Assembly: GCA_902547295.1 (NCBI GenBank)
Contig: CACCNJ010000011.1
Location: forward strand, 1-34,432
Source of the DNA: an uncultured SAR86 cluster bacterium
Lineage (GTDB): Bacteria; Pseudomonadota; Gammaproteobacteria; Magnimaribacterales; D2472
Direction: 5' to 3'
Length of the DNA stretch: 34,432 bases
Shown: positions 1 to 34,432 of the stretch, one piece after another
Layout: the number at the start of each line of letters is the position of its first letter
Position numbering within the stretch: the first letter of the stretch is position 1
Position numbers and translations under genes: made by a program
The notes under the pieces: model-generated
The model's input: only the letters and a program-made list of their open reading frames with translations
The model's database searches: none
Told to the model about the DNA's origin: nothing

Positions 1-96
1 TCTGAACAGGTTCGACAGCCAATTTATAAAAAAGGTATTGGTCAATGGAAAAATTATGAACCATGGCTTGGAGATCTGATAAAAACATTACAGTAG
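1..96 (+). CDS. TPR-sulfotransferase, 3' end only (partial)
   Basis: The first frame is open from base 1 to a TAG at 94-96 and gives 31 C-terminal residues. They begin SEQVRQPIYKKGIGQW and continue with a Y...LG.L pattern. This matches the C-terminus of the complete TPR-sulfotransferase at 6252-8255 (SEQVRKPVNKSGQGRW...Y...LGAL), so this is the tail of a paralogue. By family knowledge these proteins carry N-terminal TPR repeats and a C-terminal PAPS-dependent sulfotransferase domain. The catalytic part lies outside the window, so activity cannot be judged. The stop codon overlaps the AGGA likely used as the ribosome binding site of the next gene, which suggests co-transcription. Confidence 0.8.
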   Translation, partial: SEQVRQPIYKKGIGQWKNYEPWLGDLIKTLQ

Positions 97-107
97 GACA
101 TAATTAA

Positions 108-806
108 ATGAAACAAATAATTGCAATTGGAGGCGGGGGCTTCGGTAGAGAAATCAAAGAATTAAAAATAGAAAAATATATTGTTGATCAGTCTAGTAAC
201 AAAAATCCCTCAGTATGTTTTATTCCTACAGCTACTGGAGATGATTCTCAATATGTAGAAAACTTCTATAAAGCTTTTGATTCGCTTGGTTGCAAAACAT
301 CTCATATAGATTTTTTTAAAAGAACTATAGATATTGAAAAACATATTGATGAACAAGACATCATTTTTGTTGGGGGAGGAAATACAAAAAGCATGTTAGC
401 GGTTTGGAGAGAATGGAAACTAGATAAAATATTACACAAAGCATACATTAAAGGCACTATCATGAGTGGTGTTAGTGCTGGTGCTATTTGTTGGTTTGAG
501 AAGGGAATTACTGATTCATGGAAAGACCATCAAGCTGTTCTTCCATGCCTTGGTTTTGTCAAAGGAATATGTTGTCCTCATTATGATGAAGAGCCTGAGA
601 GAATACCTTTTGTAAATCAAATTCTTAATGATGATCTTATATCAGAGTGCATAGCTGTTGAAGGATTCTGTGCACTACATTTGATTAATGATTTGCCAAA
701 GTACTCCGTTAGCTTTGGTGACAATAAAAATTGTTTTTTAGTAAATAAAAAAGACTCTATAATATGTAACAATCAAATTGAGAATACAGAACTAATACAA
801 TTATGA
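108..806 (+). CDS. Peptidase S51 family (dipeptidase E-like) serine peptidase
   Basis: This 232-residue protein has the fold and motifs of family S51 (PepE/cyanophycinase-like class I glutamine amidotransferase fold). GGGNT at 89-93 is the usual glycine turn, and the nucleophile elbow GVSAGA at 121-126 places the catalytic serine at S123. CPHYD at 156-160 supplies H158 as the likely catalytic histidine. Family members cleave N-terminal Asp-X dipeptides or related peptides in the cytoplasm; no signal peptide is visible here. The exact substrate is unknown. The start follows AGGA (96-99) by 8 nt, and the gene sits 11 nt after the sulfotransferase tail. Its last codons overlap the next gene by 4 nt (ATGA), implying translational coupling. 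Confidence 0.85.
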   Translation: MKQIIAIGGGGFGREIKELKIEKYIVDQSSNKNPSVCFIPTATGDDSQYVENFYKAFDSLGCKTSHIDFFKRTIDIEKHIDEQDIIFVGGGNTKSMLAVWREWKLDKILHKAYIKGTIMSGVSAGAICWFEKGITDSWKDHQAVLPCLGFVKGICCPHYDEEPERIPFVNQILNDDLISECIAVEGFCALHLINDLPKYSVSFGDNKNCFLVNKKDSIICNNQIENTELIQL

Positions 807-1177
807 AAATAGCAAATACATTATCATCACTTCTTGGAGTAGTTTTATTATTGATAGCTTTGCAATGGATTTTCATGCCTGCATCTGCGGCTGAATCTCT
901 CGGCATGTTATATCAAGAAGGCGATGGAAGAAATACACAGATAAGAGACTTTACTGCTTTCTTTTTGGCCTCATCTATTATGTGTTTTTTATCATTATCA
1001 TCAAAGAAATATGAATATATATTTTGTTGTGGATTGATTTACTTGATTGCAGGAACTTTTAATATCCTAGCAAGTATTAGTCATGATGCTCCTTTAGGCG
1101 TCTCATCTTTAATTGCAGAAATTGTGTTTGCTTCAATGGCATTTACAGCAGCTTTGAGATATAAGAACAATTTATAA
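803..1177 (+). CDS. Small four-helix membrane protein, function unknown
   Basis: The 124-residue product has four hydrophobic stretches at about residues 7-27, 50-67, 73-91 and 98-117, with short polar loops and a basic C-terminus (RYKNNL). It resembles the many small DUF4345-like four-helix inner-membrane proteins, but I cannot place it firmly. It is translationally coupled to the upstream S51 peptidase through a 4-nt ATGA overlap, so the two are probably made together. Its 3' end overlaps the 3' end of the convergent nitroreductase gene by 6 nt. No catalytic residues stand out. Confidence 0.7.
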   Translation: MKIANTLSSLLGVVLLLIALQWIFMPASAAESLGMLYQEGDGRNTQIRDFTAFFLASSIMCFLSLSSKKYEYIFCCGLIYLIAGTFNILASISHDAPLGVSSLIAEIVFASMAFTAALRYKNNL

Positions 1178-1723
1178 ATAACTTACAAAGTTATCTATAT
1201 CTAAATTTGGGATTTCTTTCTTTTTACCAACCTCAGTTCCGACATAAAGATAGCCTAGAATTTCTTGATTTTTTTCTAGGCCTAGTTCTTTTTGAATGAT
1301 CTCATTGAATGCCAATTTACCAGTTCTCCAGATACAAGAATATTTCATTGCATTTAAGGCTAGCATAATATTTTGTGCAGCTGTTGCAGTAGATAATTTT
1401 TGCTCTATTGAAGGTACTTTTGGGTGTTCTTTAAATGAGTTAATTAAAATTATAATCATTGGAGCTCTGTAAGGAGCATTTTTATATTTGTTTAAAACTT
1501 CATCTGATATGTCTGGTATAGATTTACCATAATTTACAAATATATCTGATAATTTGTCTAAACCTTCACCTTTAACTTCAACAAATCTACTTGTTCTTAA
1601 CCACGCATGATCAGGCGCTCTTAATGCAGCTTTATATACTGTATCCATTTCATCTTTTGAAGGAAAAGGTTCAGCAAGAGTTCTTGCAGAGACTCGATTC
1701 AAAATATTTTCAAGTGCATCCAT
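1172..1723 (-). CDS. YdjA-like nitroreductase family flavoprotein
   Basis: This 183-residue protein begins MDALENILNRVSARTLAEPF, close to the E. coli YdjA N-terminus as I remember it (MDALELLINRRSASRLAEPA). It keeps other family marks: RAPDH in the N-terminal third, KYKNAPYRAPMIIILI in the middle, and CIWRTG followed by ILGYLYVGT near the end. The family forms FMN-binding homodimers that reduce nitro compounds or quinones with NAD(P)H; the natural substrate is not established. The length equals that of YdjA. It converges on the upstream small membrane protein, overlapping it by 6 nt, and is divergent from the micro-ORF at 1782. No clear Shine-Dalgarno sequence precedes the ATG. Confidence 0.85.
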   Translation of the reverse strand: MDALENILNRVSARTLAEPFPSKDEMDTVYKAALRAPDHAWLRTSRFVEVKGEGLDKLSDIFVNYGKSIPDISDEVLNKYKNAPYRAPMIIILINSFKEHPKVPSIEQKLSTATAAQNIMLALNAMKYSCIWRTGKLAFNEIIQKELGLEKNQEILGYLYVGTEVGKKKEIPNLDIDNFVSYL

Positions 1724-1765
1724 TAAATTATTATTTTATAAGCTATCATATATGTAAGTCTTAAT

Positions 1766-1771
1766 TATAAT
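1766..1771 (+). promoter_or_regulatory. Candidate -10 box of the 47-codon micro-ORF
   Basis: A perfect TATAAT ends 10 nt before the ATG at 1782, with no Shine-Dalgarno sequence in between. If it is used, the transcript would have almost no 5' leader. No clear -35 element is visible, and the AT-rich background makes chance matches common. Confidence 0.3.
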
Positions 1772-1781
1772 AATTCAATTA

Positions 1782-1925
1782 ATGTTATATCAAATAGGAA
1801 TCATTCTCATCATTATCGTTGCAGCCATAATTTTGTCTAAAAGATTCAGTCAAAATAATGATTTAATTTATGAAGATGAGATGGAGGAAGATGAGCTAAA
1901 GAAATTAGATGATGAGCTAAACTAG
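1782..1925 (+). CDS. 47-residue single-pass membrane micro-protein
   Basis: An ATG at 1782 opens a 47-codon frame ending in TAG at 1923-1925. The product has one strongly hydrophobic helix (about residues 4-18, IGIILIIIVAAIIL) followed by KR, then a very acidic tail (YEDEMEEDELKKLDDELN). This helix, positive stop and charged cytoplasmic tail are typical of genuine small membrane proteins. A TATAAT lies 10 nt upstream. The stop overlaps the 3' end of the BCCT gene on the other strand by 4 nt, a geometry repeated at other convergent pairs here. The function is unknown. It could be a chance frame, but the tidy composition and a fit to the otherwise empty gap argue for a gene. Confidence 0.5.
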   Translation: MLYQIGIILIIIVAAIILSKRFSQNNDLIYEDEMEEDELKKLDDELN

Positions 1926-3415
1926 GTATTATTTAACTCTGACTCAAGAGAGTTGTAAAAATGCCTAATGGCAAATACAACGATAATCGAAAATGGTACT
2001 CCGCATATCACTACTGAAGTTTGAAGTGCAGTAAGACCTCCTTTATATAATAGTACAGCAGCAATAATACCAAGTAATATTGCCCATGTTACCCTTGAGA
2101 GAATAGGAGAGTCATCATGAATGCCTACGTGACTTTTTGATGAGAGCATTGATGCTACAAGAGCACCTGAATCAGATGAAGTAACAAAAAATGTCACAAT
2201 TATAGTTAAAGCCAAAATTGATATTAATGTAGGTATTGGATAAACGTCAAATAGAGCAAATAACGCGACTGTATAGTTATTATTCACTATTTCATTTAAT
2301 TGACTTGTTTCATTTATCACCTGATATATACCAGCATTACCAAAAATTCCCATCCACAAGAAAACAATCAATGATGGAACAAAAAGTACACCAATAATAA
2401 ATTCTTTAATTGATCTTCCATAAGATATTCTTGCAATAAATAAAGAAACAAATGGTGCCCATGCAAACCACCATGTGTAAAAGAACAGAGTCCATCCATT
2501 TTGCCATGATGAAGAAGAATATACTTCAGTCCATGTTGCTGTCTCTATGAGAGTGTTTACATAAGAACCAAAATTTTGTATTAGTGCATTTAATATAAAA
2601 ACGGTTGGTCCAAATATAAAAATAAAAGCCATTAATGAAGAGGCAAGAATCATATTTATCTGAGATAGCCTCTTAATACCTTTATCCAGTCCTAAACAAA
2701 CACTTGTTAAACCAATTAGGGTAATCAAAGAAATAATAATAATTTGATTAGAAAAGCTTTGAGGTATTGAAAAAACATATTCTAATCCTGAACTAATTTG
2801 AATAGTACCTAATCCTAAAGAGGTTGTAACACCAAGCACTGTTGTAAGTATCGCAATAATATCTATTGATATTGCTAGTGGTTTATTATTAGAGACTTTA
2901 GGTCCCAATAAAGAGCTAACTCTAAATGGAAGTTTTTTATTATATGAAGCAAAGGCAAAACAAAGTCCTAAAAGTGAATAGATTGCCCAACCATGCAAGC
3001 CCCAATGAAGATTTGCTAAACCAATAGCTTTGCCAGCATTAAATGATGGATCACCCTCAATCATACCTGGATATGAGTTAAGGTGCATTATTGGCTCAGC
3101 TACTCCATAAAACAATAATCCAATACCCAATCCAGCACTAAAAAGCATGGCAATCCAATTTACATAAGAGTAGGCCGGTTTAGCATCAATACCACCTAGC
3201 CTTATATGTTTGTATTTAGTAAAAATAAGAAAAAAAGCAAATATGACAAATCCATTTGCAATTAATATTATCATCCACCCAAGATATTTTGATAAAAAAG
3301 CTTGTAAATCAAGGAAAAATGACTCTGAGATGTCAGAATTAAGAGATACCACAGCTGTTATAAATGATAAAAGTAATATTGAAATTAAAAATCTTGGTTT
3401 ACTTAAATTGTTCAT
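1922..3415 (-). CDS. BCCT family transporter (betaine/choline/carnitine type)
   Basis: The 497-residue integral membrane protein has the family's twelve-helix pattern. GLGIG at 95-99 followed by LLFYGVAEP is the glycine-rich unwound stretch of helix 3. HWGLHGWAIY at 137-146 places W138, W143 and Y146 with the same spacing as BetP W189, W194 and Y197. YTWWFAWAPFVSLFIARIS around 313-331 is the family signature with a further tryptophan cluster (W315, W316, W319). An aromatic box of this kind binds quaternary ammonium groups, so a Na+-coupled importer of glycine betaine or a similar osmolyte is inferred. The start is preceded by AAGG 4 nt upstream. There is no long C-terminal osmosensory extension. 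The gene is divergent from the TonB receptor across 158 bp. Confidence 0.92.
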   Translation of the reverse strand: MNNLSKPRFLISILLLSFITAVVSLNSDISESFFLDLQAFLSKYLGWMIILIANGFVIFAFFLIFTKYKHIRLGGIDAKPAYSYVNWIAMLFSAGLGIGLLFYGVAEPIMHLNSYPGMIEGDPSFNAGKAIGLANLHWGLHGWAIYSLLGLCFAFASYNKKLPFRVSSLLGPKVSNNKPLAISIDIIAILTTVLGVTTSLGLGTIQISSGLEYVFSIPQSFSNQIIIISLITLIGLTSVCLGLDKGIKRLSQINMILASSLMAFIFIFGPTVFILNALIQNFGSYVNTLIETATWTEVYSSSSWQNGWTLFFYTWWFAWAPFVSLFIARISYGRSIKEFIIGVLFVPSLIVFLWMGIFGNAGIYQVINETSQLNEIVNNNYTVALFALFDVYPIPTLISILALTIIVTFFVTSSDSGALVASMLSSKSHVGIHDDSPILSRVTWAILLGIIAAVLLYKGGLTALQTSVVICGVPFSIIVVFAIRHFYNSLESELNNT

Positions 3416-3467
3416 AGAGCCTTAAATTAGCTTTAGTGAAACATAATTAATATTAAATTTCCACTTT

Positions 3468-3473
3468 GGAGGT
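3468..3473 (+). promoter_or_regulatory. Near-consensus Shine-Dalgarno site of a leader ORF
   Basis: GGAGGT at 3468-3473 sits 6 nt before ATG at 3480, ideal spacing. It is one of the strongest ribosome binding sites in the window, where most starts have a weak one or none. It serves only the 13-codon frame that follows. Confidence 0.5.
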
Positions 3474-3479
3474 ACACAT

Positions 3480-3521
3480 ATGAAAATAATTGGGTATATT
3501 TATTTAACTAAATTTGTATAG
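3480..3521 (+). CDS. Possible 13-residue leader peptide upstream of the TonB receptor
   Basis: The frame encodes MKIIGYIYLTKFV and ends in TAG at 3519-3521. It follows a GGAGGT with 6-nt spacing and lies 52 nt before the receptor ATG. A strong ribosome site driving so short a frame inside a 158-bp divergent regulatory gap suggests an upstream ORF that controls receptor expression through coupling or attenuation. No clear mutually exclusive hairpins are seen between it and the receptor. The peptide has no run of a single amino acid that would indicate a classical attenuator. This is an inference from layout only. Confidence 0.4.
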   Translation: MKIIGYIYLTKFV

Positions 3522-3573
3522 TTTTTAGATATTTGTTAACCTTTGCTTATTAATTTCTTAATTAGGGGAAGCT

Positions 3574-6168
3574 ATGTTAAAAAAATTAAACAAAATACGG
3601 AAGGAAATTACACCTTCGTTGATACCTGCGATATTACCATCTTTATCTACTTTTGCAGTAATAAATGCATCAGTTTTTAGTGGCTATATTGCTGCACAAA
3701 ATGCAACTATTGAAGAGGTTGTTGTTACGGCTCGAAAGAAATCTGAGAGTCTACAAGACGTGCCTCTATCTGTTAATGCATTGAATGAAGAAACTTTAGA
3801 GGAGAGAGGAATCAATGTATTTGAAGACTATCTTACTCAATTACCTGGTGTAACAGCTGGCGGCTCTGGCCCTGGTCAAAGTACTATATATATAAGAGGT
3901 CTTGCCTCAACGACACCGAATTTAACAACTGCTGGTGTTGCAGGCTTGGCTCCAAACGTTTCTTTCTATTTAGATGAGCAACCATTAGCTCAACCTGGAA
4001 GAAACTTAGACGTCTATGCAGCTGATGTTGCTCGTATAGAGGTTTTATCGGGACCACAAGGAACTCTGTTTGGTGCTAGTTCACAAGCTGGTGTTGTTAG
4101 AATGATTACTAACAAACCTAAACCAGGTGTTACAGAAAGTAACGTTGAAATTGAAACAAGATTTATGCCAGAAGGAGATACCGGCACTAAGCTTGAATTC
4201 ATGACAAACGTACCTTTAACAGATAAAACTACATGGAGATTTGTAGGCTATAGCGATAGAAGAGGTGGTTACATTGATCAAGTAGCTGGAAAAGTTGATC
4301 CTAGTATGTCAGCTCGTTTTAGAACAGCTGGTACAGTGAGAGAAAATGGATTGCCTGTGTCCTCAGGAAGAGCTGGTTTCCAAGCTGGAGCTGATCTTTC
4401 AGGTGTTACTTTCGCACCTACCAATGCGTTAATTGAAGATAACGTAAATGGAACTGAATATGAAGGATTCAGATCTTCTATTGGTCAAGAACTTGGAGAT
4501 AACTGGAATGCAACACTTGTGTATGCAGAACAAACAATTGAATCTGATGGAGTTTTCTTCGCTGATCCTAATTTAGGCGATTTAGAAATCCAAAGATATA
4601 GTGATGATCATATAAGTGATGAGTATGAAAATATGAGTCTTACATTAGAAGGATCTATTGGTGAGCTTGAAGCTGTTTATGCAGGTGCATATACAGACAG
4701 AGAAACAAATCAAATAGTAGATTACACCGACTATTTATTCGTTGGACAATACCTTCCTTATTATATTTGTGATTATTATGTAACTTATACATCATTTGCT
4801 CCTGGTGGAGTTCCAACAGGAAGTTGTGGAACAGCTGACTTGTTTGTAGATTCAACTACACATACTAATGTCGAAAGTCACGAGTTTAGAATTAATGCTC
4901 CAATAACTGATAAAATGTCTGTAACTGCGGGTGTGTTTTTAAGTGATACTGAGCTCATGGAGCTTAACTTATTTACTTATCCTGGATCACTAGCTAACGA
5001 TATTAATTATGCAGCTAATTATGCATTGACAGATATTTCAGTAACTGGAGACAGATCTGATAGTGGCAAATCAGCGGTAAGAGCTGGAGCTGGTTGGTTC
5101 TCAGCAGGACCATTCTCTGAGCCAGTAATATTCTTTAATGATATAAGAAGAACTGATGAGCAAAAAGGTGTGTTCGGTGAAGTTAATTATGCTTTATCAG
5201 ATACAGCTGAACTTACTTTAGGTGCAAGATGGTATGACATTGCTGTTGATTTTGAAGGTAGTGCAAACTCTTCTTTCGGTAACGGTTTTGGAAATCCAGA
5301 CGAACAGAGATTTGGTTCAAATTTATCTGTTCAATATGCTCCAGGTAATGCCAATGGGTATCCTGACAAAGCTGAAACTGATGGAGTTATTGGAAAAGCT
5401 ACAGTTTCATGGAATCCTGATGACGACATAATGTACTATGTTACATGGTCTGAAGGCTTTAGACCTGGTCTTTTAAATAGACCTGTTGGATCATCTAATG
5501 CTGATGGTTCATATGTTGTTAAACCTGAAGTTGATACCGATGAAATCACCAACTATGAATTTGGTTGGAAGACTATTTCTAAAGATGGTCAATTAAGATT
5601 TAATGGTAGCGCGTTCTATGTTGATGTAACTGGATTACAGAGTACTATCTTTGATCCAAGTATTGTTAACTTATTCTTCTCTGACAATGCAGCTGATGCA
5701 ACAATAAAAGGTGTTGAAGGAGACTTTACCTACTACACTGATGTTGAAGGATTGTCCGTTGCTGGTGCTTTCTCTTTCTTAGATACAGAAATAACTGAGA
5801 AATTAGTACCAACAGATGATGTTATTGTAGGTGAAGAGCTAGCATTTGCTCCTGGTATGCAAGGAAACATTAGAGTAAGACAAGAATGGGGAATGGCTGC
5901 TGGAAATGTTGGTCATTTACAAGTTCAATTTACATACTCTGATGACAGCTTTTCTGACATTATGGAACCAAATAAAGCAAGACAAGCTAGTTATAGTTAT
6001 ATTGACTTGAGAGCAGGTATCACCAATGATGATTTATCTGCTGAGCTTTATGTTGATAATGTTACTGATGAAAGAGCTGAAATAAGTAATACATTTGTCT
6101 TTGATAGACAACGTGTAGCTTATATTAGACCTACAACAATTGGTATTAGAGTTAAAAGAAACTTTTAA
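3574..6168 (+). CDS. TonB-dependent outer-membrane receptor
   Basis: The 864-residue protein has a basic N-terminus and a hydrophobic stretch ending near A41, read as a signal peptide. A TonB box follows (IEEVVVTA, 46-53), then the plug domain with QDVPLSVNAL and RIEVLSGPQGTLFGASSQAGVV. The rest is a large beta-barrel with repeated aromatic/glycine strands, ending in an outer-membrane C-terminal phenylalanine (IGIRVKRNF). Such receptors bind a substrate outside the cell and import it with energy from TonB-ExbB-ExbD. The substrate is not evident: no neighbouring siderophore, cobalamin or polysaccharide-degrading genes are seen. AGGGGA at 3564-3569 is a good ribosome site. A strong terminator follows, so this is likely a single-gene transcription unit after the leader. 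Confidence 0.95.
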   Translation: MLKKLNKIRKEITPSLIPAILPSLSTFAVINASVFSGYIAAQNATIEEVVVTARKKSESLQDVPLSVNALNEETLEERGINVFEDYLTQLPGVTAGGSGPGQSTIYIRGLASTTPNLTTAGVAGLAPNVSFYLDEQPLAQPGRNLDVYAADVARIEVLSGPQGTLFGASSQAGVVRMITNKPKPGVTESNVEIETRFMPEGDTGTKLEFMTNVPLTDKTTWRFVGYSDRRGGYIDQVAGKVDPSMSARFRTAGTVRENGLPVSSGRAGFQAGADLSGVTFAPTNALIEDNVNGTEYEGFRSSIGQELGDNWNATLVYAEQTIESDGVFFADPNLGDLEIQRYSDDHISDEYENMSLTLEGSIGELEAVYAGAYTDRETNQIVDYTDYLFVGQYLPYYICDYYVTYTSFAPGGVPTGSCGTADLFVDSTTHTNVESHEFRINAPITDKMSVTAGVFLSDTELMELNLFTYPGSLANDINYAANYALTDISVTGDRSDSGKSAVRAGAGWFSAGPFSEPVIFFNDIRRTDEQKGVFGEVNYALSDTAELTLGARWYDIAVDFEGSANSSFGNGFGNPDEQRFGSNLSVQYAPGNANGYPDKAETDGVIGKATVSWNPDDDIMYYVTWSEGFRPGLLNRPVGSSNADGSYVVKPEVDTDEITNYEFGWKTISKDGQLRFNGSAFYVDVTGLQSTIFDPSIVNLFFSDNAADATIKGVEGDFTYYTDVEGLSVAGAFSFLDTEITEKLVPTDDVIVGEELAFAPGMQGNIRVRQEWGMAAGNVGHLQVQFTYSDDSFSDIMEPNKARQASYSYIDLRAGITNDDLSAELYVDNVTDERAEISNTFVFDRQRVAYIRPTTIGIRVKRNF

Positions 6169-6185
6169 CATTAATTGAGCTAGAT

Positions 6186-6217
6186 ATTAAAAAGGGAGTT
6201 TATACTCCCTTTTTAAT
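6186..6217 (+). terminator. Intrinsic terminator after the TonB receptor
   Basis: A 14-bp perfect inverted repeat (ATTAAAAAGGGAGT, 6186-6199, and its complement at 6204-6217) flanks a TTAT loop. The stem contains a GGGAG/CTCCC core and is flanked by an A-run on the left and T-runs on the right, so it could work in both directions. It is the only convincing Rho-independent terminator I found in the window. Confidence 0.88.
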
Positions 6218-6251
6218 TTTTTAAGACATACAATAATTTTATATCAGTCAA

Positions 6252-8255
6252 ATGGATCAATTTAAACTGGATATTGAGAGAGCTTCAAAAGCTATTAGAG
6301 ATAGCAGATTTGTTGAAGCGTTAAGTTTTCTTGAATCTAACTTAGCAAAAGATCCATATCACGTTGATAGCCTCTATTTTGCAGCAGTTTGCTCCAGATA
6401 TCTAAAAAACTATAAAGACTCTGAAAATTATCTTAATAACTTATTATCACAGGCACCTGATATGGGAAGAGCATATCAAGAACTGGGGCACCTTAATAAG
6501 GCTACTGGCAAAGAGGAAGAATCTATTTCCTATTACAGACAAGCATGCGAATTGAATCCAGCATTAATCTCTTCATGGAAATCTTTATTTAATTATTTTG
6601 TTAAAAAAAATAATAAACCTGCTGCAGATCACGCACATGAACAAATTAAAAAACTTGAATCACTTCCAAGTATTCTCCTATATATAAGTCAAATTTTAAA
6701 TGAAGGAAGGCTTGCAATTGCTGAACAAAAATGTAGAGAGTTTCTCAAAAAAAATCCAACAAACATTTATGCAATAACATTGCTGTCTGATATTGCAAAA
6801 AAATTTGGTTATTTTGATGATGCAGAAGTTTTGTTAGAAAATGCAGTTAAGTTAAGCCCAAATGATGGTGATGTAAGGATGAAGTATGCTCTAATTCTTA
6901 GACTTAAACAAAAGTTTACAAAGACTATGGAACAAGTAAACATCTTGTGTGAACAATTTCCTGATAACCTTTCTTATCAAGCTCAAAAAGCTAGTGAGAT
7001 AATGCAGAATGGTCAACATGCAGATGCAATAGATTTATTTGATAACATAATAGAAAAAAATCCATATAACTTTAGTGCATATACATCAAAGGGGCATGCA
7101 GAAAAAACACTAGGCAGAACTGATGATGCAATAAATAGTTATAAGTCATCCTATAAGATCAAACATGATCATGGAGAGGCATATTTCTCACTTTCAAATT
7201 TAAAAACTTATAAGTTTACCAGTGATGAAATAAATACTATGAGAACTCAATTAAAAAGACTTGATTTGACACTAAAAGATAAAGCCTATTTTCATTTTGC
7301 TTTAGCACAAGCATGTGAGGATATTGAAGAATATGATGAAGCTTATATCAATCTTGAAAAAGGAAATAAAATAAAAAATGAGCAAAGTAAATATACTATA
7401 GAAAAAATGGATAAGGAACTTCAAGCACAAATAGATGTTTGTGATGAGAATTTTTTTAAAAAGTTAGGAGACGGTGGATATGATTCAGATGATCCAATTT
7501 TTATCTTAGGTTTACCAAGAGCTGGGTCAACTTTAATAGAGCAAATACTTGCATCTCACTCAATGATTGATGGTACTCTTGAATTACCAAATATCTTATC
7601 TATGGCTCAAGGACTAAGAGGTGATGATATTTATGGAAATGAAGGGAATTATCCTAAAACGATGCAGTCCCTAACCTCAGAGAAAAGAAAAGAGTTAGGA
7701 AAATTATTTATAGATGATACTAGAATGCATAGAAAAGGTGCCCCTAGGTTTACGGATAAAATGCCTAATAATTTTCGTCATATTGGCTTAATTAATTTAA
7801 TTCTTCCAAATGCTAAAATTATTGATGCCAGAAGATATCCGCTAGATTGTTGTTTTAGTATGTTTAAGCAATTATTTGCACAAGGTCAAGAATTTACATA
7901 TGGCCTAGCAGAGGCTGGAAGCTACTATAACAGTTATGTAAAACTTATGGATCATTGGGATAAAGTCCTCCCAAATAAAATTTTAAGAGTAAACAATGAA
8001 GATGTAATAGATGATTTAGAGGGTCAAGTTAAAAGAATGTTAGATTTTCTCGAATTACCATTTGAAGAATCTTGTATAACATTTTATGAAACAGATAGAT
8101 CAGTAAGAACTGCTAGTTCTGAACAAGTTAGAAAGCCTGTAAATAAGTCAGGTCAGGGTCGTTGGAAACCCTATGCCAAAAACTTGGGAGCATTACTGGA
8201 AAATATAGATAATAATCTTCTTAAACCGGAGGATATTGCATTAATTAAGTCTTAG
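6252..8255 (+). CDS. TPR-repeat sulfotransferase
   Basis: This 667-residue protein has two parts. Residues 1 to about 390 are tandem tetratricopeptide repeats, with typical helix pairs such as ALSFLESNLAKDPYHVDSLY. Residues from about 410 form a sulfotransferase domain. Its 5'-phosphosulfate loop is LGLPRAGST at 419-427, and the 3'-phosphate region is DARRYPLDCCFSMFKQ. The C-terminal SEQVRKP...GRW block is standard for this family. The reaction would be sulfate transfer from PAPS to an acceptor that cannot be read from sequence; some homologues act on proteins, others on glycans or small molecules. There is no signal peptide, so it is probably cytoplasmic. It follows the receptor terminator by about 35 nt, and a paralogue ends at base 96. 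Confidence 0.9.
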   Translation: MDQFKLDIERASKAIRDSRFVEALSFLESNLAKDPYHVDSLYFAAVCSRYLKNYKDSENYLNNLLSQAPDMGRAYQELGHLNKATGKEEESISYYRQACELNPALISSWKSLFNYFVKKNNKPAADHAHEQIKKLESLPSILLYISQILNEGRLAIAEQKCREFLKKNPTNIYAITLLSDIAKKFGYFDDAEVLLENAVKLSPNDGDVRMKYALILRLKQKFTKTMEQVNILCEQFPDNLSYQAQKASEIMQNGQHADAIDLFDNIIEKNPYNFSAYTSKGHAEKTLGRTDDAINSYKSSYKIKHDHGEAYFSLSNLKTYKFTSDEINTMRTQLKRLDLTLKDKAYFHFALAQACEDIEEYDEAYINLEKGNKIKNEQSKYTIEKMDKELQAQIDVCDENFFKKLGDGGYDSDDPIFILGLPRAGSTLIEQILASHSMIDGTLELPNILSMAQGLRGDDIYGNEGNYPKTMQSLTSEKRKELGKLFIDDTRMHRKGAPRFTDKMPNNFRHIGLINLILPNAKIIDARRYPLDCCFSMFKQLFAQGQEFTYGLAEAGSYYNSYVKLMDHWDKVLPNKILRVNNEDVIDDLEGQVKRMLDFLELPFEESCITFYETDRSVRTASSEQVRKPVNKSGQGRWKPYAKNLGALLENIDNNLLKPEDIALIKS

Positions 8256-8270
8256 AATATGGTATTCTAA
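8252..8270. repeat. 8-bp perfect inverted repeat (candidate operator or weak hairpin)
   Basis: TTAGAATA (8252-8259), spacer TGG, TATTCTAA (8263-8270). It overlaps the sulfotransferase stop codon and ends just before the TATAAA/TATTAT stretch ahead of the MAPEG-like gene. No T-run follows, so it is a poor terminator and could instead be a protein-binding palindrome. Confidence 0.3.
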
Positions 8271-8294
8271 ATATTATAAATAGTTGAGGTATAT

Positions 8295-8678
8295 ATGGTT
8301 AATTTAATAATTTGTGTAACATTTTTTTATGCTCTTCATCTTTTTTTAAGAATGTCATTTTCTTTACATAAAGTGCCTTATGTTGACTTTACCTATACAG
8401 GTGGAGATGACTCTGGATTAACTGATTTGTCCAAGAGAATGATGGTAGCAACTGAAAATTTAAGACAGTCAATGTTAATTTTTATTCCATTTGCAATGAT
8501 GTCTGTTGTATTAAATGTCGATAACCTATTATTAGGTAAAATTTGGTTTGGCTTGAGAATTGTTTATTTGTTTGGCCATATTATAGATTTATATAGATTT
8601 CCTCATATAAGACCAATTATATGGTTACCATCTATTGTAGTTCTAGTAATGATGGGATTAAATTTATACGTTAGTTAA
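8295..8678 (+). CDS. MAPEG-like membrane protein
   Basis: The 127-residue protein has about four membrane helices. After a polar loop (residues 34-46) comes LSKRMMVATENLRQSMLIFIPFAM. This resembles the MAPEG pattern of arginine and alanine, then N and a short polar pair before a hydrophobic helix (N55 here). MAPEG proteins bind glutathione in the membrane and act as transferases or peroxidases, while many bacterial members have no known role. Length and topology fit the family; the motif match is moderate. GAGG at 8286-8289 lies 5 nt before the ATG, making it one of the few genes here with a conventional ribosome site. Its stop abuts the stop of the convergent secreted-protein gene. Confidence 0.55.
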   Translation: MVNLIICVTFFYALHLFLRMSFSLHKVPYVDFTYTGGDDSGLTDLSKRMMVATENLRQSMLIFIPFAMMSVVLNVDNLLLGKIWFGLRIVYLFGHIIDLYRFPHIRPIIWLPSIVVLVMMGLNLYVS

Positions 8679-9011
8679 TTAGCTTAGTTTTCTTTCTGTT
8701 CGCGCTTTACCTCTGTGAACACAACTTAAATTACTAGTTTTGTTATCTAGAAGTGTAATAATTTCATGATTAAACATGCAATATGTTTGGATTATGTCTG
8801 TAATATAAACTTTACTTACTGACAGCTCTAAGAAACTTGTGACTGACAAAATATCATATTTATTACACTGATTGATTTTATCTAATGCATCAGCATAAGC
8901 ATTCTCATTATTCTGGAACCTTAGTGTAATAAGAACAGAACATTTATTATCAAATTCAGCTGAAAGATTAAAGCTTAGAAACATAACAAAAATAGCTATT
9001 AACATCTTCAT
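8679..9011 (-). CDS. Small secreted four-cysteine protein, function unknown
   Basis: The 110-residue product has a clear Sec signal peptide (MKMLIAIFVMFLSFNLSA, cleavage near 18/19). The mature part of about 92 residues has exactly four cysteines (C24, C49, C78, C97), enough for two disulfides, and a basic C-terminus. It is probably periplasmic. I recognise no family. It diverges from the gamma-glutamyltransferase gene across only 24 bp and meets the MAPEG-like gene stop to stop. On its strand TATACT ends 6 nt before the ATG. Confidence 0.6.
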   Translation of the reverse strand: MKMLIAIFVMFLSFNLSAEFDNKCSVLITLRFQNNENAYADALDKINQCNKYDILSVTSFLELSVSKVYITDIIQTYCMFNHEIITLLDNKTSNLSCVHRGKARTERKLS

Positions 9012-9017
9012 GACATG

Positions 9018-9023
9018 AGTATA
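9018..9023 (-). promoter_or_regulatory. Candidate -10 box for the secreted protein gene
   Basis: On the minus strand these bases read TATACT, ending 6 nt before the ATG at 9011. They overlap the candidate -10 box of the opposite gene by 2 bp (9022-9023). No Shine-Dalgarno sequence fits in the gap. Confidence 0.35.
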
Positions 9024-9027
9024 TATT
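9022..9027 (+). promoter_or_regulatory. Candidate -10 box for the gamma-glutamyltransferase gene
   Basis: TATATT ends 8 nt before the ATG at 9036, with no ribosome binding site between. Any -35 element would lie inside the divergent gene's coding region. Confidence 0.35.
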
Positions 9028-9035
9028 AATAAATA

Positions 9036-10733
9036 ATGAAATTCTTATTTATCTCAATCATATTAATAATATCAAATCCTATAAATGGATATGACAGGAT
9101 AACTGGTCTTGAGTTTGCTAGCCGATCTGAAGTAATTGCTACAAATGGGATGGCAGCTACCAGTCACCCACTTGCAACACAAACAGCCATTTCAATTCTT
9201 AGGGCTGGAGGTAACGCTATTGACGCTGCCATTGCAGCAAATGCTGTCTTAGGACTTGTAGAGCCAACCGGCTGTGGAATTGGAGGAGATTTATTTGCAA
9301 TAGTATGGAGTGCGGAAGATAAAAAGCTTTATGGTTTAAATTCTTCTGGTCCCGCTCCAAAGAAAATATCTATTGATAAGTTAAGAGAGGAAGGTATTGA
9401 TAAGATACCTCCTTATGGAGCTCTTCCTGTAACTGTTCCTGGGGCTGTTGCTGGATGGAATGCTCTTCATTCAAAGTTTGGAAGTTTAGATTTTGAATTA
9501 TTGTTTGATGATGCAATTAGTTATGCTGAAAATGGATTCCCAGTTTCTGAATTAATTGCTTATTACTTAGATAGATCTTCAGAAGTATTTAAAGATTATC
9601 CAAATTTTAAGACTATCTGGATGCCAAATGGTAAAACTCCTTCAAAAGGAGAGATCTTTAAAAATAAATTATTAGCAAATGATTACAGACTTATAGCGAA
9701 TTCTTATGGTAAAGATTTTTATCAGGGTACGATAGCAGAAAATATTGTAAAGTCAGTTAATTCACAAGGTGGATATTTCACTTTAAAAGACCTTTCAGAA
9801 TATAAACCTGAATGGATAAATCCTGTTTCTTCAAACTATAGAGGATATGATGTATGGGAACTCCCTCCCAATGGACAAGGAATTGCTGCATTGCAAATAT
9901 TAAATATATTAGAAAATTATGATATTAAAAAATTAGGCTTCAATAGTGCAGAATATATTCATCTTTTTACCGAAGCTAAAAAATTAGCTTTTGAAGACAG
10001 AGCTAAATATTATGCAGATATGAGTTTTTCTAAAGTGCCAGTCGACTATTTGATATCAAAAGGATATGCAAAGAAGAGAAATAACCTCATTAGTTTTGAT
10101 AAGGTTTTAAAATCTATTGATTCAAATAATCTTGAGGATGGCGATACAATTTATTTAACTGTGGCAGATAAATTTGGGAATATGGTTTCACTTATTCAAA
10201 GTAACTATAGAGGTATGGGATCAGGAGTAATTCCAAATGATTCTGGATTTATGCTTCAAGATAGGGGCGAGATGTTTAATCTTGACCCAACTCATAGAAA
10301 CTCCTTAGTGGGAGGCAAAAGACCATTTCACACAATTATTCCAGCCTTTATAACAAAAAACGGTGATCCATTTGTAAGTTTTGGTGTTATGGGAGGAGCT
10401 ATGCAGCCTTTAGGACATGCACAAATAGTAATAAACTTGATTGATTTTGATATGAATCTCCAGGAAGCAGGTGATGCACCTAGGTTTAGGCATGTAGGAT
10501 CATCTCAGCCAACTGGTGAGAAAATGACAGATGGAGGATTCTTGATTTTTGAGAATGGCTTTGATCAAAATGAAATTTCTAAAATTAAAGAAATTGGACA
10601 TAAAGTTGTCAATCAAAATGAAGATGATTATATGAAAGGAGCATTTGGAGGCTATCAAGCAATAATGATCAAAGAAGGTGTATTGTATGGAGCATCAGAA
10701 AGCAGAAAAGATGGCCATGCATCTGGGTATTAA
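9036..10733 (+). CDS. Gamma-glutamyltransferase (Ntn-hydrolase)
   Basis: The 565-residue protein has a signal peptide (MKFLFISIILIISNPINGYD), placing it in the periplasm. It carries the family blocks MAATSHPLATQTAISILRAG and GNAIDAAIAANAVLGLVEP followed by GIGGDLFAI. The autoproteolysis site is in GDTIYLTVADKFGN, where T371 aligns with the nucleophile Thr391 of E. coli Ggt. The precursor would split there into a large and a small subunit. It would hydrolyse or transfer gamma-glutamyl groups from glutathione and similar peptides. The local context (D-T-x-Y, then RGMGSG) looks more like the YwrD-type GGT-like branch than classical Ggt, so the substrate may differ. Length is normal for the family. 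The aminotransferase gene follows after 31 bp. Confidence 0.92.
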   Translation: MKFLFISIILIISNPINGYDRITGLEFASRSEVIATNGMAATSHPLATQTAISILRAGGNAIDAAIAANAVLGLVEPTGCGIGGDLFAIVWSAEDKKLYGLNSSGPAPKKISIDKLREEGIDKIPPYGALPVTVPGAVAGWNALHSKFGSLDFELLFDDAISYAENGFPVSELIAYYLDRSSEVFKDYPNFKTIWMPNGKTPSKGEIFKNKLLANDYRLIANSYGKDFYQGTIAENIVKSVNSQGGYFTLKDLSEYKPEWINPVSSNYRGYDVWELPPNGQGIAALQILNILENYDIKKLGFNSAEYIHLFTEAKKLAFEDRAKYYADMSFSKVPVDYLISKGYAKKRNNLISFDKVLKSIDSNNLEDGDTIYLTVADKFGNMVSLIQSNYRGMGSGVIPNDSGFMLQDRGEMFNLDPTHRNSLVGGKRPFHTIIPAFITKNGDPFVSFGVMGGAMQPLGHAQIVINLIDFDMNLQEAGDAPRFRHVGSSQPTGEKMTDGGFLIFENGFDQNEISKIKEIGHKVVNQNEDDYMKGAFGGYQAIMIKEGVLYGASESRKDGHASGY

Positions 10734-10752
10734 TTAAAAGATGTTTATCTAG

Positions 10753-10758
10753 TATCAT
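10753..10758 (+). promoter_or_regulatory. Candidate -10 box for the class V aminotransferase
   Basis: TATCAT ends 6 nt before the ATG at 10765. The 31-bp gap to the preceding gene contains no Shine-Dalgarno-like sequence. The box is weaker than consensus, and co-transcription with the upstream gene is equally possible. Confidence 0.25.
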
Positions 10759-10764
10759 ATCGAC

Positions 10765-11880
10765 ATGAAAGCAAATTCATTTATACCACCAAATAGGATT
10801 TTAATGGGTCCGGGTCCCTCTGATGTTTGTGATAGAGTTCTAGAGGCCATGGCAAGACCAACTATTGGTCATCTTGATCCTATTTTTATCAAAATGATGG
10901 ACGAAACAAAACAGTTACTTCAATATGCATTTCAAACAAAGAATGAGCTAACTTTTGCTGTATCGGCTCCTGGTATGGCAGGTATGGAATGTTGCTTCGC
11001 AAATCTTGTTGAGCCTGGTGATAAGGTAATCATTGCTAAAAACGGCTTCTTTGGTGAAAGAATGAAAGAGAATGTAGAGCGATTTGGTGGAATACCAATA
11101 GTTATTGATGATGAATGGGGAACAAAAGTAGATTTAAACAAAATTGAATCAGCTTTAAATGAACACAAGGATACAAAAATTGTTGCTTCAGTTCATGCTG
11201 AAACCTCTACTGGAGCTCTTACGGATCCAGAATCAATTACAAAATTAGCACATGATCACGGATGTTTATCAATTGTAGATACAGTAACTGGTTTGGTTGG
11301 AGTTCCTTTAAAAGTAGATGAGTGGGGAATTGATGCAATTTATTCAGGTACACAAAAGTGTTTATCAGCATCTCCTGGTTTATCGCCAATTAGTTTTAGT
11401 AATGCTGCAAAGGAAAAGATCAAGAATAGAAAATCAAAAGTGAAAAGTTGGTTTCTTGATTTAAACTTAATCATGTCTTATTGGGAGGGAGAAGGAGGTC
11501 GATCATATCATCATACTGCTCCTATAAATGCATTATATGGATTACATGAAGCTTTGGTAATGCTAAGTGAAGAAGGACTGGAAAATTCATGGAAAAGACA
11601 TAAAGAAAATCATATGCAGCTCAGGGAAGGTCTAGAGAAGTTAAATATAGAATTTTTAGTTAAAGAAGAGGATAGATTACCTCAATTAAATGCTATCTAT
11701 ATTCCTGATGGTGTTAATGATCTAGAATCAAGACAAAAACTTTTAAATGAATTTAATCTCGAAATAGGAGCTGGTCTTGGAGTGCTTGCAGGAAAAGTAT
11801 GGCGAATTGGACTTATGGGACAATCTTCCAATAAGAAGAATATTGAATATTGTTTAAGTTCTCTTGCAGAAGTAATTTAA
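10765..11880 (+). CDS. Class V aminotransferase (alanine/serine-glyoxylate aminotransferase-like)
   Basis: This 371-residue PLP enzyme belongs to the AGXT/serine-pyruvate aminotransferase group. The N-terminus has the substrate-loop motif MGPGPSDV and RPTIGHLDP. The cofactor lysine is K198 in SGTQKCLSASPGL, and DTVTGLVGVPLKVDEWGID supplies the conserved aspartate upstream. YHHTAPINALYGLHEAL is the family's C-terminal block. It would convert glyoxylate to glycine with alanine or serine as amino donor, in the cytoplasm; the preferred donor cannot be read from sequence. Its stop overlaps the 3' end of the convergent MBL-fold gene by 4 nt. Confidence 0.9.
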   Translation: MKANSFIPPNRILMGPGPSDVCDRVLEAMARPTIGHLDPIFIKMMDETKQLLQYAFQTKNELTFAVSAPGMAGMECCFANLVEPGDKVIIAKNGFFGERMKENVERFGGIPIVIDDEWGTKVDLNKIESALNEHKDTKIVASVHAETSTGALTDPESITKLAHDHGCLSIVDTVTGLVGVPLKVDEWGIDAIYSGTQKCLSASPGLSPISFSNAAKEKIKNRKSKVKSWFLDLNLIMSYWEGEGGRSYHHTAPINALYGLHEALVMLSEEGLENSWKRHKENHMQLREGLEKLNIEFLVKEEDRLPQLNAIYIPDGVNDLESRQKLLNEFNLEIGAGLGVLAGKVWRIGLMGQSSNKKNIEYCLSSLAEVI

Positions 11881-12608
11881 AAATCATAAAAATCTCCTTC
11901 ATTTTTATAAACATTAATTTGTTTAGATAAATCATTCATATCAAAAGATTTAGTCATTAAAAATTTTTTAATAAAACCCTGTGTTTGATCAGGATTGTTT
12001 CCTGTAATAAATAGTTGATTTGATCCTAATAAATTTACAGCTTTTAATGTATTTTTATAATTCATGCCTAGTTGAATAAATCCAAATAATTTAGATTCCT
12101 CTGCTGTTAGGATAGCAACATCTGCTTTGATATTATTCTTAATTAAGTATTTGAAATTAACCCTATGACCTTCATGAAAAATACTATTTCTTTCATCATC
12201 TTCTATTAATAATGAAAATGTTGTTTGATAGTAAGGATAACTTGTTGGAATAGCTTTGATATAAAGATTATTAACTTTGTAATTCTCTTTGGTAAGAATA
12301 TGAACTGGATTTTTAAAATTTTTTCTCATCAATTGCCTTTTTACAATATTTGATGTGAAAATGGGAATGTTTGGAAACATATTAATTGATTCAAGATGTA
12401 AATGGTCTTCAAATGGGGCAGTTATGATAATTCCATTTACTTTATTAATTTGATTTTCCGATAAACAAGTTGAATTTTTTTTTCGTCTTTGAATAAAAAA
12501 AGTTCCTTCTGGTTGCAAAGTATTTGTTAACCAAGGATCAATTAAAATAGCACTATCTAAATGCTCTATGTACCAAGTTTGATAATTATCAGCTTTTATA
12601 ATCTTCAT
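11877..12608 (-). CDS. MBL-fold protein with degenerate metal-binding motif
   Basis: The 243-residue protein has a metallo-beta-lactamase-like layout: LIDPWLTN near the N-terminus, a central II(I)TAPFEDHLHLESI strand-loop, and IFHEGHRVNF further on. In active MBL hydrolases the loop reads HxHxDH. Here the same place reads A-P-F-E-D-H, so the first two histidines are missing while D and H remain. The family is the UlaG-like/PF13483 type, whose members hydrolyse phosphoesters, lactones or similar. With the first metal site impaired, it may bind one metal or none. Substrate unknown. It converges on the aminotransferase gene and is divergent from tRNA-Ser. Confidence 0.65.
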   Translation of the reverse strand: MKIIKADNYQTWYIEHLDSAILIDPWLTNTLQPEGTFFIQRRKKNSTCLSENQINKVNGIIITAPFEDHLHLESINMFPNIPIFTSNIVKRQLMRKNFKNPVHILTKENYKVNNLYIKAIPTSYPYYQTTFSLLIEDDERNSIFHEGHRVNFKYLIKNNIKADVAILTAEESKLFGFIQLGMNYKNTLKAVNLLGSNQLFITGNNPDQTQGFIKKFLMTKSFDMNDLSKQINVYKNEGDFYDF

Positions 12609-12621
12609 TCAGTAAATGCTA

Positions 12622-12642
12622 TATTAATCCAATTGATTAATA
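12622..12642. repeat. 8-bp inverted repeat over the tRNA-Ser promoter
   Basis: TATTAATC (12622-12629), spacer CAATT, GATTAATA (12635-12642) form a perfect inverted repeat. The right arm overlaps the candidate -35 TTGATT of the tRNA promoter. It could be an operator for the tRNA or for the divergent MBL-fold gene; AT-rich sequence makes chance possible. Confidence 0.3.
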
Positions 12643-12660
12643 ACAGAAACCCTTTAAAAT
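12633..12660 (+). promoter_or_regulatory. Candidate sigma70 promoter of tRNA-Ser
   Basis: TTGATT (12633-12638), 16-bp spacer, TAAAAT (12655-12660). The tRNA begins 15 nt after the -10, so a primary transcript would carry a short 5' leader removed by RNase P. It is the best -35/-10 pair in the window. Confidence 0.5.
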
Positions 12661-12675
12661 ACGCTGATTAATACA

Positions 12676-12767
12676 GGAGGGATGGCAGAGTCTGGTTTAT
12701 TGTAGCGGTCTTGAAAACCGTCGTGCCTTCATCGGCACCGTGGGTTCGAATCCCACTCCCTCCGCCA
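12676..12767 (+). tRNA. tRNA-Ser (anticodon UGA)
   Basis: The acceptor stem GGAGGGA (12676-12682) pairs with TCCCTCC (12757-12763), followed by discriminator G and an encoded CCA (12765-12767). The anticodon stem GCGGT/ACCGT holds the loop CTTGAAA, giving anticodon TGA, which reads UCA serine codons. A long variable arm (TGCC...GGCA) confirms a class II tRNA, and the T arm is GTGGG TTCGAAT CCCAC. Length is 92 nt with CCA. The thioesterase gene starts 11 nt after CCA without its own promoter or ribosome site, so the two are probably one transcript. Confidence 0.97.
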
Positions 12768-12778
12768 CTAAATTAAAT

Positions 12779-13189
12779 ATGGATAACAATCTTTATAAAA
12801 TATTTAACGATGTGCCTAAATTTTTATCAATTTTAGGTTTTAAAGATTGTTATCATGATAAAGATCTTGATCAATGGGTAGTTGAATACTTACCATCTGA
12901 AAATCTTACTCATTCAAATGGAACAGTTGTTCAAGGAGGATTTGTTTCTGGAATGGTTGACTCAGCAATGTCCCAGTTTCTAATATATTTATCTAAAGGA
13001 AAAGAATTACCTCTTACATTGGATCTGGATGTTAAATTTTTAAAACCATGTGTTCCAAATATTTTAGTAAAAGCAACTGGAAAAATAGTCAGGAAAGGAA
13101 AATCAGTTGTTTTTACCTCTGGTGAAATTTATCAAGACGAACAATTAATTGCTATCGCTACTGCTTCAAATAAAATTATAGTTTTATAG
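12779..13189 (+). CDS. PaaI-like hotdog-fold thioesterase
   Basis: The 136-residue product has the hotdog thioesterase pattern. NGTVVQGGFVSGMVDSAMSQ is the central-helix motif, in which the acidic D of MVDSAM is the likely catalytic residue. TLDLDVKFLKP and a C-terminal ATASNKIIVL strand follow. Such enzymes hydrolyse acyl-CoA thioesters, often aromatic or medium-chain ones, as tetramers; the acyl group is unknown. I chose the ATG at 12779 because the longer frame would begin at 12740 inside the T arm of tRNA-Ser. No Shine-Dalgarno sequence lies in the 11 nt between the tRNA CCA and this ATG. Confidence 0.85.
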   Translation: MDNNLYKIFNDVPKFLSILGFKDCYHDKDLDQWVVEYLPSENLTHSNGTVVQGGFVSGMVDSAMSQFLIYLSKGKELPLTLDLDVKFLKPCVPNILVKATGKIVRKGKSVVFTSGEIYQDEQLIAIATASNKIIVL

Positions 13190-13198
13190 ATTTTAAGA

Positions 13199-13204
13199 TA
13201 TAAT
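13199..13204 (+). promoter_or_regulatory. Candidate -10 box for the HD-domain gene
   Basis: A perfect TATAAT ends 6 nt before the ATG at 13211, with no ribosome site possible in the gap. The intergenic space is only 21 bp, so a -35 element would lie in the thioesterase coding region. Confidence 0.35.
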
Positions 13205-13210
13205 TTTTAA

Positions 13211-13783
13211 ATGACCGAAAATAGAGCTAAATTTACTCAAATGAAGGATGGAGATGCTGAAGATTACTCCATCATTGCTGCCAGCAATGCTAAAGACTAT
13301 GATCATTTAGCAGACAAAGTACTAACACATCTTCAGATGCTTAAAGATGATTATGGTGGTTTTCAAGTAGATAGACTAACCCACTCACTTCAGACTGCAA
13401 CTAGAGCATTTAGAGACGGTAGAGATGAGGAATATGTTGTTTGTGCATTAATTCATGATATTGGCGATAATCTGGCTCCAGCCAATCATGCAGAATTTGC
13501 GGCCACAATTCTTCAACCTTTCGTTTCTGAGGAGAATTACTGGATTGTAAAACACCATGGAATTTTTCAAGGTTATTATTTTTTTGAATTTTTAGGTTTA
13601 GACAAGAATATGCGTGAACAATTTATTGATAATCCATACTATGAAAGCTGCAAAGAGTTTTGTGAAAAGTATGATCAAAACAGTTTTGATCCTGACTATG
13701 AGACTCTTGAACTAGAATTTTTTATTCCAATGGTAAAAAAGTTATTCAAAAAACCAAAAAGATCTATATATTTGCAGTCTTAA
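13211..13783 (+). CDS. HD-domain protein (PhnZ-related, predicted phosphohydrolase/oxygenase)
   Basis: The 190-residue protein has the HD metal motif: H58 in RLTHSLQ, H82-D83 in LIHDIGD, H93 in APANHAEFA, and HH at 115-116 in WIVKHHGIFQGYYF. This fits the COG4341 group, annotated as predicted HD phosphohydrolases and related to PhnZ. PhnZ is a mixed-valence di-iron oxygenase that cleaves 2-amino-1-hydroxyethylphosphonate. Neither a phosphonate pathway nor PhnY lies nearby, so activity on phosphonates is not supported; another di-iron oxygenation or a phosphatase reaction is possible. The stop is followed immediately (0 nt) by the DUF3089 start, so the two are co-translated. Confidence 0.8.
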   Translation: MTENRAKFTQMKDGDAEDYSIIAASNAKDYDHLADKVLTHLQMLKDDYGGFQVDRLTHSLQTATRAFRDGRDEEYVVCALIHDIGDNLAPANHAEFAATILQPFVSEENYWIVKHHGIFQGYYFFEFLGLDKNMREQFIDNPYYESCKEFCEKYDQNSFDPDYETLELEFFIPMVKKLFKKPKRSIYLQS

Positions 13784-14872
13784 ATGTCTAATGATTTTTC
13801 TGAGTTTTTAAAACTTATTCAACCAAAACTATCATTTGAAGAATCAATTCATCCCTCCGAACCAGATTATTCTGACAAATATAATTGGGCTGCAACACCT
13901 GACATTGAAGGACAACAATTTTATGTTCCTGATTCAGAATACGAAATTAAGAAAATCAATGATGTAGACGTATTTTATATCCATCCTACAGGTTTTTATG
14001 AAACATCTTGGAATTCTGACATGGATAAGACCAAATCAGCATATGAAAGAACTGAAATCATGCTTGGCAATCAAGCTTCTGCCTTCAATGGAAGTTGTAA
14101 TATATATGCACCAGAATATAGGCAAGCTACATATTTCTCATTTTTTGATAAAGAAGATAATGGTAAAAAAGCTTTAGATTTAGCTTATGAAGACATTGAA
14201 AATGCATTTAATTATTTCTTAGAATTTTTTAATAATGATAAGCCATTCATTATCGCTGCTCACAGCCAAGGAGCACTTCTAGCTCATAGGTTATTAAATA
14301 AAAGAATAAATAATTCACAAATTCAGGACCGATTCATTTGTGCTTATGTAATAGGGTATATAATCCCTGAAAAATTTTATGATGATATTTTTCCAAATAT
14401 CAAAAAATCAGAAAACTATGACGACACAAATTGCATAATTTCTTGGTCAACTGTTGTTGAGGGATTTAAAAGAAATAGAGAAAAGACTCTTTTTTGGAAA
14501 CCTGATGGTTGGTCTATTGAACCTATGAAACAAAAAATTATTTCGACAAATCCATTTTCATGGACCAATGATGATAAATGGCATTCAAATGAAATTAACA
14601 AATCCATAATTAATAAAGCTCAAAATTATGATTTTTTAGATCGTTTTCGTAAAGAGCACACAGGAACTAAAAAATCTATTGGGCTAACTAGAATTCAGGG
14701 CTTTAATGCAATGCTTAATAATGAATCAGGACTTGTTGAAACTAATGGCCCTTTGATAGAAAATATTCAAAAGATGAAATTCTTTAATGGCGATTTGCAC
14801 TCGCTTGATATGATGCTTTTTTGGGGTTCATTGAGGCAAAATATTAAAGATAGAATAGATGCATTCGTATAA
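13784..14872 (+). CDS. DUF3089 alpha/beta-hydrolase
   Basis: The 362-residue protein matches the DUF3089 (PF11288) pattern. It has NWAATPD near residue 34, VDVFYIHPTGF at 61-71, NIYAPEYRQATY at 106-117, and the nucleophile elbow AAHSQGA with S161. DLHSLDMMLFWGSLRQNI near the C-terminus holds a conserved histidine likely to complete the triad. These are serine hydrolases, probably esterases, of unknown substrate. No signal peptide is visible. The gene begins directly after the HD-protein stop and overlaps the next hydrolase by 14 nt, so the three form a tight unit. Confidence 0.8.
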   Translation: MSNDFSEFLKLIQPKLSFEESIHPSEPDYSDKYNWAATPDIEGQQFYVPDSEYEIKKINDVDVFYIHPTGFYETSWNSDMDKTKSAYERTEIMLGNQASAFNGSCNIYAPEYRQATYFSFFDKEDNGKKALDLAYEDIENAFNYFLEFFNNDKPFIIAAHSQGALLAHRLLNKRINNSQIQDRFICAYVIGYIIPEKFYDDIFPNIKKSENYDDTNCIISWSTVVEGFKRNREKTLFWKPDGWSIEPMKQKIISTNPFSWTNDDKWHSNEINKSIINKAQNYDFLDRFRKEHTGTKKSIGLTRIQGFNAMLNNESGLVETNGPLIENIQKMKFFNGDLHSLDMMLFWGSLRQNIKDRIDAFV

Positions 14873-15836
14873 ATTTTTAATTTTAATTATTATGTTTACA
14901 AATTCGAATTTATTCTCGTATGAGGAGGGCAAGGCTCTAAATCAAGATATAGAAATATACTATCGTGATTATGGTCCTATTGATGCAGAGCCCATATTAC
15001 TTGTTCAAGGATTAGGAGGACAGTTAGTTAATTGGCCGCAACACTTAATAGAATTTTTAATTGAAAATAATTTTAGACCAATTGTATTTGATAATAGAGA
15101 TACAGGCCTTTCAACACGAATTAATAGTGACTCATTTAGTGATGAAAAAAGAAGTAATACAATTATCCGAAGTTATATCAGATATTATTTAAGACTTCAT
15201 ATTGAATCTGAATATACGATTGATGATATGGCAAATGATGCAATTGCAGTTTTAGATGAACTTAATATCTCACAGGCTCATATATTAGGTATTTCAATGG
15301 GAGGAATGATCGCTCAAATAGTTGCATCAACTCATTCAGATAGAACAAAAACATTTACATTGATAGCGTCAACTGCCTCAACTCCATCTCCGTTAAATGG
15401 ACCAACACGCAAAGTTAGAAAATTATTAATGGATAGGACAAAAAATCCAAACTCAACTATTGATCAAAGAGTTAACAGAACTAGAAAAATATTTTCTGAA
15501 ATAGGATATCAAGGAATAGATTTAAATACTGATGAATTTTATCAAGATATTTCAAGTTCTATTAAAAGAGGTGGAAATGACGATACTGGTTTTGGTAGAC
15601 AGCTTACAGCAATTCTTGGCTCTGAAAATAGACTTGATAAGGTTAAATCTATCAAGGCACCAACTCTAATCATTCATGGTAAAGATGATCCATTAATTAA
15701 GGTTAAAAATGCATATAAAACAAATAAACTCATAAAAGATAGCAAATTAATTGTAATATCTGATATGAGACATTTAATAGAGCCGCCCGTATTTGATCAA
15801 TTCAAACAAGACCTTTTAAAACATTTAAAAAATTAA
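14859..15836 (+). CDS. Secreted alpha/beta-hydrolase
   Basis: The 325-residue protein starts with a Sec-type signal (YKFLILIIMFTNSNLFS, cleavage near residue 20) and then a standard alpha/beta-hydrolase fold. The oxyanion region is LLVQGLGGQLVNW, followed by VFDNRDTGLS. The nucleophile is S146 in GISMGGM, the acid D277 in IIHGKDDPL, and the histidine H305 in DMRHLIEPP. Substrate unknown; esterase or lipase-like activity in the periplasm is likely. A 14-nt overlap with the DUF3089 gene implies coupling. A GPH transporter follows after 12 nt, which may import the product. Confidence 0.87.
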   Translation: MHSYKFLILIIMFTNSNLFSYEEGKALNQDIEIYYRDYGPIDAEPILLVQGLGGQLVNWPQHLIEFLIENNFRPIVFDNRDTGLSTRINSDSFSDEKRSNTIIRSYIRYYLRLHIESEYTIDDMANDAIAVLDELNISQAHILGISMGGMIAQIVASTHSDRTKTFTLIASTASTPSPLNGPTRKVRKLLMDRTKNPNSTIDQRVNRTRKIFSEIGYQGIDLNTDEFYQDISSSIKRGGNDDTGFGRQLTAILGSENRLDKVKSIKAPTLIIHGKDDPLIKVKNAYKTNKLIKDSKLIVISDMRHLIEPPVFDQFKQDLLKHLKN

Positions 15837-15848
15837 TTCCACTAAATA

Positions 15849-17243
15849 ATGTTATCTAACAAATTTAAGATTAATTATTCTATTGGTTCTGTCGCTAACG
15901 GCGTTAAAACTGATACTTTTACTTTTTTCTTATTATTTTTTTATAGCAATATTATTGGATTGAATCCAGGTTTAGCTGGCTCTGCAATATTTATTGCTTT
16001 ATGTATTGATGCTATTAGTGATCCTCTAATGGGAACGATATCAGACAGAACAAATTCATCATTAGGACGAAGACATCCATACATGTTCATTTCATTTATA
16101 CCTATGTCTTTAGGATATATTTTTTTATTTGCCCCAAGACAAGGATGGGATATGTCACAAACTGACCTTTTCCTTTGGATGACAGTATTTACTGTATTAA
16201 CAAGACTTGGAATGACTTTATTTGATATACCTCATCGTGCATTTGGAGGAGAAGTTACAAAAGACTATCAAGAACGAACTATCTTAATGTCTTGGAGAGA
16301 AGCGTTTGGTTGGATTGCCGGTTTAAGTAATGCTTTTTTAGGATATGGCATCTTTTTTGCTTCAACTCCCGAATATCCTCAAGGACAGTTAAATCCTGAT
16401 GCTTGGTTTCCATTTGCATTAACTGGCGCAATTGTGATGATCATAAGTGTTCTTTACTCATCATATAGTACTAAAGATAAAATAAAGTCTTTATCGAAAT
16501 GGACAGGAAATATTACGTTAACTGATATTTTTAAGGAATTAAGAATAGCTATTGGAAATAAATCTTTTTTAATATTTTTCTTTGGTAATTTGTTTTTATC
16601 TTTATCTTGGGGTTTAGCAAATACTTTAACTCTTTTTGTGAATACATATTTTTGGGAATTTGAAGCCACTCAAATCAAGTATTTTTTACCTATCTACCTT
16701 ATGGGAACTTTATTAGCTCTATATTTAACTCCAAAGTTAGTTAATTTATTTGATAAGAGAACTATTGTTATGATTTCAATATCTGTTGTTGGAATTATTG
16801 CACCTGCAGCATTTATTTTTTATAACCTTGGTTTAACACCTGCAAATGGTTCTTATGAATTAGTTATGTTCATAAGTTCATTTTTAATAATTCTTATCAC
16901 CTTTAATATTATCGGAAATATGGTTCGTGACTCCATGGTTGGAGATATAGCTGATGAGGTGGAATTGGACAGTGGAAAAAGACAAGAAGGTATCTTATTT
17001 GCAACCGTTGGGTTTATGCAAAAACTAAATACTGGCTTAGGATCATTTTTTGCAGGTCAGGTTTTAAATTTCATTAATTTTGATAGATCAAATCACACCG
17101 CTGAACAGGCTTATACTCTTGCATTTGTTCAAGGACCTGTAACGACATTACTAATGATAGTGCCATTAATTATATTTAGTTTTTATTCGTTATCTGCTTT
17201 ACGGCACAGGGAAATTATTGAATCTCTTAAATCAAGAAATTAA
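15849..17243 (+). CDS. GPH-type (MelB-like) cation-coupled sugar symporter
   Basis: This 464-residue MFS_2 protein has about twelve helices. LCIDAISDPLMGTISDRT at 51-68 places D54 and D58 where MelB has its Na+-binding D55 and D59; SSLGRRHPYMF follows in loop 2-3. The C-terminal half has GDIADEVELDSGKRQEG, typical of glycoside-pentoside-hexuronide symporters. It would carry a glycoside, pentose or hexuronide across the inner membrane with Na+ or H+. It ends the run starting at tRNA-Ser, and its 3' end overlaps the convergent DUF349 gene by 12 nt. Confidence 0.88.
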   Translation: MLSNKFKINYSIGSVANGVKTDTFTFFLLFFYSNIIGLNPGLAGSAIFIALCIDAISDPLMGTISDRTNSSLGRRHPYMFISFIPMSLGYIFLFAPRQGWDMSQTDLFLWMTVFTVLTRLGMTLFDIPHRAFGGEVTKDYQERTILMSWREAFGWIAGLSNAFLGYGIFFASTPEYPQGQLNPDAWFPFALTGAIVMIISVLYSSYSTKDKIKSLSKWTGNITLTDIFKELRIAIGNKSFLIFFFGNLFLSLSWGLANTLTLFVNTYFWEFEATQIKYFLPIYLMGTLLALYLTPKLVNLFDKRTIVMISISVVGIIAPAAFIFYNLGLTPANGSYELVMFISSFLIILITFNIIGNMVRDSMVGDIADEVELDSGKRQEGILFATVGFMQKLNTGLGSFFAGQVLNFINFDRSNHTAEQAYTLAFVQGPVTTLLMIVPLIIFSFYSLSALRHREIIESLKSRN

Positions 17244-18659
17244 TTTATCAACACATTTTATAATTCTTTTCCAAATATTTGCGTGAATGGTTTTTGAATC
17301 ATTTTTTGAAAAATTATTAATAAAATGATTTATCAATGAATCCATATCATCTGTATTTAAAGCATTATTTTTATTAAATTTATTACTTAACATCTCTAAC
17401 TGAATATTATTTCTGATAGATTGATTTTTTTTCAAAGAGTCAATTCCTGCTAAAATTTCTAGTTTTACACATGCATAATTTAATTCATCTATATTAGATT
17501 CATCATTTTCAAGTGATTTTTGTATAGTATTTGTAAAATTAGATGGCGCTTTATTAATTTCAATTTTTCCCAAGAGAACGTCATATATATTAGCGTAGGC
17601 AACAGACCTTTCTTGCTTTTTGGCGATATTAATATCATTAATTTTTGATATGATATCTTTATTAATATTTTTAAATTCTTTAGTATTTGTTGCGTCAGAG
17701 ATTTCATTTAAAGCTGATTTGACTTCAGAGATAGAAATCTCATCGTTGTTTAATTTTTTATTTAAATCATCTATCTTTTTTATTTCATCTGTTAATTTTT
17801 GTTTTCTCTCAACAAAGAACCTATCAGCATTTTTATTGAATTCATCCCACATTTTTTTTTCATTTTTCTTTCCAGCAGGACCTATATTTGACCACTCATC
17901 TTTTAGTTTAATAAATTCACTAATATTTTTTTCATTATCATCATTTGTAATTTCAGCAACTTTTTTTATAAGTAATGTCTTTTTTTCTTTATTTTCATCT
18001 TCTTGTCGTTTTATTTCATCATTTATTGGTTTTCTAGCTTCAAAATATAGTTTTTTAAGTTTATCTAAGTCTTCATCTAAAACTGGAGCATATTTTTGCC
18101 ACTCTTTAAATGTTTTTTGAAGAAATATAATTAAATTTTTAGAATTAGGCCATTTGTTTGAATTATTATTAACAAACTTATTAATATCGTTAATAATCTC
18201 ATTTCTTTTTGAAGCATTTTTAACTTTTATTTGTTTTATTTCATCAAAATATTCTTTACAAGGTTCCCATGCTTTTTTTGTAAGATCGTTAAAGTTTATC
18301 CATTGTGATTTTGAGGCAGGCTTGCTTGATAGGTCCAATAATTGCCATTGAGTATGTATTTCATGAATTTTGTGGGCATGTTTTCTTGGATTATTTTTAG
18401 GATTTTTAATCAAATCATTCAACTTATTGATGAGATCATTTCTTTTAGGATTTGTTGCAAAAGATGATATTTCATCAAAATATCTTGATTTGCTAATAGC
18501 AGCATTAATTTTATGTCTTAATTTGTTAGGTATTTTATCTAAGGCTTTAGATTCTTTAAGAACATTTCTTAGCCTCTTTTGAGCATTCTTAATTGAGCCG
18601 TCAGAAAATAATCTTTCAGCTGCTTCTAATTCTTTAAATAAATGTTGATTAGTTTCCAC
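17232..18659 (-). CDS. DUF349 repeat protein
   Basis: The 475-residue cytoplasmic protein is lysine- and asparagine-rich and largely helical. It is built of repeats of roughly 65-75 residues with a conserved tryptophan near the middle, such as IHTQWQLLDLSSKPASKSQW and LKDEWSNIGPAGKKNEKKMW. That is the DUF349 pattern. The family's biochemical role is not settled. It is shorter than the DUF349 proteins of roughly 900 residues that I associate with Pseudomonas. The start is GTG (minus strand of 18657-18659). It diverges from trpS across 33 bp. Confidence 0.8.
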   Translation of the reverse strand: METNQHLFKELEAAERLFSDGSIKNAQKRLRNVLKESKALDKIPNKLRHKINAAISKSRYFDEISSFATNPKRNDLINKLNDLIKNPKNNPRKHAHKIHEIHTQWQLLDLSSKPASKSQWINFNDLTKKAWEPCKEYFDEIKQIKVKNASKRNEIINDINKFVNNNSNKWPNSKNLIIFLQKTFKEWQKYAPVLDEDLDKLKKLYFEARKPINDEIKRQEDENKEKKTLLIKKVAEITNDDNEKNISEFIKLKDEWSNIGPAGKKNEKKMWDEFNKNADRFFVERKQKLTDEIKKIDDLNKKLNNDEISISEVKSALNEISDATNTKEFKNINKDIISKINDINIAKKQERSVAYANIYDVLLGKIEINKAPSNFTNTIQKSLENDESNIDELNYACVKLEILAGIDSLKKNQSIRNNIQLEMLSNKFNKNNALNTDDMDSLINHFINNFSKNDSKTIHANIWKRIIKCVDKLIS

Positions 18660-18665
18660 AATATT

Positions 18666-18671
18666 TATATA
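18666..18671 (-). promoter_or_regulatory. Candidate -10 box for the DUF349 gene
   Basis: On the minus strand TATATA ends 6 nt before the GTG start; an overlapping TATAAA would end 4 nt before it. No ribosome binding site is present in the gap. Confidence 0.28.
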
Positions 18672-18678
18672 TGATGTT

Positions 18679-18684
18679 TATAAT
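18679..18684 (+). promoter_or_regulatory. Candidate -10 box for the trpS operon
   Basis: A perfect TATAAT ends 8 nt before the trpS ATG at 18693 and no Shine-Dalgarno sequence intervenes. It would drive the 15-gene run to 32838. A -35 would fall at the 5' end of the divergent DUF349 gene. Confidence 0.4.
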
Positions 18685-18692
18685 TATACTAA

Positions 18693-19685
18693 ATGAAAAA
18701 ACGAATTCTAACAGGAATTACAACAACTGGCACACCACATATTGGAAATTATATCGGTGCTATTCGTCCTGCAATTGAGATGACAAAAGATTCTGATGAA
18801 TCTTTCTTTTTCTTAGCAGACTATCATTCAATTATTAAAAATCAGGACTCAGATTCTATAAAAAATTCTGTAAAGAATGTTGCATTAGCATGGTTATCTT
18901 CTGGATTAGACCCAAACAAATCCTATTTTTATAAACAGTCTGATGTTCCAGAAATAATTGAGTTGTGCTGGATTCTAAACTGCGTAACTGCAAAAGGGTT
19001 GATGAATAGGGCTCATGCCTACAAAGCAGCAACGTCAATAAATGAAAATGATCCTGATAAAGGAATTACAATGGGATTATTCTCATATCCTGTACTAATG
19101 GCTGCAGATATTCTTATGTTTGATTCAACACATGTTCCAGTTGGATCGGATCAAGTTCAACATCTAGAAATGACAAGAGATATTGCTGCTAGATTTAACC
19201 ACCTATATAAACCAATTTTAACTCTACCAGATCCTATTATTCAGGATAAAGAAAATGTAGTTCCTGGATTAGATGGACGAAAAATGAGCAAATCTTATGG
19301 AAATGTTATACCTCTTTTGGAAAGTGAAAAGATATTGAAGAAATCAGTTATGAAAATTGTTACAAATTCTTTGGAGCCAGGAGAGCCAAAGGATTCATCA
19401 GATTGTACTATTTTTAGCTTGTTTAAAAATTTTGTTGATGATTCAGAAATGAAATCAATACAAAAAGCGTATGATGAGGGCATAGCTTGGGGTGAGGCCA
19501 AAGAAATGCTATTTAATTCAATCAATGACGAACTTGAACCTATACGATTAAAATTTGAAGAACTCAAAGAGGACAATGATTATATTAATGATTTATTGAG
19601 TGACGGTGCTAAAAAAGCAAGAGACATTGCAAAAGACAAAATTTTTCAAATCAAAGAAGCTATTGGCATAACTAAAATATCTTAA
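18693..19685 (+). CDS. trpS: Tryptophan--tRNA ligase
   Basis: The 330-residue class I aminoacyl-tRNA synthetase has its HIGH-type motif as TGTPHIGNY (12-20) and its KMSKS loop at 197-201, followed by YGN. GSDQVQHLEMTRDIAARFN is the conserved tryptophan/ATP-site helix, and MNRAHAYKAA is family-specific. Length is normal for bacterial TrpS. It charges tRNA-Trp in the cytoplasm. Its stop TAA shares one base with the ATG of the next gene (TAATG at 19683-19687), so translation is coupled. Confidence 0.96.
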   Translation: MKKRILTGITTTGTPHIGNYIGAIRPAIEMTKDSDESFFFLADYHSIIKNQDSDSIKNSVKNVALAWLSSGLDPNKSYFYKQSDVPEIIELCWILNCVTAKGLMNRAHAYKAATSINENDPDKGITMGLFSYPVLMAADILMFDSTHVPVGSDQVQHLEMTRDIAARFNHLYKPILTLPDPIIQDKENVVPGLDGRKMSKSYGNVIPLLESEKILKKSVMKIVTNSLEPGEPKDSSDCTIFSLFKNFVDDSEMKSIQKAYDEGIAWGEAKEMLFNSINDELEPIRLKFEELKEDNDYINDLLSDGAKKARDIAKDKIFQIKEAIGITKIS

Positions 19686-20878
19686 TGTCGCTATCAGGTT
19701 CCTCATGGTTAAAATTTGGACTATTTACAGTCGGGCTTGGTCAATCCTTTGTTTTTGTTTTAGTCCCTCCTTTGGCAAGAGATTTAGGTTTAACAGAAAT
19801 TCAGACTTCATCAATTTTTGCTATCTCTGCAGTGGCGTGGGCATTAACTAGTGCTTTTTGGGGTAGAGCAAGTGACAAATATGGAAGAAGAAATATAGCA
19901 ATTCTTGGATTGCTTGGATATGGGATTTCATTAATTGCATTAATAACTCCATTATTTTTAGCCGAACGAAATTTACTTAATTTAAGTTTCTTATTTCCTG
20001 CATTAGTCTTGGGGAGATTAATTAATGGATTAGTTGGGTCTGCAACAAGACCAGCATCATTTGCATATGTTGCTGATACAACTTCAAAAGAAAAAAGAAC
20101 GGTTAAGTTTGCACGACTAGAATCAAGCTTTCTTCTAGGAACGGTTGCTGGACCTTTGATAGGTGGATTTTTATTTTTAATAACAAATGAAACACCTTTT
20201 TATGTATTTTCTTTATGTGCTTTGATAGCGGCAATTGGAATATATAAAAATCTAGATTCATCAAAAAGCACTGATATTAAATCTGAAATATCATCAAAGA
20301 TAAAATGGAATTCAAAATCCATTCTTCCATTTTTATTTTTTGCAGCTGTATTAAGTTTATGCCAATCATCATTACTTCAATCAATTGGTTTTTATATCAC
20401 TGATTTTTTTGGTGACTTAGAAAACTTACCAACCCTAATAAGCATGACTTTTGGATTATTATCAATGTCAACCATTTTTAGCCAATATATATTTACAGAT
20501 GCATTTCCATTGAAGAACTATTATCTTTTATTAATTGGCACTATATTGCTGGTATTTTCTTACTTTACAATGGCCTTTTTTCCAACAATATCAATATATT
20601 ATTTATCTGTAATTGTTTTAGGTGTTGGATTTGGTATGACTAGACCTGCATTATCTTCATCTCTTTCATTAGCGCAAACACCTGAAAATCAAGGATCTGC
20701 TGCAGGTTATTTAGGTTCTGTTATTCCTATTGGTCATATGACAACTCCTTTCATTGCTATGCCAATATATGCAATTAATCCATCTTACTTGTATTATTTC
20801 AGTTCATTCTTATGTATAGGATTAATACTATTTATAATATCTAATCCAACGATAAAAAAAACTAAAGATTATGAGTAA
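19685..20878 (+). CDS. MFS drug/metabolite exporter (DHA1-type)
   Basis: The 397-residue protein has twelve predicted helices and the MFS loop 2-3 signature GRASDKYGRRN at 60-70. A second conserved stretch, GLVGSATRPASFAYVAD, lies near helix 4, and ALVLGRLINGLVG precedes it. Shape and motifs match the TetA/DHA1 proton antiporters that export drugs or metabolites. The substrate is unknown. It overlaps trpS by 1 nt and hemH by 8 nt, so it is embedded in the operon rather than independently regulated. Confidence 0.85.
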   Translation: MSLSGSSWLKFGLFTVGLGQSFVFVLVPPLARDLGLTEIQTSSIFAISAVAWALTSAFWGRASDKYGRRNIAILGLLGYGISLIALITPLFLAERNLLNLSFLFPALVLGRLINGLVGSATRPASFAYVADTTSKEKRTVKFARLESSFLLGTVAGPLIGGFLFLITNETPFYVFSLCALIAAIGIYKNLDSSKSTDIKSEISSKIKWNSKSILPFLFFAAVLSLCQSSLLQSIGFYITDFFGDLENLPTLISMTFGLLSMSTIFSQYIFTDAFPLKNYYLLLIGTILLVFSYFTMAFFPTISIYYLSVIVLGVGFGMTRPALSSSLSLAQTPENQGSAAGYLGSVIPIGHMTTPFIAMPIYAINPSYLYYFSSFLCIGLILFIISNPTIKKTKDYE

Positions 20879-21869
20879 ATCATTATTATTAATAAATTTA
20901 GGAACACCTGATAAACCTACTTATTTTAGTGTTTTTAAATACCTTAGACAGTTTTTGATGGATGGAAGGGTTATAAATATCAATCCTATATTAAGATACA
21001 TTTTGGTTAATTTTATAATCTGTCCAACTCGTTCATTCTCATCTGCAAAGATTTACAAAGAGGTATGGGATTCAAAAACAGGCTCACCATTACTTCACAA
21101 CACAAAAGAACTTACAAAAAAAATTAAATCTAGGTTGCCTGAGTATGATGTACATTTTGCTATGCGATATCAAAATCCATCTATTGAAAAAGTAATAGAT
21201 GATATTTTGAAAAAAAATCCTGACGAACTAATAATTCTTCCGCTTTTTCCTCATTATGCTGCTGCTACAACTGGATCAGTGTATGAAGAAGTTTCGAGAA
21301 TACTATCTAAGCGCTGGGTTGTACCCAAAATAAAATTTATAAATCAATTTTATGATAATGATAAATTTATTGATGCATGGATTGATAAGGCATCAAAGTT
21401 TCAAATAGATACCTATGACAAGATTATATTTAGTTACCACGGAATCCCAAATAGTCATGTAGACAATGTATATCCAGATTCTATGTGTGCAGATCATAAT
21501 TGTGAGATGGAAGTCACTCAAGATAATAAGTTTTGTTACAAAGCTACAACATATGAAACAACTAAGATCTTAGCTAAAAAGTTAAATATACCTGAGGATA
21601 AATATATAGTTACCTATCAATCTCGTTTAACAAATAAATGGCTAAGTCCATTTACTGATGAGGTATTAGAGTCACTCCCAAAAGATGATAAAAAAAATGT
21701 TTTAGTATTTTCACCTGCCTTTACAGCTGATTGTCTTGAAACAATCATTGAGATCGGTGATGAATATAAAGAATTATTTGAAGAATCTGGTGGAGAAAAT
21801 TTAGATTATGTTGAGTCACTAAATTACTCAGATTTATGGGCAGATGCTATCATTAATATTATTAAATAG
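20871..21869 (+). CDS. hemH: Ferrochelatase
   Basis: The 332-residue protein inserts Fe2+ into protoporphyrin IX, the last step of heme synthesis. LLLINLGTPDKP opens the protein, and LFPHYAAATTGSVYEE is the conserved core. H190 in FSYHGIP and E290 in DCLETIIEI are the catalytic pair (H194 and E-type residues in E. coli). Three cysteines, C206, C211 and C222, cluster between the two, ending in FCYKATTYETT. Internal cysteine clusters of this sort hold a [2Fe-2S] centre in some bacterial ferrochelatases, but I do not see an unambiguous set of four ligands. It overlaps the MFS gene by 8 nt (ATGAGTAA). Confidence 0.95.
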   Translation: MSKSLLLINLGTPDKPTYFSVFKYLRQFLMDGRVININPILRYILVNFIICPTRSFSSAKIYKEVWDSKTGSPLLHNTKELTKKIKSRLPEYDVHFAMRYQNPSIEKVIDDILKKNPDELIILPLFPHYAAATTGSVYEEVSRILSKRWVVPKIKFINQFYDNDKFIDAWIDKASKFQIDTYDKIIFSYHGIPNSHVDNVYPDSMCADHNCEMEVTQDNKFCYKATTYETTKILAKKLNIPEDKYIVTYQSRLTNKWLSPFTDEVLESLPKDDKKNVLVFSPAFTADCLETIIEIGDEYKELFEESGGENLDYVESLNYSDLWADAIINIIK

Positions 21870-21880
21870 GGAATTTATTG

Positions 21881-22753
21881 ATGTTTAAAAAAGATTTATT
21901 ACAAAACAAAAGAATTTTGATTACTGGTGGTGGAACTGGCCTTGGGAAGGAAATGGCTAGCCATTTTGCTGAACATGGCGCTGATTTATATATATGTGGA
22001 AGAAGAGAAAATGTTTTAAAAGAAACAGCTGATGAAATTACTAAGAAATATGGAGTAAAAGTTAACTATCAGACTCTTGATATAAGGGCCTCGAAAGATG
22101 TAGATGATTATGTTCAATCAATTTTTGATGACGGTCCTCTTGATGGTTTAGTAAATAATGCTGCTGGAAATTTTATTTCACCTACTAAAGATTTATCTCA
22201 TAAAGGATTTGATGCAATAGCAAATATTGTATTTCATGGCACTTTTTACATGACGCATTCAGTCGGTAGACGATGGATTGAATCATCATCAAAAGGGTCA
22301 ATTATTAATATTTTAACAACATGGGTTTGGACAGGTTCTCCATATGTTGTTCCATCAGCAATGTCAAAATCTGGTATAAATGCTATGACAAAATCTTTAG
22401 CAGCAGAGTGGGGCAAATATGGTATTAAAGTAAATGGAATTGCTCCTGGTCCATTTCCAACAAAAGGTGCTTGGGAGAGGCTTAATCCAGGTGATAATAA
22501 TGATGATGGGATGATGAGCACTGTTCCGCTTGGACGGGTTGGCGATATGATTGAATTACAAAACTTAGCTACTTTCCTTATGGCAGATGGATGTGATTAT
22601 TTAACGGGTCAGACAATTGGTATAGATGGCGCACAATATCTAACTGGCGGTGGAACTTTCTCTCAATTAGATAAATTATCTGACGATGATTGGGAAAATA
22701 TGAGAAAATTGATAAGAGAAGCAAATAATAAGGATAAGGCAGATAGAGCCTAA
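21881..22753 (+). CDS. SDR oxidoreductase, 2,4-dienoyl-CoA reductase-like
   Basis: A Rossmann fold opens with ILITGGGTGLGKEMA, followed by NNAAGNF. PSAMSKSGINAMTKSLAAEWGKYGIKVN and IAPGPFPTKGAWERL are specific to the DECR1/FadH-type SDR branch, which reduces 2,4-dienoyl-CoA with NADPH during unsaturated fatty acid oxidation. In DECR1 the catalytic tyrosine lies in TIYAETG; here the same block is TTWVWTG (TGG codon), so tyrosine is replaced by tryptophan. The lysine of AMSKSG is kept. I chose ATG at 21881; a TTG at 21878 is possible. AGGG at 21868-21871 is the likely ribosome site. An aldehyde dehydrogenase gene follows after 13 nt. Confidence 0.85.
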   Translation: MFKKDLLQNKRILITGGGTGLGKEMASHFAEHGADLYICGRRENVLKETADEITKKYGVKVNYQTLDIRASKDVDDYVQSIFDDGPLDGLVNNAAGNFISPTKDLSHKGFDAIANIVFHGTFYMTHSVGRRWIESSSKGSIINILTTWVWTGSPYVVPSAMSKSGINAMTKSLAAEWGKYGIKVNGIAPGPFPTKGAWERLNPGDNNDDGMMSTVPLGRVGDMIELQNLATFLMADGCDYLTGQTIGIDGAQYLTGGGTFSQLDKLSDDDWENMRKLIREANNKDKADRA

Positions 22754-22766
22754 TAGGAGTTTAATT

Positions 22767-24194
22767 ATGAGTAGTTTTGAAGAAATGAACAAAGTTCTTA
22801 GTGAACAAAAAGATTTTTTTATTAAAAACGGATCACCATCTGTTAAATTGCGTATAGATAGATTGCAGAGATTAAAGTCCTTAATAATGGATAATAGATA
22901 TGATTTTGTAGATGCTTTAAATACTGATTTTGGAAATAGATCTAATAATGCTTCAATGTTATCAGATGTATACGGAATAATGCCTGCAATAAATTTAGCA
23001 ATCAAAAATGTAAAAAAATGGAGTAAACCAGAAAAAAAATCATCGAATTTTCCCTTTGGTTTGCTGGGAGCCAAATCATACGTAAAATACGAGCCACTTG
23101 GGACTGTTGGTATGATTTCACCATGGAACTTTCCTGTAAATTTAACATTTGTACCACTGGTATCGATTTTCGCTGCGGGTAATCAGGTAATGCATAAACC
23201 TAGCGAACATACGCCAGTTACATCAGCTCTTTTGAAAGATCTATGTGATAAAACATATGATCAAAATGAATTTGCAACTTTCTTAGGGGGACCTGATGTA
23301 GGTGAGGCTTTTACAAAATTAAATTTTAATCATCTTCTCTATACAGGTGGAGGTGAAGTAGCAAAACATGTTATGAACGCAGCATCTCAAAACTTGGTTC
23401 CTTGTACTCTTGAACTTGGCGGTAAGTCTCCAGTTGTTATTGGCAAATCAGCAGATTTAAAAACCTCCGCAAAAAGAATTATGTTTGGTAAAACAATGAA
23501 TGCTGGACAAATTTGTTTAGCGCCTGATTATGTTATTGTTCATAAAGATAAAAAGGATGACTTTATAAAAGAAACAAAAGATGCAGTTACAGAGTATTTT
23601 CCTGACATCAAGAACAACGAAGATTACACATCAATAATTAATCAAAAGCACTACGATAGACTTAAAGATTTGTTGGATGATGCAGTTGCAAAGGGAGCTA
23701 ATGTCGATGAAATAAATCCAGCAAATGAAGATTTTTCTCAGCAAGAGTTTTATAAAATACCGCCTACAATTGTCACTAATACATCGGATGATATGAAAAT
23801 AATGCAAGAAGAAATTTTTGGACCTATATTACCTGTAGTCGAATATGAAGAGATTGATGAAGCAACAAAATTAATAAATTCCAAAGATAGACCTCTTGGT
23901 CTCTACTACTTTGGAACAGATAAAAAAGAGGAAGATAATATCTTAAATAATACATCCTCTGGTGGTGTAACAGTTAATAACGTTATTAGTCATCTTCAGC
24001 AAAATGATCTATCTTTCGGTGGTGTGGGACCATCTGGAATGGGAAGATATAAATCATTTGATGGTTTTAAGAATTTCTCAAATCCACGTGCATATTTTAA
24101 GGACGTAAGCTTTAAATTAGATAAATTTTTTGACGCAGTAAGACCACCATATAAAGGAAATATTGAGAAAGTTTTACAACAACTGATGAAATAA
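22767..24194 (+). CDS. Aldehyde dehydrogenase, coniferyl-aldehyde type
   Basis: The 475-residue NAD(P)-dependent enzyme has PWNFP (N121), K144 in HKPSEHTP, E216 in LELGGKSP and the nucleophile C250 in NAGQICLAPDY. The rather short length and the C-terminal FDGFKNFSNPRAYF, with a long amphipathic tail, resemble the CalB (coniferyl aldehyde dehydrogenase) branch. By analogy these oxidise medium-chain or aromatic aldehydes; the true substrate is unknown. AGGAG lies 9 nt before the ATG. The neighbouring SDR suggests fatty aldehyde or acyl chain breakdown, which is inference. Confidence 0.9.
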   Translation: MSSFEEMNKVLSEQKDFFIKNGSPSVKLRIDRLQRLKSLIMDNRYDFVDALNTDFGNRSNNASMLSDVYGIMPAINLAIKNVKKWSKPEKKSSNFPFGLLGAKSYVKYEPLGTVGMISPWNFPVNLTFVPLVSIFAAGNQVMHKPSEHTPVTSALLKDLCDKTYDQNEFATFLGGPDVGEAFTKLNFNHLLYTGGGEVAKHVMNAASQNLVPCTLELGGKSPVVIGKSADLKTSAKRIMFGKTMNAGQICLAPDYVIVHKDKKDDFIKETKDAVTEYFPDIKNNEDYTSIINQKHYDRLKDLLDDAVAKGANVDEINPANEDFSQQEFYKIPPTIVTNTSDDMKIMQEEIFGPILPVVEYEEIDEATKLINSKDRPLGLYYFGTDKKEEDNILNNTSSGGVTVNNVISHLQQNDLSFGGVGPSGMGRYKSFDGFKNFSNPRAYFKDVSFKLDKFFDAVRPPYKGNIEKVLQQLMK

Positions 24195-24197
24195 GTT

Positions 24198-25430
24198 GTG
24201 TCATCTATATCTCTGAAATTAGGTTATAAATACCTTAGATCTAATAAAGGAGGTGCGTTTTCATTCACTACCTTATTGGCAGTAATTGGCTTATCAATTG
24301 GTATATCAAGTTTAATTGTTGTTACGTCGGTCATGAACGGCTTTGAAAAGGAACTTGAGGACAGGATTCTTGGTGTCATACCGCATTCAGTTATTAGTTC
24401 AGATGAACCAATCGATGACTATGAAAATCTTATAAATCAAGTCAAAAAAGATGCAAATATATTAGAGGCATCAACTTACATCAATACTCAAGGAATAATT
24501 TCATCTTCATATGACACCAGGGGTGTTTCTTTAATTGGAATCGATCCATTAAAAGAAAAAAATATGTCAATAATTCCAGATTATATGCTCGTTGGAGATT
24601 TAAATGATCTTAATGAGAATAATACAATTATTATTGGCTCCTTACTTGCTGCACAAATCGGTGCCTATATTGGTGATGAAGTTAACATAACTACCTCAGA
24701 TATAAGAACAACTCTTATTGGTTCTTACCCTAGATCTGTAAATCTTGAGGTAGTAGGCATATTTGAATTGAAGACTGAGATTGATCAATATCTTACATTG
24801 ATTTCACATTCAACGTCTCAAAAAATAAAAAATCTTAAGGCAAATCAAACAACCGGTATTAGGCTTAAAACAAATAATTTATTTACTGCAGATATAATTA
24901 CTGAGAATATTATTAATAATCTTGGTTCCAATAATTTAACATATTCATCTTGGAAAAATACTCACGGAACTTTATTTGAAGCAATTAAATTCGAAAAATT
25001 ATTAATAAGTTTAATGTTATTTTTAATTATAGCTGTCGCCTCAATATTAGTCTTATCAACTGTAGTAATGACAGTAAAATCTAAAGAAAGAGAGATTGGC
25101 ATCCTTTTAACGCTTGGAGCTAGCAATAAACAAATAGTCTTAATATTTTTTACACAAGGATTAATAGTAACCTTAATAGGTATTTTTGTAGGTATATTAT
25201 TGGGCTTTCTTTTAATATATAACCTCAACAATTTTATTTCTGTTATTGAAAACATACTTGATAGAAATCTATTAGAGGCATATTTTATAAATTATTTTCC
25301 GTACTACATAAATTTTGGTCAAATATTTTTGATATGCTTTTTTTCATTCTTAATTAGCCTTATATCTTCCTTAATTCCATCTTTAAGAGCTGTAAGACTT
25401 AATCCTGTGGAGATTTTAAGGCATGAATAA
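24198..25430 (+). CDS. lolC: Lipoprotein-releasing ABC permease (LolC/LolE, possibly LolF type)
   Basis: The 410-residue inner-membrane permease has one N-terminal helix (about 21-46, TLLAVIGLSIGISSLIVVTS), a large periplasmic domain, and three C-terminal helices (about 268-292, 315-343, 376-396). SVMNGFEKELEDRILG and SKEREIGILLTLGAS are characteristic LolC/E motifs. With LolD it extracts outer-membrane lipoproteins and hands them to LolA. The start is GTG, 3 nt after the aldehyde dehydrogenase stop. Only one LolC/E gene precedes lolD and none follows it, so the permease may work as a homodimer, as the single-subunit LolF of Francisella does. It overlaps lolD by 8 nt. Confidence 0.9.
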   Translation: MSSISLKLGYKYLRSNKGGAFSFTTLLAVIGLSIGISSLIVVTSVMNGFEKELEDRILGVIPHSVISSDEPIDDYENLINQVKKDANILEASTYINTQGIISSSYDTRGVSLIGIDPLKEKNMSIIPDYMLVGDLNDLNENNTIIIGSLLAAQIGAYIGDEVNITTSDIRTTLIGSYPRSVNLEVVGIFELKTEIDQYLTLISHSTSQKIKNLKANQTTGIRLKTNNLFTADIITENIINNLGSNNLTYSSWKNTHGTLFEAIKFEKLLISLMLFLIIAVASILVLSTVVMTVKSKEREIGILLTLGASNKQIVLIFFTQGLIVTLIGIFVGILLGFLLIYNLNNFISVIENILDRNLLEAYFINYFPYYINFGQIFLICFFSFLISLISSLIPSLRAVRLNPVEILRHE

Positions 25431-26103
25431 ATTAATCTGTAATGATGTTTGCAAATCTTTTAGGATCGGTAACGATAACTTGAATGTATTAAATAATATC
25501 AATTTAACTATTGAACAAAATGATACTGTTGCAATAACAGGTGTTTCTGGCGCTGGAAAATCATCTTTACTACAAATTCTTGCTGGATTAGATAAACCTT
25601 CTTCAGGAAATATTTTCTTAGATGATAAAGATTTTTCATTACTCTCTAATAATGCTCTAAGCAAGATTAGATTAGAAAACTTCGGATTCGTTTATCAATT
25701 TCATCATTTACTTGATGATTTATCTGTTGAAGAGAATATTTTTATGCCTTTAATGTTAAAAAATACCTTCAACAGTTCAAATAAGATTATTGCAAAAGAT
25801 CTTATGAAAACATTAGATATTTACAAAAGAAAAGATCATTTACCTTGGAAATTGTCTGGAGGTGAGAAGCAAAGAGCCGCCTTAGCAAGGGCAATTATAA
25901 ATAATCCAATGTTTTTATTTTTAGATGAGCCTACAGGAAATTTGGATATAGAAAACTCAAACAACATTCAGAATTTAATTTTTGAAATATCAAAAAAATA
26001 TGGAGTTGCTTTAATTACAGCGACTCACGATAATGAGTTTATTAAACTATTTGATAGGGTATATAGATTAGAGAATTCTAAATTGAGTATTAGTAATGAA
26101 TGA
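25423..26103 (+). CDS. lolD: Lipoprotein-releasing ABC ATPase LolD
   Basis: The 226-residue ATPase has Walker A GVSGAGKSS (40-48), a Q-loop in VYQFHHLL, which is characteristic of LolD, signature LSGGEKQRAALARA from 144, Walker B FLFLDEPTG (164-172) and an H-loop ATHD. It powers lipoprotein release by the upstream permease. The start overlaps the permease stop by 8 nt (ATGAATAA), and its own stop overlaps exbB by 8 nt (ATGAATGA), so all three are translationally coupled. Length is typical. Confidence 0.94.
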   Translation: MNKLICNDVCKSFRIGNDNLNVLNNINLTIEQNDTVAITGVSGAGKSSLLQILAGLDKPSSGNIFLDDKDFSLLSNNALSKIRLENFGFVYQFHHLLDDLSVEENIFMPLMLKNTFNSSNKIIAKDLMKTLDIYKRKDHLPWKLSGGEKQRAALARAIINNPMFLFLDEPTGNLDIENSNNIQNLIFEISKKYGVALITATHDNEFIKLFDRVYRLENSKLSISNE

Positions 26104-26695
26104 ATTTATTTCAGCTGGCGGACCATTTATGTGGCCATTATTGGCATGCAGTGTACTAATAATAACTATTTCGATCGAGAGATCTTGGTTTCTTCAAAAC
26201 AGATTAGTTTCACCTAAAGGCTTATCTAATCAAATAATGAATTTAGTAAAAAATGATTTAATGTCAAAAAAACAATCACTTGAAATTTCAAATCTTTCAT
26301 CTCTTGGTTTTTTACTTATAAATTGTCTTAAATACAAAGATCTTCAACGTGAAAATCTGGAGTCTAAGATAGAAGAGAAAGCTATTGAAGTTAAATATAG
26401 CTTAGAAAGGAATCTTACTATGCTCGGAACACTGGCGACCATAAGCCCTCTTTTAGGATTGTTAGGCACTGTAGTAGGAATGATTACAGCATTTACTGGC
26501 TTAACAGAAACTTCTGGAGCTAATCCTGATTTACTTGCTGCGGGAATCTCACAAGCATTAATTACTACTGCGTTTGGGTTATTAATTGCTGTGCCAGGGC
26601 TAGTGCTTCACAAATATTTTGAACAAAAAATCAAATACCTATTGATAAACCTTCAAAAAGAAGTTTCTGGCTTTATTGATGTTATTAACAAATGA
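26096..26695 (+). CDS. exbB: ExbB/TolQ family proton-channel protein
   Basis: The 199-residue protein has three membrane helices. One is near the N-terminus (FMWPLLACSVLIITISIE), and two follow the cytoplasmic loop. The family core is TISPLLGLLGTVVGMITAF followed by GISQALITTAFGLLIAVPGL. It forms the pentameric scaffold of ExbB-ExbD, which turns proton flow into force for TonB. Gene order next to lolD and lpxK matches exbB2 of Pseudomonas. No tonB or tolA is in the window, so the partner is encoded elsewhere. It overlaps exbD by 4 nt. Confidence 0.9.
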   Translation: MNEFISAGGPFMWPLLACSVLIITISIERSWFLQNRLVSPKGLSNQIMNLVKNDLMSKKQSLEISNLSSLGFLLINCLKYKDLQRENLESKIEEKAIEVKYSLERNLTMLGTLATISPLLGLLGTVVGMITAFTGLTETSGANPDLLAAGISQALITTAFGLLIAVPGLVLHKYFEQKIKYLLINLQKEVSGFIDVINK

Positions 26696-27096
26696 AATTT
26701 ATTTCAGAAAACAAATCTTCATTTTCAATAGAAATCACTCCTTTGATAGATATTGTATTTTTATTAGTAATATTTTTTGTAGTTACTTCAAAAGTAGGAG
26801 ATTCTCAATTCCTCTCTTTAGAGCTACCAAAAACTGAATCATTTCAATATAAAACTGTCCAAAATTCTAATGAGATTGTAATAATTAAAAATGGGTCCAT
26901 ATATGTTAATGATAAGATTTTTGATATAGATAATGTAAATGATCTTGAACAAGCTATCTTTGAATTAGAAAATAATGGAGATGCATTAATATTGAGCGCT
27001 GAATCTGATAGTTTACATGTCTGGGTTGTTACTGTTATGGATTTATTAAATAAATATGGTTTTAATGAGGTTCAAATAAGAACTATTGAAAAATGA
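26692..27096 (+). CDS. exbD: ExbD/TolR family protein
   Basis: The 134-residue protein has a short cytoplasmic N-terminus and one helix, ITPLIDIVFLLVIFFVV (residues 15-31), with the essential proton-carrying aspartate at D20 (equivalent to ExbD D25). The periplasmic domain that follows has the usual ILSAESDSLHVWVVTVMDLL fold marks. It pairs with the preceding ExbB. Both ends overlap neighbours by 4 nt (ATGA), coupling it to exbB and the msbA-lpxK fusion. Confidence 0.92.
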   Translation: MKFISENKSSFSIEITPLIDIVFLLVIFFVVTSKVGDSQFLSLELPKTESFQYKTVQNSNEIVIIKNGSIYVNDKIFDIDNVNDLEQAIFELENNGDALILSAESDSLHVWVVTVMDLLNKYGFNEVQIRTIEK

Positions 27097-29855
27097 AAAC
27101 AGGAAGTTTAAGAAGGCTGCTTGGTTATACGTTTAGATATAAGTGGTCATTTTTTATAAGTGTTGTAGGCTTTATAAGTTTTGCTTTTGCTGATATCGCA
27201 GCTGTTGAATGGATAAGAAGAATAATCGGATTCATAAACTCAGAAGAAGAAAATTTTAGTTCTTTTTTAGCACTTTCTTTAATTTTGATAGCCCTTGGAA
27301 GAGGTGTTGGTTTTTTTGTTGGGAACTACTTCATGTCTAGAGTTGGTTTCGGCATTGTTCATGATTTACGATCAGAATTATTTCAAAAGCTACATGATCT
27401 TCCAAAATCATATTTTGATGCAAATCAGTCTGGACAACTAATAAATAGAATTACATTTACAACAACACAAGTTTCAGGAGCAGCCTCTAATGCAGTTAAA
27501 ACTCTCATAAGAGAAGGCTTCCTATTAATTGGTTTATTTGTATATTTGCTTATATTAAATTTTAAACTCACCCTTTTGTTAATCGGTACAGCTCCACTTA
27601 TAGCACTTATAGTTTATGTAGCAGGAAAGCGTTTAAAAAAACTTGCTAAGAAAATACAAACAGCAATGGGAGATGTTACTCATATTGCGTCTGAAGCTGT
27701 GGATGGACATGTTGAGATTAAAAGTTTTAATGCTCAAGAGTATGAAAATTCTAGATTCTTTGAAGCAAATACTTCTAACAAAAATCAAAATTTAAAACTT
27801 GAAGCTACAGGCAACATGGCAACACCAATTATTCAAGTTCTTGTATCAATTTCATTATCAATAGTTGCATATTTCGCTCTAGGCGCTCAATTAGGTATAT
27901 CACTTGACGCGGAAACTTTTGTTGCTTTTTTTACTGCCGCAGGTTTAATGGCTAAGCCAATAAGGCAATTATCTAATATCAATATGATTGTTCAGAAAGG
28001 CTTAGCAGCTGCTAGTGAAATTTTTGAACAACTTGATCAAGAAATTGAAAGTGATCTTGGAGATAATAAAGATATAATTGAAGGAAATATTGAATTCGAT
28101 AACGTTAACTTTTCTTATGAAACTGGCCCCCAAGTATTAAGTGATATCTCATTTTCTATAAATAAAAATGAAACTGTTGCCATTGTTGGTAAGTCAGGAT
28201 CTGGAAAGTCAACTATAGCCAATTTAATTCCAAGATTTTATAACCATTCATCTGGTAATATATTAATTGATGGAACACCGATTAGTGAATTTTCACTAGA
28301 CTACCTTAGATCTCAAATATCCATTGTTAATCAATCTCCTTCTTTATTTAACGATACTATTTCAAAGAACATTGCATATGGTGATGATGAAATAGATGTA
28401 GACAAACTAAAAGAATCAGCAAAATTATCAGGCTGTTCTGAATTCATTGAAGATTTGCCAGACGGTTACGAATCAGATATTGGAGATGATGGTGTATTGC
28501 TTTCAGGCGGTCAAAGACAAAGACTTGCTATTGCAAGAGCTTTTTATAAAGATTCACCAATAATAATTCTTGACGAAGCAACATCTGCACTAGACACCGA
28601 ATCAGAATTAATCGTCCAAGAAGCATTAGAAAAATTAATAATTGATAGAACAACTATTGTTATTGCTCACAGATTATCAACAATTGAAAACGCATCTAAA
28701 ATCATTGTTCTTGATAATGGATCTATTGTAGAAACTGGAACACATTCAGAATTAATTGAAAATAAAGATATTTATCATTCTTTATATAAGAATAAATTTG
28801 AAGATTCACCTGAAGCACAAAGCAGAACCTCAAAATCTGTTCAACTTTTCATGCCAGAATACGAGGATGAGGATTCAACAAGTTTTGTTGTAGATAGTTG
28901 GTATAAAAAAAGTTTATGGCTTTATTTACTTTATCCTTTTTCTCTTATTTTTTCATATTTAACCACTAGAAGAAGAAAAAGATATCTTAATAATAAAATT
29001 GAATCTTATAAATCTAAAGTCCCAATTATAGTTGTTGGAAATTTAACTATTGGAGGGACTGGAAAAACACCACTTGTTAAGTACATTGTTAGTGAATTAA
29101 AAAATAGAGGATATAGGCCAGGAATTGTAAGTAGAGGTTATGGGGGAAAATTTAAAGAAACTCTTAAAGTATCAACCGATACCCCTGTAAAAGAAACAGG
29201 AGATGAAGCCCAAATTTTAGCTAAGTTAGATGTTCCATTTTATATAGATAAAAATAGAGTTAGGGCTGTAAAAAAACTTACTAAAAATCATGAGTGTGAT
29301 GTAATAATTTCTGATGACGGACTACAACATTATAAAATGGGTAGACACATTGAAATTGCAGTTATAGATGGCAAAAGGCGTTTTGGGAATAACTTAACTT
29401 TTCCTGCCGGACCACTAAGAGAAGCTATTAAAAGAATAAATACAGTTGATTTTATTGTTAATAATAGCGGTCCTACAAATGAGGATGAATATTTAATGAA
29501 TATTAGTCCAACAAAGTTTGTACATCTTAAATCAGGAAAATCATACTCAATTGAAAATTGGCCAATGCATAAACAGGTGCATGCCGTTGCTGGTCTTGGA
29601 AATCCAGGCAGATTTTTTGATCTTTTAGATAAACTAGGTTTTGATATCATTCGTCACCCATTTCCTGACCATCACAATTTCTTATCAAGTGATATTTTTT
29701 ATTTAGATCATTTACCAATAGTAATGACAGAAAAAGATGCATCAAAATGTAAAGATTTTGATAACAATAAAATTTGGTATCTTAAGATTGATGCAGATGT
29801 TAATAATAAATTTATTGACAATCTAGACAAAAAACTAAAGTCAATTTCTCAATAA
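27093..29855 (+). CDS. msbA-lpxK: MsbA-LpxK fusion: lipid A flippase plus tetraacyldisaccharide 4'-kinase
   Basis: A single 920-residue frame holds two complete enzymes. Residues 1 to about 572 are MsbA: six N-terminal helices, Walker A GKSGSGKST (366-374), LSGGQ (470-474), Walker B IIILDEATSALD and AHRLS. It flips lipid A across the inner membrane. After an acidic linker (about 573-606) comes LpxK, about 314 residues. It has a membrane anchor LWLYLLYPFSLIFSYL, P-loop GNLTIGGTGKTP (649-660), SRGYGGK, GDEAQIL, SDDGLQHYKM and PDHH, matching E. coli LpxK. It adds the 4'-phosphate that yields lipid IVA. In E. coli msbA and lpxK are adjacent but separate genes. Methionine 587 (ATG 28851) could allow internal initiation of LpxK, though no ribosome site precedes it. 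Confidence 0.93.
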   Translation: MKTGSLRRLLGYTFRYKWSFFISVVGFISFAFADIAAVEWIRRIIGFINSEEENFSSFLALSLILIALGRGVGFFVGNYFMSRVGFGIVHDLRSELFQKLHDLPKSYFDANQSGQLINRITFTTTQVSGAASNAVKTLIREGFLLIGLFVYLLILNFKLTLLLIGTAPLIALIVYVAGKRLKKLAKKIQTAMGDVTHIASEAVDGHVEIKSFNAQEYENSRFFEANTSNKNQNLKLEATGNMATPIIQVLVSISLSIVAYFALGAQLGISLDAETFVAFFTAAGLMAKPIRQLSNINMIVQKGLAAASEIFEQLDQEIESDLGDNKDIIEGNIEFDNVNFSYETGPQVLSDISFSINKNETVAIVGKSGSGKSTIANLIPRFYNHSSGNILIDGTPISEFSLDYLRSQISIVNQSPSLFNDTISKNIAYGDDEIDVDKLKESAKLSGCSEFIEDLPDGYESDIGDDGVLLSGGQRQRLAIARAFYKDSPIIILDEATSALDTESELIVQEALEKLIIDRTTIVIAHRLSTIENASKIIVLDNGSIVETGTHSELIENKDIYHSLYKNKFEDSPEAQSRTSKSVQLFMPEYEDEDSTSFVVDSWYKKSLWLYLLYPFSLIFSYLTTRRRKRYLNNKIESYKSKVPIIVVGNLTIGGTGKTPLVKYIVSELKNRGYRPGIVSRGYGGKFKETLKVSTDTPVKETGDEAQILAKLDVPFYIDKNRVRAVKKLTKNHECDVIISDDGLQHYKMGRHIEIAVIDGKRRFGNNLTFPAGPLREAIKRINTVDFIVNNSGPTNEDEYLMNISPTKFVHLKSGKSYSIENWPMHKQVHAVAGLGNPGRFFDLLDKLGFDIIRHPFPDHHNFLSSDIFYLDHLPIVMTEKDASKCKDFDNNKIWYLKIDADVNNKFIDNLDKKLKSISQ

Positions 29856-29856
29856 C

Positions 29857-30564
29857 ATGATTAAAAATACATATATTCTTATACCAGCTAGAATAGGTTC
29901 TACAAGATTAAAAAATAAACCTCTTATCGACCTTGATGGAAAATCTATTATTCAAAGAGCTATAAGTAATGCTCTTAGTATTACAGAAAATGCTTATGTT
30001 GCTACAGACTCAGATCTTATTAAAAGTAACGTAGAGCAAATTACTAATAATGTAATCATGACATCTTCTAACCACATATCTGGCACGGATAGAATTTACG
30101 AAGCTGCTAATAAGTTAGATTTAAATGATAAAACACTAATTCTAAATCTTCAGGGTGATGAGCCATTTATCCCAAGTGAATTAGTATCGAAAGTGATAGG
30201 CGATTATTATGATAATGATTGCGACGTAATTACAGTATCAACTCCAATAAAATCTGAGAACGAACTTACTAATCCAAATTGTGTTTTAGTTGAAACAGAT
30301 ATTAAAAATTATGCGGTTAATTTTGTTAGAGCTGGAAATATTAAAAATCCAAGAAGACATCTTGGAATATATGGATATTCATTTAAAACATTAAGTGAAT
30401 TGATAAAATTAAAACCAACAAATAGTGAATTATCTTTAAACCTAGAACAGCTTAGATTTCTTGAAAATAACTACTCTATTTTTGTTTCACACTTTGATAA
30501 AGAAATTCCTAATGGTATAGATACTCAGGATGATGTTGATAATGCACTTATGTATTTGAAATAA
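29857..30564 (+). CDS. kdsB: 3-deoxy-manno-octulosonate cytidylyltransferase
   Basis: The 235-residue enzyme activates Kdo to CMP-Kdo for lipid A core assembly. IPARIGSTRLKNKPL is the nucleotide-binding N-terminus. ATDSDLI, the SGTDRIYEA block and NLQGDEPFIP (metal and sugar site) follow, then RRHLGIYGYS and NGIDTQDD. The loop between the FVRA block and RRHLGIYGY is about a dozen residues shorter than in E. coli KdsB, and the usual SRA reads VRA. The overall length is correspondingly a little under the usual ~248. It starts 1 nt after the msbA-lpxK stop and shares one base with the murB ATG. Confidence 0.93.
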   Translation: MIKNTYILIPARIGSTRLKNKPLIDLDGKSIIQRAISNALSITENAYVATDSDLIKSNVEQITNNVIMTSSNHISGTDRIYEAANKLDLNDKTLILNLQGDEPFIPSELVSKVIGDYYDNDCDVITVSTPIKSENELTNPNCVLVETDIKNYAVNFVRAGNIKNPRRHLGIYGYSFKTLSELIKLKPTNSELSLNLEQLRFLENNYSIFVSHFDKEIPNGIDTQDDVDNALMYLK

Positions 30565-31568
30565 TGAATATTTATAAAAAAAAATTAATTAATAATTCCT
30601 TGAGATTAAACTCAATTGCAAATTACTTCATTGAAGTCACTGATAAAAATGATTTCATTGAATTACATAAATTTATAAAAAATAAAAATTTACCGGTACT
30701 TGTAATAGGTGAGGGTACCAATGTGGTATTACCAGATATTTTTAAAGGAATTGTTGTTAAACCAAATTTTAATGAAATTAATTTTAATGAACACAATAAT
30801 ACAATTTCAGCTGGATCCTCTGTTAATTGGCATGAGTTTGTCATTCATACAATTAATAATAATATAGTAGGGTTCGAGAACTTATCATCTATTCCAGGTA
30901 GCGTAGGAGCATCTCCAATTCAAAATATAGGAGCATATGGTCAGGAAGTATCGAATTTAATCGAAAGCGTTGACTGTTATGATTATATAAATAACGAATT
31001 TATTACTTTAAATAATGAGGATTGTAACTTTTCCTATAGGGACTCAATTTTTAAAAAAAATAATTTGTTGATATATAAATTAAATTTTTATACAGATAGT
31101 CATAAAGAACACAACCTAGAATATGATTCGATAAAAAAATATATGACTAGTAATAGCATCGATCCAAAAAAAATTAGTACTCACGATGTATCAAGAATGA
31201 TTTCAGATATTAGGTCAATAACATTACCTGATCCAATAGAAGTTCCAAATGCAGGAAGTTTTTTTAAAAATAATGTTATTACTAAGAGCGATATTAAACT
31301 AGAAAAATTCTCTATAGATGAATTAGTTCTATGGGAAATTGATTCTGAAAAAGTCAAAGTTGGCTCAGCAAGACTAATCGAATTAATTAAAAATGATCTT
31401 ACAAAATTTGATAATGTTGATATATATGAAAATCACTCTCTTGTATTGATCACAAATACAAATGCTAATCAGAAAAATGTTATAGATTTTGCTGAACATA
31501 TAAAAGAAAGAATTTATGATACATTTCATATCACTCTAGAAATCGAACCTACAGTAATCTCTAATTAA
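30564..31568 (+). CDS. murB: UDP-N-acetylenolpyruvoylglucosamine reductase
   Basis: The 334-residue FAD enzyme reduces the enolpyruvyl group to make UDP-MurNAc for peptidoglycan. VLVIGEGTNVVLPD is the FAD-binding loop. IPGSVGASPIQNIGAYGQE is the family signature. NAGSFFKNN holds the catalytic serine S232 (S229 in E. coli), and LEIEPTVI at the C-terminus carries the catalytic glutamate (E326 or E328). Length and tyrosine loop fit the type I E. coli-like class. The start overlaps the kdsB stop by one base (TAATG). There is no ptpA between kdsB and murB, unlike in Pseudomonas. Confidence 0.95.
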   Translation: MNIYKKKLINNSLRLNSIANYFIEVTDKNDFIELHKFIKNKNLPVLVIGEGTNVVLPDIFKGIVVKPNFNEINFNEHNNTISAGSSVNWHEFVIHTINNNIVGFENLSSIPGSVGASPIQNIGAYGQEVSNLIESVDCYDYINNEFITLNNEDCNFSYRDSIFKKNNLLIYKLNFYTDSHKEHNLEYDSIKKYMTSNSIDPKKISTHDVSRMISDIRSITLPDPIEVPNAGSFFKNNVITKSDIKLEKFSIDELVLWEIDSEKVKVGSARLIELIKNDLTKFDNVDIYENHSLVLITNTNANQKNVIDFAEHIKERIYDTFHITLEIEPTVISN

Positions 31569-31570
31569 AA

Positions 31571-32182
31571 ATGTTTATTTGGTCAGCTTTTGCACATTTA
31601 ATTGCATTAACAAGTCCGGGTCCAGATACGGCTATAGTTATTCGACAAGTTTCAATCCATGGAAGAATTGAGGGTATTAAAACAGCGATAGGTATTGGTT
31701 TTGGCATACTCGTTCATTGCATTTTAGCAATAAGTGGAATTTCTTTATTAATATTAGCCAATGATTTATACAAACTTATAATAAGCTTGATAGGTGGTAT
31801 ATATATTCTTTATTTGGGTGTAACAATGTATTCATCAATTAATAATGAATTTCCAAATAATAACAATTTTTTAAATGTAAAAAACAATAGTTTTTATATT
31901 GGACTTATAACTAATATTTTTAATGTGAAAGCATTTTTATTCTTTGTGTCATTGTTTGCTATTTTGATGGATAATTTAAATGGAATTTATTTTTATTTAT
32001 ATCCAATATACTTTTCACTAACATCAGCTCTGTGGTTTATTTTTTTAAGTTATGTCTTAACTTCTTCAAAATCTAAAAATTTTAATGTTTATAATAATAA
32101 ATATTTGCTATCAATAATGTCTGTTGCTTTGTGTTTGATCGGATTATATGTACTAATTAGGGCCATAAATGAGTATTTCTAA
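31571..32182 (+). CDS. LysE/RhtB family amino-acid exporter
   Basis: The 203-residue membrane protein has about six helices. It carries the family N-terminal motif LTSPGPDTAIVIRQ, with SPGPD at 15-19, and the following GRIEGIKTAIGIGFG. LysE-type proteins export amino acids or related small molecules such as homoserine and threonine; the substrate here is not readable. Length is normal for RhtB. It begins 2 nt after murB and overlaps the DUF1285 gene by 14 nt, so it is part of the same operon. Confidence 0.88.
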   Translation: MFIWSAFAHLIALTSPGPDTAIVIRQVSIHGRIEGIKTAIGIGFGILVHCILAISGISLLILANDLYKLIISLIGGIYILYLGVTMYSSINNEFPNNNNFLNVKNNSFYIGLITNIFNVKAFLFFVSLFAILMDNLNGIYFYLYPIYFSLTSALWFIFLSYVLTSSKSKNFNVYNNKYLLSIMSVALCLIGLYVLIRAINEYF

Positions 32183-32699
32183 AATAAAAAAAGATCTCGA
32201 AGGACAAAAAAAATTTCCACCAGTAGATCAATGGAATCCAGATTTATGTGAAGGGCAAGAATTCTTCATAGATAGAGAAGGTGATTGGTTCTATAACAAC
32301 TCACCGATTAAAAATAAAAAACTTATAAATCTTTTCTCAACAGTAATTAGAAATGATGATAACAATTATTTTTTAGTTACTCCGGTTGAAAAAGTTCCAG
32401 TCAAGGTTGAGTTAGCACCATACAAAGTTATTGATTTTGAAATCTCTAAAAACAATATAAAACTTTTGACTAATATGAATTATGACTTTGAACTAAATGC
32501 ATTAAATACAACTAGATTAATTGCTTATAGCAATTCTGAAATACCACTTGTTCATGTTAGAAACAATATTGAAGGTTTTTTTGATAGAAACATATATTAC
32601 AAGTTTGTTGATCTTGCGCTTGAAAATAATTACATAGAAAACAAATTACTTTATGTTCCAAGTAATAACCATAACCACATAATAGGTAACATTGCATAA
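32169..32699 (+). CDS. DUF1285 protein
   Basis: The 176-residue cytoplasmic protein matches the DUF1285 pattern. It begins with [13 protein letters not shown], then [39 protein letters not shown] and a C-terminal [23 protein letters not shown] block. Crystal structures of the family exist, but the role is not established. It is usually single-copy in proteobacteria. It overlaps the LysE gene by 14 nt and the DUF2256 gene by 8 nt. Confidence 0.85.
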
Positions 32700-32838
32700 A
32701 AAACTTACATTAGAAAAAAAAGTGTGCCCAGTTTGCAGTAAACCATTTTCTTGGAGAAAGAAGTGGAAAAAAAATTGGTCAAACGTAATTTATTGTAGTG
32801 AAAGATGTAGAAAGTCTAAGAAGCTAAAGTTAAATTAA
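32692..32838 (+). CDS. DUF2256 zinc-ribbon-like small protein (TTG start)
   Basis: A 48-residue frame reads, after [29 protein letters not shown] then [11 protein letters not shown] and a lysine-rich tail. The CxxC...CxxxC cysteines and the WRKKW...W...YCSxRCR core are diagnostic of DUF2256, a tiny metal-binding family of unknown role. The only usable start in frame is TTG at 32692; an upstream in-frame TAG lies at 32683-32685. AGG at 32684-32686 is a fair ribosome site. The start overlaps the DUF1285 stop by 8 nt. Its 3' end overlaps the convergent DUF885 gene by 23 nt. It is easily missed because it is so short and lacks ATG. Confidence 0.85.
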
Positions 32839-34432
32839 TCCATTCATCAATATAAAACTCTAGTAAATCTAAAGGTAGGGAGCCTCTTTTAAGCACTTCA
32901 TAATGAAAATCTTTAATATCATATTTATCACCCAATAACTTTTCAGCTTTATTTCTAAGCTCTAAGATTTTTAACTGTCCAATTTTGTATGCTAGTGCTT
33001 GACCAGGCCATGCTATATACCTATCTACCTCATTATTAATATCTAAAATAGATTTGGCTGAGTTTTCTATAAATAGATTTACGGCTTCTTCTCTAGACCA
33101 GCCTTTATAATGCATTCCTGTATCGACAACCAATCTTATAGCTCGCCACATATCATAGGTAAGCTGACCAAATTTATCGTACGGGTCATCATAAATGCCC
33201 ATAAATTCACCAAGTTCCTCGCTATACAAACCCCAACCCTCAACAAATGCAGTTATACCTTGATATTTTCTAAATGATGGAACATTTTCTAATTCTTGAG
33301 CAATAGAGATTTGAAAATGATGACCGGGAACAGCTTCATGAACTGTCAAAACAGGAATTTCATATTTTGGCCTAGATTCAGGTTTGTAAAGATTTGCATA
33401 AAAATATCCAGGTCTGCCAGGACTTGGACTATTGTAATATGCAGTTGTTGTAAAAGGTGCAGATTCATCAGGGATTGGTATAACACCATAGGGCGCTCTA
33501 GGAAAAACTTTAAATATTTTTGTTAACAATGGATCTATTGTTTTTGACATGATGAGGTATGCATTGAAAAGATCTTCAGAATTATCATAATAAAATCTTG
33601 GACTTGTTCTTAAATAATTTAAGAATGAATTAAAATCACCATCCCAATTAACTTGTTTAATAATTTCATCCATCTCTGAGCGAATTCTTTCAATTTCATC
33701 TAATCCAATTTGATGAATCTCATCTGGTGTGAGTTCAGTTGTTGTGAAGTATTTTGCAAGATACTCATAATAATCTTTTCCACCTGGAACATCTCCTATG
33801 CCAATAGTGTCTCTTGATTTAATTAAGTATTCATTTTTTAAAAATATATTTAATCTTTGGTACGCAGGGTTGATTTCGTTAATTATTAGAAATTTAGCAT
33901 CTTCAATAAGTTTATTTTTTTCTTCTATACTTATTATTGATTCGTCTGCATTCAAAAAAACTTGTAAATATGGATTATTATCAATATCTGTATTAAGTAT
34001 TGCATCAATTTGAGTTACAACACCTTCTACTATTATTTTAGGTTGTGTTATGCCTTTAGACAGACCTTCTTTATTAATTTCAAGGGAATTATTAATATTA
34101 GCTGAGAATTGTTTTAGCCTTGATAGCCAATCAAAATAATCCTCTTTTGATGTATAAACTAATCTATTACCAGTTTCATAAAAACTTTGAATACCACCAC
34201 GTTGATTTAGCCTTAAAAAGTAAGTTGGGAAGTCTGACAAACCTATGCTACTTTTTAGACCAAATTCTTTTAATTTATAGTTAAGTTGATTTTCTTCGCT
34301 TAATTTAGACTGATCAATTGAATATAACTGATTGAGCGATTCGATTTCCGATGATCTCTCTTCAATAAATTGTATTATGCTATTAGGGTTAATTTTATCG
34401 TTTGATCTTTTGTCACCTACATAAGATGCAAA
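32816..34432 (-). CDS. DUF885 family peptidase, 5' end beyond the window (partial)
   Basis: The frame is open to the right edge, so at least 538 residues are present and the N-terminus, probably with a signal peptide, is missing. [10 protein letters not shown] (codons at 33311-33340) is the zinc motif of the DUF885 peptidases. [13 protein letters not shown] follows as the third-ligand region, and [13 protein letters not shown] sits near the C-terminus. [19 protein letters not shown] and [10 protein letters not shown] are also typical. The family hydrolyses peptides in the periplasm or outside the cell. A TTG at 34238-34240 is not the start, because the upstream codons (for example FPTYF preceded by GIGLSD-like sequence) continue in family-like sequence. 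It converges on the DUF2256 gene. Confidence 0.92.

Follow-up and report, generated by a model that had tools for sequence, protein, structure and literature searches.

LpxK completes a building block of the outer membrane, and MsbA, which functions as a dimer, moves the finished lipid over the inner membrane. In most relatives of SAR86, an abundant group of ocean bacteria, these are separate proteins. In Escherichia coli K-12, the two genes adjoin one another in the order msbA-lpxK and overlap by 4 bp, which agrees with the statement of an initial annotation of the locus described here that they are separate neighbours in E. coli. The accessible text of PMC10328246 uses the name msbA-lpxK for this E. 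coli operon. The LpxK of PDB entries 4ehw and 4ehx is a free-standing protein from Aquifex aeolicus, and its catalytic residues are given as K51, T52, D99, E100, D138, D139 and H261 (PMC6286764, accessible text). Two further arrangements are described in the accessible part of PMC3087551. The first is the lpxC/fabZ fusion of the Bacteroidetes and other groups, in which two neighbouring genes are fused throughout whole lineages at the branch point between lipid A and fatty acid synthesis. The second is the waaA-lpxK cluster, in which lpxK is accompanied by a second gene of the late lipid A pathway.

The window is a stretch of 34,432 nucleotides from a SAR86 genome assembly of 1.05 Mb in 23 contigs. 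It contains the same two families as the E. coli operon, in the same order and with the ATPase residues kept. Unlike E. coli, which has two genes, the window has one gene of 920 codons. Its LpxK part is homologous to the A. aeolicus enzyme over residues 24-309 of a 331-residue piece (E 2.9e-26) and keeps the Walker A motif, the D/E pair, the Walker B motif and the histidine, but it is joined to an ABC exporter as its C-terminal domain. The lpxC/fabZ fusion joins other genes and has no transporter, and the waaA-lpxK genes are clustered rather than fused and encode consecutive reaction steps (PMC3087551, accessible text). The MsbA-LpxK fusion is apparently undescribed, as no description was found among the best-ranked matches in the open-licence literature; databases may list such sequences without comment. 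Neither "fusion" nor "MsbA" occurs in the accessible main text of PMC3087551, and "lpx", "msba" and "fusion" are absent from that of PMC11582366, which treats the SAR86 order.

Structure of the fused gene

The features of the locus are given in Table 1. The gene is a true in-frame fusion of msbA and lpxK and is not the product of chance or error. The initial annotation described a single uninterrupted frame with both halves, and the open reading frame, the Pfam matches and the NCBIfam matches agree on this. The Pfam domains are ABC_membrane (residues 21-285), ABC_tran (residues 349-498) and LpxK (residues 611-915, E 3.4e-96). The nucleotide-binding domain (NBD) comes after the membrane domain, as in MsbA, and contains the Walker A and signature motifs, the Walker B glutamate and the H-loop. 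Residues 7-570 match the NCBIfam model MsbA_lipidA (TIGR02203) with 629.2 bits against a cut-off of 602. The LpxK part matches TIGR00682 (lpxK, NCBIfam) with 243.3 bits against 91.95 and PF02606 with 322.6 bits against 27. The narrower MsbA model NF008381 (PRK11176, NCBIfam) is not reached, with 526.9 bits against 867; this model appears to be tuned to enterobacterial MsbA, and the fused protein is not assigned to it. The segment between the halves is acidic, as had been proposed: of its roughly 32 residues, 8 are acidic and 2 are basic.

Table 1. Features of the fused gene and its immediate neighbours in the window.
Feature	Coordinates	Strand	Remarks
exbD-like gene	26692..27096	+	Upstream, not fused; 4 bp overlap with the msbA start
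msbA-lpxK fused gene	27093..29855	+	ATG start; 920 codons and stop, without internal stop
MsbA part (residues 1-568)	27093..28796	+	ABC exporter membrane domain and nucleotide-binding domain
Linker (residues 569-600)	28797..28892	+	32 aa, acidic; boundary approximate; low-confidence in the structure model
LpxK part (residues 601-920)	28893..29852	+	Predicted N-terminal helix and kinase motifs
kdsB (CMP-Kdo synthetase)	29857..30564	+	Downstream, not fused; start 1 bp past the fusion stop

The fused gene belongs to the run lolC-lolD-exbB-exbD-msbA/lpxK-kdsB-murB. The exbD|msbA and lpxK|kdsB junctions are just as tight as msbA|lpxK, which alone is fused. Sixteen loci were compared, and in most of them the fused and the separate versions have the same neighbours, exbB and/or exbD upstream and kdsB downstream.

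Conservation of active-site residues

Conservation was scored across 144 fused frames, of which 106 are distinct by their last 500 residues. The MsbA residues were scored on the 56 rows that are long at the N-terminus. In all 56, the Walker A K372, the signature S471, the Walker B D494 and E495 and the H-loop H526 are kept. The residue that corresponds to E. coli MsbA Q424 is kept in 55 of 56 rows, the remaining one being unread, and the position of S383 is S or T in every row. R70, R140, K288 and R291 of the window align with R78, R148, R296 and K299 of E. coli MsbA, which we take to be the basic lipid-binding residues of the lipid A pocket. Arginine or lysine is found at these four positions in 55, 52, 49 and 56 of the 56 rows, respectively.

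In the LpxK part, the Walker A residues K658 and T659, the D704/E705 pair and the Walker B residues D741 and D742 are conserved in 105-106 of the 106 distinct rows. These positions are K61, T62, D108, E109, D147 and D148 of E. coli LpxK. H860 is invariant in a 20-row alignment and falls on the PDH motif in the LpxK of A. aeolicus. From their alignment, the kept LpxK residues are taken as counterparts of the A. aeolicus catalytic residues, with H860 in line with H261. The alignment of fused rows thus bears out the claim that the Walker motifs and the family-specific residues of both proteins are retained. Both activities are probably retained in the fused form.

Distribution within SAR86

LpxK matches are present in 27 of 34 genomes of the genus, 81 of 107 of the family and 158 of 203 of the order. 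At the order level, they cover all 22 genera and four families. The accessible text of PMC11582366 gives the same four families and 22 genera for the order Magnimaribacterales. Forty SAR86 genomes have a completeness of 90% or more and a contamination of 5% or less; 35 of them have an LpxK match and 5 have none, the latter being among the 45 genomes of the order without a match.

The expectation that relatives would carry one protein with both MsbA and LpxK holds throughout the order. The junction is fused in 154 of the 158 genomes with an LpxK match. For 93 of these, the sequence was read and has the two halves in a single frame, and the other 61 are placed by frame length alone. In 150 of the 158, there is either a single frame of 892-966 residues or a match over the full length without a stop between the halves (146 among the 150 rows listed, plus G187, G192, G195 and G199). 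In three more (G029, G053 and G101), the fused gene is truncated by a contig end, and in G077 the frame breaks within MsbA and the junction is fused. The other four genomes are uninformative: G033, G138 and G196 contain just an LpxK piece at a contig end, and G135 contains many stops throughout. A separate, intact LpxK is found in none of the 158. The initial annotation had named genes that are always separate in close relatives as a sign of a sequencing or assembly artefact, and the opposite is observed. The same frame is present in other deposited SAR86 records. The closest named records are SAR86 cluster genomes, with 97-99% identity in the best segment over residues 1-919. No SAR86 frame among the matches listed is longer than 966 residues.

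Occurrence outside SAR86

A search of 369 gammaproteobacterial genomes, four of them SAR86, was queried with the fusion alignment. Outside SAR86, the fusion is rare but recurrent and is present in at least 7 of the 365 genomes, which belong to six families (G266, G287, G465, G560, G247, G380 and G395). In each, the match is full-length and without a stop, and was read as a frame. These counts are lower bounds, as they come from the best rows only and split matches would escape. Three of the four genomes of the order of G287 have the fusion, and the fourth (G410) has separate genes. Two of the non-SAR86 fused genomes are about 4 Mb in size. A 950-residue LpxK frame in G566 was considered as an additional fusion and rejected, as MsbA and LpxK are encoded there in different frames. 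In at least 36 further gammaproteobacterial rows, MsbA and LpxK share a frame and are near each other but are separated by one or more stops. Across 398 genomes of the phylum, a full-length match without a stop is found only in the window's genome and in G287 among the matches listed. The phylum-wide match of the window shows one TGA because it starts 18 bases ahead of the ATG.

Phylogeny of the fused and separate proteins

The tree contains 54 rows of MsbA plus LpxK over 893 columns. The separate rows were picked from genomes in which the genes are neighbours, so the sample is biased towards those able to fuse. The 13 SAR86 rows form one clade (99* SH-aLRT). Within SAR86, family f1 pairs with f4 and f2 with f3. 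The same pattern of family pairs is given in the accessible text of PMC11582366, and the codes f1-f4 probably correspond to the families of that paper.

Five changes between the fused and the separate state are needed over the tree, and SAR86, with G247 beside it, accounts for one of them. On this tree, losses of the fusion are not distinguishable from gains. The starred branches by themselves do not require more than one origin for the non-SAR86 fusions. A single clade of all 22 fused rows is rejected at a cost of 154.5 log-likelihood units (p-AU 4.3e-8), with the caveat that the tree is a fast one and has long branches. Support for its deep branches is weak. G247 (f49) branches next to SAR86 at 94, unstarred, so it is possible that the fusion is older than SAR86 and shared with the lineage of G247.

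Linker, LpxK helix and internal starts

In each of the 21 close SAR86 sequences, which are that of the window and those of 20 relatives, the linker has 32 residues. The H-loop motif of MsbA and the Walker A motif of LpxK are 113-128 residues apart in 96 SAR86 rows and exactly 123 apart in 64 of them. The sequence of the linker varies across SAR86. Among the 21 close sequences, median dN/dS is 0.26 in the linker, 0.13 in the LpxK helix, 0.045 in the membrane domain, 0.08 in the NBD and 0.08 in the LpxK core; these values come from 125-182 usable pairs of 210 per region, with dS near saturation (medians 1.1-1.6). The linker and the LpxK helix are the least constrained parts, as is consistent with a passive tether. 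At about 0.26, the dN/dS of the linker indicates that it is translated and constrained. The AlphaFold2 model is poor overall (mean pLDDT 65.1, pTM 0.37) and therefore uninformative about domain packing. Its pLDDT falls below 50 at residues 567-611, which span the linker. In this weak model, a helix is predicted at residues 609-633, where the sequence is similar to the beginning of a separate LpxK; it is a candidate for the N-terminal amphipathic membrane helix of that enzyme.

Start codons in the linker were scanned in 96 of 97 SAR86 rows (L154, in which the motif was not found, is left out) and in 7 of 9 others (L151 and L211 are left out). The linker has no ATG, GTG or TTG in 30 of the 96 SAR86 frames and no ATG in 58. 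A start with a Shine-Dalgarno-like 4-mer upstream is found in the linker of none of the 96. In the seven non-SAR86 rows, some start codon is present in all seven, an ATG in five and a start with such a 4-mer in one. The initial annotation allowed for a separate LpxK that starts at Met587; this methionine is not conserved, and with the SAR86 counts above the idea is not upheld. An internal start that makes a separate LpxK appears unlikely from these linkers.

Discussion

The architecture of the protein is read directly from its frame, and a purpose for it can be proposed. The fused gene probably encodes a bifunctional MsbA-LpxK with kinase and flippase at 1:1 and two LpxK domains tethered to each MsbA dimer, and the stop between the two genes would have been lost before the SAR86 ancestor. 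The probability of this reading is put at roughly 0.6. The product would be one inner-membrane protein, in which the cytoplasmic C-terminus of an MsbA half-transporter leads through the linker into a complete LpxK 4'-kinase that retains its own N-terminal helix. As MsbA is dimeric, each transporter would bear two kinases, which would sit on the inner leaflet beside it. The loss of the stop between the neighbouring genes would precede the last common ancestor of SAR86, and the fused state would have been kept since.

Fixed stoichiometry or location, which the initial annotation raised, is suggested as the best functional idea for the fusion. With the kinase and the flippase locked together in the same membrane patch, the kinase step would scale with export capacity. 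In a model of the E. coli pathway, LpxK is rate-limiting when regulation is present, its disaccharide substrate is the source of the feedback on LpxC degradation and an estimated 2.1 LpxK are present per MsbA (PMC4412817, accessible text). Depletion of LpxK leads to toxic accumulation of this disaccharide (PMC5555675, accessible text). A number of kinases tied to the number of flippases would match flux to export.

A functionless tether is a less likely reading but a serious alternative. Each half would then work just as the separate proteins do, and the stop would have been lost once and harmlessly in the SAR86 ancestor, neutrally or through genome streamlining, and never restored. The genes are neighbours and often in the same frame, so a fusion by loss of one stop is mutationally cheap and could be neutral; the 36 or more rows with close genes in one frame speak for this reading. 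Several reactions lie between the kinase and the flippase, and tethering therefore brings no obvious catalytic gain. SAR86 genomes are small, the window's gene has junctions of 1-4 bp on both sides and the linker sequence is variable. However, the equally tight junctions with exbD and kdsB are unfused, and none of the SAR86 frames listed is longer than 966 residues. Linker length is conserved in SAR86, fused and separate states change five times on the tree and two fused genomes outside SAR86 are about 4 Mb in size, all of which speaks against this reading.

Direct channelling is very unlikely. Here, the kinase would deliver lipid IVA, or a form of it with few modifications, directly to MsbA, and a simpler lipid A would be exported, as the initial annotation had considered. 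LpxK is described as the last absolutely required step, and E. coli that exports lipid IVA stays viable, but MsbA is reportedly less active on early intermediates (PMC6286764, accessible text). Between the kinase and the flipping steps, Kdo transfer and late acylation should take place, and the genes for both are widespread. WaaA (PF04413) and LpxL/M homologues (PF03279) were surveyed in 56 SAR86 genomes, made up of assemblies with a completeness of 88% or more and that of the window. Each family is present in 51 of the 56, WaaA as a fragment only in one of these (G072), and the window's genome has waaA and two acyltransferase homologues. With these homologues present, a simpler lipid A and a direct hand-over are unsupported. 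Both families are absent from G124, G132, G134 and G135, the assemblies of which are 88-92% complete. In the window's genome and others, waaA and an acyltransferase gene lie side by side, so the loss or breakage of a single contig region would take away both. Some support for channelling comes from SAR86 family f2, in which a single late acyltransferase homologue is present in 10 of 18 genomes, two are present in four and none in the other four. The position of kdsB next to the fusion is a further point against it. The bifunctional reading would thus not involve direct channelling, as WaaA and the LpxL/M acyltransferases would act between the two steps.

An assembly or sequencing artefact, or an internal linker start that yields a separate LpxK, can practically be dismissed: most named SAR86 records are assemblies of metagenome or single-cell type, but the fused junction recurs in 154 of 158 genomes and in those named records, the linker evolves under constraint and SAR86 linkers often have no start codon and never the Shine-Dalgarno-like 4-mer.

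Proteins found fused in one lineage often interact in other lineages. By this gene-fusion argument, LpxK and MsbA may form a physical complex in bacteria generally, a membrane-bound assembly-and-export unit for lipid A that couples the number of kinases to that of flippases and has been made covalent in SAR86 and several other gammaproteobacterial lineages. The repeated independent fusions would then reflect a true functional pairing. This suggestion is tentative and more speculative than the bifunctional reading itself. The argument predicts an interaction between MsbA and LpxK in ordinary laboratory bacteria. A two-activity protein of about 100 kDa would be a tool for structural work on the position of LpxK relative to MsbA. 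The fusion is order-wide and recurrent and joins two known families, and its interest lies mainly in the hypotheses of interaction and flux coupling. It offers a natural handle on how the production of lipid A may be matched to its export.

Gene neighborhood of msbA

In the window, exbB/exbD lie between lolD and msbA. This arrangement is common to the window, L066 and L157, loci from SAR86 families f1 and f2. At the three loci examined from families f3 and f4 (L154, L168 and L170), exbB/exbD had no match. LolD follows the LolC/E-type permease, which scores barely above the TIGR02212 cut-off (364.6 vs 362.45). No further FtsX-type permease was found among the 30 window proteins scanned.

Features of the window
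Feature	Position	Remarks
TonB-dependent receptor	3574-6168	precedes the TPR/sulfotransferase protein
TPR/sulfotransferase protein	6252-8255	667 aa; TPR repeats, then sulfotransferase domain (PF13469)
Gamma-glutamyltranspeptidase	9036-10733	follows the TPR/sulfotransferase protein
LolC/E-type permease	24198-25430	GTG start as listed; TIGR02212
exbB/exbD	26096-27096	

Fused and separate genes

Outside SAR86, the msbA and lpxK genes are fused in three genomes of family f89 (L152, L180 and L181) and separate in one (L182, genome G410). This mix of fused and separate genes is a natural set in which to ask when and how the fusion took place. Among SAR86-order genomes that are at least 90% complete, 5 of 40 contain no LpxK match (for example, G016, G045 and G066), which may reflect gene loss or an assembly gap.

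LpxL/M-type acyltransferases

Nearly all genomes of families f1, f3 and f4 together (37 of 38) contain two or more LpxL/M-type homologues. Family f2, exemplified by G112, G125 and G133, most often contains a single homologue (10 of 18 genomes). Two are present in 4/18, all of which belong to genus g12, and none was found in the remaining 4/18. The lipid A of some f2 members may carry fewer secondary acyl chains.
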